NCBI RefSeq assembly: GCF_003052295.1
Contig: NZ_QBLC01000001.1
Coordinates: 372,001 to 436,000 of the forward strand
Origin: Trichococcus paludicola
Lineage (GTDB): Bacteria > Bacillota > Bacilli > Lactobacillales > Aerococcaceae
Length of the DNA: 64,000 nt
Reading direction: 5' to 3'
Positions 1-64,000 of this stretch are shown piece by piece (the first letter of the stretch is position 1; every line of letters begins with the position of its first letter). Under the pieces are notes generated by a model. The model was not told the origin of the DNA. It worked only from the letters and a program-made list of their open reading frames with translations, and did not search any database. Made by a program: the position numbers and the translations under genes.

Positions 1-557
1 TCTTGCCTTTCGATGCGATGGCCAGCTTGGACAAAGTGCTGGAATTCTGCAAGGATGCGAACGAAGTGACCCACAAGCTGAAAGAAGATGGCATCACTTT
101 GTACTACCATAATCATCACATCGAATTCCGCAAATACGACGGCAAATTCCTGTTGGACATCATCCGCGAAAAAGCGCCGTTGTTAGGCTTTGAATTGGAT
201 GTCCACTGGGTGCAGCGCGGCGGAGCCAATCCGCTTGAAGTCATTAAGGACTACAAAGGCAAAGTGGAACTGATCCATCTGAAGGACTACCGCATTGCAG
301 CGATTCCGGATGAAGCTTTTGATGCGCTATACAAAGGCGAGCATGCGAAATTCATGGCTGCTTTCACGGATGTCATCCAATTCGCTGAATTGGGGACAGG
401 CAGTCTGCCTTTGAAGGACATCATCGAAGAAAGCATCGCTTCCGGCGTGCGCTACCTTTTGGTCGAACAGGATGACACGTACGGTGTGGATCCGTTCGAA
501 AGCCTGAAAATATCCCGTGATTATCTGTTGGAATTGGGTTACGGAAACCTGTTCTGA
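1..557 (+). CDS. Sugar phosphate isomerase/epimerase, TIM barrel (5' partial)
   Basis: This is the C-terminal 184 residues or so of a protein whose start lies before the window; the frame is open to the left edge. The fragment resembles the AP-endonuclease-2/xylose-isomerase-like TIM barrel family (IolE, hydroxypyruvate isomerase relatives). Candidate metal and substrate residues are visible in order: YHNHH near the start, a Glu/Asp/His cluster in ELDVHW, HLKDY, and a late VEQDD. Such enzymes usually interconvert sugars or keto-inositols. The next gene is a Gfo/Idh/MocA oxidoreductase, a very common partner in sugar or polyol catabolic loci, so the pair is probably part of one operon entering from the left. 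The substrate cannot be told. Confidence 0.85.
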   Translation, partial: LPFDAMASLDKVLEFCKDANEVTHKLKEDGITLYYHNHHIEFRKYDGKFLLDIIREKAPLLGFELDVHWVQRGGANPLEVIKDYKGKVELIHLKDYRIAAIPDEAFDALYKGEHAKFMAAFTDVIQFAELGTGSLPLKDIIEESIASGVRYLLVEQDDTYGVDPFESLKISRDYLLELGYGNLF

Positions 558-567
558 TCAATCGGAT

Positions 568-603
568 GAAGAAGTTCGGAGGAAATTCTCTTCGGACTTC
601 TTC
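568..603 (+). other. Intercistronic hairpin
   Basis: GAAGAAGT (568-575) pairs with ACTTCTTC (596-603), and the inner bases pair partly. There is no U-run after it, so it looks like an RNA-stabilising or partial-termination hairpin between the isomerase and oxidoreductase genes rather than a full terminator. Confidence 0.45.
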
Positions 604-635
604 CTATATAAATGAAAACTATGGAGGTCTTGCGA

Positions 636-1718
636 GTGGGAAATAAAGATGGAATGAATTATGCCCCGAAAGGGAAAGTCAATCGGGTAGTGGAACCGGG
701 AGCATTCAATGTCGGCGTAACGGCATTGGACCACGGGCACATCAATGGCATGACGAACGGCCTGATCGAAGCCGGCGCCACAATCAAATATGTGTACGAT
801 TCGGATGCGGGAAAGGTAGCGAATTACTTGGAATCTTTCCCGGATGTTGCGGTCGCCGATTCATTGGAGCAGATCCTGGAAGATCCGGAAATCCAATTGG
901 TCGCGGCGGCGGCAGTGCCTAATTTGCGCAGTGCTTTAGGAAACCGCGTCATGCGGGCAGGAAAAGACTACTTCACGGACAAGACAGGCTTCACGACACT
1001 TGAACAACTGGAAGAGACCAAAAAAGTCGTAGCAGAGACCGGGAAAAAATATTGGGTCTACTTCAGCGAACGCCTGCACGTGGAAGGAGCTGTATTTGCC
1101 GGCCAACTGATCGAAGAGGGCAGGATCGGCCGCGTCATCCAAGTGACCGGATTCGGACCGCACCGTCTCGACAAGGAGAAACGTCCGGATTGGTTCTTCA
1201 AAAAAGAACAGTACGGCGGCATTTTGGCCGACATCGGCAGCCACCAGATCGAGCAGTTCCTTCACTATACGGGTAATACCGATGCGAAAGTGCTGCACAG
1301 CAAAGTCGGGAACTACAACAATCCGACTACGCCCGAGTTGGAGGACTATGGTGATGCCACGCTCGTCGGCGATAATGGCGCAACCTTCATCTTCAAAGTC
1401 GATTGGTTCACGCCGGACGGACTCGGAACATGGGGTGACGGACGCACGTTCATCACAGGGACCGAAGGAACAATCGAAATCCGCAAATATATCAACGTGG
1501 CGACCGAACAGACTGGCGATCACCTCTTCCTGGTGACGAAGGATGGCGAGGAGCATTACTCATTGGCGGGCGAAGTCGGGTTCCCGTTCTTCGGCGAAAT
1601 GATCTTGGACTGCATCAACCGCACCGAAAATGCGATGACGCAGGAACATATCTTCAAGGCGCAGGAATTATGCCTGAAGGCGCAGGACCAAGCACTGATC
1701 ATTACCGCAAACCTATAA
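636..1718 (+). CDS. Gfo/Idh/MocA family oxidoreductase
   Basis: This is a 360-residue NAD(P)-dependent dehydrogenase of the Gfo/Idh/MocA family, with an N-terminal Rossmann half (about 1-125) and a C-terminal alpha/beta substrate domain. I place the start at GTG 636 because GGAGG lies at 624-628, 7 bases upstream; the in-frame ATG at 612 would lie before this ribosome site. Two family hallmarks are visible: DIGSHQIE, carrying the usual catalytic Asp/His region, and a YFSERLHVEGA segment after the Rossmann fold. Unusually, the position of the canonical EKP motif reads DKT (in FTDKTGF). It probably acts on a sugar or inositol derivative together with the upstream isomerase. A strong terminator follows, ending that operon. 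The exact substrate is unknown. Confidence 0.85.
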   Translation: MGNKDGMNYAPKGKVNRVVEPGAFNVGVTALDHGHINGMTNGLIEAGATIKYVYDSDAGKVANYLESFPDVAVADSLEQILEDPEIQLVAAAAVPNLRSALGNRVMRAGKDYFTDKTGFTTLEQLEETKKVVAETGKKYWVYFSERLHVEGAVFAGQLIEEGRIGRVIQVTGFGPHRLDKEKRPDWFFKKEQYGGILADIGSHQIEQFLHYTGNTDAKVLHSKVGNYNNPTTPELEDYGDATLVGDNGATFIFKVDWFTPDGLGTWGDGRTFITGTEGTIEIRKYINVATEQTGDHLFLVTKDGEEHYSLAGEVGFPFFGEMILDCINRTENAMTQEHIFKAQELCLKAQDQALIITANL

Positions 1719-1724
1719 TACAAT

Positions 1725-1775
1725 ATCCCTTCCTTTGCATCCGGATTAAGCGGATGGTGAGGGAAGGGATTTTTG
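1725..1775 (+). terminator. Intrinsic terminator after the oxidoreductase gene
   Basis: ATCCCTTCCTT pairs with AGGGAAGGGAT (ending at 1770), there is an inner ATCCG/CGGAT stem, and TTTTTG follows. It is strong and correctly placed seven bases after the stop codon. Confidence 0.85.
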
Positions 1776-1803
1776 TTGGTTTTGGACAGGATGAGCGTGC
1801 AAC

Positions 1804-1832
1804 TTGAACTCTGGCCGGCAGCTTGTTATGAT
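1804..1832 (+). promoter_or_regulatory. Sigma-A promoter for the NAD(P)H reductase gene
   Basis: A -35 TTGAAC (1804-1809), a 17-base spacer and a -10 TATGAT (1827-1832) preceded by an extended TGT. The start codon follows 37 bases downstream. Confidence 0.7.
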
Positions 1833-1868
1833 TCGGATGAAGAACTATTGAGTGAATGAGGTGAAAGG

Positions 1869-2573
1869 ATGCAAACAGTGATCATAGTCAGCCACCCGAC
1901 GCTGGCTGATTCCAACGCGCAAAGGTTTCTGTGGGAAAGTCTTCCGGCTGAAGGGGTGACTTGGCACCATCTCGAATCGGTTTATCCGGATGGACAGATC
2001 GATCGGGAGGCCGAGCAACAGCAATTGCTCCAGTATGACCGTATAATCTTCCAATTCCCGTTCTATTGGTACAGCTCGCCTGCTTTGTTGAAGCAATGGC
2101 AGGATGTCGTCCTGACTGAAGGTTTCGCCTACGGAGCTGACGGAAGCAGGCTGTCGGGGAAAGAATTCGGCCTCGTTCTGGCCCTTGGTGTGAATGAACG
2201 CGAATACCAAGCGGGGGGCAGGGAAGGCTTCACGATTTCGGAACTGACCCGGCCGTTTCAGGCGATGGCAAGGAAATGCGGCATGGTGTACTTGCCGACG
2301 CTCGTCGTTTCGAAGTTCGATTATCTGAGCGACAGCAAGAAGAAAGAATTGCTGATCGCTTATCAGCAATACCTGACCAAAGACAATGACGCCAGTCTCA
2401 AGACTTCAGAAAATTGGTTCAAACTCCAACTGCAGTCGCTCGGGAAAGCGGGACTTTCCGAAGCGGATCAGCAACTGGTGGAGCATCTGCTTACCGTTTT
2501 GGAGGACAACCGCGAGCACTTGGATGATCTGGCGTGGACGTTGGCGCAAATGGAAGGCAATCAGCTGGGATAA
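1869..2573 (+). CDS. Flavodoxin-fold NAD(P)H:quinone oxidoreductase with C-terminal extension
   Basis: A 234-residue protein. The first 170 or so residues match the KefF/NQO1-type flavodoxin-like fold: a beta-strand start with SHPTLADSNAQ for FMN phosphate binding, then the family signature region FQFPFYWYSSPALLKQWQDVV. These enzymes reduce quinones or electrophiles with two electrons from NAD(P)H and use FMN. Family members are usually about 170-200 residues. Here the last 60 or so form an additional hydrophilic, probably helical tail (SLKTSENWFKLQLQ onward). The gene has its own promoter at 1804-1832 and a GAGGTGAAAGG ribosome site. The next small gene starts 27 bases downstream and also has a charged helical product, so the two are probably cotranscribed. 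Confidence 0.8.
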   Translation: MQTVIIVSHPTLADSNAQRFLWESLPAEGVTWHHLESVYPDGQIDREAEQQQLLQYDRIIFQFPFYWYSSPALLKQWQDVVLTEGFAYGADGSRLSGKEFGLVLALGVNEREYQAGGREGFTISELTRPFQAMARKCGMVYLPTLVVSKFDYLSDSKKKELLIAYQQYLTKDNDASLKTSENWFKLQLQSLGKAGLSEADQQLVEHLLTVLEDNREHLDDLAWTLAQMEGNQLG

Positions 2574-2599
2574 AGGCAAAGGCAAAGCGGGGGGTGACA

Positions 2600-2782
2600 A
2601 TGGAGACTGAAAATTGGGTGCAGAAACAACTGGACCATTTAGTGGAAGCAAGCAAGGATTACCGGCAAAAAGCGCTTTTTCAGGAAACGAAGAAGCTTTT
2701 CCAGGAGCAGCATCAACGGATGGAACAGATGGAGGGCGAACTGGACGGGCGGATGTGGAGCCCGAAAGAGTGGTCGAATTAG
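2600..2782 (+). CDS. Small hypothetical helical protein
   Basis: A 60-residue protein starting METENWVQKQLDHLVEAS, rich in Gln, Glu and Lys and probably one long amphipathic helix or short coiled coil, ending KEWSN. I chose ATG 2600 because a GGGGGGTGA ribosome site precedes it; the longer open frame from 2534 overlaps the upstream gene. It has no signal peptide, no Cys and no recognisable motif. Position and spacing suggest co-expression with the flavin reductase, whose own C-terminal extension contains a similar ENWFKLQLQ-type segment. A functional link is inference only. Confidence 0.6.
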   Translation: METENWVQKQLDHLVEASKDYRQKALFQETKKLFQEQHQRMEQMEGELDGRMWSPKEWSN

Positions 2783-2791
2783 GAAGCGCAA

Positions 2792-2838
2792 AAAAATAGA
2801 GGACAGCTGAGGAAGTGTTCAGCTGTCCTCTATTTGTG
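2792..2838. terminator. Bidirectional terminator
   Basis: GAGGACAGCTGA (2799-2810) and TCAGCTGTCCTC (2819-2830) form a perfect 12-bp stem with an 8-base loop. An A-run lies to the left (a U-run for the minus-strand transcript). It separates convergent genes, and the minus-strand side is the better terminator. Confidence 0.8.
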
Positions 2839-2842
2839 TTGT

Positions 2843-3382
2843 CTATCGTTTTGGTGCGAGGGGATATTGGTAGACGTAGTCGTCCATTACGAAGCCGCCT
2901 CCGATGGGGGCAACGATGGATTCCGTGCGCACAAAACCGTATTTTTCATAGAAAGCGATCGAACCTTCATTGTATTTGTTGACGGTAAGCTCCAGGACTT
3001 TTTTCTGTTCCCTGATGGCCAGATCGACCATTTTCTGCAGGATCTGATAGGCGTAGCCTTGTCCGCGGGCTTCCTGTAGCAGGTAGAGCTTGCTGATGAA
3101 CAGCTTGTCGTCCTGTAATTGGATAGCCAAGTAACCGGCGGATTGGCCCTCGCTTTTGATGAGGAAATAATCCAATTTGCCTGTTTCGATATCCTCTTCC
3201 AGGTTTGCTCTGGATTGGATGTTCTCCAACATATAGGTTACCTGCGCTGGTCCCAGGATCGGCAGATAGTACTCATGCCAGATGATGTCAGCCAAGCGGG
3301 ACAGTTCGTTGATTTGCTCCATGTTCTCGACCGGTTCCAACCGGAGTGCGGCTTCGCGCGAAAAGAGTTGTGGGGTTGTCAT
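2843..3382 (-). CDS. GNAT family N-acetyltransferase
   Basis: A 179-residue acetyltransferase of the GNAT superfamily. The core contains the acetyl-CoA pyrophosphate-binding motif (QEARGQGYAYQIL, the R/QxxGxG/A pattern) and the C-terminal strand with NKYNEGSIAFYEKYGF. It transfers an acetyl group from acetyl-CoA to an unknown amine. The start codon lies one base after the tyrS stop codon, and the probable ribosome site GGTGG lies within the end of tyrS, which suggests translational coupling and cotranscription from the tyrS T-box promoter. The bidirectional terminator at 2792-2838 ends the unit. The substrate (metabolite, antibiotic or protein) cannot be predicted. Confidence 0.8.
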   Translation of the reverse strand: MTTPQLFSREAALRLEPVENMEQINELSRLADIIWHEYYLPILGPAQVTYMLENIQSRANLEEDIETGKLDYFLIKSEGQSAGYLAIQLQDDKLFISKLYLLQEARGQGYAYQILQKMVDLAIREQKKVLELTVNKYNEGSIAFYEKYGFVRTESIVAPIGGGFVMDDYVYQYPLAPKR

Positions 3383-3383
3383 A

Positions 3384-4646
3384 TCAAGCCACCAATTTAA
3401 CCAGGAAATATTTCTTTTTGCCGCGACGTACTAAGATGAAGCGGCCTTCGAAAGAATTTTCGGCAGTGATGACGAATGCCAGATCCGTGACTTTGTCGCC
3501 ATTGATCGAGATGGCGCCGTTTTGGATGTCTTCGCGTGATTGACGGCGTGATGGTTCGATGCCGAGATCGACCAGCCAAGTGACCAATTCCTGTTCCTTC
3601 AGGTCGGATTCGAAAGTCGGCATATTTTTGAAGCCTTCAGCGATTTCATCGGCAGTCAATTCCTTCACTTCGCCGGTAAACAGGGCTTCGGTGATCTTGA
3701 GAGCGTCCGCCAAGGCCTGTTCGCTGTGGACGAAGCGCGTCATTTCCGATGCCAATATTTTTTGGGCTTCGCGTTTGTGCGGCTCTGTTTCCACTTTTTC
3801 AGTCAGCGCATCAATTTCTTCCTTCGAAAGGAAAGTGAAGTATTTTAAGTATTTGATGACATCACGGTCGTCCTGGTTCACCCAGAATTGGTAGAATTCG
3901 TAAGGTGTTGTTTTCTTAGGGTCCAACCAGACAGCACCGCCGGCAGTCTTGCCGAATTTCGTTCCGTCCGCCTTCAGCATCAACGGAATCGTCAAACCGA
4001 AAGCTTTTGCTTCCGCGCCTTCTTTTTTGCGTATCAGATCCAAACCGGCAGTGATATTGCCCCATTGATCCTGGCCGCCGATCTGAAGGTTGACGCCTTC
4101 ATTCTGGAAAAGATGCAGGAAGTCCATGGACTGTAGAATTTGGTATGTGAATTCCGTGAAGGAAATGCCGGTATCCAGACGACTGGCTACGATATCTTTT
4201 GCCAACATCGTATTGATGTTGAAATTTTTGCCGAAGTCGCGCAGGAAATCCAACAGCGTCAAATCTTTGGTCCAATCATAGTTATTGACTAGACGGATGT
4301 CAGCTGAACTGTCGGACAAGAATAGTTTCTTCATTTGAGAGGTCAAAGCATTTGCATTCTCGACGACCTGATCCATCGATTGCAGGACACGCTCTTCGCT
4401 CTTTCCGCTTGGGTCTCCGATCGATCCGGTCGCTCCGCCGATCAGGATGACTGGCCTGTGTCCGGCCAATTGGAATCTCTTCAATACGATGAAGGGAATC
4501 AGATGTCCGATATGCAGGCTGTCACCGGTAGGGTCAACGCCGCAATAGAGGCCAATCTGCTCATCCTCCGTTAATTTGCGTAGACCTGCTGCATCCGTTT
4601 GTTGGTTGATGGCGCCGCGCCATTCTAATTCATCGATGATATTCAT
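3384..4646 (-). CDS. tyrS: Tyrosyl-tRNA synthetase
   Basis: A 420-residue class I synthetase that charges tRNA-Tyr with tyrosine. Visible signatures are the HIGH motif in SLHIGHLIPF (about residue 45), the KMSKS-equivalent KFGKT loop in the middle, and a C-terminal S4-like RNA-binding domain (SRRQSREDIQNGAISING). The length is normal for a bacterial TyrRS. I use the ATG at 4646 (MNIIDELEW), which matches the family N-terminus and has AGGA at a suitable distance; an in-frame ATG seven codons upstream is less well placed. Expression is controlled by the tyrosine T-box leader at 4681-4946. The GNAT gene follows with one base between. Confidence 0.97.
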   Translation of the reverse strand: MNIIDELEWRGAINQQTDAAGLRKLTEDEQIGLYCGVDPTGDSLHIGHLIPFIVLKRFQLAGHRPVILIGGATGSIGDPSGKSEERVLQSMDQVVENANALTSQMKKLFLSDSSADIRLVNNYDWTKDLTLLDFLRDFGKNFNINTMLAKDIVASRLDTGISFTEFTYQILQSMDFLHLFQNEGVNLQIGGQDQWGNITAGLDLIRKKEGAEAKAFGLTIPLMLKADGTKFGKTAGGAVWLDPKKTTPYEFYQFWVNQDDRDVIKYLKYFTFLSKEEIDALTEKVETEPHKREAQKILASEMTRFVHSEQALADALKITEALFTGEVKELTADEIAEGFKNMPTFESDLKEQELVTWLVDLGIEPSRRQSREDIQNGAISINGDKVTDLAFVITAENSFEGRFILVRRGKKKYFLVKLVA

Positions 4647-4680
4647 GTGCTTCATTCCTTTTCTCATAAATTTATATGCA

Positions 4681-4946
4681 AAAAAATCCCTGTCCAGACA
4701 AGAAAATACTTGTTTGAACAGGGACGATAGTTACCGTGTTACCACCCAGCTTGCAGAATCATCCCGAAATCGGAAAGACTTTGCCACTCTGACATGTATC
4801 GTATGCCGACCGCTTATGCGCATAAGAAAGCTCCAAAGTGTAATTCGAATCCAGGCTTGCATCAGCTTCCACCAACCGCTGACTCTCTGAAGGACAAAAT
4901 CCCGATTCTACTGTCTTTTTCATCGCTTTTTATTGTATTGGTTAAT
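4681..4946 (-). promoter_or_regulatory. Tyrosine-specific T-box leader of tyrS
   Basis: On the minus strand the leader contains the hallmark T-box bulge GGGTGGTAACACGG (complement of 4734-4747), an AG-box-like AGAGAGTC early in stem I, and a candidate specifier codon TAC (Tyr) at 4842-4840 followed by A. The leader ends with a long terminator hairpin (GTCCCTGTTC with its partner, 4687-4724) and a run of Ts. Uncharged tRNA-Tyr would pair with the specifier and the T-box bulge to favour antitermination. The codon identity matches the downstream gene, which supports the call. Confidence 0.92.
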
Positions 4947-4953
4947 TGCCGTA

Positions 4954-4984
4954 AGTATAGCGCAGTAAAACTTTAAATGTCAAC
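4954..4984 (-). promoter_or_regulatory. Promoter of the tyrS T-box transcript
   Basis: On the minus strand: a consensus -35 TTGACA (4984-4979), an 18-base spacer and a -10 TATACT (4959-4954). It lies just upstream of the T-box leader. Confidence 0.8.
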
Positions 4985-5082
4985 AGTGACAATGAAAAAA
5001 GTAATGTTGCTGAAATGTTACAAAAGGGGGAGGTGCATGAAATATTACTGATGGCGCTGATTTGGACACATTAGGGGAATCG

Positions 5083-5110
5083 TTTTACAGAATTGTTACA
5101 GTTAGGATAC
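5083..5110 (+). promoter_or_regulatory. WalR (YycF)-like binding site
   Basis: TTTTAC, five bases, TGTTAC (5094-5099), five bases, GGATAC: three hexamers with an 11-base period. The first two match the WalR consensus TGTWAH-N5-TGTWAH at 11 of 12 positions. It sits upstream of a P60 peptidoglycan hydrolase gene, a classical WalRK target class. A further single TGTTAC is at 5016-5021. Confidence 0.5.
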
Positions 5111-5145
5111 AACTTGACGAAACCGAGTTAAACGAAAAAAAACTA

Positions 5146-5154
5146 TGTTATGAT
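5146..5154 (+). promoter_or_regulatory. Extended -10 promoter for the P60 gene
   Basis: TGT followed by TATGAT (5149-5154). There is no good -35 at the standard distance, consistent with an activator-dependent promoter served by the WalR-like repeats upstream. The predicted leader to the TTG start is about 90 bases. Confidence 0.5.
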
Positions 5155-5251
5155 TCATTATGTTGATGAATCTTAAGGAAAACTATAAAAAGTTAAAAGA
5201 TATATAAGAATTATAACTAACTACAATCGAATGTAAGTGGAGGAATTAGAC

Positions 5252-6589
5252 TTGAAGAAGAAATTAGTGGCTATCGCATTAGCAGGTACGATCCTTGCAA
5301 CAAGTATAGTAACGCCTTTTACAGCGCAAGCAGATGAAATCTTAACCAAAATCCAACAGCAAGAAACAAAAATTTCTGAATTGGACAGCAAACAAAGTAC
5401 GGTAGAAGAAAACTTGTCTGCAATCACTGCAGAAGTTGATGCAGCCGAAAAAAGAGCAGAGACTTTATTGGCAAACCGCGTAAAGACACAAGATGAGATT
5501 GTTGCTTTACAAGAAGATATTGCCGAATTGCAAGTTGTCATCGCGCAACGCGAAGAGCAATTGGATGAACAAGCAAGATCTGTTCAAGTGAACGGTTCAA
5601 ACGAAAACTACTTGAACTTCATCGTATCATCAGAATCCTTCACGGATTTAGTATCCCGCATCGATGTTGTATCAAAAATGGTTTCTGCCAATAAAGAATT
5701 GGTAGAACAGCAAGTTGCGGATCAAAAAGCTGTTGAAGACAAGAAAAATAAAACAGAAGATAACTTAAACGAAATCAATGCAATGGCCATGGAGTTGGAA
5801 CAACTTAAAGGCGATCTGCAAGTGAAGAGAATCGAACAAGAAAGCGCAGTTGCCGCTTTGGCTGCTGAAAAAGCAACAGCTGAATCCGACCGTGAAATGT
5901 TCTTGGCACAAAAAGAAGAAGCTGATCAACGTGCTGCCGCAGAGGCTGCTTCCATTGCCGCCGCTGAAGCTGCCGCAGCTACTGTAGCTGCAACAGTCGC
6001 ACAAGCAAGTTCAGAAGAATCTTCTGCTGCTGCTTCATCCGTCGACATTGCATCAAGCACGGTTGCAAGTTCCGAGTCAGCAACAACTGCTAGCTCAGCT
6101 CCTGCTCAAACAGTTGCCGCTGCACCAGTTGTTGAGAGTGCACCAGTTGTGTCTGCTCCTGCAGCAGCTGCACCAGTCGTCAGCGCACCCGTTGTGGCTG
6201 CGCCAGTCGTGACTGCACCGGCATTATCAGCACCAACAGGCGATGTTGTTTCCATTGCTGCACAATACATCGGGGTTCCTTATGTATGGGGTGGAAAAAC
6301 ACCATCAGGCTTTGACTGCTCAGGCTTCACTTCTTATGTTTTCAGACAGGCATACGGCATCGAAATCGGTGGCTACACAGTTCCTCAAGAAAACTCAGGT
6401 ACGCAGATTGCTGTATCAGCCGCACAAGCGGGAGATTTGATTTTCTGGGGTTCAAGAGGCGCGACTTATCACGTAGCTATCTACGTAGGCGGCGGACAAT
6501 ACATCCACGCTCCAGCACCAGGCCAAACCGTTACTTATTCTTCTTACAACCTTTCCGGCGCATCATTTGCCGTACGTGTTGCAAGATAA
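5252..6589 (+). CDS. Secreted NlpC/P60 peptidoglycan hydrolase with coiled coil
   Basis: A 445-residue secreted cell-wall hydrolase. The start is TTG 5252, placed eight bases after GGAGG (5239-5243). The layout is: signal peptide of about 27 residues (KKK, hydrophobic core, TAQA cleavage region); a long coiled coil (about 28-215) like those of CwlO/PcsB proteins that dock on FtsEX; a low-complexity Ala/Ser/Val/Pro linker (about 215-330); and a C-terminal NlpC/P60 domain with the catalytic triad candidates C356 (in FDCSGF), H407 (TYHVAI) and H419 (YIHAP). It should cut D-gamma-Glu/diamino-acid bonds in stem peptides during growth or daughter-cell separation. FtsEX activation is inference from architecture. 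The gene is monocistronic, with a WalR-like site upstream and a terminator immediately after. Confidence 0.93.
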   Translation: MKKKLVAIALAGTILATSIVTPFTAQADEILTKIQQQETKISELDSKQSTVEENLSAITAEVDAAEKRAETLLANRVKTQDEIVALQEDIAELQVVIAQREEQLDEQARSVQVNGSNENYLNFIVSSESFTDLVSRIDVVSKMVSANKELVEQQVADQKAVEDKKNKTEDNLNEINAMAMELEQLKGDLQVKRIEQESAVAALAAEKATAESDREMFLAQKEEADQRAAAEAASIAAAEAAAATVAATVAQASSEESSAAASSVDIASSTVASSESATTASSAPAQTVAAAPVVESAPVVSAPAAAAPVVSAPVVAAPVVTAPALSAPTGDVVSIAAQYIGVPYVWGGKTPSGFDCSGFTSYVFRQAYGIEIGGYTVPQENSGTQIAVSAAQAGDLIFWGSRGATYHVAIYVGGGQYIHAPAPGQTVTYSSYNLSGASFAVRVAR

Positions 6590-6601
6590 TCCGAAATTCA
6601 C

Positions 6602-6628
6602 GACAGTCCTCCGGGGCTGTCTTTTTTT
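6602..6628 (+). terminator. Intrinsic terminator of the P60 gene
   Basis: GACAGTCC (6602-6609) pairs with GGGCTGTC (6614-6621, one G-U pair), followed by seven Ts. Confidence 0.85.
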
Positions 6629-6654
6629 GCATAATGTAGGAAAGAATAAAATTT

Positions 6655-6975
6655 CTGTACTCAAAAGTGCATCACCATAGGTGTTTCACAGGATAGCAAA
6701 ATGTTTCATGCGTCCCAAATTGTTGGCTAGCTTCACGGGTTAGCCCTTCGGAAAGGGTAAAGGAACCTCTTGTCTCTGCGAGCCAAGACATACTGTTCGA
6801 CTAACCTGCTGACGCAGGAAGTCTCTCAGCAATTGCGCTCTGCGATGCTCATTTGCATGGGACTCTTAGGGGTTCATCCCTTAGAGTCCCAGTATAAGGT
6901 GACCGTAGGGAACGTTGCGAGGCCAGATTTCCTAAATTTCTTTCAGGGCTGAACGAACCCGTTCAGCTTTTCTTG
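6655..6975 (+). ncRNA. Unassigned highly structured RNA region
   Basis: This is an intergenic stretch between the P60 terminator and the MerR promoter, with dense local hairpins and its own terminator. Visible helices are CACC/GGTG near 6673-6683, GGCTA/TAGCC (6725-6729/6741-6745), CCCTT/AAGGG (6744-6748/6753-6757, partly exclusive with the former), TGTCT/AGACA around 6771-6790, CCTGC/GCAGG (6805-6809/6814-6818), ATGC/GCAT (6845-6848/6855-6858) stacked directly on a 12-bp stem with one mismatch (6859-6871/6878-6890), and the terminator at 6948-6967. I compared it from memory with tmRNA, RNase P RNA, SRP RNA, 6S RNA, T-boxes and the common riboswitches; none of their signature sequences is present. 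No clear promoter was found, so it could be an independent small RNA. The plus-strand orientation follows from the terminator. Confidence 0.5.
6948..6975 (+). terminator. Terminator of the structured RNA region
   Basis: GCTGAACG (6948-6955), loop AACC, CGTTCAGC (6960-6967), then TTTTCTT. It is a perfect 8-bp stem that lies before the MerR promoter, so it ends a transcript that has no coding gene immediately upstream other than the already terminated P60 gene. Confidence 0.8.
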
Positions 6976-6987
6976 TACAGGAATCTG

Positions 6988-7018
6988 TTGACCTTGACGC
7001 AACGTCAAGGTGTATGAT
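6988..7018 (+). promoter_or_regulatory. MerR-type promoter with 19-bp spacer and palindromic operator
   Basis: A -35 TTGACC (6988-6993), a 19-base spacer and a -10 TATGAT (7013-7018). The spacer carries a perfect inverted repeat: ACCTTGACG (6991-6999) and CGTCAAGGT (7003-7011), separated by three bases. This is the hallmark of promoters activated by DNA distortion by MerR-family regulators, and the downstream gene is such a regulator, so autoregulation is very likely. Confidence 0.88.
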
Positions 7019-7040
7019 GAAATCATCGGAGGGGATAGGT

Positions 7041-7808
7041 ATGGAATACACGATCCAAAAATTGAGCCGGCTGGCCGGCGTAAGCACGCGGACGCTGCGC
7101 TTCTATGATGAAATCGGCTTGCTGAAGCCCAAACGCACCAGTTCCTCGGGCTACCGCATCTACGGTGAAGCGGAGGTAGACAGGCTGCAGCAGATCCTGT
7201 TCTTCAAGCAGCTGTCCTTTGCGCTTGATGAGATCAAAGCAGCGATGGATGACCCAGCCTATGACGCGGAACGATCGTTGGTCGCGCATAAACAGGCGTT
7301 GTTGGAGAAAAAGGCAGAAATCGAATTGCTGATCAAAACGGTCGAGGCTACGCTGGATGAAAAAAGAGGAGGAAAAAAGATGAGCGACAAAGAAAAATTT
7401 GAAGGCTTGAAAAGGGAACTGCTCGACGAGAACGAAAGCCGCTACGGGCAAGAGAACCGCGAAAAATACGGCGAAAAGACCATTAAGGCTTCAAACAAAA
7501 AATTTGCGGGAATGAGCGAAGCGGATTTTGACGCGATGCAGGAGCTGGCCGTGCGCCTGCAGGAGCTGCTGACCGAAGCGATGGCTACAGGGGATGCCGG
7601 CGGAGAGGCTGCCCTTGCGGTTGCTGCGCTGCATAAACAGTGGCTGAGCTACACTTGGCCGACGTACTCCACGGAAGCGCACCGCGGGCTGGCCCAGATG
7701 TATGTCGATGACGAACGGTTCACGGCATACTACGACAAAGCATCGGGCGAAGGGGCCGCCGCCTTTTTGCGGGATGCGATCCACAACTATACTGAAAAAG
7801 CTGAATGA
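7041..7808 (+). CDS. MerR-family regulator with TipAS ligand-binding domain
   Basis: A 255-residue transcription activator. Residues 1-70 or so form the winged-helix MerR DNA-binding domain (LAGVSTRTLRFYDEIGLL, SGYRIYGEAEVDRLQQI), followed by a dimerisation helix (about 75-110) and a C-terminal TipAS-like domain (about 120-255) of the type that binds thiopeptides or other large hydrophobic drugs. Start ATG 7041 follows GGAGGGG (7028-7034); an earlier in-frame ATG at 7014 falls inside the -10 element and cannot be in the mRNA. The promoter at 6988-7018 has the 19-bp spacer and perfect palindrome expected for self-activation. No transporter or resistance gene is adjacent, so the regulon is likely elsewhere or the protein acts by itself as a drug-binding sink. 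Confidence 0.9.
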   Translation: MEYTIQKLSRLAGVSTRTLRFYDEIGLLKPKRTSSSGYRIYGEAEVDRLQQILFFKQLSFALDEIKAAMDDPAYDAERSLVAHKQALLEKKAEIELLIKTVEATLDEKRGGKKMSDKEKFEGLKRELLDENESRYGQENREKYGEKTIKASNKKFAGMSEADFDAMQELAVRLQELLTEAMATGDAGGEAALAVAALHKQWLSYTWPTYSTEAHRGLAQMYVDDERFTAYYDKASGEGAAAFLRDAIHNYTEKAE

Positions 7809-10016
<2,208 letters not shown>

Positions 10017-10032
10017 AGGTTTTTGTGATTCA

Positions 10033-10066
10033 AGGAGCCTGGGACAGTTGTCCTGGACTCCTTTGT
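10033..10066 (+). terminator. Hairpin between metG and tatD
   Basis: A 14-bp imperfect stem (AGGAGCCTGGGACA with TGTCCTGGACTCCT, 10033-10062, mostly G-U deviations) with only a weak T-tract after it. It may be a leaky terminator that lowers tatD-rnmV-rsmA expression relative to metG. Confidence 0.5.
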
Positions 10067-10130
10067 CCATTTTAGATGCAGAAGAATCAGGGCAGGCAAC
10101 GGCCTTCCCGCAGGAACCGGAAAGGAATCT

Positions 10131-10913
10131 ATGGATAAACTATTATTTGATACACACACGCATCTGAATGTGGACGCTTTTGCGGATGATGCGGACGCGG
10201 CCATCGAAAGGGCCCATGAAGCCGGTGTCGGAAGATTTGCGGTCGTGGGATTCGATGCGGACACAATAAAAAAATCGCTCGAATTGAGCGCAAAATATCC
10301 CGAAATCTACAGCATCATCGGCTGGCACCCCACTGAAGCAGCGACCTATACTGCGGCAGTGGAAGACAGCCTGATGGTCTTGCTTGAAGAGAAAAAAGTT
10401 GTTGCCATGGGCGAAATGGGCCTGGACTATCACTGGGACACTGCGCCGCACGATGTCCAAGCGAAAGTGTTCAGAAGGCAAATCGCGATCGCGAAAGAAT
10501 TGGAACTGCCGATCAGCATCCATATGCGTGATGCCATCGAAGACACGTACCGCATTTTGAAGGAAGAGGATGTGCGCGACATAGGCGGCATCATGCACAG
10601 CTTCAGCGGTGACGTGGACTACATGAAGAAGTTTTTGGATTTGGGCATGCACATTTCAATCAGCGGCGTCGTCACCTTCAAAAAGGCGACGGAAGTCCAT
10701 GAAGTGGCCAAAGCTGTGCCAATCGAGAGACTTTTGGTCGAAACCGATGCGCCTTACCTGGCTCCCGTTCCTTTCCGCGGAAAGCGAAATGAGCCGGCCT
10801 ATGTACGCTATGTAGCCGAAAAGATTGCTGAAATACGCGGCCAGACATTCGAACAGATCGCGCTGCAGACAACCAAGAACGCAAATACATTGTTTGGGTT
10901 GGATGACAGATGA
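10131..10913 (+). CDS. tatD: TatD family metal-dependent DNase
   Basis: A 260-residue TIM-barrel hydrolase. The metal-binding pattern of TatD enzymes is complete: N-terminal HxH (DTHTHLN, residues 7-9), Glu in [10 protein letters not shown], His in SIHMRDA, His in MHSFSGD and Asp in ETDAPYLAP. The family shows 3'-5' exonuclease activity on DNA and RNA and is linked to repair and turnover; the physiological substrate in Firmicutes is not settled. The stop overlaps the rnmV start by four bases (ATGA), so the two are translationally coupled. The metG-tatD-rnmV-rsmA order is the classical Firmicute arrangement. Confidence 0.93.
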
Positions 10914-11509
10914 AAATAGAAGAGATCATAGTGGTTGAGGGGAAAGACGATACGAGACGGATCAAGCTGGCGGTTGAGGCTGATACGATCGAAACGAACG
11001 GATCGGCAATCAACGAAGAAACCTTGCAGCTGATTGCCCACGCGCAAGCGACACGCGGCGTCATCGTCTTCACCGATCCGGATTATCCGGGTGGGAAGAT
11101 CCGGGCAACAATTGTGGAACGGATCCCTGGTGTCAAGCATGCGTTCTTGCGCAAGGATGATGCGCAATCCCCGAAAGGCGGAAGCCTTGGAATCGAGCAT
11201 GCTTCTCCGGAAATCATCAGGGAAGCGCTGAAGAACATCTACACGCAAAGGCAAGCAGAAACGAGCGACATCGACAGGAAATTCCTGGATGAATGGCACC
11301 TGGTCGGACACGCTGACTCAGGCCGTTACCGGGAGTTGCTGGGGGATGCGCTTGGGATTGGCCATACGAACGGGAAACAGTTGTTGAAACGCCTGCGTAT
11401 GTTCCAATTGGAAAAAGAAGCTGTTAACGCAGCGATGACGACCATTTTGAAAGAACTGGATGAAAAGGATAGCCTGACCGCTTTGCGGCAGGAGGAGGAA
11501 AATAAATGA
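10910..11509 (+). CDS. rnmV: Ribonuclease M5
   Basis: A 199-residue protein with an N-terminal TOPRIM domain: catalytic Glu in VVEGKDD (about residue 10) and the DxD pattern in FTDPDYPG (about residues 56-61). RNase M5 cuts the precursor of 5S rRNA at the mature ends in low-GC Gram-positives, using ribosomal protein L18 as a cofactor (rplR is also in this window at 55198). The C-terminal part (about 110-199) is the rRNA-binding region. It overlaps tatD and rsmA by four bases on each side, so three genes are tightly coupled, all for nucleic-acid processing. Confidence 0.95.
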
Positions 11510-12405
11510 GCGGATTAGAATACCATAAGGATATAGCAACACCGAGCAGAACGAACGCCATCTTAAAAAAATACCATTTGACCATGAAGAAAAGCTTGGG
11601 CCAAAACTTTTTGGTGGACCCGAATATATTGACGAAGATGGTTGCTGCAGCGGGCATAGATGAAAACACCAATGTCATCGAGATCGGGCCCGGTATCGGA
11701 GCCTTGACGGAACGACTTGCCAGAGAAGCCAAAAAAGTAGTGGCGTTTGAGGTGGACAGACGCTTGGCGCCGATCCTGAAGACGGAACTTGCGGAATACG
11801 ATAATATCGAAATTATTTTTCAGGATATTCTGGAAGCAAATGTTCCGCAAGTCATCGAAGAGCATTTTGAACCGGCCGAACGATTAGTGGTGGCAGCGAA
11901 TCTGCCTTACTATATCACGACGCCGATCATCATGAATTTCATAGAGACTGATTTGCCGATCGACACGTTTGTGATGATGATGCAAAAAGAGGTCGCGCAG
12001 CGTATGACAGCCAAACCTGGAACGAAAGCATTTGGTTCATTGACGATTGCGATCGACTACTATACTGAAGCCGAGATTGCCTTCATCGTTCCGAAAACCG
12101 TTTTTGTGCCGCAACCGAATGTCGATTCGGCAATTCTGAAGCTGCAGCGCAGAGCGGAACCTAAAGTCAAGGTTACGGATGAGGCGTTCTTCTTTGATTT
12201 GGTGCGCGCCGGGTTCAATCAACGCAGAAAAACACTCTGGAACAATCTGCAATCCCGCTACGGCAAAACGGATGAGGTCAAGGCAGCTTTGACAGCCGGA
12301 CTTGAAGAAGCCGGCATCGAGCCTTCAAAACGGGGAGAAGCCCTGAGCATCGAACAATTTGCGGACTTGGCGAATGCCTTGGTCAAATATTTGGACGTTC
12401 AATAA
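11506..12405 (+). CDS. rsmA: 16S rRNA dimethyladenosine transferase (KsgA)
   Basis: A 299-residue SAM-dependent methyltransferase that dimethylates the two adjacent adenosines in the 3' terminal helix of 16S rRNA, a late 30S maturation checkpoint. SAM motif I is [15 protein letters not shown] (about residues 60-74), the catalytic motif IV is [11 protein letters not shown] (about 128-138), and the C-terminal helical domain binds rRNA. The N-terminal KKSLGQNFL segment is typical of KsgA and Erm proteins; the context and length point to KsgA rather than a resistance methylase. ATG 11506 overlaps the rnmV stop. Confidence 0.96.
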
Positions 12406-12458
12406 ACTATCAAAAGATGACCTGATATTTTCGCATCTTGAGGCACGATCGGTACGGA

Positions 12459-12520
12459 GGCATCACCTTCCGGATCCCGTTGCGATGGGAAGGTGATGCC
12501 TTCAAGCTGCAATTTTCCGA
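12459..12520 (+). terminator. Terminator after rsmA
   Basis: A perfect 13-bp inverted repeat, GGCATCACCTTCC (12459-12471) and GGAAGGTGATGCC (12488-12500), followed by a moderate T-tract. Confidence 0.7.
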
Positions 12521-12589
12521 TCAGCAGTTTTACTAAAAATAGGTAAAAAAAGTTGATAAGATTTCTTTAAAAATTTAATCGTTTCATAG

Positions 12590-12646
12590 TTGCGTGCATA
12601 CGTCCTCTGTGATATACTTGTAAATTAAATTTATCTGTGTTATACT
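12590..12646 (+). promoter_or_regulatory. Two tandem sigma-A promoters of veg
   Basis: P1: TTGCGT (12590-12595), 17 bases, TATACT (12613-12618). P2: TTGTAA (12618-12623), 17 bases, TATACT (12641-12646). The -10 of P1 abuts the -35 of P2. This fits the known very high transcription of veg in Bacillus. Confidence 0.65.
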
Positions 12647-12669
12647 GTGACTCAGTGAGGTGAAACAGA

Positions 12670-12927
12670 ATGCCGGATAATTTGAGTCAGATTAAGGAAC
12701 AACTGGAATGTCACTTAGGGCAGAAAGTTATGCTGACTGCGCAAGCAGGACGCAAACGCAAGACAGAACGAAAAGGTATTTTACGGGAAACGTATCATGC
12801 TGTATTTGTGGTTGATCTAGACCAAAACGAAAATGCATTTGAACGTGTATCATACAGTTATGCAGATGTTTTAACCGAAGCTGTAGAGATCTTATTTTAC
12901 GATGAAGAAAAATGCCTGTACGCTTAA
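12670..12927 (+). CDS. veg: Veg family protein
   Basis: An 85-residue protein recognised by its size, its position between rsmA and ispE, and its sequence (LECHLGQKVMLTAQAGRKRKTERKG, YHAVFVVDLD, ERVSYSYADVLTEAVEI). Veg folds as a small SH3-like beta barrel. In Bacillus it is transcribed from an unusually strong promoter and has been linked to biofilm gene control and spore outgrowth; its biochemical role is not settled, and this organism need not form spores. Here two tandem promoters precede it and a perfect hairpin terminator follows, so it is an isolated, strongly expressed monocistron. Confidence 0.92.
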   Translation: MPDNLSQIKEQLECHLGQKVMLTAQAGRKRKTERKGILRETYHAVFVVDLDQNENAFERVSYSYADVLTEAVEILFYDEEKCLYA

Positions 12928-12957
12928 ATTATGTAAGAACTTATTCCAAATAAATCA

Positions 12958-12988
12958 AACAGACATCGAAATGTCTGTTTTTTTTTAT
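12958..12988 (+). terminator. Terminator of veg
   Basis: AACAGACAT (12958-12966), loop CGAA, ATGTCTGTT (12971-12979), followed by a long T-run. Confidence 0.9.
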
Positions 12989-13121
12989 GGAAAAATCGCT
13001 GATGCAGGCGAGAATGCTCATTCGGAAACTAATTCTTGTTTATTGACATATATTTCTTTTAAAAACAGCACGCTTAAGCTAGTATTGTAAGTATAAGAAC
13101 AGTGGAGAGGAGCGTGGAGCG

Positions 13122-13982
13122 ATGGAATGGATTGAACGTGCACCGGCAAAAATAAATTTGGCGTTAGATGTATTGTATAAGCGGGATGACCTTTATCATG
13201 AACTCGAAATGGTGATGGCTTCAGTCGACCTCGCGGACCATCTTACGTTTACTCCTCTCGAAAAAGATGAAATCAGAATCTACACGAACAAAGTGTTTTT
13301 GCCAGTGGATACGCGGAATCATGTCTATCAAGCAGTGAAGCTCCTCAAAGACCGTTGTGGGATAAAGAAGGGAATCAAAATCGAAATCGACAAGAAAATC
13401 CCTGTAGCTGCCGGATTGGGTGGCGGCAGCACAGATGCCGCTGCAGCTTTGCGTGCGCTGAACAAGATCTGGGACCTGCAACTTTCAGTTGAGGAGCTGA
13501 TTGTGATCGGCAACCAAGTTGGCTCGGATGTTCCCTATAGCATAGTGGGCGGCACAGCCTTCGTATCAGGCCGAGGGGAAATCGTCCGCAAACTGCGGCC
13601 GATGCCATCCTGTTGGGTGATTTTGGCGAAACCGCGCCTGAGCGTCTCGACGAAAACCATTTTCCGACTGCTGGATGTCGAGCAACTACAGCACAAGCCG
13701 ACTTCCCGCATCGTAGCGCAAGCCATCGAGGAGGGTGACTACGAGCGGATGTGCCAGAACGTAGGCAATGCTTTGGAACAAGTGACCTTCAATAAGCATC
13801 CGGAACTGCGCCAATTGAAGGACCGGATGGAGAAGTACGGCCTTGACGGCGTGACGATGAGCGGCAGCGGCCCCACCATCATCGGGTTCAGCAGAAACAC
13901 CTCGCGCATCAAAAGAGCCTACAACAGTCTGCGCGGATTCTGCGAAGAAGTATACATGGTCCGGCTGCTGAATGAAGATTGA
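13122..13982 (+). CDS. ispE: 4-diphosphocytidyl-2-C-methyl-D-erythritol kinase (GHMP kinase)
   Basis: A 286-residue GHMP-family kinase. Motif 1 is RAPAKINLALDV with the substrate-binding Lys, motif 2 is PVAAGLGGGSTDAAAAL (the ATP-binding glycine-rich loop) and motif 3 is MSGSGPTIIGF near the C-terminus. In the MEP isoprenoid pathway IspE phosphorylates CDP-methylerythritol. Many Lactobacillales make isoprenoids by the mevalonate route instead yet keep this gene in this syntenic place, so the physiological role here is uncertain without seeing the rest of the genome. Start ATG 13122 follows a GGAGAGGAG-type ribosome site. It is monocistronic, with a terminator after it and the zinc operon next. 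Confidence 0.92.
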   Translation: MEWIERAPAKINLALDVLYKRDDLYHELEMVMASVDLADHLTFTPLEKDEIRIYTNKVFLPVDTRNHVYQAVKLLKDRCGIKKGIKIEIDKKIPVAAGLGGGSTDAAAALRALNKIWDLQLSVEELIVIGNQVGSDVPYSIVGGTAFVSGRGEIVRKLRPMPSCWVILAKPRLSVSTKTIFRLLDVEQLQHKPTSRIVAQAIEEGDYERMCQNVGNALEQVTFNKHPELRQLKDRMEKYGLDGVTMSGSGPTIIGFSRNTSRIKRAYNSLRGFCEEVYMVRLLNED

Positions 13983-13986
13983 ACAG

Positions 13987-14025
13987 AAAACCGTGAACCC
14001 CTCTGAAGGGTTTGCGGTTTTTGCT
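13987..14025 (+). terminator. Terminator of ispE
   Basis: AAAACCG and CGGTTTT flank an inner AACCC/GGGTT stem (13987-14021), followed by TTTGCTT. Confidence 0.75.
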
Positions 14026-14046
14026 TGTGAAATGGAAGCGGAATGG

Positions 14047-14076
14047 TTGACGCGTTGCATCCAATTGTGATAAAGT
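14047..14076 (+). promoter_or_regulatory. Promoter of the zinc transporter operon
   Basis: A -35 TTGACG (14047-14052), an 18-base spacer and a -10 TAAAGT (14071-14076). The predicted transcription start is near 14083, just upstream of the Zur-like box. Confidence 0.6.
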
Positions 14077-14093
14077 GTCTATCGGGACTTAAA

Positions 14094-14108
14094 CAGTAAT
14101 CATTACGT
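14094..14108 (+). promoter_or_regulatory. Zur-type operator
   Basis: CAGTAATCATTACGT contains the perfect core GTAAT-N-ATTAC of the Bacillus Zur box (TCGTAATNATTACGA); 12 of the 15 positions agree. It lies about 10-25 bases after the predicted transcription start and upstream of adcA, where a bound repressor would block expression when zinc is plentiful. The alternative zinc regulator AdcR has a different consensus (TTAACNNGTTAA), which is not seen here. Confidence 0.65.
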
Positions 14109-14127
14109 TTTGGAGGAATAATAAATT

Positions 14128-15081
14128 ATGCTAAATAGATTGAAACTGACAGGCATTTTGTCTGCAGCAGCCCTTGTTCTGGTTGGTTGCGGAACGAGCG
14201 GAAGCAATGAATCGGCCGTTTCCGAGGATGGGATAAAGGTTGTCACAACCTTCTATCCGATGTACGACTTTGCGAAAAATGTGGTGGGCGACAATGGTGA
14301 AGTTTCCGTTTTGTTGGATGCCGGACAAGAATCGCATGGCTATGAGCCGACCCCGCAGGATATCGCGGCCATCGCTGACGCTGATGTGTTCGTCTACAAC
14401 AGCGATGAAATGGAAACGTGGGTACCCAGTGTGCTGAAATCCATTGAATCGAGCGATGTGATCGTCGTCGAAGCTGCCGAGAATATCGCGCTTTTTGAAT
14501 TGGAAGAGGCTGCGGCTGCCGAAGAAGAGCACAGTGATGAAGAAGGCGAAACTGCCCACAGCGTCGATCCACATGTCTGGTTGGACCCGGTGTATGCACA
14601 AGAGGAAGTCAACGCCATTTTGACCGGAGTCCTTGAAGCGGATGAAGCCAATAAAGAGAGTTACGAAGCAAATGCAACTGCCTTTAACGAAAAATTGGCG
14701 GAACTGGATGCGGCTTATCAGACTGCCTTTGAGGCTGCCGAAAACCGCACATTCGTCGTCCAGCACGCTGCGTTTGGCTATATCGCCCGTCGCTACGAAC
14801 TGACTGAAGTGGCGGTCTCCGACGTGTCATCCGATGCGGAACCGAATCCTGCCAAACTGGCTGAACTACAGCAATTTATGATCGATAATCAAATCACTAC
14901 CGTTTATTACTCGGACAGTGCATCCTCAAAAACAGCGCAAACCTTGGCTGAAGCAACAGGTGCCTCTCTGGAAGTGTTGAGCCCGCTTGAAGGGATAACC
15001 GATGAAGACCAGGAAGCGGGTAAAGATTACCTGAGTGTGATGGAAGAAAATTTGACAGCTTTGAAAAAAGTGATCCAATAA
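14128..15081 (+). CDS. adcA: Zinc ABC transporter substrate-binding lipoprotein
   Basis: A 317-residue cluster A-I metal-binding lipoprotein. The signal peptide ends in the lipobox LVGC with the lipidated Cys at residue 21. Candidate metal ligands: His in ESHGYEPTP, His in DPHVWLDP, His in VVQHAAFGYIARRY and Asp in YYSDSASS. An acidic His-containing loop (AEEEHSDEEGETAHS), typical of zinc rather than manganese receptors, precedes the second ligand. It lacks the C-terminal ZinT domain found in the longer streptococcal AdcA. It captures Zn2+ at the outer membrane face and passes it to AdcB. It is the first gene of adcACB under a Zur-type box. Confidence 0.92.
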   Translation: MLNRLKLTGILSAAALVLVGCGTSGSNESAVSEDGIKVVTTFYPMYDFAKNVVGDNGEVSVLLDAGQESHGYEPTPQDIAAIADADVFVYNSDEMETWVPSVLKSIESSDVIVVEAAENIALFELEEAAAAEEEHSDEEGETAHSVDPHVWLDPVYAQEEVNAILTGVLEADEANKESYEANATAFNEKLAELDAAYQTAFEAAENRTFVVQHAAFGYIARRYELTEVAVSDVSSDAEPNPAKLAELQQFMIDNQITTVYYSDSASSKTAQTLAEATGASLEVLSPLEGITDEDQEAGKDYLSVMEENLTALKKVIQ

Positions 15082-15099
15082 GAGAAGAGGGGAATTCAA

Positions 15100-15807
15100 G
15101 TGGACTATATCGATGTACAGCATCTGTCGTTCTATTACGATGATGAACCTGTCCTTCAGGATATCACATTCCAAGTGCACGAAGGGGAATTCGTCATCCT
15201 TACAGGCGAAAACGGCGCGGCGAAATCCACTTTATTGAAGAGCATCCTGGGACTATTGAATCCCCGTGAGGGCAGCGCGACGATTTCGAAGGTGAACCAT
15301 CGTGGGGAAAAGCTTACGATCGGTTATGCACCGCAGCAAATTTCGTCGTTCAATATCGGCTTTCCGAGTAGGGTACTTGAGTTTGTGGAGTCGGGCAGGT
15401 ACCAAAAAGGCAAATGGTTCAAAAAATTGGATGAAGAAGATAATACCCATGTAAAAAAAGCCTTAGAATCAGTGGGCATGTGGGAAATGCGCAACAAAAA
15501 AATCGGTGAACTTTCCGGTGGCCAAAAACAACGCATCGCTTTGGCCCGCATTTTTGCAACCGATCCGGACTTGTTTGTGCTCGATGAGCCGACAACCGGA
15601 ATGGACAAGGAATCACGCGAGCGATTCTATCGCTTGCTGAAACACAATTCACAAGTCCACAACAAAGCAATCATCATGGTTACGCATGAGCACGAAGATA
15701 TCAAAGAGTTCATGGATACCCATATTCAGTTGGTCAGAAAGGAGGATTCGCCGTGGAGATGTTTCTCTATGGATTTATGCAAAGAGCCTTCCAAGCATCA
15801 ACATTAA
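15100..15807 (+). CDS. adcC: Zinc ABC transporter ATP-binding protein
   Basis: A 235-residue ATPase that energises zinc uptake with AdcA and AdcB. GTG start at 15100 after AGAGGGG. The Walker A loop reads GENGAAKST, with Ala instead of the usual Gly before the catalytic Lys; I recall the same variant in streptococcal AdcC, so it is probably a family trait. The ABC signature is LSGGQKQR, Walker B is LFVLDEPTTGMD, and the H-loop His is in MVTHEHED. The C-terminal tail (DSPWRCFSMD) also resembles AdcC, and the last residues are HQH. The adcB start lies 55 bases before the end of this gene. Confidence 0.92.
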   Translation: MDYIDVQHLSFYYDDEPVLQDITFQVHEGEFVILTGENGAAKSTLLKSILGLLNPREGSATISKVNHRGEKLTIGYAPQQISSFNIGFPSRVLEFVESGRYQKGKWFKKLDEEDNTHVKKALESVGMWEMRNKKIGELSGGQKQRIALARIFATDPDLFVLDEPTTGMDKESRERFYRLLKHNSQVHNKAIIMVTHEHEDIKEFMDTHIQLVRKEDSPWRCFSMDLCKEPSKHQH

Positions 15808-16562
15808 TCGCAATCATGGCACCCATTTTGGGGCTGCTGCTGATTTTGCGCCGTCAATCATTGATGGCGGACACGCTGTCGCATGTTTCCCTGGCCGGAG
15901 TTGCTTTAGGTATGCTTCTTAACATTAATCCGACGCTCACCACATTAGCAATCGTCATTTTGGCAGCAATCGGAATCGAATATTTGCGCGTCATCTTCAA
16001 AGGCTATTCGGAAATATCCATCGCGATTCTGATGGCTACGGGGATGGCGGTAGCATTGGTGCTGATGAGCTTCGTTTCCGGGAAGCAGAACGCCAGTGTT
16101 GAACAGTATCTGTTCGGATCGATCATCACGATAAATGACGAGCAGATCCTTATTTTGTTGGCTTTGGCAGTCATTGTTGTGCTGTTGTATCTTATTTTCC
16201 GTAAACCGTTATATGTGTTGACCTTTGATGAGGACACGGCTCATACAGCAGGCTTGCCGGTCCGAATGATGTCGCTGTTGGTTTCTGTCATCACAGGGGT
16301 CGCCATCAGTGTGGTGATGCCGATTACCGGGTCGCTGTTGGTTTCTTCAATCATGATTCTGCCGGCAGCTATCTCGATGAGGTTGGTGCATACCTTCAAC
16401 GGTGTCATCCTGCTTGGGATAGGCATCGGTTTGACGGGAATGTACGGTGGACTGTTCGCATCCTATCAGTACGGGACGCCTCCCGGAGCCACTATCACAT
16501 TGGTTTTCGTGGCCATGTTCATTTTGACGAGCATCTATAAGGTCATCGCCGAAAAGAAGTAG
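15753..16562 (+). CDS. adcB: Zinc ABC transporter permease
   Basis: A 269-residue membrane permease of the ABC-3 family (ZnuB/AdcB/MntB), with about eight hydrophobic segments and the typical LADTLSHVSLAGVALG-like conserved region (here MADTLSHVSLAGVALG, about residues 38-53). GTG start at 15753 follows AAGGAGG (15739-15745). It overlaps adcC by 55 bases in another frame, a strong sign of coupled translation. It forms the pore for Zn2+ import. A strong terminator at 16586-16616 ends the operon. Zinc rather than manganese is inferred from the His-rich loop of AdcA and the upstream Zur-type box. Confidence 0.93.
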   Translation: MEMFLYGFMQRAFQASTLIAIMAPILGLLLILRRQSLMADTLSHVSLAGVALGMLLNINPTLTTLAIVILAAIGIEYLRVIFKGYSEISIAILMATGMAVALVLMSFVSGKQNASVEQYLFGSIITINDEQILILLALAVIVVLLYLIFRKPLYVLTFDEDTAHTAGLPVRMMSLLVSVITGVAISVVMPITGSLLVSSIMILPAAISMRLVHTFNGVILLGIGIGLTGMYGGLFASYQYGTPPGATITLVFVAMFILTSIYKVIAEKK

Positions 16563-16585
16563 AATCTTAACAATAAGATATATGG

Positions 16586-16617
16586 ACAAGAGCGGAACAT
16601 TGCTCTTGTTTTTTTTG
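16586..16617 (+). terminator. Terminator of adcACB
   Basis: ACAAGAGC (16586-16593) and GCTCTTGT (16602-16609), followed by seven Ts. Confidence 0.9.
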
Positions 16618-16630
16618 CTGAAATTCGATT

Positions 16631-16643
16631 AAAAACGAACGAT
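16631..16643 (+). promoter_or_regulatory. PurBox-like site upstream of purR
   Basis: AAAAACGAACGAT matches the Gram-positive PurBox AWWWCCGAACWWT at 11 of 13 positions. A -10 TATAAT lies at 16681-16686, 35 bases before the purR start. Autoregulation of purR is known in Bacillus and would fit. A second, inverted box is not clear. Confidence 0.4.
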
Positions 16644-16720
16644 CACCAATTAAAAGCTTCCATTTTTCAGAAATCAACTATATAATAGGGAAAAGAACGC
16701 AATATGAGGAGAGATTTGGA

Positions 16721-17548
16721 TTGAAAATAAAGCGCAGTGAACGGTTGGTCGATATGACCCGTTACTTACTAGAAAGACCACATCGGTTGATTTCATTGAC
16801 CTATTTCGCTAAACGTTATGAATCAGCGAAATCATCCATCAGTGAAGACTTATCCATCATCAAGAAAACATTTGAAGATCGGGGAACAGGGATTGTCGAA
16901 ACGCTTCCGGGTGCAGCAGGCGGCGTGAAATATATTCCGACAATCACCAAAGAAAATGCCCGCGAAATTATAGAAGAAATGTGCGAAATCATGAACAGTA
17001 AAGATCGTCTGCTGCCAGGGGGATACGTTTATCTTTCCGACATGCTCGGCAATCCGGAAATCCTGCAGAAAATCGGCCGTGTTATCGCGGCTCAATACGT
17101 CGACAAAAAAGTCGATGCAGTCATGACTGTCGCCACTAAGGGAGTTCCGATCGCGCAAGCAGTCGCCACTTATCTAAACGTGCCGTTCGTCATCGTGCGC
17201 CGTGATTCGAAAATTACCGAAGGCTCCACAGTGAGTATCAATTACGTTTCAGGTTCATCCGATCGTGTTGAAAAAATGGAACTGTCCAAGCGCAGTTTGC
17301 CGCGCGGTTCAAAAGTTCTCATCGTCGATGATTTCCTGAAAGGCGGCGGCACCATCAACGGTATGCGCAGCATGATTTCCGAATTCGAATCGGAGACAGT
17401 CGGCGTGACGGTATTCGCTGAAGCTGGCTACAATTCCAAGCGTGAAGTGTTCGATTATACGTCACTGATCCGCGTAAACAATATCGACCTGAAAGATCAT
17501 TCCATCAGCGTGGGCTTGGGCAATTATTTCGATTCACGCACCGATTGA
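16721..17548 (+). CDS. purR: Purine operon repressor PurR
   Basis: A 275-residue regulator made of an N-terminal winged helix (about 1-75, LISLTYFAKRYESAKSSISEDLSII) fused to a phosphoribosyltransferase fold that binds PRPP but does no catalysis (PRPP loop VLIVDDFLKGGGTI, about residues 201-214). PRPP acts as a low-purine signal. TTG start at 16721 with GAGGA upstream; the frame has no better start. It controls purine biosynthesis genes, and perhaps itself through the PurBox-like sequence at 16631. It lies in the usual neighbourhood with glmU and prs, the latter making PRPP. A convergent strong terminator follows. Confidence 0.95.
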   Translation: MKIKRSERLVDMTRYLLERPHRLISLTYFAKRYESAKSSISEDLSIIKKTFEDRGTGIVETLPGAAGGVKYIPTITKENAREIIEEMCEIMNSKDRLLPGGYVYLSDMLGNPEILQKIGRVIAAQYVDKKVDAVMTVATKGVPIAQAVATYLNVPFVIVRRDSKITEGSTVSINYVSGSSDRVEKMELSKRSLPRGSKVLIVDDFLKGGGTINGMRSMISEFESETVGVTVFAEAGYNSKREVFDYTSLIRVNNIDLKDHSISVGLGNYFDSRTD

Positions 17549-17565
17549 TCCTAAGCATGAAAAAA

Positions 17566-17604
17566 GAGTTGGCCCCTAAACGCAAGTTTAGGGGCCGGCT
17601 CTTT
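17566..17604. terminator. Bidirectional terminator between purR and the cupin gene
   Basis: A 16-bp stem with one G-U pair (GAGTTGGCCCCTAAAC, loop GCAA, GTTTAGGGGCCGGCTC, 17566-17601), an A-run on the left and TTT on the right. It is very stable. Confidence 0.9.
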
Positions 17605-17654
17605 GGTGTGTTGGCAAGAAAAAAGTACGAATCCCTAAGAGGGGTTGGGGTAGT

Positions 17655-18188
17655 TCAGACTTGTTCATTCCTGAAAGAATCCGCTGGAAGTTTTTTGTAG
17701 GCCAGTTTTTCTAGAATGTTGCTGCAAGCCGGATAGACTTTCAGCAACGCATCATGAGGCAGCAGTTCAAAATCACGGTAATCGAATCCTGGGGAAACCA
17801 TGCAGCTCACGAGCGCGTAGTCTCCTGATGGTCCTTCGATACTGCTCCCGAAGATGACCCCTTTCGGAACCGTAAATTGGAAAAGTTCGCCTTTTTCGGG
17901 ATGGCGACCCATTTTCACCGCCTCGTAGCGGCCGTCGGGATGCAACAGGTGGATCGTCAACGGGCTGCCTTCATGGAAATACCAAGCCTCATCGGATTTC
18001 AATCGGTGAAAATGGGAAGGGTTGTCTGCAGTCAGCAAGAAGAGGATATTGCTGTAGAGATAGCGTTCCCTCCGATCCTCGGTAACGATCAGTTCGGGGG
18101 AATGGCCGGTTTCACGAAAATAGCCGCCTTCCGCATGTGGCTGAAGCAACAGTTCGTGTATCCAAAATGATGCGGTCGGTTTTATCAT
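17655..18188 (-). CDS. Cupin superfamily protein (DUF985 type)
   Basis: A 177-residue cupin-fold protein of the DUF985 group. Features: an early LLLQPHAEGGYFRET segment, the cupin motif region with SHFHRLKSDEAWYFHEGSPL (metal or ligand His and Glu), a PKGVIFGSS loop and VSPGFDYRDFEL near the end. I use the ATG at 18188 (MIKPTASFW), preceded on the minus strand by AAAGGA; the open frame runs 45 codons further up but that part is not protein-like. The family is widespread and its molecular role is not established; sugar-nucleotide epimerase-like folds have been suggested. It interrupts the purR-glmU synteny on the opposite strand and has its own transcript. Confidence 0.8.
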   Translation of the reverse strand: MIKPTASFWIHELLLQPHAEGGYFRETGHSPELIVTEDRRERYLYSNILFLLTADNPSHFHRLKSDEAWYFHEGSPLTIHLLHPDGRYEAVKMGRHPEKGELFQFTVPKGVIFGSSIEGPSGDYALVSCMVSPGFDYRDFELLPHDALLKVYPACSNILEKLAYKKLPADSFRNEQV

Positions 18189-18324
18189 TGAAATCAATCC
18201 TTTCGATGTGTCTTTCTGTCTACAAGTATATCCAAAATACCGGTCAATAAGAAACAATGTATCCGTATTCTTCGTATTTCCATTAGAAAATGAAAAGAAG
18301 TCTGTATTTATGCACGACATCATA

Positions 18325-18353
18325 TTGAAAAATGCACGTTTTTAGGCTAAGAT
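18325..18353 (+). promoter_or_regulatory. Promoter of glmU
   Basis: TTGAAA (18325-18330), 17-base spacer, TAAGAT (18348-18353). The glmU start is 42 bases downstream. Confidence 0.65.
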
Positions 18354-18394
18354 AATTTAGTTGAAGGAATAAAATGAAAAGATAGGAGTTGCTT

Positions 18395-19771
18395 ATGGCT
18401 AATCGTTTTGCAATCATACTTGCCGCTGGTCAAGGAACGCGCATGAAAAGTAAGCTTTATAAAGTACTACATGCAGTTTGCGGAAAACCAATGGTAGAGC
18501 ACGTCGTGGATCAAGTAGAGGCTGCTGGAATTGAGAAGGTAGTGACAATTGTAGGGCACGGTGCGGATACTGTTAAAGGATGCTTGGGTAATCGTTCGGA
18601 ATATGTATTGCAGGCGCAACAATTGGGAACAGGTCACGCTGTCCTGCAAGCGCAAGCTGTGCTGGAGAACGAAGAGGGCACTACGTTGGTCATCTGCGGA
18701 GATACGCCGCTCCTGACTGCAGACACGTTGGAATCCTTGCTGCAATACCATGAAGAGAAAAAAGCGAAAGCAACTATCCTGACAGCGCATGCTGCTGATC
18801 CAACAGGCTATGGCCGTATCATCAGAAATGCGTCAGATAATGTAGAAAAAATTGTGGAACAAAAAGACGCTTCTCCGGAAGAAGTGCAGGTGCATGAAAT
18901 CAATACCGGTACGTATGCTTTCGATAACAAGTTCTTGTTTGCCGCGCTGCAATCAGTAGGCAACAACAACGCGCAAGGTGAGTACTACTTACCGGATGTC
19001 ATCGAAATCCTGAAGAACCAAGGCGAAATCGTGACGGCTTATCAGATGAGCGACATGGGAGAAGCTTTGGGTGTGAATGATCGTGTGGCGTTGTCGGAAG
19101 CTTCCGTATACATGAAGAGACGCATCAATGAAAAGCACATGCGCAATGGCGTTACCTTGATCGACCCGGATAGTACTTACATCGAATCTGATGTGATCAT
19201 CGGAAGCGATACAGTCATTGAACCAAACGTGTTCCTGAAAGGGAAAACAATCATCGGTGAAGATTGTTTCATTGGATCAGGCTCAGAACTGAGCAATACA
19301 ACAATTGGTGACCGTGTCCAGATCAGAAGTTCAAATCTTGAGGACTCTGTGATGGAATCGGACAGCAACATCGGCCCGTTCAGCCACTTGAGACCGAACA
19401 GCCACATCGGAAAACGCGTCCACATCGGAAATTTTGTGGAAGTGAAGAATGCGGTATTGAATGAGGACACAAAAGTCGGACACTTGACTTATGTGGGAGA
19501 TGCGGATCTCGGTAAAAACATCAACGTCGGTTGTGGTACTGTATTCGTGAATTATGATGGCAAACACAAACACCGTTCCAGCATTGGTGACAATACGTTC
19601 ATCGGCTGCAACGTGAACATTGTGGCGCCTGTCAACGTCGAGGCCAATACATTCCTGGCTGCAGGTTCGACCATCACAAAAGATGTACCTGAAGGCGCGA
19701 TGGGCATCGCCCGCAGCCGCCAGGAGAACAAACCCGGCTATTGGGAAAAATTACCGCCAGCCAAAAAATAA
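18395..19771 (+). CDS. glmU: Bifunctional UDP-N-acetylglucosamine pyrophosphorylase / glucosamine-1-phosphate acetyltransferase
   Basis: A 458-residue bifunctional enzyme making UDP-GlcNAc for peptidoglycan and teichoic acids. N-terminal uridyltransferase domain (1-230 or so) with the nucleotide-binding loop [11 protein letters not shown] (about residues 9-19). C-terminal left-handed beta-helix of hexapeptide repeats (about 250-440) with acetyltransferase residues in the [13 protein letters not shown] and [19 protein letters not shown] regions. Start ATG 18395 is six bases after AGGAG; a TTG two codons upstream is worse. The glmU-prs order is conserved in Firmicutes. Confidence 0.97.
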
Positions 19772-19791
19772 AGCAAAACCTTATACATGTA

Positions 19792-19800
19792 TGGTAGAAT
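19792..19800 (+). promoter_or_regulatory. Extended -10 promoter for prs
   Basis: TGG followed by TAGAAT (19795-19800) in the 96-base glmU-prs gap. The -35 is poor. A second -10-like TATAAT lies about 12-17 bases downstream. Confidence 0.4.
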
Positions 19801-19867
19801 GATTTTGAAAATATAATATCAGTATGTGTTTAATTTGGTAAAAACAAAAGATTAACGGAGGATTATC

Positions 19868-20848
19868 ATGACAGAACATTACAAAGATCCAAAACTTAAG
19901 ATTTTTTCCTTAAGTTCAAATCGCCCTTTGGCTGAGAAAATTGCGGCTGACGTTGGTGTGGAGTTAGGGACCCTTTCTTCATCTCAATTCAGCGACGGTG
20001 AAATCAAAATCAACATCGACGAAAGTATCCGCGGTTGCCACGTTTACGTCATCCAATCGACAAGTTCTCCGGTAAACGACCACTTGATGGAACTTTTGAT
20101 CATGATTGATGCTTTGAAGCGCGCAAGTGCCAAAACGATCAATATCGTATTGCCTTATTATGGCTATGCACGCCAAGACCGCAAAGCACAATCACGTGAG
20201 CCGATCACAGCGAAATTGGTGGCGAACATGATCACCAATGCCGGTGCTGACAGACTGTTGACACTTGATATGCATGCTCCTCAAATCCAAGGTTTCTTCG
20301 ATATCCCGGTTGATCATTTGTTGGGAGCTCCGTTATTGGCAAGCTACTTCTTGGATCATGAAGTCTTGCGTGATGACGTGGTAGTTGTTTCGCCTGATCA
20401 CGGTGGCGTGACAAGAGCCCGCAAACTGGCTGAATTCATCAAAGCGCCAATTGCCATCATCGACAAGAGAAGACCGAAAGCGAATGTTGCCGAAGTCATG
20501 AACATCATCGGTAATGTCGAAGGCAAAAAATGTATCTTGATTGACGACATGATCGATACTGCAGGCACAATCACATTGGCTGCCCAAGCATTGCAAGATG
20601 CCGGCGCATTGGATGTCTATGCTTGCTGCACACATGCTGTATTGTCAGGTCCAGCCATGGACCGCATTAACAACTCCGTAATCAAAGAATTGATCGTTAC
20701 TGATTCGATTAATATCCCTGCTGACAAAGTCAGCGATAAGATTGTAGTGGTATCCGTATCACAATTGATTGCCGAAGCAATCAAACGTATCCACGAAAAT
20801 CGCTCAGTAAGCCCATTGTTCCAAGAAAAATTTGTAATCATCGAATAA
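19868..20848 (+). CDS. prs: Ribose-phosphate pyrophosphokinase (PRPP synthetase)
   Basis: A 326-residue class I PRPP synthetase that transfers pyrophosphate from ATP to ribose-5-phosphate. PRPP feeds purines, pyrimidines, NAD, His and Trp and is the ligand of PurR encoded at 16721. Visible motifs: the flexible-loop [12 protein letters not shown] (about residues 96-107), the metal-binding [11 protein letters not shown] region (about 135) and the PRPP loop [14 protein letters not shown] (about 221-234). Length is typical. ATG 19868 follows GGAGG. It ends with a short perfect hairpin and T-run. Confidence 0.97.
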
Positions 20849-20867
20849 GAATCTGATGCTTGAAAAA

Positions 20868-20893
20868 AGGTCCTCCCTTGGAGGGCTTTTTTG
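20868..20893 (+). terminator. Terminator of prs
   Basis: CCTCC and GGAGG around a short CTT loop (20872-20884), with flanking pairs and then TTTTTT. Confidence 0.8.
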
Positions 20894-21039
20894 TTTGGGC
20901 GAGGGCTGTGGTTCGGCATGAATGGGGCGTTGCGCGGGCTAGTGTGTCATAGGGAGGCCGGAAAAGATGAATAACTCAAAAGAATTCATGTTTTCGAGCC
21001 CCCAAGCCCCCAAACCACAATACCAAAACCCGTAACAAA

Positions 21040-21088
21040 CCAAAACAAAAAAACACCCGTCGTCCCCAAAATGGGCTGACGGGTGTTT
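21040..21088 (-). terminator. Terminator of ldh
   Basis: AAACACCCGTC (21051-21061) and GACGGGTGTTT (21078-21088) with inner CCC/GGG pairs. On the minus strand it is followed by a T-rich run. The 140 bases between the prs and ldh terminators (20894-21040) hold nothing recognisable apart from an unusually C/A-rich strand. Confidence 0.85.
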
Positions 21089-21102
21089 GAAATCGGATAC
21101 GA

Positions 21103-22467
<1,365 letters not shown>

Positions 22468-23037
22468 ATGAAAATGATCGTTGGATTAGGAAACCCAGGT
22501 CCTAAGTATACCGACACGAAGCACAATGTCGGCTTTATTGCATTGGATGAATGGGCTTTTCAGAATAAAGAGAAATACAATAAAAATAAATTTGAAGCGT
22601 TGTATATAGAAACGACCATAAATGGTGAAAAAGTTTTATTCGTCAAACCGCTGACTTTCATGAATGATTCGGGAAGAGCGGTAAGACCATTGATGGACTA
22701 CTACAGCATCCCGATCGAAAATCTGGTTGTCGTGTACGATGACATGGATATGCCGGTAGGCAAAATAAGGCTTCGCCAAAAAGGTGGAGCTGGCGGACAT
22801 AATGGCATCAAAAGTTTGATACAGCACTTAGGGACACAGGATTTCAACCGGATCCGCATCGGAGTCGGAAGGCCCCAACATAGTATGACGGTCATTCAGC
22901 ATGTGCTGAGCCCTTTTCCGAAGGATGACCACGCCGAAATGTTGCATTCCGTAAAAGAAAGTGTGGATGCTATCGACCATTTCATCAAAGGGAATAATTT
23001 TTTGGAGACAATGAATCAATTCAATAAAAAAGGTTAG
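22468..23037 (+). CDS. pth: Peptidyl-tRNA hydrolase
   Basis: A 189-residue Pth1 enzyme that frees tRNA from peptidyl-tRNAs dropped by stalled ribosomes. Conserved residues: GLGNPGPKYTDTKHNVGF with the catalytic His20, FVKPLTFMNDSGRAV with the substrate Asn, and DDMDMPVGKIRLRQKGGAGGHNGIKS with the catalytic Asp and the GGAGGHNG loop. Length is typical. It is followed by a hairpin at 23036-23057 and then mfd, the usual pth-mfd neighbours. Confidence 0.96.
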   Translation: MKMIVGLGNPGPKYTDTKHNVGFIALDEWAFQNKEKYNKNKFEALYIETTINGEKVLFVKPLTFMNDSGRAVRPLMDYYSIPIENLVVVYDDMDMPVGKIRLRQKGGAGGHNGIKSLIQHLGTQDFNRIRIGVGRPQHSMTVIQHVLSPFPKDDHAEMLHSVKESVDAIDHFIKGNNFLETMNQFNKKG

Positions 23038-23063
23038 GTTCAGCTTTAGCTGGACCTCTTTTG
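23036..23063 (+). terminator. Terminator at the end of pth
   Basis: AGGTTCAGC (23036-23044), loop TTTA, GCTGGACCT (23049-23057), with one internal mismatch, then CTTTTGT. It begins inside the pth stop codon. Confidence 0.65.
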
Positions 23064-23097
23064 TGTCTGCCGCACAGCCTGCATAGGTGAATCAAGA

Positions 23098-23111
23098 TGA
23101 AAGCGATAACC
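23098..23111 (+). promoter_or_regulatory. cre-like (CcpA) sequence upstream of mfd
   Basis: TGAAAGCGATAACC matches the catabolite-response consensus TGWAANCGNTNWCA at 13 of 14 (the last base differs). It lies 40 bases before the mfd start codon. It could be a chance match. Confidence 0.3.
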
Positions 23112-23150
23112 GTTTTTCTGCAGAACATACCATGAACGAGGAGAATATTC

Positions 23151-26100
23151 ATGAAAGAAATAGAAAAATATTTGAAGAATACGAAAAATATACAGACAGT
23201 GTTATCTGAAATCAATTCAGAATTACCGCAATTGGTGGCTGGGCTTTCCGGATCAGGCCGCAACCTGTTGACGAATATCCTGTTTGAAGAATTGCAGAAG
23301 CCGGTCATCGTCTTGACCCCCAATCTGCTCCAAGCGACGCAAGTATATGAGGACATCAGTCAAATGGCGCCGGATGTCCCCATCCATATCTTCCCTGTGG
23401 AGGAATCGGTCGCGGCGGAACTGGCTTTTTCATCACCTGAATACCGCAGTCAAAGGGTCGAAACATTGGATTTTCTGAAGAACGGCAAAAAAGGGATCGT
23501 CGTGATCCCGGCTGCCGGATTTAAAAAAATCCTCTCTCCGGCTTCAATTTGGGAAGCGCATTGCCTTGATTTTACCATCGGCATGGAGTTGGATCTGGAC
23601 AGCCTGCCTGAAAAATTGGTCGCAATGGGCTATACCCGTGAACGGATGGTTGCCAGCCCGGGCGAGTTCAGCATCCGCGGAGGCATCATCGACATCTATG
23701 CCCTGAACGAGGAGAACCCCTTGCGAATGGAACTGTTCGATACCGAAATCGATACATTGCGCTACTTTGATGCCTATACTCAAAAGTCCAGCGCATCCAT
23801 CGAAACCGTCCGAATTTTGCCGGCGCATGACACGATCTTCACGAAAGAGGAGATAGCCAAGCAGGCCAGCGCGGTAGAGAAAAAGGCTGAAAAGGCCATC
23901 AAAGCCATAAAAAATCAAGAAGTAAAAGAAAGCCTGGAACGCGTATTCTCCGAGCTGACGGACAATATGAAGCGCGGCGAACTATCCAGGGATCCGCAAC
24001 TGTACACGAGTTTGGTCTATCCGGAACAGCCTACGGTTTTGGACTATATCGCCGAAGACGCGCTGCTGATCGTGGACGATTACAGCCGCATCCTTGAGGT
24101 GGAAAGGACAATCGAAAGTGAATCTTCGGAATGGAAAATGGCCAAAGTGTCGGAAGGCGTGTGCCTGCCTTCGCAGGATTTCAGCGCCGATATCCGCGAA
24201 GTGATCAAAAAATCCAAACAGCACCGCATCTATTATGCGCTGTTCCACAGAGGCTTCGGAAATATGCGGTTCCACGGAGTTTATCCTTTCCAATACCGCA
24301 CGCTGAACAACTTCTTCAGTCAGATGCCGCAAGTCAAGTTGGAAATGGAGCGTTGGCTCAAGCAGCATATGACGGTATTCGTCATGGTCCCTTCCCTGGA
24401 ACGTGCTGAAAAGGTGCAGCGGATATTCGCGGATTTCGGCATCCATAGCTACATCAAAAGCAAGGAACCTTTTATCGAGAATAAGGTGAACATCCTTGTC
24501 GGCGGAATGGCGAACGGTTTTGAATTGCCGCAGGAAAAAGTCGTGTTCGTCACTGAAAAAGAACTTTTCAACAAAGTCACGAAGAAGCAACCACGCCGCC
24601 AAAAAATGACAAATGCGGAGAGATTAAAGAGCTATACAGAACTGAATCCTGGTGACTATGTTGTCCATGTGAATCACGGGATTGGCCTCTACACAGGCAT
24701 GGAAACCATCGAAGTTGGCGGCGTCCACCAAGATTACATGTCGATCGCATACCAGGAAGGCGCTAAATTATTCATTCCTGTAACACAAATCCATTTGATT
24801 CAAAAATATGTGTCTTCCGATGCCAAAACGCCTAAAATGCACAAGTTGGGCGGAACGGAATGGGCGAAAACGAAAAAGAAAGTCGCCTCGAAAATCGAAG
24901 ATATCGCCGATGAATTGATCGAACTTTACGCCAACAGGGAATCTGAAAAGGGATATGCCTATCAACCTGATACGCCGGAGCAGCTCGAATTCGAAAATGC
25001 CTTCCCTTATACCGAAACCGACGATCAGCTGCGCAGTGCCGCTGAAATCAAGGCGGACATGGAGAACATCAAACCGATGGATCGCTTGCTGGTCGGTGAT
25101 GTCGGATACGGCAAAACGGAAGTGGCAATGCGTGCCATCTTCAAGGCGGTGCAGGAAGGAAAGCAAGCAGCATTTCTTGTCCCTACGACCATCTTGGCGC
25201 AACAGCATTATGAATCGTTGACGCAACGGTTTGAAGAGTACCCATTTGAGATCGGTTTGTTGAGCCGTTTCCGCACGAAAAAACAGCAAGAGGAAACATT
25301 GGCGGGCATCCGGAAAGGCACGGTCGATATCGTCATCGGCACGCATCGGATCTTATCGAAGGACGTTACGTTTGCTGACTTGGGATTGTTGGTGGTCGAT
25401 GAAGAGCAACGTTTCGGTGTGAAGCACAAAGAACGTTTAAAACAGATGAAAGCCTCGGTGGATGTCTTGACGTTGACCGCAACGCCGATCCCGCGTACCT
25501 TGCATATGTCGATGCTGGGGGTCAGGGATCTCTCTGTCATCGAAACACCGCCGGCAAACCGCTATCCTGTTCAGACGTATGTCATGGAACAAAATAACGG
25601 GGCCGTACGGGATGCGATCGAAAGGGAAATGGCCCGCGGAGGTCAAGCCTTCTATCTCTATAATCGGGTGGAAACAATCGAGAAGAAAGCCGAAGAGATC
25701 CGCGAGCTCGTCCCTGATGTCCGTGTCGCAGTGGCGCATGGCCAGATGACCGAAGTCCAGCTCGAGAATGTCATCATGGATTTTATCGAAGGTCGCTACG
25801 ATGTGCTTGTCACCACTACCATCATCGAGACGGGTGTGGATATCCCGAACGTCAACACTCTCTTCATAGAAAATGCCGATCAGATGGGATTATCGCAGCT
25901 CTACCAACTGCGCGGACGTGTCGGTAGGACGAATCGGATTGCCTACGCTTATTTGATGTATCAGCCGAATAAAATGCTGACCGAAGTCAGCGAGAAAAGA
26001 CTGCAGTCCATCAAGGAATTTACGGAACTGGGTGCAGGATTCAAAATCGCCATGCGCGACTTGTCGATCCGTGGAGCGGGGAACCTTCTGGGTGCGCAGC

Positions 26101-26696
26101 AACACGGCTTCATCGACTCGGTCGGATTCGATCTGTACTCCGAGATGCTGGGAGAGGCAGTTGCGGCCAAACGAGGCCTGAAAGCGAAAACGAAGCGTTC
26201 CATCGTTGAAATCGACTTGAGCATCGACGCGTACATACCTGCCGATTATATAGAGGATGAGCGCCAGAAAATCGACTTCTACAAACGTATCCAACGCATC
26301 GACGGTGTGGAAGATCATGATGAAATCAATGGGGATCTGATCGACCGCTTCGGCGATTATCCGCAAGAAGTGTCCGATCTGTTGGAGGTCGGCCTGATCA
26401 AAAATTATGCCGAGAAGAGCCAGATTGAAACGATCAAACGCCAAGGCGAGACGGTCGTCATCACCTTCTCGCAGGAGGCGACAGTCCGCTTGCAAGGGCC
26501 GGCAGTGTTTGAAGCCCTCAGCAAAATACCGTTGAAGGCGCAGGTCAATCTGAATAATGCCAAATTGGTCGTCAGCCTGGTCATCGGGAACTTACCGAAC
26601 CGCCAATGGCTGAACCATCTCAATGCATTCGTCAAAGCCTGCGTTGCCGAAACAGACGAAACAGAAGAAACAGCGGGAGCGACAGATGGGAAATAA
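23151..26696 (+). CDS. mfd: Transcription-repair coupling factor
   Basis: An 1181-residue DNA translocase that displaces RNA polymerase stalled at lesions and recruits UvrA. Domains in order: UvrB-like N-terminal region (about 1-350), a linker, the RNA-polymerase-interacting domain with LNPGDYVVHVNHGIGLYTGM (about 500), the RecG-like helicase core with Walker A GDVGYGKTEVA (about 649-659), DEEQ box VVDEEQRFG (about 748-756), motif III TATPIPRT, motif VI QLRGRVGRTN (about 919-928), and a C-terminal UvrA-binding regulatory domain. Length is normal. The last 11 bases overlap the start of the flippase gene. Start ATG 23151 follows GAGGAG. Confidence 0.97.
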   Translation: MKEIEKYLKNTKNIQTVLSEINSELPQLVAGLSGSGRNLLTNILFEELQKPVIVLTPNLLQATQVYEDISQMAPDVPIHIFPVEESVAAELAFSSPEYRSQRVETLDFLKNGKKGIVVIPAAGFKKILSPASIWEAHCLDFTIGMELDLDSLPEKLVAMGYTRERMVASPGEFSIRGGIIDIYALNEENPLRMELFDTEIDTLRYFDAYTQKSSASIETVRILPAHDTIFTKEEIAKQASAVEKKAEKAIKAIKNQEVKESLERVFSELTDNMKRGELSRDPQLYTSLVYPEQPTVLDYIAEDALLIVDDYSRILEVERTIESESSEWKMAKVSEGVCLPSQDFSADIREVIKKSKQHRIYYALFHRGFGNMRFHGVYPFQYRTLNNFFSQMPQVKLEMERWLKQHMTVFVMVPSLERAEKVQRIFADFGIHSYIKSKEPFIENKVNILVGGMANGFELPQEKVVFVTEKELFNKVTKKQPRRQKMTNAERLKSYTELNPGDYVVHVNHGIGLYTGMETIEVGGVHQDYMSIAYQEGAKLFIPVTQIHLIQKYVSSDAKTPKMHKLGGTEWAKTKKKVASKIEDIADELIELYANRESEKGYAYQPDTPEQLEFENAFPYTETDDQLRSAAEIKADMENIKPMDRLLVGDVGYGKTEVAMRAIFKAVQEGKQAAFLVPTTILAQQHYESLTQRFEEYPFEIGLLSRFRTKKQQEETLAGIRKGTVDIVIGTHRILSKDVTFADLGLLVVDEEQRFGVKHKERLKQMKASVDVLTLTATPIPRTLHMSMLGVRDLSVIETPPANRYPVQTYVMEQNNGAVRDAIEREMARGGQAFYLYNRVETIEKKAEEIRELVPDVRVAVAHGQMTEVQLENVIMDFIEGRYDVLVTTTIIETGVDIPNVNTLFIENADQMGLSQLYQLRGRVGRTNRIAYAYLMYQPNKMLTEVSEKRLQSIKEFTELGAGFKIAMRDLSIRGAGNLLGAQQHGFIDSVGFDLYSEMLGEAVAAKRGLKAKTKRSIVEIDLSIDAYIPADYIEDERQKIDFYKRIQRIDGVEDHDEINGDLIDRFGDYPQEVSDLLEVGLIKNYAEKSQIETIKRQGETVVITFSQEATVRLQGPAVFEALSKIPLKAQVNLNNAKLVVSLVIGNLPNRQWLNHLNAFVKACVAETDETEETAGATDGK

Positions 26697-28308
26697 TCGC
26701 TTGAAGCAGATGATGAAGGGTGCGTTGTTGCTGTCTCTGGCCGCTTTCATCAGCAAAGTTCTCAGCGCGGTGTACCGCGTTCCCTTTCAGAATATGGTGG
26801 GAAATACTGGCTTCTATGTCTATCAGCAAGTTTATCCTATCTATGGCATCGGCATGACGTTCGCGTTGTCAGGCTTTCCGGTATTCCTTTCCAAGATGAT
26901 TGCGGAAACGCCGGACAGCGGGACCCGCAGGATGATGATGAAGCGCAGCCTGGTCATACTTGGCATTTTCGGCTTCATCCTCTTCCTGGGCATCTATGGC
27001 TTTTCCGGTCAACTGGCGAGGCTGATGGGGGATCCTGACTTGCAACCTATTTTGCAGTCGGTATCTTGGATGTTTTTGTGGATGCCGATACTGGCGACGT
27101 TGCGGGGGTACTTCCAAGGCAACTACCGCATGGAGCCGACTGCGATTTCGCAGGTGGCGGAGCAACTGGTGCGGGTTGGGGCAATCCTTTTCGCTGCTTA
27201 TCTGTACACGAAAACAAAAGGCGACCTTTATGCGATGGGTGCAAATGCCATGAGCGGCGCGACTGTTGGTGCAGTGCTGGCCAGCCTGATTCTGTTGGTT
27301 GCTTATTACAAAGAAAGGCGGAATCATGATTCGCCAATCTTTGATGATCAGCAGGAAAACCAGGAGGCGCCCGCTGCACGATGGGGACGCCTGATCCGTC
27401 GCTATGCGACTGAAGGGGCGACGATTTGCCTGCTCAGCGCTATCCTGGTCCTGTTCCAGCTCATCGATTCGTTTACGCTTTACAACGGCTTGCTGGATGG
27501 CGGTACAACCAGCGAATTGGCAAAAAATGTCAAGGGGATCTATGACCGTGGCCAACCGCTTGTGCAACTGGGCATGGTTGTGGGAACCGGGTTTTCTGCC
27601 AGCTTCATTCCGATGATGAGCCAAGCGCATTCCCAAGGTCGCCAAGGCGAATTCACCCGATCCGCCGTGTCTTTGCTGCGGATGACAAGTGTCTTCTCCG
27701 CAGCAGCGGTGACGGGTTTACTGGCGATTCTGCCGAACGTCAACAACATGCTCTTCGGGGACCGGGAAGGCATCACGGTGTTGTCCGTGTATATTTTGGC
27801 CATTTTTGCGGCTTCTATCATGACCGCCTATCATTCCATCTTGCAAAGTCTGGGTCAATACAAGATTTCCTTGGTTGCCCTGGCAGCGGGTCTTGCGGTC
27901 AAGTTCTTCGGCAATCTGCTGTTGGTGGAACGGTTGGGGACGATGGGGGCAAGCATCGCCTTGATAGCCGGTCTGGCTGCTATGCTGTTGGTGCTTTGGC
28001 TGAACAGTGAGCGCGCCTTGCGGGAAGTGTGGTTCAGGGATCGCTTCTTCCTCAAACTTATGGCTGGCTGCGTTGTCCTCTTTGTTACGGTAGGGGCGTT
28101 GCGGGTTGGTCTGGAAAGGCATCTCTTCACGGATGGAGGCCGGCTGACGGATTCTGTGATAGCTGCAGTGACGGTTTGTGCTGGTGTGGGCGTATTCTTA
28201 TGGTATATTCTAAAAGTGAGGCTCTTTACTTTGCGGGAGTGGCTAAGTATTCCGTTCGGAAAAAAACTGCTGCGCAAATTGCCGGATAAAACGAGCGACT
28301 TAAAATAG
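26686..28308 (+). CDS. MOP-superfamily flippase, YabM/SpoVB/MurJ type
   Basis: A 540-residue integral membrane protein with about 14 predicted hydrophobic segments, of the MVF/polysaccharide-transporter branch of the MOP superfamily (YabM/SpoVB-like). Such proteins flip lipid-linked wall precursors, including lipid II, across the membrane. Family-like features are the N-terminal LSLAAFISKVLSAVYRVPFQNMVG and the FALSGFPVFLSKMIAE segment. Start ATG 26686 lies inside the end of mfd and has GGGAG upstream; 21 additional in-frame codons upstream are shadow. The position mfd-yabM-yabN-rqcP is the same as in Bacillus. Which lipid-linked substrate it moves cannot be read from sequence. Confidence 0.88.
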   Translation: MGNNRLKQMMKGALLLSLAAFISKVLSAVYRVPFQNMVGNTGFYVYQQVYPIYGIGMTFALSGFPVFLSKMIAETPDSGTRRMMMKRSLVILGIFGFILFLGIYGFSGQLARLMGDPDLQPILQSVSWMFLWMPILATLRGYFQGNYRMEPTAISQVAEQLVRVGAILFAAYLYTKTKGDLYAMGANAMSGATVGAVLASLILLVAYYKERRNHDSPIFDDQQENQEAPAARWGRLIRRYATEGATICLLSAILVLFQLIDSFTLYNGLLDGGTTSELAKNVKGIYDRGQPLVQLGMVVGTGFSASFIPMMSQAHSQGRQGEFTRSAVSLLRMTSVFSAAAVTGLLAILPNVNNMLFGDREGITVLSVYILAIFAASIMTAYHSILQSLGQYKISLVALAAGLAVKFFGNLLLVERLGTMGASIALIAGLAAMLLVLWLNSERALREVWFRDRFFLKLMAGCVVLFVTVGALRVGLERHLFTDGGRLTDSVIAAVTVCAGVGVFLWYILKVRLFTLREWLSIPFGKKLLRKLPDKTSDLK

Positions 28309-28333
28309 GAAAGATTTCCAGAAGGAGAAATAT

Positions 28334-29392
28334 ATGGGTAAAATTGAAATAATGGGGCTTGGAGCCGGTGATTTGGAACAACTGCCGTATGGCGTATACA
28401 GTCGCTTGCTGGCAGCTGAATTCGTTTATCTGCGGACCAAGGAGCACCCGGTCGTTGAGAATCTGAAGTCTGCAGGCGTGCAGTTTGAAAGTTTTGATAA
28501 CATATATGAATCGAAGGACAATTTTGATGACGTATACCGTCAGATCGCAGATCAGTTATTGGAAAAAGCAAAAACGCAAAATCTGATTTATGCCGTGCCG
28601 GGACATCCATTGGTTGCGGAGGATTCCGTCAAGCACCTGCTGCAGAACGAGGCGGGGATCGAAGTCGAAATCGTCGGCGGGAAGAGTTTTATCGACGATT
28701 TCTTTCAGGCGGTGGCCATCGATCCGATCGAGGGCTTCCAATTGTTGGATGGATTGACCTTCCACCAGGACCAGCTGAGCTTAGGCAATCACCTGATCAT
28801 CATGCAGGTTTTCAATGAATTTGTCGCCAGCGATGTGAAATTGAAGCTGATGGAAAAATATCCGGATGAGCACCAAGTGGCATTGGTCGATGCGGCAGGA
28901 ACCAAGATGCAGAAAGTGACTTGGTGCCCGTTGTACGAGATGGACAGGCTTGAGGGTGTGCATAACTTGCTTTCTTTGTATGTTCCACCGCTTGATACAG
29001 ATGAACGTACGAAAAGCTTTGAATTGACCCAGGCCTACATGGATGCCATCGTAGAAAAAGATGTTTGGGTGCAATCACAGACGCACGAAAGCCTGTTGCC
29101 CTATCTGAAGGAAGAATGCGAAGAAGTGGCGGAAGCGATCCAGAACGATGATATCGATAATCTGATCGAAGAGTTGGGCGATGTTCTGCTCCAAGTTTTC
29201 TATCACGCCTCTTTTGGCGAACGGGAAGGCTTTTTCACGATGGAAGATATCCTGGAAACATTGAACAAAAAATTGCGCAGACGCCATCCGCATGTTTTTG
29301 ATGGGGTGAAGGCTGATACGATTGAAGAAATCGATAAGATGTGGCAAGCAATAAAAGCAAAAGAAAAGGGGAATTCCGATGAGACTAGATAA
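28334..29392 (+). CDS. yabN: YabN-like SAM methylase-MazG fusion protein
   Basis: A 352-residue two-domain protein. The N-terminal part (about 1-225) is a tetrapyrrole/corrin methylase fold with the start [17 protein letters not shown] and [13 protein letters not shown]. The C-terminal part (about 250-345) is a MazG NTP pyrophosphohydrolase domain ([32 protein letters not shown], with the EExxE-ExxD metal pattern, then LRRRHPHVF). MazG domains degrade aberrant or regulatory nucleotides. Bacillus YabN is about 490 residues; this version is shorter and appears to have a single MazG repeat. It overlaps rqcP by 14 bases. The methylase substrate is unknown. Confidence 0.88.
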
Positions 29393-29657
29393 ATTTTTGA
29401 AAGTATCCCGCTTGATCAAACGCAGATCAGTAGCCAAAGAAGTGGCGGACAAGGGGCGCATCCTGATCAACGGCAAGCAAGCAAAATCGAGTTCGACTGT
29501 CAAAGCCGGAGATGAAATGACGCTGCAATTCGGGAACAAAACCGTCGTTGTGCGCGTCGACAAAATTGTGGAAACGACCAAAAAGGATGAAGCGCAGGAA
29601 ATGTATACCCTCATCAGCGAAACAGTTGCACCCAGAACGGAAGAAAATCGCTTCTGA
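29379..29657 (+). CDS. rqcP: RqcP, S4-domain ribosome quality control factor
   Basis: A 92-residue protein, essentially a single S4 RNA-binding domain ([33 protein letters not shown]). RqcP (YabO, Hsp15-like) works with RqcH on obstructed 50S subunits to add C-terminal alanine tails to stalled nascent chains. The start overlaps the yabN end by 14 bases with GGGG a few bases upstream, so expression is coupled. Location and length match Bacillus YabO. RqcH is not in the window. Confidence 0.92.
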
Positions 29658-29764
29658 TGATGCGAAAGGCCATGGACAATCCGCGCTGTTTCTTCTATAC
29701 TTTTATATGAGTAAAACTATTCGGAGATAATGTGGATGTGGAAGTTTTCAAGGAGGCGATCGGG

Positions 29765-30199
29765 GTGAAGGAAAAGACGAAGAAAACGACAGCTGACAAC
29801 GTTACCGTGATGCAAAATGATTTTACCAAGGCGCAGCACAGTCAGAAACGTATATTTCAGAGGGAAAAGAAAGCCCATATGAGAAGATTGTCCCTGATTT
29901 TTTTCTTCGGCGCTGCCCTGATTTTGCCTTGCCTGTGGAAAACAGTCGGAAACTGGCTGGAAATCCGTAATCTCGATGCTGCCATTGCTGCGGCCCAAAC
30001 AGAGAAAAAGCAGGCTAAGGACGAAAATACGCAATTGACCTATGAAGTCAAATTGTTGCAGGATGATGAATACATCGCCAAATTGGCGCGCGGTAAATAT
30101 TATTTGAGTAAAGATGGTGAAATCATCTTCAGTTTGCCTGAAGATAATCAGACAAAAATGGCCGAGAAACAAGAGAATGCGGCAGATTCGGATTCATGA
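29765..30199 (+). CDS. divIC: Septum formation initiator DivIC (FtsB family)
   Basis: A 144-residue single-pass membrane protein: cytoplasmic basic N-terminus (about 1-45), one hydrophobic segment (about 47-65, SLIFFFGAALILPCLW), then an extracellular coiled coil (DAAIAAAQTEKKQAKDENTQLTYEVKLL) and a short conserved YIAKLARGKYYLSKDGE end typical of FtsB/DivIC. With DivIB and FtsL it forms the divisome subcomplex that activates septal wall synthesis. I chose GTG 29765 because GGAGG (29752-29756) is eight bases upstream; a longer in-frame start at 29732 exists. Gene order rqcP-divIC-S1 protein is conserved. Confidence 0.92.
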   Translation: MKEKTKKTTADNVTVMQNDFTKAQHSQKRIFQREKKAHMRRLSLIFFFGAALILPCLWKTVGNWLEIRNLDAAIAAAQTEKKQAKDENTQLTYEVKLLQDDEYIAKLARGKYYLSKDGEIIFSLPEDNQTKMAEKQENAADSDS

Positions 30200-30242
30200 A
30201 TCCATTGATGAGTAAAGATTCTATTTTTTTCTGCAAAATCCG

Positions 30243-30251
30243 TGTTATAAT
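30243..30251 (+). promoter_or_regulatory. Extended -10 promoter before the S1-domain gene
   Basis: TGT followed by a perfect TATAAT (30246-30251), 36 bases upstream of the start codon. The -35 is T-rich and poor. Confidence 0.55.
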
Positions 30252-30286
30252 TAGCTGAGCAAAAATGAAGGAGGAACTTTTTTTTT

Positions 30287-30766
30287 ATGTCAATTGAAGT
30301 TGGGAATAAAGTATCAGGAAAAGTTACAGGGATTACAAATTTTGGTGCATTCATTGATTTAGGTAGCGGTAAGACAGGATTAGTTCATATTAGTGAAATT
30401 TCTGATACTTTTGTAAAGGAAATAAAGGATGTTTTGAAGGTTGGCGATGAAGTGATCGTAAAGGTTATGTCCATTGCCGATGATGGGAAGATTGGCCTAT
30501 CCATCCGTAAAGCTGTGGACAAGCCAGCAGGGGAAGTTACCAGACCCCAACGAGAAAGTAGACCTTATCAAAAAAGTACAACTCCTCGTCCAGAAGGTTC
30601 TTTTTCCAAAGGCAGAAAAGATTTCTCAGCCCATCAGGATAAAGGTCTTAAAAACGACTTTGACTCGTTGATGAGCAGCTTCTTGAAGGACAGCGAAGAC
30701 CGTCTGACTTCCATCAAGCGCAATACGGAAGGCAAACGTGGCGGCCGTGGCGGCAGACGTGGATAG
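30287..30766 (+). CDS. yabR: S1 RNA-binding domain protein (YabR-like)
   Basis: A 159-residue protein. Residues 3-75 or so form one S1/OB domain (GNKVSGKVTGITNFGAFIDLG, GLVHISEIS, KVMSIADDGKIGLSIRKA). The remainder is a basic, low-complexity tail ending in a Gly/Arg-rich RGGRGGRRG segment that probably contacts RNA. Relatives (YabR, general stress protein 13/YugI) bind ribosomes or RNA, and the function is not firmly known. GGAGG at 30271 or so gives a good ribosome site. It sits between divIC and tilS as in Bacillus (with spoIIE missing, as expected for a non-sporulating relative). Confidence 0.88.
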   Translation: MSIEVGNKVSGKVTGITNFGAFIDLGSGKTGLVHISEISDTFVKEIKDVLKVGDEVIVKVMSIADDGKIGLSIRKAVDKPAGEVTRPQRESRPYQKSTTPRPEGSFSKGRKDFSAHQDKGLKNDFDSLMSSFLKDSEDRLTSIKRNTEGKRGGRGGRRG

Positions 30767-30781
30767 AAAATAGTGATTTCT

Positions 30782-30826
30782 AGAGGATGGGCAAAAGGGA
30801 AACCGATTGTCGCACCCTCTTTTTTG
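30782..30826 (+). terminator. Probable terminator after yabR
   Basis: AGAGGATG (30782-30789) pairs with CACCCTCT (30813-30820, one mismatch), followed by TTTTTG. The long loop makes it moderate. Confidence 0.5.
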
Positions 30827-30854
30827 CTTTACTAGGAAAGAGAGCAGGGATGTT

Positions 30855-32252
30855 ATGCAGGAATATATTCTGCGTCTATGCAAAGAGCTGGAACGCCAGC
30901 AACTTTGGGATAAAGAAAGCCGTTTGCTTTTGGCTGTATCAGGCGGTGCGGATTCCATGGCATTGCTGGGGCTTGTCCAGCAACTGCCGTCGGAATGGCA
31001 ACCGCAGTTCGCGGTCGTGCATGTCCATCATCATCTCAGGGAAGAGTCAGATGAGGAATTCCGGATGGTCCAAGACTATTGTCAAAATAAAGGGATACCA
31101 TTTTTTTCGGAACACTGGTCCGAAAAAAGCCACCCGAGTTCGAACCTGGAAATGGCAGCAAGAGAATTCCGCTATGCCTTCTTTACTAATATGATGGAAA
31201 AATGGTCAGCGACTCACTTGGCGACAGCTCACCATGCCGATGATCAGTTGGAGACGATTCTGATGCGTCTGGTGAGGGGGAGTACGCTGAAGGGTATCTC
31301 CGGAATCTCAATGACGCGCACTTTTGGCCCTGGGCAACTCGTCCGCCCGCTGCTGGCGTTTCAAAAAGACGAACTCTATCAGATTTGCGGAATGGCTGGA
31401 ATTCCTTATCGGGAAGATAGCACCAATTCAGAGCTGACTTTCACGCGGAACAGATACCGGAACAGCATCATTCCGCTGCTGAAGGCGGAAAACAACCAAG
31501 CACCCAAGCATTTCGGCGATTTTTCGGAAGATCTGCAGGATGTATTGACTGTCGTTCAACCTCTTGTAGTCCAGTCGTTTCGTTCATTGTTCACCAAGGT
31601 TGAAGCGGACTGGGTATTGGATCTGGTCGCATGGAAAATGTGTGACGTTTCCTTGCAACGGCTCGTGCTTAGTCATTTTGTGACGGAGCAGATGATACCG
31701 GCAGGATATGACTTCCGGAGGAGCCAACTGACTGCCATCATGGATCTTATCGAAAACCAATCTCCCCAAAAGCAAATATCTTTGGCAGGAGGGTGGCAGG
31801 CCAGAAAAAGGTATGATAAACTTACTTTCTTATCCCCTGATTCCGTCAGGATCGCTTTTTCCGATTTTTCTGAAGTATTGGAGCTAAATAAATGGGTAAC
31901 CTTGCCTTCTCATGGTAGAATAGGATTATTTCATGGCGATAATGCGTTTTCAAAAGAAATGCCGAAGGATGCTCAGGTCGTTGGAATCAAGGACGATTTG
32001 GCACGGATGCCTTTTACGGTGCGTTCCCGGCATACGGGCGACAAGATAGTTTTGAACAAAAATCAGCCATTCACAAAAAAAGTGAGCCGGCTTTTTGTGG
32101 ATAAGAAAATTCCGGATGAAGAAAGACGAAAAGCCTGTATCGTCACTGATGGCGAGGGACGTATTCTATGGGTGCCGGGCTATGCCCAGTCCGTCTGGTT
32201 GTCCGAGAATGACAAGGAACAAACGTGTTATAGATTGATTTACATTAAATAA
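30855..32252 (+). CDS. tilS: tRNA(Ile)-lysidine synthetase
   Basis: A 465-residue enzyme that converts the wobble cytidine of tRNA-Ile(CAU) to lysidine, so that it reads AUA and accepts Ile. The N-terminal ATP-PPase domain has the P-loop SGGADS (about residues 29-34); AHHADDQLETILMRL follows around 130. A middle tRNA-binding segment and a C-terminal TilS domain (VRSRHTGDKIVLN, KVSRLFVDKKIPDEERRK) complete it. I use ATG 30855, preceded by AGGGA; the open frame starts 16 codons earlier inside the hairpin region. Essential. tilS-hpt-ftsH is a conserved trio. Confidence 0.95.
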   Translation: MQEYILRLCKELERQQLWDKESRLLLAVSGGADSMALLGLVQQLPSEWQPQFAVVHVHHHLREESDEEFRMVQDYCQNKGIPFFSEHWSEKSHPSSNLEMAAREFRYAFFTNMMEKWSATHLATAHHADDQLETILMRLVRGSTLKGISGISMTRTFGPGQLVRPLLAFQKDELYQICGMAGIPYREDSTNSELTFTRNRYRNSIIPLLKAENNQAPKHFGDFSEDLQDVLTVVQPLVVQSFRSLFTKVEADWVLDLVAWKMCDVSLQRLVLSHFVTEQMIPAGYDFRRSQLTAIMDLIENQSPQKQISLAGGWQARKRYDKLTFLSPDSVRIAFSDFSEVLELNKWVTLPSHGRIGLFHGDNAFSKEMPKDAQVVGIKDDLARMPFTVRSRHTGDKIVLNKNQPFTKKVSRLFVDKKIPDEERRKACIVTDGEGRILWVPGYAQSVWLSENDKEQTCYRLIYIK

Positions 32253-32270
32253 AATTTTGAGGTGAAAGAA

Positions 32271-32810
32271 ATGTTACATCCTGATATCAAGGAAGTATTA
32301 TATAGTGAAGAAGAAATCAGCGCAGTAGTCAAAGACTTGGGCGCGCAATTGACGAAAGAATATGAAGGGAAAAATCCGTTGGTGATTGGCGTTCTGAAAG
32401 GTGCCGTCATGTTCATGACCGACTTATCTCGTGCGATGGCATGCGATCTGGAGTTGGATTTCATGGACGTTTCCAGTTACGGAGCCGGAATGGAATCAAG
32501 CGGAGACGTGAAGATTCTGAAAGATTTAGATACGACAGTGGACGGACGCGACCTGTTGATCGTGGAAGATATCATCGACACCGGACGAACGTTAAGTTAC
32601 CTGATCGAAATCTTCAAATACCGTAAAGCGAAATCCATCAAAGTGGTCACTTTGATGGACAAAAAAGAACGCCGCGTCGTGGACTTGGAAGCGGATTACA
32701 TTGGGATCAATGTCCCGAACGAGTTCGTAGTCGGATACGGATTGGACTTCAATGAAAAGTACCGGAACCTCCCTTATATCGGGATTTTAAAAACCGAAGT
32801 TTATGAGTAA
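32271..32810 (+). CDS. hpt: Hypoxanthine-guanine phosphoribosyltransferase
   Basis: A 179-residue salvage enzyme making IMP and GMP from hypoxanthine or guanine plus PRPP. The PRPP loop [14 protein letters not shown] (about residues 96-109) and the PPi-binding [13 protein letters not shown] (about 42-54) are visible; the C-terminal [17 protein letters not shown] is typical. I prefer ATG 32271 with GAGGTGAAAG upstream; a GTG at 32262 overlaps that ribosome site. The tilS-hpt pair lies next to ftsH as in other Firmicutes, where the gene products are reported to influence ftsH expression. Confidence 0.95.
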
Positions 32811-32932
32811 AATCATTCGTTAAAATTGGTCAGATATGATATGATTAGTGAGATACCAGTATATTGAACAAACAAAAAAGATGAGACGTAAGATAAAGTC
32901 TGCGAAGAACGATATCTGACGAGGAGGTTCTA

Positions 32933-35068
32933 ATGAAAAAAAATAATTTTCTTAAAAGCAGCGGCTTTTATGTGTTGATCTTCCTTGCGATCATTGCCGT
33001 GGTTTCAATGATTACAGGCGGTATGGAGACAGAAACGAGCCAAGAAATTTCAGCAAGCGAATTTATGGATGCCTTGAACTCGGAAGAGGTGGATAGTTTT
33101 ACGATCCAACCGGGTGCAGGCGTTTATGAAATCAGCGGTGAATACCGCACCGAACAAGAACTGGAAGTTGCTGATTCATCCAGCGATCTACTGTTGTTTG
33201 ATGATACGACCAGTACAACAACGAAGAATTTCACAACCAGGGTCTTACCGAATGATGAAACTCTGAAACAGATTACAGACATCGCCGAAACGACGGATAC
33301 ACAGATGGTGCCGTTGGAGGAAGATCAGTCCGGCGCATGGATCAGCATCCTGTTCAGTGTATTGCCGATCGTCATCTTCATCTTCTTCATGTACATGATG
33401 ATGGGACAAGCTGGAGGAGGACAGGGCGGTAACCGCAATGTCATGAACTTCGGCAAAACGAAGTCAGAGGATGCCACCAAAAAACCCATGAAAGTGCGTT
33501 TTTCTGACGTCGCTGGTGCAGAGGAAGAAAAACAAGAGCTTGTTGAAGTTGTGGAATTCCTGAAGGATCCACGTCGTTTCACTGCACTTGGCGCAAGAAT
33601 TCCGGCCGGTGTTTTGCTGGAAGGACCTCCAGGTACAGGTAAGACCTTATTGGCTAAAGCTGTTGCTGGTGAGGCCGGTGTGCCTTTCTTCTCGATTTCC
33701 GGTTCGGAATTCGTGGAAATGTTCGTCGGTGTCGGTGCCAGCCGTGTGCGTGATTTGTTCGAGCAAGCCAAAAAAGCCGCTCCTGCAATCATCTTCATTG
33801 ATGAAATCGATGCTGTCGGACGTCAACGTGGCGCCGGTATGGGTGGCGGGCATGATGAACGCGAACAGACACTGAACCAATTGTTGGTTGAGATGGATGG
33901 TTTTTCCGGTAATGAAGGCATCATCGTAATTGCTGCTACCAACCGTTCGGACGTACTCGATCCGGCGTTGCTTCGTCCAGGCCGTTTTGACCGTCAAATT
34001 TTGGTGGGTAGACCGGATGTAAAAGGTCGTGAAGCCATACTGAAAGTACATTCCCGCAATAAACCGTTGGCAAGCAATGTCGATCTGAAAGTTGTCGCGC
34101 AACAGACACCTGGCTTCTCTGGAGCAGATCTGGAAAACCTGTTGAACGAAGCAGCCTTGGTCGCGGCAAGACGGAATAAAACAAAAATCGATGCACTTGA
34201 TGTTGACGAAGCCCATGACCGTGTCATTGCCGGTCCAGCCAAGAGAGATCGTGTCATCAGCAAGCGTGAACGTGAAATGGTTGCTTTCCATGAAGCCGGT
34301 CATACAATAGTCGGTATGGTCCTGAGCGATGCGCGCATTGTCCACAAAGTTACGATCGTTCCACGCGGTCGCGCTGGAGGATACGCAATCATGCTTCCGA
34401 AAGAGGATCGATTCCTTATGACGAAGGATGAATTGTTGGAACAAGTGGTTGGCTTGCTTGGTGGACGTGTTGCGGAGGAAGTTGTCTTCAACGTCCAAAC
34501 TACAGGCGCCAGCAACGACTTCGAACAAGCGACTGGCTTGATCAGAAGCATGGTTACCGAGTACGGTATGAGTGAGAAGTTGGGCACTGTGCAGTATGAA
34601 GGGAATCATCAAGTATTCGTCGGACGTGACTATGGCCAAACCAAAGCTTACTCTGAAGATATTGCTTACCAAATCGACTCGGAAGTCCGTCGTATGATGA
34701 GCGAAGCGCATGTCAGAGCGCGTCAGATCATCGAAGAACACCGTGAACAACTGAATTTGATCGCTGCAAAATTGTTGGAATTGGAAACATTAGACGAGAA
34801 AACAATCCGAAGCTTGTTCGAAACCGGCCAAATGCCTGCGGACTCGAGTTCAGAAGAATATCCAAGCGAAAAAGCGCAGTCTTTTGAAGAAGCCAAACGG
34901 GCCCTCGAAAAGAAAGAGGCTGAAAAAGTTCGTGAAGAAGAGCAGGCCCTTGCTGCTGACGAACCCGAAGATTCATCTGAAGTTTCATTGCCGTCTGCAG
35001 ATACTGAAGCGGACAAAAATTCAGAAAAAGAATCGGAAAATGAAGCCACCGATACAGAAGAAAAATAA
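32933..35068 (+). CDS. ftsH: ATP-dependent zinc metalloprotease FtsH
   Basis: A 711-residue membrane-anchored AAA+ protease. TM1 about 12-29, an extracytoplasmic domain, TM2 about 137-157 ([22 protein letters not shown]), a Gly-rich linker, then the AAA module with Walker A GPPGTGKT (about 232-239), Walker [12 protein letters not shown] and the second region of homology [22 protein letters not shown], and the zinc protease HEAGH (about 453-457). The C-terminal 90 residues are a very acidic Glu/Lys/Ser-rich tail, longer than in E. coli. It removes damaged membrane proteins and regulators. It is preceded by a 122-base gap with AT-rich -10-like sequences and followed by a terminator. Confidence 0.97.
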
Positions 35069-35085
35069 AAAAAATAGCGTTTAAC

Positions 35086-35118
35086 AAAAAGTCTGGGATG
35101 AAAATCCCGGACTTTTTG
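35086..35118 (+). terminator. Terminator of ftsH
   Basis: AGTCTGGGAT and ATCCCGGACT around GAAA (35090-35113), with A-rich left flank and TTTTT on the right. Possibly bidirectional. Confidence 0.88.
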
Positions 35119-35161
35119 TCATCAATCAACAACTTTGTAAAAGTAAGTAAGCAAAGTATGG

Positions 35162-35189
35162 TTGCTTTCGTTCCGACCTATAGTAGAAT
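35162..35189 (+). promoter_or_regulatory. Promoter of hslO
   Basis: TTGCTT (35162-35167), 16-base spacer, TAGAAT (35184-35189), 40 bases before the start codon. No CtsR or CIRCE element is seen. Confidence 0.6.
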
Positions 35190-35228
35190 GATAGAGAAAC
35201 AATTTAAGAATGTGATGGAGGATTATAC

Positions 35229-36131
35229 ATGAGTGACTATTTAATTAAAGCATTAGCTTATGAAGGACAATTCCGTGCGTATGCAATCGACGCAACAGCA
35301 GCGGTTGCGGAGGCCCAAAGAAGGCATGATACATGGAGCGCTTCTTCTGCAGCATTAGGCCGCACGATGGTAGGAACGTTATTGCTGGCTGCTGCTGGCT
35401 TGAAGAATGAGGAAAAAATGACTGTCATCGTGAATGGTGATGGCTTGGGAGGCCGCATACTCGCAGATGCGAACGGCAAGGGTGATATCAAAGCCTATAT
35501 TGCAAACCCGAACGTCAATCTTGCATTGAACGACGCTGGGAAACTGGATGTGCGTGCAGTTGTGGGGACGGAAGGCAGCTTAACCGTCATAAAAGATTTA
35601 GGGATGAAAGAACCGTTTACAGGCCAAGTTTCTCTTGTCAGCGGTGAATTGGGCGAGGATTTCACCTACTACATGGCAAATTCTGAGCAAATACCTTCAG
35701 CCATCGGTTTGAGCGTGCTGGTGGACACCGATGATTCGATCAAAGCTGCTGGTGGCTTCATGATCCAAGTAATGCCTGACGCCAGCGATGAAGCCATCAC
35801 AAAAGTGGAAAAGAACATCGCAGCCATTCCGTTGGTTTCCAGATTGATGGAAAACGGTGAAACGCCTGAACAGATTTTGACGCGCATATTGGGCGAAGAA
35901 AATGTGGAAGTGTTGGAGAAGATGCCTGTGCGTTTCCACTGCGATTGTTCCAGAGATCGGTTCAGCGAAGGGTTGAGTTCGATCGGCAAGACCGAGTTGC
36001 AGGAAATGATCGAAGAGGATCATGGCGCTGAGGTTGTCTGCCATTTCTGTGGCGAAAAATACCACTATTCGGAAGCGGATCTTCAGGAACTGGTAATGGC
36101 CATTGATGAAAAGCGCGCTGCCAACATCTGA
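35229..36131 (+). CDS. hslO: Hsp33 redox-regulated chaperonin
   Basis: A 300-residue holdase chaperone activated by oxidation and unfolding. The C-terminal redox switch is intact: C238 and C240 (CDC) plus C271 and C274 (CHFC), which bind zinc in the reduced state. The N-terminal domain carries the family sequences (DYLIKALAYEGQFRAYAID, HDTWSASSAALGRTM, VNGDGLGGRILADANG). It protects proteins during oxidative stress. Gene order ftsH-hslO-cysK-dusB-lysS is the conserved Firmicute one (coaX, which sits between ftsH and hslO in Bacillus, is missing here). Confidence 0.96.
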   Translation: MSDYLIKALAYEGQFRAYAIDATAAVAEAQRRHDTWSASSAALGRTMVGTLLLAAAGLKNEEKMTVIVNGDGLGGRILADANGKGDIKAYIANPNVNLALNDAGKLDVRAVVGTEGSLTVIKDLGMKEPFTGQVSLVSGELGEDFTYYMANSEQIPSAIGLSVLVDTDDSIKAAGGFMIQVMPDASDEAITKVEKNIAAIPLVSRLMENGETPEQILTRILGEENVEVLEKMPVRFHCDCSRDRFSEGLSSIGKTELQEMIEEDHGAEVVCHFCGEKYHYSEADLQELVMAIDEKRAANI

Positions 36132-36194
36132 TGTCGCCGGCGTTTCGCTTGTAATGCGGTTTCACGTAACCTACAATGAAAGTAATCTATCCGT

Positions 36195-36223
36195 TTGACG
36201 GAACTGATCAGTAAAATTTATCT
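36195..36223 (+). promoter_or_regulatory. Possible promoter of cysK
   Basis: TTGACG (36195-36200), 17 bases, TTATCT (36218-36223). The -10 is poor. No CymR-type palindrome or S-box is evident in the 109-base gap. Confidence 0.35.
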
Positions 36224-36240
36224 GAGCTGGAGGAATCGAC

Positions 36241-37167
36241 ATGGTAAAAGTAGTCTCTTCAATTGCGAGTTTGATCGGGGAAACTCCGATAATCAAACTG
36301 AATAAAGTGGTACCCGCGGGTGTAGCTGATGTTTACGTTAAGCTGGAAGCGTTCAACGCGGGCGGAAGTGTGAAAGACCGCATCGCGCTGAATATGATCG
36401 AAGTGGCGGAGGAAGAAGGCCTACTGAAACCCGGGTACACAATCGTTGAACCGACCAGTGGGAATACAGGCGTCGGCTTAGCTATGCTGGCTGCCGCAAA
36501 AGGCTACAAATCAATTTTTGTCATGCCCGATACGATGAGCATGGAAAGACGCTTATTGTTGGCAGCTTATGGCGCTGAACTGGTTTTGACTCCGGGAGCT
36601 GAAGGCATGAACGGTTCGATTGCGAAAGCAAGGGAAATCGCAGCGCAACCGGATCATTTTATGCCGATGCAATTCGATAATCCAGCCAATCCGGCTGTGC
36701 ATGAAGCCATCACCGGTCCGGAAATCATTGAAGCGTTTGAAGGCAAGACGCCGGACGCCTTTATTGCCGGAGTCGGAACGGGCGGAACCGTGACGGGAGT
36801 CGGCAAAGCTTTGCGCAAAGTCAATCCCAATGTTGAAATATATGCACTGGAGCCGACCGATTCGGCTGTATTGAGCGGAAAACCGAAAGGACCGCACAAA
36901 ATCCAGGGTATCGGGGCGGGCTTTATCCCGTCAGTCTTGGACACGACACTTTACAACGGTATCGTCCAAGTCTCCAATGAACAAGCCTTCGAAATGGCTC
37001 GCCGTGTCGCACAGGAAGAAGGCATTCTGGTGGGGATTTCAGGCGGGGCTGCCATCGCCGGTGCGATCGAAGTGGCCATCCGTTTAGGCAAAGGCAAGTC
37101 CGTCTTGACTGTGGCGCCGGATAACGGAGAACGCTACCTGTCCACGCCTCTGTTCAGCGTACAATAA
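36241..37167 (+). CDS. cysK: Cysteine synthase (O-acetylserine sulfhydrylase)
   Basis: A 308-residue PLP enzyme joining O-acetylserine and sulfide to give cysteine. The Schiff-base lysine is K45 in GGSVKDRIA; the substrate loop is [12 protein letters not shown]; the PLP phosphate loop is [15 protein letters not shown]; and the [10 protein letters not shown] segment is typical of CysK rather than CBS-like members. Start ATG 36241 follows TGGAGG. A terminator at 37180-37212 separates it from dusB. Confidence 0.95.
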
Positions 37168-37179
37168 TAAATGGATAAG

Positions 37180-37213
37180 AAGGACAGGCCGATTGGATGG
37201 CTTGTCCTTTTTC
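37180..37213 (+). terminator. Terminator of cysK
   Basis: AAGGACAGGCC (37180-37190) and GGCTTGTCCTT (37199-37209) with one mismatch, then TTTC. An A/G-rich flank precedes it. Confidence 0.8.
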
Positions 37214-37355
37214 TTATTTGTGATGCGTCATCTGCAATCAGGCAAGATATTTTTCTTTTCTTACTGATTGTAAGATGATAGAATGGTCCAAGAGTTTTTC
37301 GAGCATCCAGAAAATGGATGAGATCACCATAAATAAATAAAAAAGGAAGTAAAAA

Positions 37356-38384
37356 ATGTATAAAATTGGCAATATTGAAATCAATAATCCGGTCGCAGTC
37401 GCACCTATGGCCGGAATCAGCAACGCTGCCTTCCGTGTCACCGTCAAAGAGATGGGTGCAGGCTTGGTCGTCTGCGAGATGATCAGCGATAAGGGCATCC
37501 AATTCCGCAATGAGAAGACTTTGCGGATGCTGCACATCGAGCCGAATGAGTATCCGTTGAGCGTGCAGATCATGGGCGGCAACAAGGATACGCTGGTTGA
37601 AGCAGCAAAATATGTGGCGGAAAACACGGAAGCAGCCATCATCGACATCAACATGGGTTGCCCCGTCAGCAAAGTCATCAAGGCGGAAGCGGGAGCCAAG
37701 TGGTTGTTGGATCCGGGCAAAGTCTATGAAATGGTATCCGCTGTCGTGGATGCCGTTGATAAGCCTGTAACCGTGAAAATGCGGACCGGTTGGGATTCCG
37801 ATCATCTGTTTGCCGTGGAGAATGCCTTGGCTGCAGAACGCGCTGGTGCAGCCGCTGTTGCGATGCACGGCCGCACACGCGTACAGATGTATGAAGGCAA
37901 AGCCGACTGGAACATTTTCAAGGAAGTCAAGCAAGCTTTGACGCGCATCCCATTGTTGGGGAACGGGGATGTGAAGACGCCTGAAGATGCGAAGCGGATG
38001 ATGGACGAAACAGGCGTGGATGGTGTCATGATCGGGCGGGCTGCCTTGAGCAACCCTTGGATGATAAAACAAACAGTCCACTATCTGGAAACGGGAGAGA
38101 TGTTGCCGCATTCCACCCCGCGTGAGAAGTTGGAAATCGCAAAACTGCACTTGGACCGATTGACCGATCTTAAGGGCGAAACAGTTGCTGTCAAAGAGTT
38201 CCGCAGCATCGCGGGTTATTACCTGAAAGGCATTCCGCGGGCTTCAAAAACAAAAGCTGCAGTCACATCTGCATCCAGACAACAAGAAGTTGTCGACTTG
38301 TTGGATCGGTTCATTTTTGAAATAGAAGAACGCGAAGCCACAAAAGAAGCGCCTACATCCGAAAAAATCGAAATAAATAGCTAA
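37356..38384 (+). CDS. dusB: tRNA-dihydrouridine synthase B
   Basis: A 342-residue FMN-dependent TIM-barrel enzyme reducing uridines in tRNA D-loops. Key parts: VAVAPMAGISNAAFR at the N-terminus for FMN binding, DINMGCPVSKVIKAEAGA with the catalytic Cys (about residue 103), VKMRTGWD, HGRTRVQMYEGKADW and GNGDVKTPEDA, with VMIGRAALSNPW for FMN phosphate. The C-terminal helical domain ends with a variable acidic/lysine tail. dusB-lysS adjacency is the Bacillus yacF-lysS arrangement. A 188-base gap upstream contains a terminator and AT-rich promoter-like sequence near 37265-37290. Confidence 0.93.
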   Translation: MYKIGNIEINNPVAVAPMAGISNAAFRVTVKEMGAGLVVCEMISDKGIQFRNEKTLRMLHIEPNEYPLSVQIMGGNKDTLVEAAKYVAENTEAAIIDINMGCPVSKVIKAEAGAKWLLDPGKVYEMVSAVVDAVDKPVTVKMRTGWDSDHLFAVENALAAERAGAAAVAMHGRTRVQMYEGKADWNIFKEVKQALTRIPLLGNGDVKTPEDAKRMMDETGVDGVMIGRAALSNPWMIKQTVHYLETGEMLPHSTPREKLEIAKLHLDRLTDLKGETVAVKEFRSIAGYYLKGIPRASKTKAAVTSASRQQEVVDLLDRFIFEIEEREATKEAPTSEKIEINS

Positions 38385-38422
38385 GACGGCTTGATTTTTC
38401 ACTCTTTTATTGGCAATATTAA

Positions 38423-39970
<1,548 letters not shown>

Positions 39971-39983
39971 CTTAAATGTGAGG

Positions 39984-40014
39984 GGTTGCCGCGATTTCGC
40001 GGTAACCTTTTTAT
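39984..40014 (+). terminator. Terminator of lysS
   Basis: GGTTGCCGCG (39984-39993), loop ATTT, CGCGGTAACC (39998-40007) with one mismatch, then TTTTTAT. Confidence 0.88.
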
Positions 40015-40108
40015 ATATTTAGGAAATAGTGTGCTCCAGGCGCTTCCGGAATCGGATGAATGAAATGAAAAAAAATAAAAAAACTTCCAAATAAAACAAG
40101 ACAAACGG

Positions 40109-40137
40109 TTGACGGTCAGAAATATACATGTTATGAT
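40109..40137 (+). promoter_or_regulatory. Promoter of the str operon
   Basis: TTGACG (40109-40114), 17-base spacer, TATGAT (40132-40137). It drives rpsL-rpsG-fusA and likely tuf. Confidence 0.75.
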
Positions 40138-40315
40138 TCATAAGGTGATTTTATACACAGATTCCTGAACAATATCTTTCAGTCGTGCTGACTGGTGTAT
40201 GATTGTCACAGAAAGAATAGTAAGTCGAAATATTCGATTTATTTATTTTTTTAACTAAAAAGGAACCACCTGGATGTGTGGACCTAGTTATCCCATCGAG
40301 GAAGGAGGAAAATCA
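40138..40315 (+). other. Leader of the str operon
   Basis: An untranslated region of about 170 bases between the promoter and rpsL, with weak internal complementarity (ACTGGTG, CCACCTGGATGTGTGG around 40266-40281). It ends in a long GGAAGGAGG ribosome site. A feedback site for a ribosomal protein may lie here, but I cannot identify it by sequence. Confidence 0.4.
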
Positions 40316-40732
40316 ATGCCTACAATCAATCAATTAGTGCGTAAACCTCGCAAATCTGCTATTGAAAAATCAACTGCTCCTGCTTTAGGAAAAGGTTACA
40401 ATAGCTTCAAGAAATCTCAAACAAATACAAACTCACCTCAAAAACGTGGTGTTTGTACTCGTGTGGGTACAATGACTCCGAAAAAACCTAACTCAGCGTT
40501 ACGTAAGTACGCTCGTGTACGTTTGTCTAACTTATTAGAAGTTACAGCTTACATTCCTGGTATCGGACATAACCTACAAGAACATAGCGTGGTGCTAATC
40601 CGTGGCGGACGAGTAAAAGACTTGCCAGGGGTACGTTATCATGTCATTCGTGGCGCTCTTGATACAGCTGGTGTAACCAACCGTATGCAAAGCCGTTCTA
40701 AATACGGAGCTAAGAGACCTAAGAAAAAATAA
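40316..40732 (+). CDS. rpsL: 30S ribosomal protein S12
   Basis: A 138-residue decoding-site protein of the 30S subunit, starting [13 protein letters not shown]. The conserved loop [15 protein letters not shown] carries the Lys residues whose changes usually give streptomycin resistance; they look wild type (as does [10 protein letters not shown], the second resistance region). ATG 40316 follows a strong GGAAGGAGG; an in-frame ATG 14 codons upstream is in the leader and is rejected. First gene of the str operon. Confidence 0.98.
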
Positions 40733-40778
40733 TTAAACAATAAACGAAAAAACAAAAGTTAAGGAAGGAGGAATTTGA

Positions 40779-41249
40779 ATGCCTCGTAAAGGTCCAGTAA
40801 CAAAACGTGAAGTAATGCCAGATCCGATTTACAATTCAAAATTGGTGACTCGTTTAATCAACCGTATCATGGTTGATGGAAAACGTGGTAAAGCTGCTAC
40901 AATTTTATATAACGCATTTGAAATGATCAAAGAATCTACAGGAAACGACCCGTTGGAAGTTTTCGAACAAGCTATGAAAAACATCATGCCTGTTTTAGAA
41001 GTAAAAGCACGTCGTGTAGGGGGTTCTAACTACCAAGTTCCTATCGAAGTACGTCCAGATCGTCGTATGGCTTTAGGATTACGTTGGTTGGTAAGCTACT
41101 CTCGTCTACGCGGTGAAGATACTATGGAAGAGCGTCTAGCTAAAGAAATTATGGATGCTGCTAACAACTCTGGTGCTTCAGTTAAGAAACGTGAAGATAC
41201 ACATAAAATGGCAGAAGCTAACAAAGCTTTCGCTCATTACCGTTGGTAA
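40779..41249 (+). CDS. rpsG: 30S ribosomal protein S7
   Basis: A 156-residue primary 16S rRNA-binding protein that nucleates the 30S head ([21 protein letters not shown]-terminal [13 protein letters not shown]). AAGGAGGAA ribosome site. In many bacteria S7 represses its own operon by binding mRNA. The gap to fusA contains an unusual double palindrome hairpin at 41254-41281. Confidence 0.98.
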
Positions 41250-41253
41250 AATT

Positions 41254-41281
41254 TTCTTGCAAGAATTTTTTCTTGCAAGAA
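41254..41281 (+). repeat. Duplicated palindrome between rpsG and fusA
   Basis: TTCTTGCAAGAA occurs twice (41254-41265 and 41270-41281), separated by TTTT. Each copy is self-complementary, and the two copies together give a 12-bp hairpin with a four-base loop and extra A/T pairs outside. No T-run follows. Confidence 0.75.
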
Positions 41282-41366
41282 ATTTGCTTTATGGTTGTAT
41301 AAGTCACCATTTTTCCAATAAAATGGACTTGCAATTACTTTTACAAGAGAGAGGTGTTTGAAGAAG

Positions 41367-43457
41367 ATGGCACAAAGAGAATTTTCTCTACATAATACGA
41401 GAAATATCGGTATCATGGCTCATATTGACGCTGGTAAAACAACGGCAACTGAACGTATTTTGTACTATACCGGTAAAATCCATAAGATCGGTGAAACCCA
41501 TGAGGGTGCTTCACAAATGGACTGGATGGAACAAGAACAAGAACGTGGTATTACCATCACTTCAGCTGCTACTACTGCACAATGGAAAGGGTATCGCGTA
41601 AACATCATCGATACTCCTGGACACGTGGACTTCACTATTGAAGTTGAACGTTCCCTACGTGTATTGGATGGCGCTGTCGCTTTACTTGATGCACAATCAG
41701 GCGTAGAACCTCAAACTGAAACAGTTTGGCGTCAAGCTACAACTTATGGTGTTCCTCGTATTATATTCGCTAACAAAATGGATAAAATGGGTGCAGATTT
41801 CCTGTACTCTTTAGACACTCTCCATGACCGTCTGAATGCTAATGCGCATCCGATTCAATTGCCGATTGGTTCTGAAGATACATTCAAAGGTATCATCGAT
41901 TTAGTCGAAATGAAGGCTGAAATCTATGACAACGACGAAGGTACTGAATACCATGAAGAAGATATCCCTGCGGAATATCTTGAAGCAGCTGAAGAATGGC
42001 ATACTAAATTAGTTGAAGCTGTTGCTGAAACTGATGAAGCTTTGATGGAAAAATATCTTGATGGTGAAGAAATTACGAAAGAAGAATTGAAACAAGGTAT
42101 CCGTACTGCTACATGTAATGTAGAATTTTTCCCGATGCTTTGCGGTTCTGCTTTCAAAAATAAAGGCGTTCAATTGTTGCTTGATGCAGTTATTGACTAC
42201 CTTCCATCACCATTGGATGTCGCTGCCATCACAGGTACTGACGTAGATACTGAAGAACAAGTTGCTGTTCCTGCAAGCGACGAAGCGCCATTTGCAGCCT
42301 TAGCATTTAAAGTTATGACTGACCCGTTTGTAGGTCGTCTGACATTCTTCCGCGTATATGCTGGTACTCTTCAAAGCGGTTCTTACGTTCAGAATGCCAC
42401 TAAAGGCAAACGTGAACGTGTAGGCCGTATCCTACAGATGCATGCTAACCACCGTAACGAAATCCCAGAAGTATTTGCTGGAGATATCGCTGCTGCAGTT
42501 GGTTTGAAAGATACGACTACAGGAGACACTTTGTGTGATGAAAAGAAACAAGTAATCCTTGAATCTATGAATTTCCCGGAACCAGTTATCGAAGTTGCTA
42601 TTGAACCTAAATCAAAAGCTGACCAAGATAAAATGGGTATCGCGCTGCAGAAACTTTCTGAAGAAGATCCTACTTTCCGTGCTTCCACTAACCCAGAGAC
42701 TGGTCAAACGATCATTGCTGGTATGGGTGAGTTGCATTTGGACATCATCGTTGACCGTATGAGACGTGAGTTCAAAGTTGAAGCTACAGTAGGTGCTCCT
42801 CAAGTATCTTACCGTGAAACATTCCGTCAATCAGTTCAATCTGAAGGTAAATTCGTTCGTCAATCAGGTGGTAAAGGTCAATTCGGTCACGTATGGGTTG
42901 AGTTTACTCCTAATGAAGAAGGAAAAGGCTTTGAGTTCGAAAATGCTATCGTCGGTGGGGTTGTTCCTCGTGAATATATCCCTGCAGTTGAAGCAGGTTT
43001 GAGAGACGCTATGGAAAACGGTGTGTTGGCTGGTTATCCTTTAGTTGACGTTAAAGCTAAATTGTATGATGGTTCTTACCATGATGTCGATTCATCTGAA
43101 ACAGCATTTAAAGTTGCTGCTTCACTTGCTTTGCGTAACGCAGCTAAAAAAGCTGACCCTGCAATCCTTGAACCAATGATGGCTGTAGAAATTACAGTTC
43201 CTGATGACTATTTGGGAGATGTAATGGGTCATGTAAGTTCTCGTCGTGGACGTATCGAAGGTACTGAAGCACGCGGTAACGCACAAATCGTTAAGAGCAG
43301 CATTCCATTATCAGAAATGTTTGGATATGCTACAACTTTACGTTCTTCTACACAAGGCCGCGGAACTTTCTCAATGACATTCGATCATTACGAAGCTGTT
43401 CCTAAATCTGTTCAAGAAGAAATCATCAAGAAGAGCGGAAAAAACAGCGAAGAGTAA
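41367..43457 (+). CDS. fusA: Elongation factor G
   Basis: A 696-residue translocation GTPase. G1 AHIDAGKTT (about residues 18-26), G2 [10 protein letters not shown]3 DTPGHVDF, G4 NKMDKMGA, G5 GSAF; domains II-V follow with [16 protein letters not shown] and the C-terminal [41 protein letters not shown] blocks typical of EF-G. It has the classical EF-G1 length, so it is not a TetM-like protection protein. Start ATG 41367 ([13 protein letters not shown]) after GAGAGGTG. A hairpin spans the stop region (43443-43466). Confidence 0.98.
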
Positions 43458-43466
43458 TCTCGCTGT
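43443..43466 (+). other. Hairpin across the fusA stop codon
   Basis: AACAGCGA and TCGCTGTT form an 8-bp stem that encloses the fusA stop codon (TAA, 43455-43457). No T-run follows, so it may be a 3'-end stabiliser or processing site between fusA and tuf rather than a terminator. Confidence 0.45.
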
Positions 43467-43481
43467 TGCTTAGCTTGTATA

Positions 43482-43510
43482 TTGCTTTTTCGAGCACAAA
43501 TCGGTATACT
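43482..43510 (+). promoter_or_regulatory. Separate promoter of tuf
   Basis: TTGCTT (43482-43487), 17-base spacer, TATACT (43505-43510), leaving a leader of about 60 bases. It would allow EF-Tu to be made in excess over the other str-operon products. Confidence 0.65.
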
Positions 43511-43577
43511 TTATACGATAGACGATTAAAGTCTAGACAAATTATAAGCACTCAATATGAGGAGGAAATGATTTAAA

Positions 43578-44765
43578 ATGGCAAAAGTAAAATTCGACCG
43601 TTCAAAGCCCCATGTAAACGTTGGTACAATCGGACACGTTGACCATGGTAAAACAACATTAACTGCAGCTATCACAACAGTTTTAGCTAAAAAAGGGTTC
43701 GCTGAGGCATCTAACTATGCTGCAATCGACAACGCTCCAGAAGAAAGAGAACGTGGTATCACAATCAACACTTCTCACGTTGAATACTCAACTGAAACTC
43801 GTCACTACGCTCACGTAGACTGCCCAGGCCATGCTGACTATGTTAAAAACATGATCACTGGTGCTGCACAAATGGACGGAGCTATCTTAGTAGTTTCTGC
43901 TGCTGATGGCCCAATGCCACAAACTCGCGAGCACATCTTGTTGTCTCGTCAAGTTGGTGTTCCTTACATCGTAGTATTCTTGAACAAAGTCGACATGGTT
44001 GACGATGAAGAATTATTGGAATTAGTTGAAATGGAAGTTCGTGACCTGTTAACAGACTACGATTTCCCTGGCGACGATGTTCCTGTAATCGCTGGTTCAG
44101 CTTTGAGAGCTCTTGAAGGCGACCCTGCTTACGAAGAAAAAATCTTGGAATTGATGGCTGCTGTTGACGAATATATCCCAACTCCAGTTCGTCAAACTGA
44201 CAAGCCATTCATGATGCCTATCGAGGACGTATTCTCAATCACTGGACGTGGTACTGTTGCTACAGGCCGTGTTGAACGTGGACAAGTCCGCGTTGGTGAC
44301 GAAGTTGAAATCGTCGGTATTGCTGAAGAAACTAAGAAAACAGTTGTTACCGGTGTTGAAATGTTCCGTAAATTATTGGATTACGCTGAAGCTGGCGATA
44401 ACGTAGGAGCTTTGTTACGTGGTGTTACACGTGAGCAAATCCAACGTGGTCAAGTATTGGCTAAACCAGGTTCAATCACTCCACATACAACTTTCACTGC
44501 TGAAGTTTATGTACTTTCAAAAGAAGAAGGCGGACGTCACACTCCATTCTTCACAAACTACCGTCCACAATTCTATTTCCGTACAACTGACGTTACAGGC
44601 GTATGTAACTTACCAGAAGGCGTTGAAATGGTAATGCCTGGCGACAACGTTACTATGACTATCGAATTGATCCACCCAATCGCTATCGAAGACGGAACTA
44701 AGTTCTCTATTCGTGAAGGTGGACGTACAGTAGGCGCTGGCGTTGTAGCTTCAATCACTAAATAA
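43578..44765 (+). CDS. tuf: Elongation factor Tu
   Basis: A 395-residue GTPase delivering aminoacyl-tRNA to the ribosome. G1 GHVDHGKTT (about 19-27), G2 [12 protein letters not shown] with the effector Thr, G3 [13 protein letters not shown]4 NKVDMVDD, G5 GSAL; domain II begins near [21 protein letters not shown], and domain III ends [17 protein letters not shown]. Codon use is strongly biased (almost no rare codons), as expected for the most abundant protein. It has its own promoter and is closed by a strong terminator. Single copy in this window. Confidence 0.98.
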
Positions 44766-44790
44766 TTTTATTTCAAAATAAAATTCGAAA

Positions 44791-44822
44791 AACGGGAGCC
44801 TCGGCTTCCGTTTTTTTTTTCG
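44791..44822 (+). terminator. Terminator of tuf / str operon
   Basis: AACGGGAGCC, loop TC, GGCTTCCGTT, followed by a long T-run to 44820. Confidence 0.93.
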
Positions 44823-44841
44823 GAAAATTTCAATCCAGGAA

Positions 44842-44868
44842 GGCGTTCTTCAATAGAGCGTCTTTTTG
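44842..44868 (+). terminator. Second, backup terminator-like hairpin
   Basis: GGCGTTCT (44842-44849) pairs with AGAGCGTC (44855-44862) using two G-U pairs, then TTTTTG. Confidence 0.6.
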
Positions 44869-45067
44869 TGTGGGGTGAGAGCAGTGGGGGCCCGGAGAGG
44901 AAAGCCCGGAATTTTTACCATTTCAGTTCTGTCTTTGTTGGAGTTCACATTATATAGAAGAAACAGGAATTTCGACTGGGCTTGCTGGGGTGACCCATTC
45001 ATTGAACGCAGCTATTTTACAGATATATTGCCCCATTTTTTATTTTTTTTATTGCGACCTCAGTTCA

Positions 45068-45084
45068 TGTCAGGTTATATAACG
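45068..45084 (+). promoter_or_regulatory. Partial GlnR/TnrA-like box
   Basis: TGTCA, seven bases, TAACG; agrees with TGTNA-N7-TNACA at all fixed positions but the last. Confidence 0.4.
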
Positions 45085-45204
45085 CATTTTTAGTGATTGA
45101 ACCGTTTTCATGACACAGTTACAGCACTTATCGAGGGCGGGATAGCCTTTTATTTCTTACTAGGGCAAGTTGCGCAGCCTTGAGCCTCCGTAACGACTTG
45201 TTCA

Positions 45205-45221
45205 TGTCACTTTATATTACA
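45205..45221 (+). promoter_or_regulatory. GlnR/TnrA box upstream of amt
   Basis: TGTCACTTTATATTACA is a perfect match to TGTNA-N7-TNACA. It is enclosed in an inverted repeat ACGACTTGT (45193-45201) and ACAAGTCGT (45221-45229). GlnR represses nitrogen-uptake genes, amt included, when glutamine is plentiful in Firmicutes, so the site fits its gene. Confidence 0.75.
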
Positions 45222-45325
45222 CAAGTCGTCATCATTTTGATGCTTTTATATTTTATGGGGTGTAAAGTAAGAAACATCACAAAGCAGTAATACACCAAAA
45301 AATTATCAGCAGAAGGAGAATCTAT

Positions 45326-47119
45326 ATGGAGAACATTAATTATGCAGACACAACTTTCGTCTTCCTCGCAACGATCTTAGTCATGATGATGACGCCCGCT
45401 TTATCCCTATTCTACGGAGGGATGGTCCGGAAGAAAAATGTCCTTAGCACGACAATGCACAGTTACGCTGCCATCGCAGTCGTCTCTATCCAATGGCTAT
45501 TATTCGGCTACTCTTTTGTATTCGGAGGCGACTCGAAATTTTTCGGCGATTTGTCTTTCACATTACTCAACGGTGTGGGCTTCGCGCCAATCGATTATGC
45601 ACCGACCATTCCGCATCAACTATTCATGATGTTTCAGATGGCTTTCGCAATCATCACCCCAGCTTTGATTTCAGGAAGCATCGCGGAACGCATGAAGTTT
45701 CCAGCATTCCTTGCCTTCATCCTTTTATGGACGACTTTCGTCTATGATCCGATTGCCCATTGGATTTGGGGGAATGGCGGTTGGATCCGCGAACTGGGTG
45801 CACTCGACTTCGCAGGCGGGAGCGTCATCCATATCAGTTCCGGTATATCGGCTCTGGTAGCAGCCATTTATCTCGGCAAAAGGAAAAACCACGATTCCGT
45901 CAAACCGCATAATATTCCGATGACAATGATCGGTGCCGGCCTTCTGTTGTTCGGCTGGTTCGGTTTCAACGCCGGAAGCGCTCTGGCGATCAATGATATT
46001 GCGCTGGATGCCTTCATCACGACAAACACTGCCGCTGCAACTGCCGGCATAAGTTGGATGATCTGCGAATGGATCATCCACAAGAAACCGACTGCTCTTG
46101 GATTCGTCAGCGGTATCGTTGCCGGTCTGGTTTCGATCACTCCTGGTGCCGGATTTGTCAGCCCGATTTCAGCTTTAGCCATCGGTTTCATCGGCGGGAT
46201 CGTCTGCTTCTATGGCGTATCCGTCCTTAAGAAGAAATTTGATTATGATGATGCGCTTGATGCATTCGGATGCCATGGCATCGGCGGTATCTGGGGCGGC
46301 ATCGCAACAGGTATCTTTGCAACAAGCAGCATCAATCCTGCCATCGAAGGCGGTTTGGTTGACGGCAGTGCCTCACTTTTGATTGCAGAAATTGTCAGCA
46401 TTTTGGCTGTGCTTGCATACGCTGGTATCATGTCCTATCTACTGTTGAAATTGATCAGTAAATTTATGCCAGTGCGAGTCTCTGAAGAAGAAGAAGAAAT
46501 TGGATTGGATTATGCTCTCCATGGCGAAACGGCATACGGCAGTCTGGCTGTAGCTTTTAGTGAAGCCAATTATTCAAATACAGCTGCATCGGTTGTACCG
46601 GGTGAATTAAGAACGGCTTTCCAAAAATTCCAGGAGCGCACTTTCGGAGGCAACGATCAGGAATTGGCCTTCGCGAATGCGTCTCTGGAAGACCTAGATA
46701 AATCAGTGGTTGTTGAATACCAAGCCTCCGGAGGTACAACAGGCGGTCAAGATGCACAAACTAAAATCACTAAAATTGAAATCATCACGAACGAAAGTAA
46801 ATTTGAAGGCCTGAAAAAAGCACTGAACAGCATCGGCATCACAGGCATGACCGTTTTCGATGTATTCGGCTACGGCATGCAAAAAGGGCATAGCACCTAT
46901 TACCGCGGCGTAGAGACTGAAGCGGATCTGCTGCCGAAGATCCGTGTCGAAGTTGTCGTAAGCACGGTTCCTGTCCAAGAAGTCGTGGACGCTGCCAGAA
47001 AAGCTTTGTACTCAGGCAATATCGGTGACGGAAAGATATTCATCTATAATGTAGAAAATGTCATCCGTGTCAGCACAGGGGATGAAGGTAAGAAAGCTTT
47101 GGAATATCCGAACGAATAA
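45326..47119 (+). CDS. amt: Ammonium transporter fused to a P-II regulatory domain
   Basis: A 597-residue fusion. Residues 1-400 or so form an 11-helix Amt channel: FYGGMVRKKNVLSTTMHSY near the start, GGSVIHISSG and DAFGCHGIGGIWGG with the two pore histidines. There is then a soluble linker (about 400-478). Residues 480-590 or so are a full P-II (GlnB/GlnK) domain: KIEIITNESKFEGLKKAL, GITGMTVFDVFGYGMQKG, LPKIRVEVVV, SGNIGDGKIFIYNVENVIRVSTGDEG. P-II normally blocks Amt by inserting its T-loop when nitrogen is sufficient; here the regulator is covalently attached. The T-loop position of the uridylylated Tyr51 reads Thr (RGVET), so uridylylation is unlikely. Start ATG 45326 after GAAGGAGAA. A GlnR box lies upstream. 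Confidence 0.93.
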   Translation: MENINYADTTFVFLATILVMMMTPALSLFYGGMVRKKNVLSTTMHSYAAIAVVSIQWLLFGYSFVFGGDSKFFGDLSFTLLNGVGFAPIDYAPTIPHQLFMMFQMAFAIITPALISGSIAERMKFPAFLAFILLWTTFVYDPIAHWIWGNGGWIRELGALDFAGGSVIHISSGISALVAAIYLGKRKNHDSVKPHNIPMTMIGAGLLLFGWFGFNAGSALAINDIALDAFITTNTAAATAGISWMICEWIIHKKPTALGFVSGIVAGLVSITPGAGFVSPISALAIGFIGGIVCFYGVSVLKKKFDYDDALDAFGCHGIGGIWGGIATGIFATSSINPAIEGGLVDGSASLLIAEIVSILAVLAYAGIMSYLLLKLISKFMPVRVSEEEEEIGLDYALHGETAYGSLAVAFSEANYSNTAASVVPGELRTAFQKFQERTFGGNDQELAFANASLEDLDKSVVVEYQASGGTTGGQDAQTKITKIEIITNESKFEGLKKALNSIGITGMTVFDVFGYGMQKGHSTYYRGVETEADLLPKIRVEVVVSTVPVQEVVDAARKALYSGNIGDGKIFIYNVENVIRVSTGDEGKKALEYPNE

Positions 47120-47121
47120 GC

Positions 47122-47165
47122 AATAAGGGGTTGTCTCATACGAGATGGCCCCTTATTTAATTTTG
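47122..47165 (+). terminator. Terminator of amt
   Basis: AATAAGGGG (47122-47130) and CCCCTTATT (47149-47157) with an inner TCTC/GAGA stem, followed by TAATTTTG. Confidence 0.85.
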
Positions 47166-47206
47166 TTGCATTTCTTGAGTCTGATTATTCGACAGTATCA
47201 TTGGAC

Positions 47207-47234
47207 TTGCTTTCTTCTTGCAGATCAGTATAAT
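47207..47234 (+). promoter_or_regulatory. Upstream promoter of the S10 operon
   Basis: TTGCTT (47207-47212), 16 bases, TATAAT (47229-47234). It may act together with the second promoter 112 bases downstream, which also has the element ACTTGCTT. Confidence 0.5.
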
Positions 47235-47322
47235 AGTGAAGGGACAAAAGGCTTCACAGTGCTCAGGCAATAACAAGTCATTTGGACAATAGCAGAAACT
47301 GAATATTATTTTCAGAAAAGAC

Positions 47323-47351
47323 TTGCTTTAACTAATGCGATTATGTATAAT
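47323..47351 (+). promoter_or_regulatory. Main promoter of the S10 operon
   Basis: TTGCTT (47323-47328), 17 bases, TATAAT (47346-47351), preceded by an AT-rich stretch that may act as an UP element. Confidence 0.7.
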
Positions 47352-47356
47352 ATATT

Positions 47357-47524
47357 GGTACGGCATTCATGGTTATGAATAATGTATTGGGGACCGTTCA
47401 TTCGGGAACTGCAGCTAAGAGACGAGAGGTTGCGACACACCCGGTCGCTTTGTCACGGCGGGTGTGCCGGGGAATTTTCGTGGAGCTAGTCTTATGAATT
47501 ACATCTGACGAAGGAGGGAACAAC
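47357..47524 (+). promoter_or_regulatory. Structured leader of the S10 operon
   Basis: A leader of about 165 bases with a clear hairpin, CACACCCG (47436-47443) and CGGGTGTG (47459-47466), and further G/C-rich pairing around it. In many bacteria a ribosomal protein of this operon (L4 or another) binds such a leader to give feedback control. A specific family is not assigned from sequence alone. Confidence 0.5.
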
Positions 47525-47833
47525 ATGGCAAAACAAAAAATACGTATTCGTTTAAAAGCATATGAACACCGTGCTCTTGATCAATCAGCGGATAAAATCG
47601 TGGAAACAGCAAAAAGAACGGGAGCTACCGTTTCTGGTCCGATTCCATTGCCGACTGAAAGATCACTATACACAGTGATCCGTGCTACTCACAAGTACAA
47701 AGATTCTCGTGAGCAGTTCGAAATGCTTACACACAAACGTCTAATCGACATCATCAACCCAACAACAAAAACTGTTGACGCTTTGATGAAGCTTGACTTA
47801 CCAAGCGGCGTAGACATCGAAATCAAATTATAA
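47525..47833 (+). CDS. rpsJ: 30S ribosomal protein S10
   Basis: A 102-residue 30S head protein, also NusE, the partner of NusB in antitermination ([34 protein letters not shown]). Ribosome site GAAGGAGGG. First gene of the S10-spc-alpha run of more than 13 kb, all in one direction. The conserved HTHxR-type loop (here [17 protein letters not shown]) is present. Confidence 0.98.
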
Positions 47834-47871
47834 TCAAACCTATCATATAAAAAACAAACGGAGGTGTTACC

Positions 47872-48510
47872 ATGACCAAAGGAATCTTAGGCAAAAAAGT
47901 AGGAATGACTCAATTCTTTACTGCAAACGGTGAGTTAGTACCAGTTACAGTTATCGAAGCTACTCCAAACGTTGTTTTACAAGTTAAAACCAACGAAACA
48001 GACGGCTACGAAGCGGTACAACTAGGCTACCAAGAAATGCGTGAAGTATTGTCAAACAAACCTGCTAAGGGTCATGCAGCAAAAGCAAAAACTGCTCCTA
48101 AGCGCTTCATTCGTGAATTTAACAATGTTGAGCTAGGAGAATACGAAGTAGGAAAAGAAATCAAAGTTGATATCTTTGCAGCCGGCGACATTGTTGATGT
48201 TACTGGTACCACTAAAGGACATGGCTTCCAAGGCGTAATCAAACGTCACGGACAAAGCCGCGGACCAATGGCCCACGGATCTCGTTACCATCGTCGTCCG
48301 GGTTCAATGGGTGCTGCTTCATTCCCATCCCGCGTATTCAAAGGTAAAAAATTAGCAGGACGTATGGGTAACGATCGCGTTACTATCCAAAACCTTGAAG
48401 TCGTTATGGTTGACGTTGAGAAAAACGTAATCCTGATCAAAGGTAACGTACCTGGTTCTAAAAAATCATTAATCGAAATCAAAGTAGCCCGCAAAGCTGC
48501 AAACAAATAA
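47872..48510 (+). CDS. rplC: 50S ribosomal protein L3
   Basis: A 212-residue protein contacting the peptidyltransferase region, recognised by [17 protein letters not shown], the [32 protein letters not shown] extension loop (shown in parts, about 125-157) and the C-terminal basic end. GGAGGTGTT ribosome site. It is 38 bases after rpsJ. Confidence 0.98.
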
Positions 48511-48536
48511 TATAAAAGAGAGGAGGAACGAGAAAA

Positions 48537-49160
48537 ATGCCAAACGTAGCCTTATTTAAACAAGATGGAACACAAAACGGTGAAGTGACTTTGAATGAAG
48601 AAATCTTTGGGATCGAGCCTAACGAAAACGTTGTTTACGATGCAATCATCATGCAACGCGCTTCTTTAAGACAAGGAACTCACGCAGTAAAAAACCGCAG
48701 CGCTGTCAGCGGTGGTGGTCGTAAACCATGGAAACAAAAAGGAACAGGCCGTGCACGCCAAGGTTCAATCCGTTCACCACAATGGGTTGGCGGTGGAGTT
48801 GTCTTTGGACCAACACCTCGTTCTTACAGCTATAAATTAAACAAAAAAGTTCGTCGCTTAGCTATCAAATCAGTTCTTTCAACGAAAGTTGCTGAAGGAG
48901 ACTTGATCGTAGTTGAAACATTGAACTTCGATGCACCAAAAACAAAAGAATTTGCAAATGTGTTGAAAAACCTTAACGTTGATACGAAAGTATTGGTTGT
49001 TGTAGAAAACGACAACGATTTTGCAGCATTATCTGCACGTAACCTTCCTGGTGTAACAGTCGTTAACGAAACAGGAATCAACGTATTGGATGTTGTTTCA
49101 AACAACAAATTAGTCTTGACACAAGCTGCTCTTTCTAAGGTAGAGGAGGCTCTTATATAA
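48537..49160 (+). CDS. rplD: 50S ribosomal protein L4
   Basis: A 207-residue protein lining the exit tunnel; the extended loop with [20 protein letters not shown] (about residues 59-78) is the tunnel and macrolide-resistance region and looks normal. L4 is also the autoregulator of the S10 operon in some bacteria. Its stop overlaps the rplW start (TAATG), so they are coupled. Confidence 0.98.
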
Positions 49161-49444
49161 TGGAAGCAACAGACGTTATCAAACGCCCAATCATCACGGA
49201 AGCTTCTATGCTTGCAATGGATGAAAAGAAATATACCTTTGAAGTGGATGTACGTGCTAACAAAACATTGGTTAAACAATCTATCGAATCATTGTTCGGT
49301 GTAGATGTTAAAAACGTAAACATCATGAATGTACGCGGCAAACTTAAACGTATGGGTAAATACAAAGGCTATACAAAAAAACGCCGTAAAGCAATCATCA
49401 CTTTGACTGAAAATTCTAAAACAATCGAATTATTCGAAAATTAA
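49160..49444 (+). CDS. rplW: 50S ribosomal protein L23
   Basis: A 94-residue protein at the tunnel exit that docks trigger factor and SRP ([47 protein letters not shown]). ATG 49160 shares a base with the rplD stop; AGGAGG inside the rplD end serves as the ribosome site. Confidence 0.97.
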
Positions 49445-49478
49445 TTTACTGAAATAATCAAATAGGAGGGGAAAAAAC

Positions 49479-50309
49479 GTGGCGATTAAGAAATACAAAC
49501 CTACCACAAACGGCCGTCGTAATATGACTGGTTCTGATTTCGCAGAAATTACAAAAACAACACCTGAGAAATCTTTGGTCGAACCAATCAAAAGAAAAGC
49601 CGGTCGCAACAACCAAGGTAAAATTACCGTTCGTCATCAAGCTGGTGGACACAAACGTGCTTACCGTGTGATCGACTTCAAACGTAATAAAGATGGAGTC
49701 ATTGGTATCGTCAAAGCTGTCGAGTACGATCCAAACCGCACTGCAAACATCGCGTTGATCCAATATGTTGATGGAATCAAAACTTACATTATTGCCCCTA
49801 AAGGCATCGAAGTAGGCCAACAAATCGAATCTGGAGTAGGATCTGATATCAAAATCGGAAACGCAATGCCATTGGCAAACATCCCAGTCGGTACTGTTAT
49901 CCACAACATCGAAACAAAACCAGGCAAAGGCGGTCAATTGATCCGTTCAGCTGGTACAAGTGCTCAAGTACTTGGACAAGAAGGTAAATATACACTAGTT
50001 CGTTTGAACTCAAGCGAAGTACGTTTAATCCTTTCAACTTGCCGTGCAACAATCGGTTCAGTAGGTAACGAACAACACGAATTGATCAACATCGGTAAAG
50101 CTGGACGTAACCGTTGGTTGGGTAAACGCCCTACTGTCCGCGGATCTGTAATGAACCCGAACGATCACCCACACGGTGGTGGTGAAGGTAAATCTCCAAT
50201 CGGACGCAAAGCGCCAGTTACTCCTTGGGGTAAACCTGCTCTTGGTTACAAAACTCGTAGCAAGAAAGCTAAATCTAGCAAGCTAATCGTTCGTGGACGT
50301 AAAAAATAA
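49479..50309 (+). CDS. rplB: 50S ribosomal protein L2
   Basis: A 276-residue protein required for subunit association and peptidyltransferase assembly. It starts [20 protein letters not shown] with a GTG codon at 49479 after AGGAGGGG. The conserved C-terminal [21 protein letters not shown] contains the universally conserved His region. Full length. Confidence 0.98.
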
Positions 50310-50362
50310 TTATCACAACAATAAGTAACTGAAGCAACACATAATCGAAAGGAGGCTTCACC

Positions 50363-50644
50363 ATGGGTCGTAGTTTGAAAAAAGGACCTTTTGTCGATGA
50401 ACATTTAATTAAGAAAGTTGAAGCTGCTCTAGCTAGCGAAAAGAAACAAGTAATTAAAACTTGGTCTCGCCGCTCAACAATTTTCCCACAATTCATCGGA
50501 CAAACGATTGCAGTTTATGATGGAAGAAAACACGTTCCAGTTTACATTCAAGAAGACATGGTAGGACACAAATTAGGAGAATTCGCTCCAACAAGAACAT
50601 ACCGTGGCCATGCCGCAGACGACAAGAAAACAGGTCGCCGTTAA
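50363..50644 (+). CDS. rpsS: 30S ribosomal protein S19
   Basis: A 93-residue 30S head protein contacting S13 ([42 protein letters not shown]). AAAGGAGGCT ribosome site. Standard S10-operon position between rplB and rplV. Confidence 0.98.
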
Positions 50645-50664
50645 TTACGAGGGGAGGAAATAAC

Positions 50665-51021
50665 ATGCCAGAACAAATCACAGCTGCAAAAGCATCTGCA
50701 CAAACTGTTCGCATTGCCGCTCGTAAGGTTCGTTTAGTAGTGGATCTTATCAGAGGCAAGAGCATCGGAGACGCAATCTCCATTCTGAAATTCACACCAC
50801 GTGGCGCTTCGCCCGTTGTAGAAAAAGTGTTGATGTCAGCAATTGCTAATGCAGAACATAATTATGACTTAGATATCGAAAGTTTGGTAGTAAGCGAGGC
50901 TTATGTTAACGAAGGACCAACGATGAAACGTTTCCGTCCACGTGCAAAAGGATCAGCTTCACCAATCATGAAACGTACTAGCCACATCACAATCGTGGTA
51001 TCAGAAAAGAAGGAGGGATAA
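50665..51021 (+). CDS. rplV: 50S ribosomal protein L22
   Basis: A 118-residue protein with the long beta-hairpin that reaches the tunnel constriction ([15 protein letters not shown] near the end; [15 protein letters not shown] in the hairpin). No insertion or deletion of the type linked to macrolide resistance is seen. It lies three bases before rpsC. Confidence 0.97.
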
Positions 51022-51024
51022 TCT

Positions 51025-51681
51025 GTGGGTCAAAAAATTCATCCATTAGGATTACGTGTCGGCATCATTCGTGACTGGGATGCTAAATGGTACGCTGAAA
51101 AAGATTACGCAGCTTTCTTACATGAAGATTTACGTATCCGTAAATACATCGCAAAGAACTTAAGCGAAGCTTCTGTTTCTAAAATTGAAATTGAACGTGC
51201 AGCTAACCGCGTGAACGTTTCTATTCATACTGCCAAACCTGGAATGGTAATCGGTAAAGGCGGTTCTGAAGTTGAAAAAACTCGTAAAGAGTTAAATGAA
51301 CTTACTGGTAAAAAAGTACACATCAACATCGTGGAAATCAAAAGACCAGACTTGGATGCTAAATTAGTTGCTGAAGGTATCGCTAAACAGTTGGAAAACC
51401 GTGTAGCTTTCCGTCGTGCGCAAAAACAAGCAATCCAACGTACAATGAGATCTGGCGCTAAAGGGATCAAAACGCAAGTTTCTGGTCGTTTGAATGGTGC
51501 AGATATCGCTCGTGCTGAAACTCATGCTGAAGGAACTGTTCCATTGCATACATTGCGTGCGGACATCGACTACGCTTGGGAAGAAGCAGACACAACTTAT
51601 GGTAAATTAGGCGTTAAAGTTTGGATTTACCGTGGTGAAGTTTTACCAGCAAAAAAAACAACTGAGAAAGGAGGGAAATAA
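51025..51681 (+). CDS. rpsC: 30S ribosomal protein S3
   Basis: A 218-residue protein at the mRNA entry site, with a KH domain ([18 protein letters not shown], about residues 73-90). GTG start at 51025, directly after the rplV end with AGGAGGG overlapping it. The C-terminal domain carries the basic helicase-related patch [18 protein letters not shown]. Confidence 0.97.
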
Positions 51682-51684
51682 CCA

Positions 51685-52119
51685 ATGTTAGTACCTAAAC
51701 GTGTAAAACACCGTCGTGAGTTCCGTGGAAAAATGCGCGGAGAAGCTAAAGGCGGAAAAGAAGTAGTTTTCGGTGAATACGGTTTGCAAGCTGTTGACTC
51801 TCATTGGATCACAAACCGTCAGATCGAAGCTGCTCGTATCGCTATGACTCGTTACATGAAACGTGGCGGGAAAGTTTGGATCAAAATATTCCCTCACAAA
51901 TCATATACATCCAAAGCTATCGGAGTCCGTATGGGTTCTGGTAAAGGGGCACCTGAAGGTTGGGTATCTCCAGTTAAACGCGGCAAGATCATGTTCGAAG
52001 TAGCAGGCGTCCCTGAAGAAGTGGCACGCGAAGCTCTACGTCTTGCATCTCACAAATTGCCAGTTAAAACAAAAATTGTAAAACGTAAAGAAATTGGTGG
52101 TGAATCGAATGAAGGCTAA
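51685..52119 (+). CDS. rplP: 50S ribosomal protein L16
   Basis: A 144-residue protein near the A-site tRNA elbow and the L7/L12 stalk base ([50 protein letters not shown]). The conserved Arg near position 81-82 region that is hydroxylated in some bacteria lies in [10 protein letters not shown]. Three bases after rpsC; overlaps rpmC by 11 bases. Confidence 0.97.
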
Positions 52120-52303
52120 TGAACTTAAAGAGTTATCCACTGCTGAAATGATTGAAAAAGAAAAACAATTCAAAGATGAATTATTCAATCTACGATTCCA
52201 ACTTGCAACCGGACAGTTAGAAAATACTGCCCGCTTGAAAGAAGTACGCAAATCAATTGCACGTATTAAAACTGTATTGCGACAACAAGAATTGCAAAAA
52301 TAG
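52109..52303 (+). CDS. rpmC: 50S ribosomal protein L29
   Basis: A 64-residue helical protein at the tunnel exit ([14 protein letters not shown]). I use ATG 52109, which overlaps the end of rplP and has GGTGGTGA upstream; the in-frame TTG at 52094 would put extra residues VVNR at the front, unlike the family. Confidence 0.95.
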
Positions 52304-52330
52304 TAGATCAGCAAAGGAGGTCACAACGAA

Positions 52331-52597
52331 ATGACTGAAGAACGTAACCAACGTAAAGTCTACCAAGGTGTAGTTGTTTCCGACAAGATGGATAAAACAA
52401 TCGTTGTAGAAGTATCTACAACAAAAACACATCCAACTTACGGTAAACGCGTTAAGTACTCTAAAAAGTACAAGGCACATGATGAAAACAACCAAGCTAA
52501 AATGGGAGATGTAGTTAGAATTATGGAGACTCGTCCTCTATCTGCTACTAAAAACTTCCGCTTGCTTGAAGTTGTTGAAGAATCAGTAATCATCTAA
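52331..52597 (+). CDS. rpsQ: 30S ribosomal protein S17
   Basis: An 88-residue OB-fold primary rRNA-binding protein ([39 protein letters not shown]). AAAGGAGGTC ribosome site. End of the S10 group proper; the spc genes follow after 42 bases without a clear terminator. Confidence 0.97.
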
Positions 52598-52639
52598 TCA
52601 GACAAATAAATATTTTATATCCGGAAGGAGGATACTGAC

Positions 52640-53008
52640 GTGATACAAACAGAATCCCGCTTAAGAGTTGCTGATAATTCAGGAGCTAAAGAAGTGTTAA
52701 CTATCAAAGTTTTAGGTGGTTCAAACCGCAAATTTGCAGGAATTGGTGATACAATCGTCTGCACAGTAAAACAAGCTACACCCGGTGGTGTTGTCAAAAA
52801 GGGTGATGTAGTTAAAGCTGTTATCGTTCGTACGAAACACGGCGCACACCGTAAAGATGGTTCTTACATCAAATTTGACGAAAATGCTTGTGTAATCATT
52901 CGTGACGACAAGAGCCCTCGTGGAACACGTATCTTTGGCCCAGTTGCACGTGAATTGCGTGACAACAACTACATGAAGATCGTTTCCCTTGCTCCAGAAG
53001 TATTGTAA
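52640..53008 (+). CDS. rplN: 50S ribosomal protein L14
   Basis: A 122-residue protein at the subunit interface, with the typical [20 protein letters not shown] start and [21 protein letters not shown] end. GTG start at 52640 after GAAGGAGGA. Confidence 0.98.
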
Positions 53009-53042
53009 TCAACTGTCATAAATGAAGGAGGTGCAACAAAGC

Positions 53043-53351
53043 ATGCACGTAAAAACTGGTGATAAAGTTAAAGTCATTACTGGAAAAGATAAAGGTAAAG
53101 AAGGAGTCATCCTTAAAACTTTCCCTAAAAAAGATCGTGTTATTGTCGAAGGCATTAATATTGTCAAGAAACATCGCAAAGCTTCTCAAACAAACCCAAC
53201 AGGTGGAATTCTTGAAGAAGCAGCACCTATCCATGTTTCTAACATTATGTTAATTGATGCTAAAACTGGCGAACCTACTCGCGTAGGATCTAAAGTCGTA
53301 GATGGCAAAAAAGTCCGCGTTTCCAAAAAAACCGGCGAAATCATTGATTAA
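53043..53351 (+). CDS. rplX: 50S ribosomal protein L24
   Basis: A 102-residue assembly-initiator protein with a KOW motif ([20 protein letters not shown], about residues 4-23). ATG 53043 (MHVKTGD) follows GAAGGAGGTGC; the seven codons before it in the same frame cover the ribosome site and are not translated. Confidence 0.96.
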
Positions 53352-53377
53352 TTATTAGAGGAAGGAGGATATTCTAA

Positions 53378-53917
53378 ATGAACCGTTTAAAAGAAAGATA
53401 CACAAAAGAAATCGTTCCATCATTGATGGAAAAATTTGAATACAGCTCAATCATGCAAGCACCTAAAATTGACAAAATTGTCATCAACATGGGTGTGGGT
53501 GATGCAGTTTCAAACACAAAAAACCTAGATAAAGCAGTTGAAGAACTAACTTTGATCTCTGGTCAAAAACCAGTCATCACTTTAGCTAAAAAATCAATCG
53601 CTGCATTCCGTTTACGTGAAGGTATGCCTATCGGCACTAAAGTTACTTTACGTGGCGAAAGAATGTACGACTTCTTAGATAAACTAGTAACAGTTTCATT
53701 ACCACGTGTACGTGACTTCCGTGGGATCAGCAAAAAATCTTTTGATGGTCGTGGAAACTATACTTTAGGTATCAAAGAACAATTGATTTTCCCAGAAGTT
53801 GACTATGATAGAGTCGACAAAGTACGTGGTATGGATATCGTTATCGTAACTACTGCTAACACTGACGAAGAATCAAGAGAATTATTGACACAACTTGGAA
53901 TGCCATTCCAAAAATAA
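53378..53917 (+). CDS. rplE: 50S ribosomal protein L5
   Basis: A 179-residue 5S rRNA-binding protein of the central protuberance ([61 protein letters not shown] in parts). AGGAAGGAGG ribosome site. Confidence 0.98.
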
Positions 53918-53937
53918 GCTAAGGAGGCGAATAATAA

Positions 53938-54123
53938 TTGGCTAAAAAATCCATGATTGCTAAAAACAAACGTCCCGCAAAACATTCTACTCAAGCTTAC
54001 TCTCGTTGTGAACGTTGCGGACGTCCACATTCAGTTTATCGCAAATTCAAACTTTGCCGTATTTGCTTCCGTGAACTTGCCTATAAAGGACAAATTCCCG
54101 GCGTGAAAAAGGCTAGCTGGTAA
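53938..54123 (+). CDS. rpsN: 30S ribosomal protein S14, zinc type
   Basis: A 61-residue S14 of the zinc-binding (C+) type, with C24-x2-C27 and C40-x2-C43. TTG start at 53938 with AAGGAGGCG seven or so bases upstream; no ATG is available in frame at this place. The zinc-free paralogue used under zinc starvation in many Firmicutes, if present, is elsewhere. Confidence 0.96.
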
Positions 54124-54157
54124 TTTAACCATACTCGCAAAAGGAGGTATAATGTAA

Positions 54158-54556
54158 ATGGTCATGACAGATCCAATCGCAGATTTCTTAACTCGTATTC
54201 GTAATGCCAACATGGTACGTCACGAATCTTTAGAAGTGCCTGCATCAAAGACAAAATTAGAGATCGCTAACATTCTTAAGGCTGAAGGTTTCATCAAAAA
54301 CTTTGATTACACTTCAGACGACAAACAAGGTGTTATCCGTGTATTCTTAAAATATGGTCCAAACAACGAACGCGTCATCACTGGTTTGAAACGTATTTCA
54401 AAACCAGGTTTGCGTGTATACGCTAAAACTGGCGACATCCCTAAAGTATTGAATGGTTTAGGAATCGCAATCGTGTCTACTTCTGAAGGTGTTATCACCG
54501 ACAAAGAAGCAAGAGCGAAAAACATCGGCGGCGAAGTATTAGCTTACATTTGGTAA
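54158..54556 (+). CDS. rpsH: 30S ribosomal protein S8
   Basis: A 132-residue rRNA-binding protein ([28 protein letters not shown] end). S8 is the autorepressor of the spc operon in E. coli. AAAGGAGGT ribosome site; a second in-frame ATG two codons in is also possible. Confidence 0.97.
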
Positions 54557-54596
54557 TTTTCAAAAAAATAAGAGAAAATAAAGGAGGTGCAGCCCT

Positions 54597-55133
54597 GTGA
54601 GTCGTATTGGAAATAAAGCAATCGAAATCCCAGCTGGCGTAACCGTTACTCAACAAGGTAACACTGTTACAGTTAAAGGCCCGAAAGGCGAATTAACTAG
54701 CACATTTAATGAAATGATCGGCATCAAGATCGATGGAAACACTGTTACTTTCACTCGTCCTAACGAAGAGAAATTCACTAAATCCATTCATGGTACTACA
54801 CGCGCGTTGGTAAACAACATGGTTGTAGGTGTATCTGAAGGATTTATGAAAGAATTGGACTTAGTAGGGGTTGGGTACCGTGCTCAATTGCAAGGCAAAA
54901 AACTTGTATTGAACGTCGGTTATTCTCATCCAGTTGAATTCACACCTGAAGACGGTATCGAAGTGGAAGTACCAACTAACACTAAAATCATCGTTAAAGG
55001 TTACGATAAAGCTAAAGTTGGCGCTTTGGCAGCCAACATCCGCGGCGTACGCCCACCAGAGCCTTACAAAGGTAAAGGTATCAAATACGTTAACGAAATC
55101 ATCCGTCGTAAAGAAGGTAAAACAGGTAAATAA
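54597..55133 (+). CDS. rplF: 50S ribosomal protein L6
   Basis: A 178-residue protein near the sarcin-ricin loop ([20 protein letters not shown]-terminal [19 protein letters not shown]). GTG start at 54597 after AAAGGAGGTGC. Confidence 0.97.
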
Positions 55134-55197
55134 TAGTCCGCTATTATTACTTGCTTCCTGAACGACCCAACAAAATAAATTTAAAGAGGTGACAATT

Positions 55198-55554
55198 GTG
55201 ATTACTAAACCAGATAAAAACAAAGTGCGCCAAGCTAGACACGCACGCGTAAGAAGAAAAATCTCTGGTACTGCAGAGTGCCCACGCTTGAACGTTTTCC
55301 GTTCCAACAAAAACATCTACGCTCAATTAATTGATGACGTAGCGGGTGTGACGCTAGCAAGTGCCTCTACAAAAGAAACAGAAATCGCAACCGGTACTAA
55401 AACTGATGCTGCTACTGCAGTTGGAAAACTGATTGCTGAACGTTCTGTTGCTAAAGGTATCAAAAAAGTAGTCTTTGACCGTGGTGGCTATCTGTACCAT
55501 GGCCGTGTACAGGCTTTAGCTGAAGCTGCTCGCGAAAATGGACTAGATTTCTAA
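55198..55554 (+). CDS. rplR: 50S ribosomal protein L18
   Basis: A 118-residue 5S rRNA-binding protein ([45 protein letters not shown] in parts). I use GTG 55198 preceded by GAGGTG at 55186-55191; the frame also has a GTG at 55189 that overlaps this ribosome site. L18 is the cofactor of RNase M5 (gene at 10910). Confidence 0.95.
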
Positions 55555-55574
55555 GAAAAGGAGGATAACCACAC

Positions 55575-56075
55575 ATGGTTTATGTTGACCCAAATCATAT
55601 TGAATTAGAAGACCGCGTTGTTGCGATCAATCGTGTAACAAAAGTTGTTAAAGGTGGACGTCGTCTGCGTTTTGCTGCTTTAGTTGTTGTAGGAGACAGA
55701 AACGGACATGTAGGATTCGGTACTGGTAAAGCAGCTGAGGTTCCTGAAGCTATTCGTAAAGCTATCGAATCTGCTAAAAAGAGCCTTATTGAAGTTCCAA
55801 TGTCTGAATCAACAATCCCTCACAAAGTTATCGGAACTTTCTGTGGCGGTAACGTAATGTTGAAACCTGCTAAATCCGGTTCCGGAGTTTCTGCAGGCGG
55901 AGCAGTCCGTGCCGTTGTCGAATTAGCTGGTATCGCTGATATCACAAGCAAATCCCTTGGTTCTAACACACCTATCAACATGGTACGTGCTACAATCGAT
56001 GGCTTGAAACAGTTGAAAAATGCTGAAGATGTTGCGAAATTACGCGGCAAAACAGTTGAAGAATTACTAGGATAA
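55575..56075 (+). CDS. rpsE: 30S ribosomal protein S5
   Basis: A 166-residue protein near the mRNA entry tunnel. The N-terminal dsRBD-like part holds [21 protein letters not shown], where spectinomycin-resistance changes occur (loop looks normal), then [29 protein letters not shown] ribosome site. Confidence 0.97.
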
Positions 56076-56088
56076 GGAGGACTACATA

Positions 56089-56271
56089 ATGGCAGAAGTA
56101 AAGATCACTTTAAAACGCAGCTTGATTGGACGTCCTCAAAACCAAAAAGATACTTGCAAAGCTTTGGGATTGTCCAAAATCGGCAAATCTGTTGTTAAAC
56201 CAGCTAACCCAGCTATCTTGGGCATGGTCAACACAGTAAGCCACTTAGTTATATCAGAAGAAGTTAAATAA
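56089..56271 (+). CDS. rpmD: 50S ribosomal protein L30
   Basis: A 60-residue protein ([43 protein letters not shown] in parts). AAGGAGGAC ribosome site, 13 bases after rpsE. Confidence 0.97.
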
Positions 56272-56304
56272 TAAACATCAGATTAAAGGAGGTGCCAAGT
56301 TACT

Positions 56305-56744
56305 ATGAAACTTCATGAATTAAAACCTGCTGTAGGATCACGTAAAGAACGTAACCGTGTCGGTCGCGGATCTTCATCCGGTAATGGTAAAACATCCGGT
56401 CGTGGACATAAAGGCCAAAAAGCCCGTTCAGGCGGCGGTGTGAGACTTGGATTCGAGGGTGGACAAACTCCATTGTTCCGTCGTCTTCCAAAACGTGGAT
56501 TCACGAACATCAACCGTAAGGAATATGCTGTCATCAACTTAGAAATCTTAAACCGTTTCGAAGATGGTACAGAAGTTACTCCAGCTTTATTAGTTGAAAC
56601 TGGTATTGTCAAAGATGAAAAATCAGGCATCAAAGTTTTAGGCAACGGAAGCGTTGAGAAAAAACTGACAGTTAAAGCTAATAAATTCTCCGAAGCAGCA
56701 CAAAAAGCTATCGAAGCTGCAGGTGGGACTGTTGAGGTGATCTA

Positions 56745-56745
<1 letters not shown>
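56305..56745 (+). CDS. rplO: 50S ribosomal protein L15
   Basis: A 146-residue late-assembly protein with a Gly/Arg-rich N-terminal extension ([22 protein letters not shown], shown in part, about 14-32). The stop TAATG overlaps the secY start by one base, coupling translation of the translocon to the ribosomal operon. Confidence 0.97.
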
Positions 56746-58749
<2,004 letters not shown>

Positions 58750-58803
58750 TTGCAAATGTCATTTGAAATTAATCGAAAATTTCTTTTCAATCGATACTTG
58801 CTA

Positions 58804-58812
58804 TGATATAAT
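58804..58812 (+). promoter_or_regulatory. Promoter of the infA (alpha) group
   Basis: Extended -10 TGA-TATAAT (TATAAT at 58807-58812), with TTTTCA 17 bases upstream (58784-58789). It would give independent expression of infA-rpmJ-rpsM-rpsK-rpoA-rplQ. Confidence 0.6.
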
Positions 58813-58884
58813 CTAGCAGTTAGAGTAAAAATTGCCAAGACATAAGATTAATCAGCTCAACAGAATGTTAGGAGGTTAGCAGGC

Positions 58885-59103
58885 GTGGCGAAAGACGATG
58901 TAATTGAGATCGAAGGAGTTGTCGTTGAAACTTTGCCCAATGCAATGTTTAAAGTCGAACTTGAAAATGGTCACATAGTATTAGCTCACGTATCTGGTAA
59001 AATTAGAATGCATTACATCCGCATTTTGCCAGGCGATAAAGTTACGGTAGAATTATCACCGTACGATCTTACTCGTGGACGCATTACTTACCGCTTTAAA
59101 TAA
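58885..59103 (+). CDS. infA: Translation initiation factor IF-1
   Basis: A 72-residue OB-fold protein that occupies the A site during initiation ([26 protein letters not shown] end). GTG start at 58885 after AGGAGG. Ideal length and sequence. Confidence 0.98.
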
Positions 59104-59136
59104 TTGCACTCCATCACTAAATAGGAGGGAATTTAA

Positions 59137-59250
59137 ATGAAAGTTAGAGCATCAGTAAAACCCATTTGCGAAAAATGCAAAGTCATTCGCCGCAATGGTC
59201 GTGTTATGGTGATTTGCGAAAATCCCAAACACAAACAACGCCAAGGATAA
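59137..59250 (+). CDS. rpmJ: 50S ribosomal protein L36
   Basis: A very short gene of 37 codons plus stop: starts [18 protein letters not shown] and ends KHKQRQG. The zinc ribbon ligands C11, C14, C27 and H32 are present (zinc-binding type). ATG 59137 follows AGGAGGG (59123-59129). It sits exactly where expected between infA and rpsM, 33 bases after infA. Confidence 0.98.
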
Positions 59251-59270
59251 TAACAAGGAGGTGCCTATAA

Positions 59271-59636
59271 ATGGCTCGTATCGCAGGAGTAGATGTTCCG
59301 CGTGACAAACGTGTAGTTATTTCATTAACTTATATTTTTGGTATCGGATTGAACACAGCTCAAAAAGTTTTAGCAGCAGCTGAGGTTTCAGAAGATACTC
59401 GCGTTCGTGATTTAACGAATGATGAATTAGACCGTATCCGTATTGAAGTGGATAAATTAAAGGTTGAAGGCGATCTTCGTCGTGAAGTTAACCTAAATAT
59501 TAAACGATTGATTGAAATTGGTTCTTACAGAGGAATGCGTCACCGTCGTGGTTTGCCTGTTCGCGGACAAAACACTAAGAACAACGCACGCACTCGTAAA
59601 GGCCCATCTAAAGCAGTCACTGGTAAGAAAAAATAA
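59271..59636 (+). CDS. rpsM: 30S ribosomal protein S13
   Basis: A 121-residue head protein touching the P-site tRNA and the 50S subunit ([22 protein letters not shown]-terminal [15 protein letters not shown]). AAGGAGGTGC ribosome site, 20 bases after rpmJ. Confidence 0.98.
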
Positions 59637-59663
59637 TAATTAAGTGAAGGAGGTCAAAACTTC

Positions 59664-60050
59664 ATGGCTAAAAAAGTAGCTCGCAAACGCCGCGTAAAAA
59701 AGAATGTTGAAGCTGGTGTAGCACATATCCGCTCAACTTTTAATAATACTATTGTTATGATTACAGATGTTCATGGAAATGCTATTTCATGGTCATCAGC
59801 AGGTTCATTAGGATTCAGAGGTTCTCGTAAATCTACTCCTTATGCTGCACAAATGGCTGCAGAAGCAGCAGCTAAAGTTTCTATGGAACATGGCATGAAA
59901 ACAGTTGAAGTAGCTGTTAAAGGTCCTGGTTCTGGACGTGAAGCTGCCATTCGTTCATTGCAAGCAGCAGGTTTGGAAGTTACCGCAATCCGCGACGTAA
60001 CGCCTATTCCTCATAATGGATGCCGTCCACCAAAACGTCGTCGTGTTTAA
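59664..60050 (+). CDS. rpsK: 30S ribosomal protein S11
   Basis: A 128-residue platform protein ([20 protein letters not shown]-terminal [16 protein letters not shown]). ATG start, GAAGGAGGTC ribosome site. 81 bases separate it from rpoA. Confidence 0.98.
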
Positions 60051-60131
60051 TTGAGAATTGTACTTGTATGTAACGAAACGCAATGGACTCACTAACATGA
60101 ACTTCACGTTTTGAAAGGGGTAAATTGATAA

Positions 60132-61076
60132 ATGATCGAAATTGAAAAACCAAGAATTGAAACGATTGAGATCAGCGAAGATGCCAAATTTGGCAAATTC
60201 GTTGTAGAACCACTAGAACGCGGTTATGGAACAACACTTGGGAACTCATTACGTCGAATTCTATTATCTTCACTTCCTGGTACAGCTGTAACAACTATCC
60301 AAATCGATGGTGTTCTGCACGAATTTTCAACGATTGATGGTGTTGTCGAGGATGTTACCCAAATCATTCTGAACATCAAAAAATTAGCTTTGAAATTGTA
60401 TACGGACGAAGACAAAACAATCGAGATTGACGTAAAAGGTCCAGCAGTAGTAACTGCAGCGGATATTACCCATGACAGCGATGTGGAAATCTTAAACCCT
60501 GATTTATATATATGTACAGTTTCAGAGGGAGCACATTTTCATGTTCGCTTGGATGTAAAAAATGGCCGTGGTTATGTTCGTTCCGAATATAACAAAACGG
60601 AAGATATGCCGATCGGTGTTTTGCCAGTCGACTCCATCTATACTCCAATCAGCAAAGTGAATTATCAGGTTGAAAACACTCGTATCGGACAAAAGAATAT
60701 TTATGATAAATTAACGTTGGATGTCTGGACAGATGGTTCCATCAGCCCGGAAGAAGCAGTCAGCTTGGCTGCCAAAATTTTAACGGAACATTTGAATATT
60801 TTTGTTAATCTGACCGATGAAGCCCGTAAGGCTGAGATAATGGTTGAAAAAGAAGAAACACATAAAGAAAAAATGCTGGAAATGACTATCGAAGAATTGG
60901 ATTTATCCGTACGTTCTTATAACTGTTTGAAACGCGCAGGCATCAACACAGTCCAAGAATTGACAGACAAATCTGAAGCAGAGATGATCAAAGTACGTAA
61001 TCTGGGACGCAAATCACTTGAAGAAGTGAAAAACAAGCTTAATGACCTTAATCTAGGCTTGCGTCAAGACGACTAG
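60132..61076 (+). CDS. rpoA: RNA polymerase alpha subunit
   Basis: A 314-residue subunit. The N-terminal dimerisation domain (about 1-230) has [25 protein letters not shown]; the C-terminal domain (about 245-310) has [26 protein letters not shown] and [15 protein letters not shown], the part that contacts UP elements and activators. Normal length. In the classical alpha operon order rpsM-rpsK-rpoA-rplQ (rpsD is not here, as in other Firmicutes). Confidence 0.98.
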
Positions 61077-61102
61077 TACTGTACAAAGGAGGAAAACCTA
61101 GG

Positions 61103-61483
61103 ATGGCTTACCGTAAATTAGGACGCACAAGCGCTCAAAGAAAAGCAATGCTTCGCGATTTGACTACTGACTTACTTATCAACGAACGCATCGTTACAAC
61201 TGAAGCTCGTGCTAAAGAAATTCGTTCAACTACTGAAAAGATGATTACTTTAGGCAAACGTGGAGATTTATCTGCTCGTCGTTTAGCTGCAGCATACGTT
61301 CGTAACGAAGTTGCAGATGTACGTGAGGAAGATGACAAAATCGTTGTTCAATCAGCTTTACAAAAATTGTTCAGTGATATCGCACCTCGCTATGCAGAAC
61401 GTCAAGGCGGATACACACGTATCTTGAAGACAGAACCTCGTCGTGGCGATGCTGCACCAATGGTTATCATTGAATTAGTATAA
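61103..61483 (+). CDS. rplQ: 50S ribosomal protein L17
   Basis: A 126-residue tunnel-exit protein ([35 protein letters not shown] end). AAAGGAGGAA ribosome site. Last gene of the ribosomal supercluster, closed by the terminator at 61578-61615. Confidence 0.98.
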
Positions 61484-61577
61484 TTCAATCGCATAAAGAT
61501 GAAACGTTCACTTTTAGATGAAATAGAGTGTTATGATGATGGGCTTGCTTCTGGCTTCCCTAGTCTAGCTCAAGGTT

Positions 61578-61616
61578 CTTCCGAAGATCGCATGATCTTC
61601 GGAAGGGCATTTTTTC
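61578..61616 (+). terminator. Terminator of the ribosomal supercluster
   Basis: CTTCCGAAGATC (61578-61589), loop GCAT, GATCTTCGGAAG (61594-61605), perfect 12-bp stem, then GGCATTTTTTC. Confidence 0.93.
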
Positions 61617-61636
61617 ATCAAAAAAAGTGCTTTTTT

Positions 61637-61686
61637 TATCAAAAGAAACTAGAAAATGCTAATATATTTTCTAGTTTCTTTTGATA
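61637..61686. repeat. 21-bp perfect AT-rich inverted repeat
   Basis: The arms at 61637-61657 and 61666-61686 are perfectly complementary over 21 bases, with an eight-base loop (61658-61665). Only three G/C pairs per arm. A T-run lies directly left (61631-61637). It has no gene of its own and lies between the rplQ terminator and the ecf leader. It could be a backup bidirectional terminator or a miniature-element remnant. Confidence 0.75.
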
Positions 61687-61730
61687 TATAAAATAAAAGC
61701 GTTTTATTTCCGCGCTGTGTCAAGACAGTG

Positions 61731-61803
61731 GATGAAAAATATGGAGGAGTAGTTTATACTTACAAAGTAGACATTCCTTTTCCGTATTTTTCATCTTTTT
61801 TTT
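61731..61803 (+). terminator. Leader terminator/attenuator upstream of ecfA1
   Basis: A 15-bp stem with one G-U pair joins 61731-61745 (GATGAAAAATATGGA) and 61781-61795 (TCCGTATTTTTCATC), followed by eight Ts (61796-61803). Inside the loop a small TACTT/AAGTA hairpin (about 61757-61769) is seen. It lies 77 bases before the ecfA1 start, as expected for an attenuator, but no known riboswitch aptamer is recognised. Confidence 0.7.
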
Positions 61804-61879
61804 ATACCCGCTTGGCTGTGGGGGGGATGAACGGTCACGGGCAGTAAGATTCAACTATAGAGAAAGTAGGACTGCAATC
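61804..61879 (+). other. Leader segment before ecfA1
   Basis: Contains a G-run (GGGGGGGATG) and the weak ribosome site region GAAAGTAGGA before ATG 61880. No clear second promoter. Confidence 0.3.
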
Positions 61880-62719
61880 ATGAATGAAATTATCGAGTTG
61901 CGCAATGTGACTTTTTCCTATTCAGAGGAAGATGCAAGACCGGCATTGAACAACGTTTCCTTAACGATCCGGCAGGGTGAATGGATCGCCATCATCGGGC
62001 CCAATGGTTCAGGCAAGTCGACCTTGGCCAAAACGATCAACGGCTTGATAGAAGCGAACTCCGGAGAAGTGATCATTGAAGGGATTCCTTTGAATGCAGA
62101 AACGGTTTGGGACGTCCGCAAAAAAATCGGGATGGTTTTCCAGAATCCGGACAATCAGTTCGTCGGTTCGACCGTTCAGGACGATGTTGCGTTCGGTTTG
62201 GAGAATGTCGGCATTCCCCGCGAAGAAATGGTGAAGCGCGTTGCTGATGCAGTAGCGGCTGTGAACATGGCCGACTTCATGGACAAAGAACCGGCACGTC
62301 TTTCGGGAGGGCAGAAGCAACGGGTGGCGATCGCTGGGATCGTGGCTTTGTCCCCTGACATCATCATCCTAGATGAGGCGACGACCATGTTGGATCCGGA
62401 AGGCCGTCACGAAGTCATCGAGACCATCCAAGAAATCAAGGAAAAAGAAAATTTGACGGTGATTTCGATCACCCATGACATCGACGAGGCCGCGAAGGCG
62501 AACCGCATCTTTGTGATGGAAGCCGGGCAATTGAAACGGATTGGCACACCGGAAGAGATATTCAGCTTGGGCAAGGAAATCATCGATATCGGTTTGGATA
62601 TCCCATTCCCAGAAAAGCTGAAATACCAATTGAAGAGACAGGGACTGGAAGTTCCTGAAGAATATTTGACTGAGGAAGGGATGGTGAGTTGGTTATGGAC
62701 ATTACTTTCGAAAAAGTAG
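61880..62719 (+). CDS. ecfA1: Energy-coupling factor transporter ATPase EcfA1
   Basis: A 279-residue ABC ATPase of the ECF module that powers uptake of vitamins and cofactors by exchangeable S components. Walker A GPNGSGKST (residues 40-48), Q-loop FQNPDNQFVGSTV, signature LSGGQKQR, Walker B IIILDEATTMLD (Ala after Glu instead of Pro, common in EcfA1), H-loop SITHDIDEA. C-terminal dimerisation segment to residue 279. It follows the alpha operon as in other Firmicutes but has its own leader attenuator. Overlaps ecfA2 by 25 bases. Confidence 0.96.
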   Translation: MNEIIELRNVTFSYSEEDARPALNNVSLTIRQGEWIAIIGPNGSGKSTLAKTINGLIEANSGEVIIEGIPLNAETVWDVRKKIGMVFQNPDNQFVGSTVQDDVAFGLENVGIPREEMVKRVADAVAAVNMADFMDKEPARLSGGQKQRVAIAGIVALSPDIIILDEATTMLDPEGRHEVIETIQEIKEKENLTVISITHDIDEAAKANRIFVMEAGQLKRIGTPEEIFSLGKEIIDIGLDIPFPEKLKYQLKRQGLEVPEEYLTEEGMVSWLWTLLSKK

Positions 62720-63606
62720 GCTATTCCTACTCTGCCGGAACGCCTTTCGAAAACCGGGCCCTCTATGATGTGAACCTGAACATACCGGACGGCAGCTATA
62801 CAGCGTTGATCGGACATACCGGCAGCGGGAAATCGACGGTCACGCAGCATCTGAATGCTTTATTGAAACCAACACAAGGCAGCGTAACGATCGGTGACCG
62901 CATCATAACGAACAAATCCAACAACAAAAACCTGAAGGGCCTGCGCAAAAAAGTCGGGATCGTGTTCCAGTTTCCGGAGTCGCAGCTGTTCGAGGAGACG
63001 ATCGCGAAGGATATCGCCTTCGGTCCGATGAACTTCGGCGTCAGCGAAGCGGACGCAATGGCGATCGTGAGGCGCGTCTTGCCTTTGGTCGGCTTGGATG
63101 AGTCCTTCATGGAACGCTCGCCCTTCGACCTTTCAGGGGGGCAAATGAGACGCGTAGCGATTGCCGGAGTTTTGGCGATGGAACCGGAAGTGCTGGTCCT
63201 GGATGAACCGACGGCCGGATTGGATCCTGCGGGCAGACGGGAAATCATGAATATGTTCAATCAACTGCATATCGACAACGGACTGACCATCGTATTGGTT
63301 ACGCATCAGATGAATGATGTCGCAACCTATGCGGATCATGTGGTCATTCTTGAGAAGGGGACAGTTGTCCGGATGGGCCCGCCTGCAGAAATTTTCAAGG
63401 ATGCCGCTTGGCTCCAGGAGAAACAATTGGGCTTGCCTTCCGCACTGGCTTTCCTCGATACGTTGAGCAAAAAGACAGGCATCGATTTCGGAAGCGAAAG
63501 GCCGCTGCGCACGGAACAACTGGCGGCTGTGCTGATCGCCAAAATCAAAGAGAACCAAGGAACCAAAAATGTCGCTAAGGAAGAGGGTGGCATAGATGTT
63601 GGATAA
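62695..63606 (+). CDS. ecfA2: Energy-coupling factor transporter ATPase EcfA2
   Basis: A 303-residue partner ATPase. Walker A GHTGSGKST (about 37-45), Q-loop FQFPESQLFEETI, signature LSGGQMRR, Walker B VLVLDEPTAGLD, H-loop LVTHQMNDVA. ATG 62695 lies within the end of ecfA1 with GGTGAG upstream. EcfA1 and EcfA2 form the asymmetric ATPase pair that binds the coupling helices of EcfT. The last 11 bases overlap the start of ecfT. Confidence 0.96.
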   Translation: MDITFEKVGYSYSAGTPFENRALYDVNLNIPDGSYTALIGHTGSGKSTVTQHLNALLKPTQGSVTIGDRIITNKSNNKNLKGLRKKVGIVFQFPESQLFEETIAKDIAFGPMNFGVSEADAMAIVRRVLPLVGLDESFMERSPFDLSGGQMRRVAIAGVLAMEPEVLVLDEPTAGLDPAGRREIMNMFNQLHIDNGLTIVLVTHQMNDVATYADHVVILEKGTVVRMGPPAEIFKDAAWLQEKQLGLPSALAFLDTLSKKTGIDFGSERPLRTEQLAAVLIAKIKENQGTKNVAKEEGGIDVG

Positions 63607-64000
63607 ATTACTTTTTGGGCGCTACATCCAAGGCAACTCGCTGGTCCATAGACTGGATCCGCGCGCGAAGCTGATCGGTGCTTTCTATTTCATCATTGTC
63701 ATCTTCCTGGCCAACAACTGGCAGACTTATTTGATCATGACGTTGTTCACTTTCCTGTGCGTCATCCTTTCCGACATCAAACTGTCGGTCTTCTTGAACG
63801 GTGTGAAGCCGCTGATTTGGTTGATCATGTTCACGGTATTGCTGCAGATCCTCTTCACACGGGGCGGTGAAACATATTTTGAACTGGGACCGATCAGCGT
63901 CACTTCGTTCGGGGTGATCAACGGCGCCTTTATCTTCATGCGCTTCGTCCTGATCATCTTCATTTCGACGCTGCTGACGCTCACGACGATGCCGTTGTCG
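63596..64000 (+). CDS. ecfT: Energy-coupling factor transmembrane protein EcfT (3' partial)
   Basis: The first 135 codons are in the window and the frame is open to the end. The product starts MLDKLLFGRYIQGNSLVHRLDPRAKL, the typical EcfT start, followed by hydrophobic segments (about 27-45, 45-62, 72-90 and 108-130). EcfT links the two ATPases to the substrate-specific S component. ATG 63596 overlaps the ecfA2 stop by 11 bases, with GAGGGTGG upstream. The conserved Ala-Arg-Gly coupling motifs would lie beyond the window. The frame has no stop, which supports a real gene that continues. Confidence 0.95.
   Translation, partial: MLDKLLFGRYIQGNSLVHRLDPRAKLIGAFYFIIVIFLANNWQTYLIMTLFTFLCVILSDIKLSVFLNGVKPLIWLIMFTVLLQILFTRGGETYFELGPISVTSFGVINGAFIFMRFVLIIFISTLLTLTTMPLS

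What the first reader, a model, noticed from the sequence alone, without database searches (positions are those of the whole stretch)
6655..6975. Unassigned, densely structured terminator-ended RNA between a P60 hydrolase gene and a MerR/TipA gene
About 320 bases contain at least six local helices, including an ATGC/GCAT hairpin directly abutting a 12-bp stem (6845-6890), and end in a perfect terminator (6948-6967). The P60 transcript already has its own terminator at 6602-6628, and the MerR promoter begins after this RNA's terminator, so an additional transcript is implied. Signature sequences of tmRNA, RNase P, SRP, 6S, T-box, TPP, FMN, SAM, lysine, cobalamin, glycine and c-di-AMP RNAs are not present as far as I can tell by eye. 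Two helices (GGCTA/TAGCC and CCCTT/AAGGG) compete for bases 6744-6745, which hints at switching. This is the best candidate for something undescribed in the window.
Basis: partly seen in the sequence, partly recalled or inferred. Interest (0 to 1): 0.7.

Follow-up and report, generated by a model that had tools for sequence, protein, structure and literature searches.

The report
Small hopping DNA after a terminator
The "unassigned RNA" is one copy of a small, gene-less mobile DNA repeat that tends to land right behind transcription terminators, with relatives in other lactic acid bacteria; it hints at an unknown terminator-homing mover rather than a new regulatory RNA.

Summary
Rfam has no match in the segment. 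But it is not a locus-specific RNA gene. It is one copy of a dispersed intergenic repeat, found in 13 of 13 Trichococcus genomes searched and absent from the P60-MerR site in all 12 congeners (11 with the site otherwise intact). The element spans about 6637-6972: a left segment plus a core whose ends pair. Across genera all 32 helix pairs show double changes, but G.T (38) and A.C (43) deviations are equally common, unlike tRNAs (32 to 0), so the symmetry looks kept at DNA level. Interior modules come and go: one site in three species holds three module sets. A covariance model matches 108 of 295 genomes of the order; genome G023 alone gives 143 matches. There, 35 of 40 checked copies begin within 4 nt of a terminator's T tract (control 19 of 800). 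Best reading: a non-autonomous, terminator-homing miniature insertion element resembling Efa-1/EFAR and BOX. What moves it is unknown.

The parts
6637..6972 (+). whole element, inferred ends (TAGGAAAG ... GCTTTTC)
   Evidence: left and right ends common to aligned copies; absent as a block from the same site in 12 congeners, 11 of them with the flanks intact
6637..6724 (+). left segment (TAGGAAAGAATAAAAT ... AAAAGTGCATCACC-GGTG ... ATGC), present in many but not all copies
   Evidence: alignment of copies; 26 other matches to a left segment in G001
6723..6972 (+). core; covariance model R1 match, 71.3 bits, the only one in the window at E <= 0.01
6729..6747 (+). left arm of the end-to-end helix (AGCTTCACGGGTTAGCCCT)
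   Evidence: helix with 20 of 32 pairs doubly changed in A1, 32 of 32 in A3
6945..6968 (+). right arm of the end-to-end helix (AGGGCT-gaacg-AACCCGTTCAGCT)
   Evidence: same
6948..6975 (+). terminator-like hairpin GCTGAACG-AACC-CGTTCAGC plus TTTTCTTG, sharing bases with the right arm
   Evidence: direct reading; formed in the RNA folds; not listed by the scan
6768..6823 (+). optional interior module: TCTTG/CAAGA hairpin (6768-6788) and GACT-CCTGC/GCAGG-AGTC hairpin (6799-6823)
   Evidence: replaced by a short linker in other copies
6845..6925 (+). optional interior module: ATGC/GCAT hairpin and stem 6859-6890
   Evidence: missing in the roughly 124-nt short cores
6602..6628 (+). terminator of the NlpC/P60 gene, the landing site
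   Evidence: kept in the empty sites of 11 congeners
5237..6589 (+). NlpC/P60 (PcsB-like) peptidoglycan hydrolase gene
   Evidence: Pfam NLPC_P60 4.2e-30, CC_PcsB 4.4e-26
7014..7808 (+). MerR/TipAS regulator gene; the sequence before it, with its palindromic likely promoter, lies after the element and is present in the empty sites
   Evidence: Pfam TipAS 3.6e-34, MerR_1 2.8e-19

Best explanation
The segment is one copy of a non-autonomous miniature mobile DNA element of Trichococcus. SHOWN: a multi-copy intergenic family; absence from the same site in the congeners searched; a covarying end-to-end inverted repeat; interior modules gained and lost; related elements in other Lactobacillales genera; left ends set at intrinsic terminators in the two genera where this was tested. 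INFERRED: an enzyme supplied in trans recognises the folded ends and inserts the element between a terminator's T tract and a following TTA, without duplicating the target. Landing behind a terminator, with an end that carries its own hairpin and T tract, keeps damage small and can leave a substitute terminator. The arms are probably kept matched by DNA copying across the hairpin. No regulatory RNA function is needed to explain it.
For: 33 matches in the own genome; 13 of 13 Trichococcus genomes; 37 left-end and 44 right-end motifs in complete genome G001. Absent from the P60-MerR site in 12 of 12 congeners, 11 with the site intact. Covariation: 20 of 32 pairs with double changes in a MAFFT alignment, shuffle mean 8.4; 32 of 32 in 113 distinct cross-genus rows, 95.0% of cells paired against at most 59.4% when slid. 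Wobble symmetry: G.T 38, A.C 43 in 99 distinct rows, the best 130 of 150, against 32 and 0 in 18 tRNAs. Terminator abutment: 35 of 40 against 19 of 800 in G023, within 4 nt; 24 of 38 against 20 of 760 in Trichococcus, within 14 nt (Fisher tests). One orthologous site with three module sets. A G001 copy whose interior is gone and whose arms form a perfect palindrome (L332). Recent spread in G023: 39 full elements found in 40 loci, 9 distinct sequences, one of them 12 times. An element 95.8% identical to a G023 copy in 11 E. faecium plasmids; the one read follows a T tract and precedes TTA. A second empty site in four congeners of G023, next to a ClpB/ClpC-type ATPase gene.
Against: No mover found. 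In G001 none of the 37 left ends begins a transposase-sized element (34 reach a right end at 59-440 nt, 3 are truncated or shrunken). In G023 140 left ends were counted but 100 listed; four listed ones without a listed core were read and are complete non-autonomous or decayed forms. Y1 transposase is missing from 3 of 9 element-bearing genomes, and an element lies within about 1.5 kb of only 2 of 12 Y1 genes. Target duplication is unsettled: a few copies (L028, L042, L084) show 7-8 matching bases, yet the best of 324 offset and length settings over 38 copies reached only z 3.2. In Trichococcus 14 of 38 copies failed the terminator test and in G023 5 of 40 (some of the failures look like terminators with larger loops). 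Orientation with replication (120 of 139 listed in G023, 26 of 37 in G001) may only reflect gene orientation.
Confidence: 0.9

Rival explanations
1. A stand-alone regulatory or structural RNA gene (or riboswitch-like switch) ending in its own terminator.
For: RNA fold z -3.94, core alone z -5.28, strong covariation, terminator-like 3' end and overlapping helices. The plus-strand RNA is the one form that prefers local hairpins with the terminator.
Against: Repeated through the genome; missing at this locus in 12 of 12 congeners; no promoter candidate; no G-U excess; interior modules freely lost.
Confidence: 0.05
2. A family of extra or bidirectional terminators kept by selection for stopping transcription between genes.
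For: Right end is a hairpin plus T tract; in G001 a lone right-end hairpin stands directly after a stop codon where the window genome has terminator plus element (L113 against L021). 20 of 57 copies lie between convergent genes by a crude ORF call.
Against: Most tested copies already have a terminator at the landing site; copies sit in all four gene contexts, 8 of 57 between divergent frames; an array lies between two same-strand genes of genome G059; presence differs between species.
Confidence: 0.15
3. A SINE-like RNA copied by a reverse transcriptase, such as that of a group IIC intron, which also inserts after intrinsic terminators.
For: Same landing preference as IIC introns (passages of PMC4424553); left end set after T tracts.
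Against: No group II intron family among the Rfam matches of the segment; wobble symmetry speaks against an RNA-level constraint. Co-occurrence with reverse transcriptases was not tested.
Confidence: 0.08

Closest known systems
Efa-1 / EFAR repeats of Enterococcus faecalis
   Same: Efa-1: intergenic, multi-copy, 163 nt, two adjacent stem-loops (passages of the tables and section 11 of PMC2267715). EFAR, recalled from a 2007 FEMS Microbiology Letters abstract that is not held here: 42-650 bp, variable assembly of sequence types, insertion at stem-loop sequences. That Efa-1 and EFAR are one family is my assumption.
   Different: No EFAR or Efa-1 sequence was at hand, so homology is untested. EFAR as recalled deletes most of the target stem-loop; here the P60 terminator stays whole.
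BOX elements of Streptococcus pneumoniae
   Same: Modular, ends paired with each other, interior module absent or repeated, over-represented between convergent genes, proposed to be mobile (passages of PMC3049150).
   Different: Host family and abutment to terminators; sequence relation not tested.
SPRITE (pneumococcal terminator-like repeat)
   Same: Repeat with a terminator-like structure near gene 3' ends (passages).
   Different: SPRITE is an 18-bp duplex with a long U-rich tract; this element is modular and pairs end to end.
Group IIC introns
   Same: Insertion at intrinsic terminators (passages of PMC4424553).
   Different: No intron family match in the segment.
Non-autonomous IS200/IS605 elements
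   Same: Apparent insertion without target duplication next to a short constant target (TTA), hairpin close to the end. The IS200/IS605 rules are recalled.
   Different: Y1 transposase not consistently present or linked.

Membership tests
Efa-1/EFAR | Short intergenic element in many copies | tested here: met
   33 matches in the own genome; 37 left-end and 44 right-end motifs in G001; few annotated as overlapping a called frame
Efa-1/EFAR | Variable assembly from interchangeable modules (recalled) | tested here: met
   three module sets at one site
Efa-1/EFAR | Stem-loop sequences as insertion targets (recalled) | tested here: met
   35 of 40 against 19 of 800
Efa-1/EFAR | Target stem-loop largely deleted on insertion (recalled) | tested here: not met
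   P60 terminator intact beside the window copy, as in the empty sites
Efa-1/EFAR | Sequence homology to E. faecalis copies | not testable with these tools
Stand-alone ncRNA gene | Own promoter | tested here: not met
   0 sigma-70-like sites in 6560-7060
Stand-alone ncRNA gene | Conserved at the locus in relatives | tested here: not met
   absent in 12 of 12 congeners
Stand-alone ncRNA gene | RNA-type covariation with G-U excess over A-C | tested here: not met
   38 against 43; small set A1 8 against 5; tRNA control 32 against 0
Known Rfam family | Match at gathering score | tested here: not met
Group II intron | Ribozyme core / domain V | tested here: not met
   no intron family among Rfam matches up to E 10
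Group II intron | Insertion after intrinsic terminators (class C) | tested here: met
IS200/IS605-type non-autonomous element | Y1 transposase present where the element thrives | tested here: not met
   absent in 3 of 9 genomes; element near 2 of 12 Y1 genes
IS200/IS605-type non-autonomous element | No target-site duplication | tested here: inconclusive
Classical TIR MITE | Target-site duplication of fixed length | tested here: inconclusive
   best z 3.2 over 324 settings
BOX | boxA/boxB/boxC sequences | not tested
   only the architecture was compared

The most novel reading that the evidence does not exclude
An order-wide superfamily of gene-less DNA elements in Lactobacillales homes to the 3' edge of intrinsic terminators and inserts cleanly, without target duplication, through an undescribed mechanism that reads a folded single DNA strand or the terminating transcription complex; EFAR-like repeats and the Trichococcus, g12 and g38 repeats are branches of it.
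Probability: 0.35. Interest if true: 0.65.

Novelty: new member of a known kind. Interest (0 to 1): 0.42.

Why it matters
It removes a false riboregulator candidate and replaces it with a testable picture of a terminator-homing repeat with relatives over much of an order. If the mover is found, it may explain how small repeats fill bacterial genomes while sparing genes. Counting G.T against A.C deviations is also a cheap general way to tell DNA palindromes from RNA genes where covariation alone cannot.

Tried and rejected
Rfam at gathering and permissive thresholds: nothing credible in the segment. A fixed-length target duplication: not supported. The TTA at the right end as the stop codon of a convergent gene in general: rejected, 3 of 41 G023 copies have a minus-strand frame of 60 or more codons stopping exactly there (flanks only about 300 bases). 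An autonomous parent: none among the 37 left ends of G001 nor the four odd left ends of G023 that I read, out of 100 listed and 140 counted. Y1 transposase as the mover: not supported. Window element in plasmids and phages: no match; units from L041, L230, L229 and L208 in plasmids: no match; L258 in phages: no match. An empty version of the E. faecium plasmid site: no record with both flanks and no element among the 15 found. My first view that the hits in genus g24 were false was wrong: 4 of the 6 hits in G060 carry the inner helix (GGAAAAAAGATAAATC ... ATTTCCTATTTTTC) but other ends; 37 further g24 genomes were not read. My first statement that only the bottom DNA strand folds end to end was also wrong and is mended below.

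Literature: 'EFAR' in the held library listed 15 papers, none opened, by title on other matters. 'Trichococcus, intergenic, repeat' listed 8 papers, none by title on such a repeat; one search listed 10 of 111. Searches found no paper. Seen: passages and section 11 of PMC2267715; passages of PMC3049150, PMC10969869 and PMC4424553; PMC2229807 was searched for four terms without a hit. Venditti et al. 2007 is recalled, not seen.

Full report
What was claimed and what is there. The helices named are in the sequence, including the overlap at 6744-6745 and the hairpin 6948-6967 with its T tract. The RNA fold is better than all 100 shuffles (z -3.94). Rfam has no credible match in the segment. Pfam confirms the two neighbours.

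It is a repeat. The segment has 33 whole or partial matches in its own 1.94-Mb assembly, estimated 63% complete, and matches in all 13 genomes of the genus searched; 3 of the other 47 genomes gave DNA matches, best E 3.1e-16. The genus is Trichococcus: the MerR orthologue is 95% identical in T. alkaliphilus. The complete genome G001 holds 37 left-end and 44 right-end motifs. The window holds one copy, model match 6723-6972.

It arrived by insertion. In 11 of 12 congeners the P60 terminator is followed directly by the sequence before merR, without the element. The twelfth, L065, also lacks the element, but the end of its P60 gene and the terminator are missing too. The inferred element is about 6637-6972: a left segment (6637-6724) and a core (6723-6972). 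Some copies lack the left segment; others are little more than the right-end hairpin.

Its structure. The core's ends pair with each other (6729-6747 with 6945-6968), with an internal mismatch and a bulge. Short cores of about 124 nt are one long hairpin; longer cores carry further hairpin modules. In a MAFFT alignment of 22 copies, including a second sequence type and units from genome G059, 97.4% of cells pair and 20 of 32 pairs show double changes (shuffle mean 8.4, at most 6 when slid). In 113 distinct cross-genus rows fitted to model R1 all 32 pairs do, with 95.0% of cells paired (a fitted alignment leans towards its structure).

DNA rather than RNA. If selection kept an RNA fold, G-U pairs should far outnumber A-C mismatches. 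Among 99 distinct rows (the best 130 of 150; the 20 weakest dropped) G.T is seen 38 times and A.C 43 times; in the smaller set A1, 8 and 5. In 18 tRNAs from the same loci the numbers are 32 and 0 of 395 cells (the tRNA finder may itself disfavour A.C). One G001 copy has lost its interior and its bulge, and its arms are a perfect palindrome (L332), as DNA copying across a hairpin would give. Folding is not neutral in this respect: the core as plus-strand RNA prefers two local hairpins, the right one being the terminator (z -5.28), while plus-strand DNA (z -4.31), minus-strand DNA (z -4.78) and minus-strand RNA (z -4.87) have the end-to-end fold as their best structure.

Modules move. One orthologous site in three species (L014, L048, L047), with the same upstream terminator and downstream flank, holds elements with three different interior module sets.

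Range. Model R1 matches 108 of 295 genomes and 24 of 74 genera drawn from the order. Of these, 38 genomes belong to genus g24; in G060, the one g24 genome I read, 4 of 6 hits carry the inner helix but not the usual ends. Several g38 genomes and others carry head-to-tail units of about 120 bp; one array, in G059, lies between a gene with a nitronate-monooxygenase/FabK-type domain and an acyltransferase (FabD-type) gene on the same strand (the names FabK and FabD are recalled).

Where it lands. In G023 the left end (TAGACTAGGGG...) follows a T tract and the right end (CTTTTC) is followed by TTA in 37 of 41 copies. A terminator-like hairpin with T tract ends within 4 nt of the left end in 35 of 40 copies, against 19 of 800 random upstream positions; in Trichococcus, within 14 nt, in 24 of 38 against 20 of 760 (Fisher tests). 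Other genera were not tested. At one G023 locus, beside a ClpB/ClpC-type ATPase gene, four congeners lack the element, one of them with other repeats there; the two flanks, read side by side, fit a clean insertion without duplication. The general duplication test is negative but not decisive. Orientation follows replication in 120 of 139 listed G023 copies and 26 of 37 in G001, as gene orientation alone might give.

Recent spread. 39 full G023 elements found in 40 loci fall into 9 sequences, one present 12 times. An element 95.8% identical to a G023 copy sits in 11 E. faecium plasmids; partial matches occur in one E. faecalis and one E. casseliflavus plasmid. In the E. faecium plasmid read, it again follows a T tract and precedes TTA.

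Mover. Not found. In G001 34 of 37 left ends reach a right end within 59-440 nt and the other three are truncated or shrunken. Y1 transposase is neither constant nor linked. Reverse transcriptases and other transposases were not tested.

Comparison. By architecture the closest described repeats are Efa-1 of E. faecalis (163 nt, intergenic, paired stem-loops; PMC2267715), which I assume to be the EFAR family, and pneumococcal BOX (PMC3049150). By landing site the closest are group IIC introns (PMC4424553), with which it shares no detectable ribozyme. It works like EFAR as I recall it, but one recalled feature (deletion of the target stem-loop) was not met and sequence homology could not be tested, so I do not file it as EFAR. 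I file it as a new member of the known kind 'modular miniature insertion element'.

Noticed in passing
window 4717-4932 (-): T-box leader (Rfam RF00230, 108.8 bits) upstream of a tyrosyl-tRNA synthetase gene (Pfam).
   Followed up: partly
window 61525-61604 (+): L17 downstream element (RF01708, 54 bits).
   Followed up: no
L113 against L021: In G001 a lone right-end hairpin directly follows a stop codon where the window genome has a terminator plus element: possible reuse as a terminator.
   Followed up: partly
L332 (G001:C1 about 1942006): Core without interior and without bulge: the two arms form a perfect palindrome.
   Followed up: partly
L195:7394-7994: Head-to-tail array of about 120-bp core units between two same-strand fatty-acid-type genes in genome G059.
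   Followed up: partly
NZ_CP116024.1 46789-46953 (L330:4001-4165): Element 95.8% identical to a G023 copy in 11 E. faecium plasmids, suggesting transfer between families.
   Followed up: partly
L231, L235, L243, L247 (genome G060, genus g24): Hairpins sharing the inner helix of the family but with different ends (TAGTATCTT-like).
   Followed up: no
Trichococcus cores of 242-252 nt: A frame open across the whole core (83 codons) in 6 of 16 copies, shorter in the rest; coding not tested.
   Followed up: no
L094: A partial element ending in the right-end hairpin directly followed by a complete element in tandem.
   Followed up: no
L065: In genome G007 the end of the P60 gene and its terminator are missing before merR; real deletion or assembly fault not told apart.
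   Followed up: no
L313, after the match end: AT-rich direct repeats (AAAACGTTCCAAT-like) fill the same intergenic site in genome G309.
   Followed up: no
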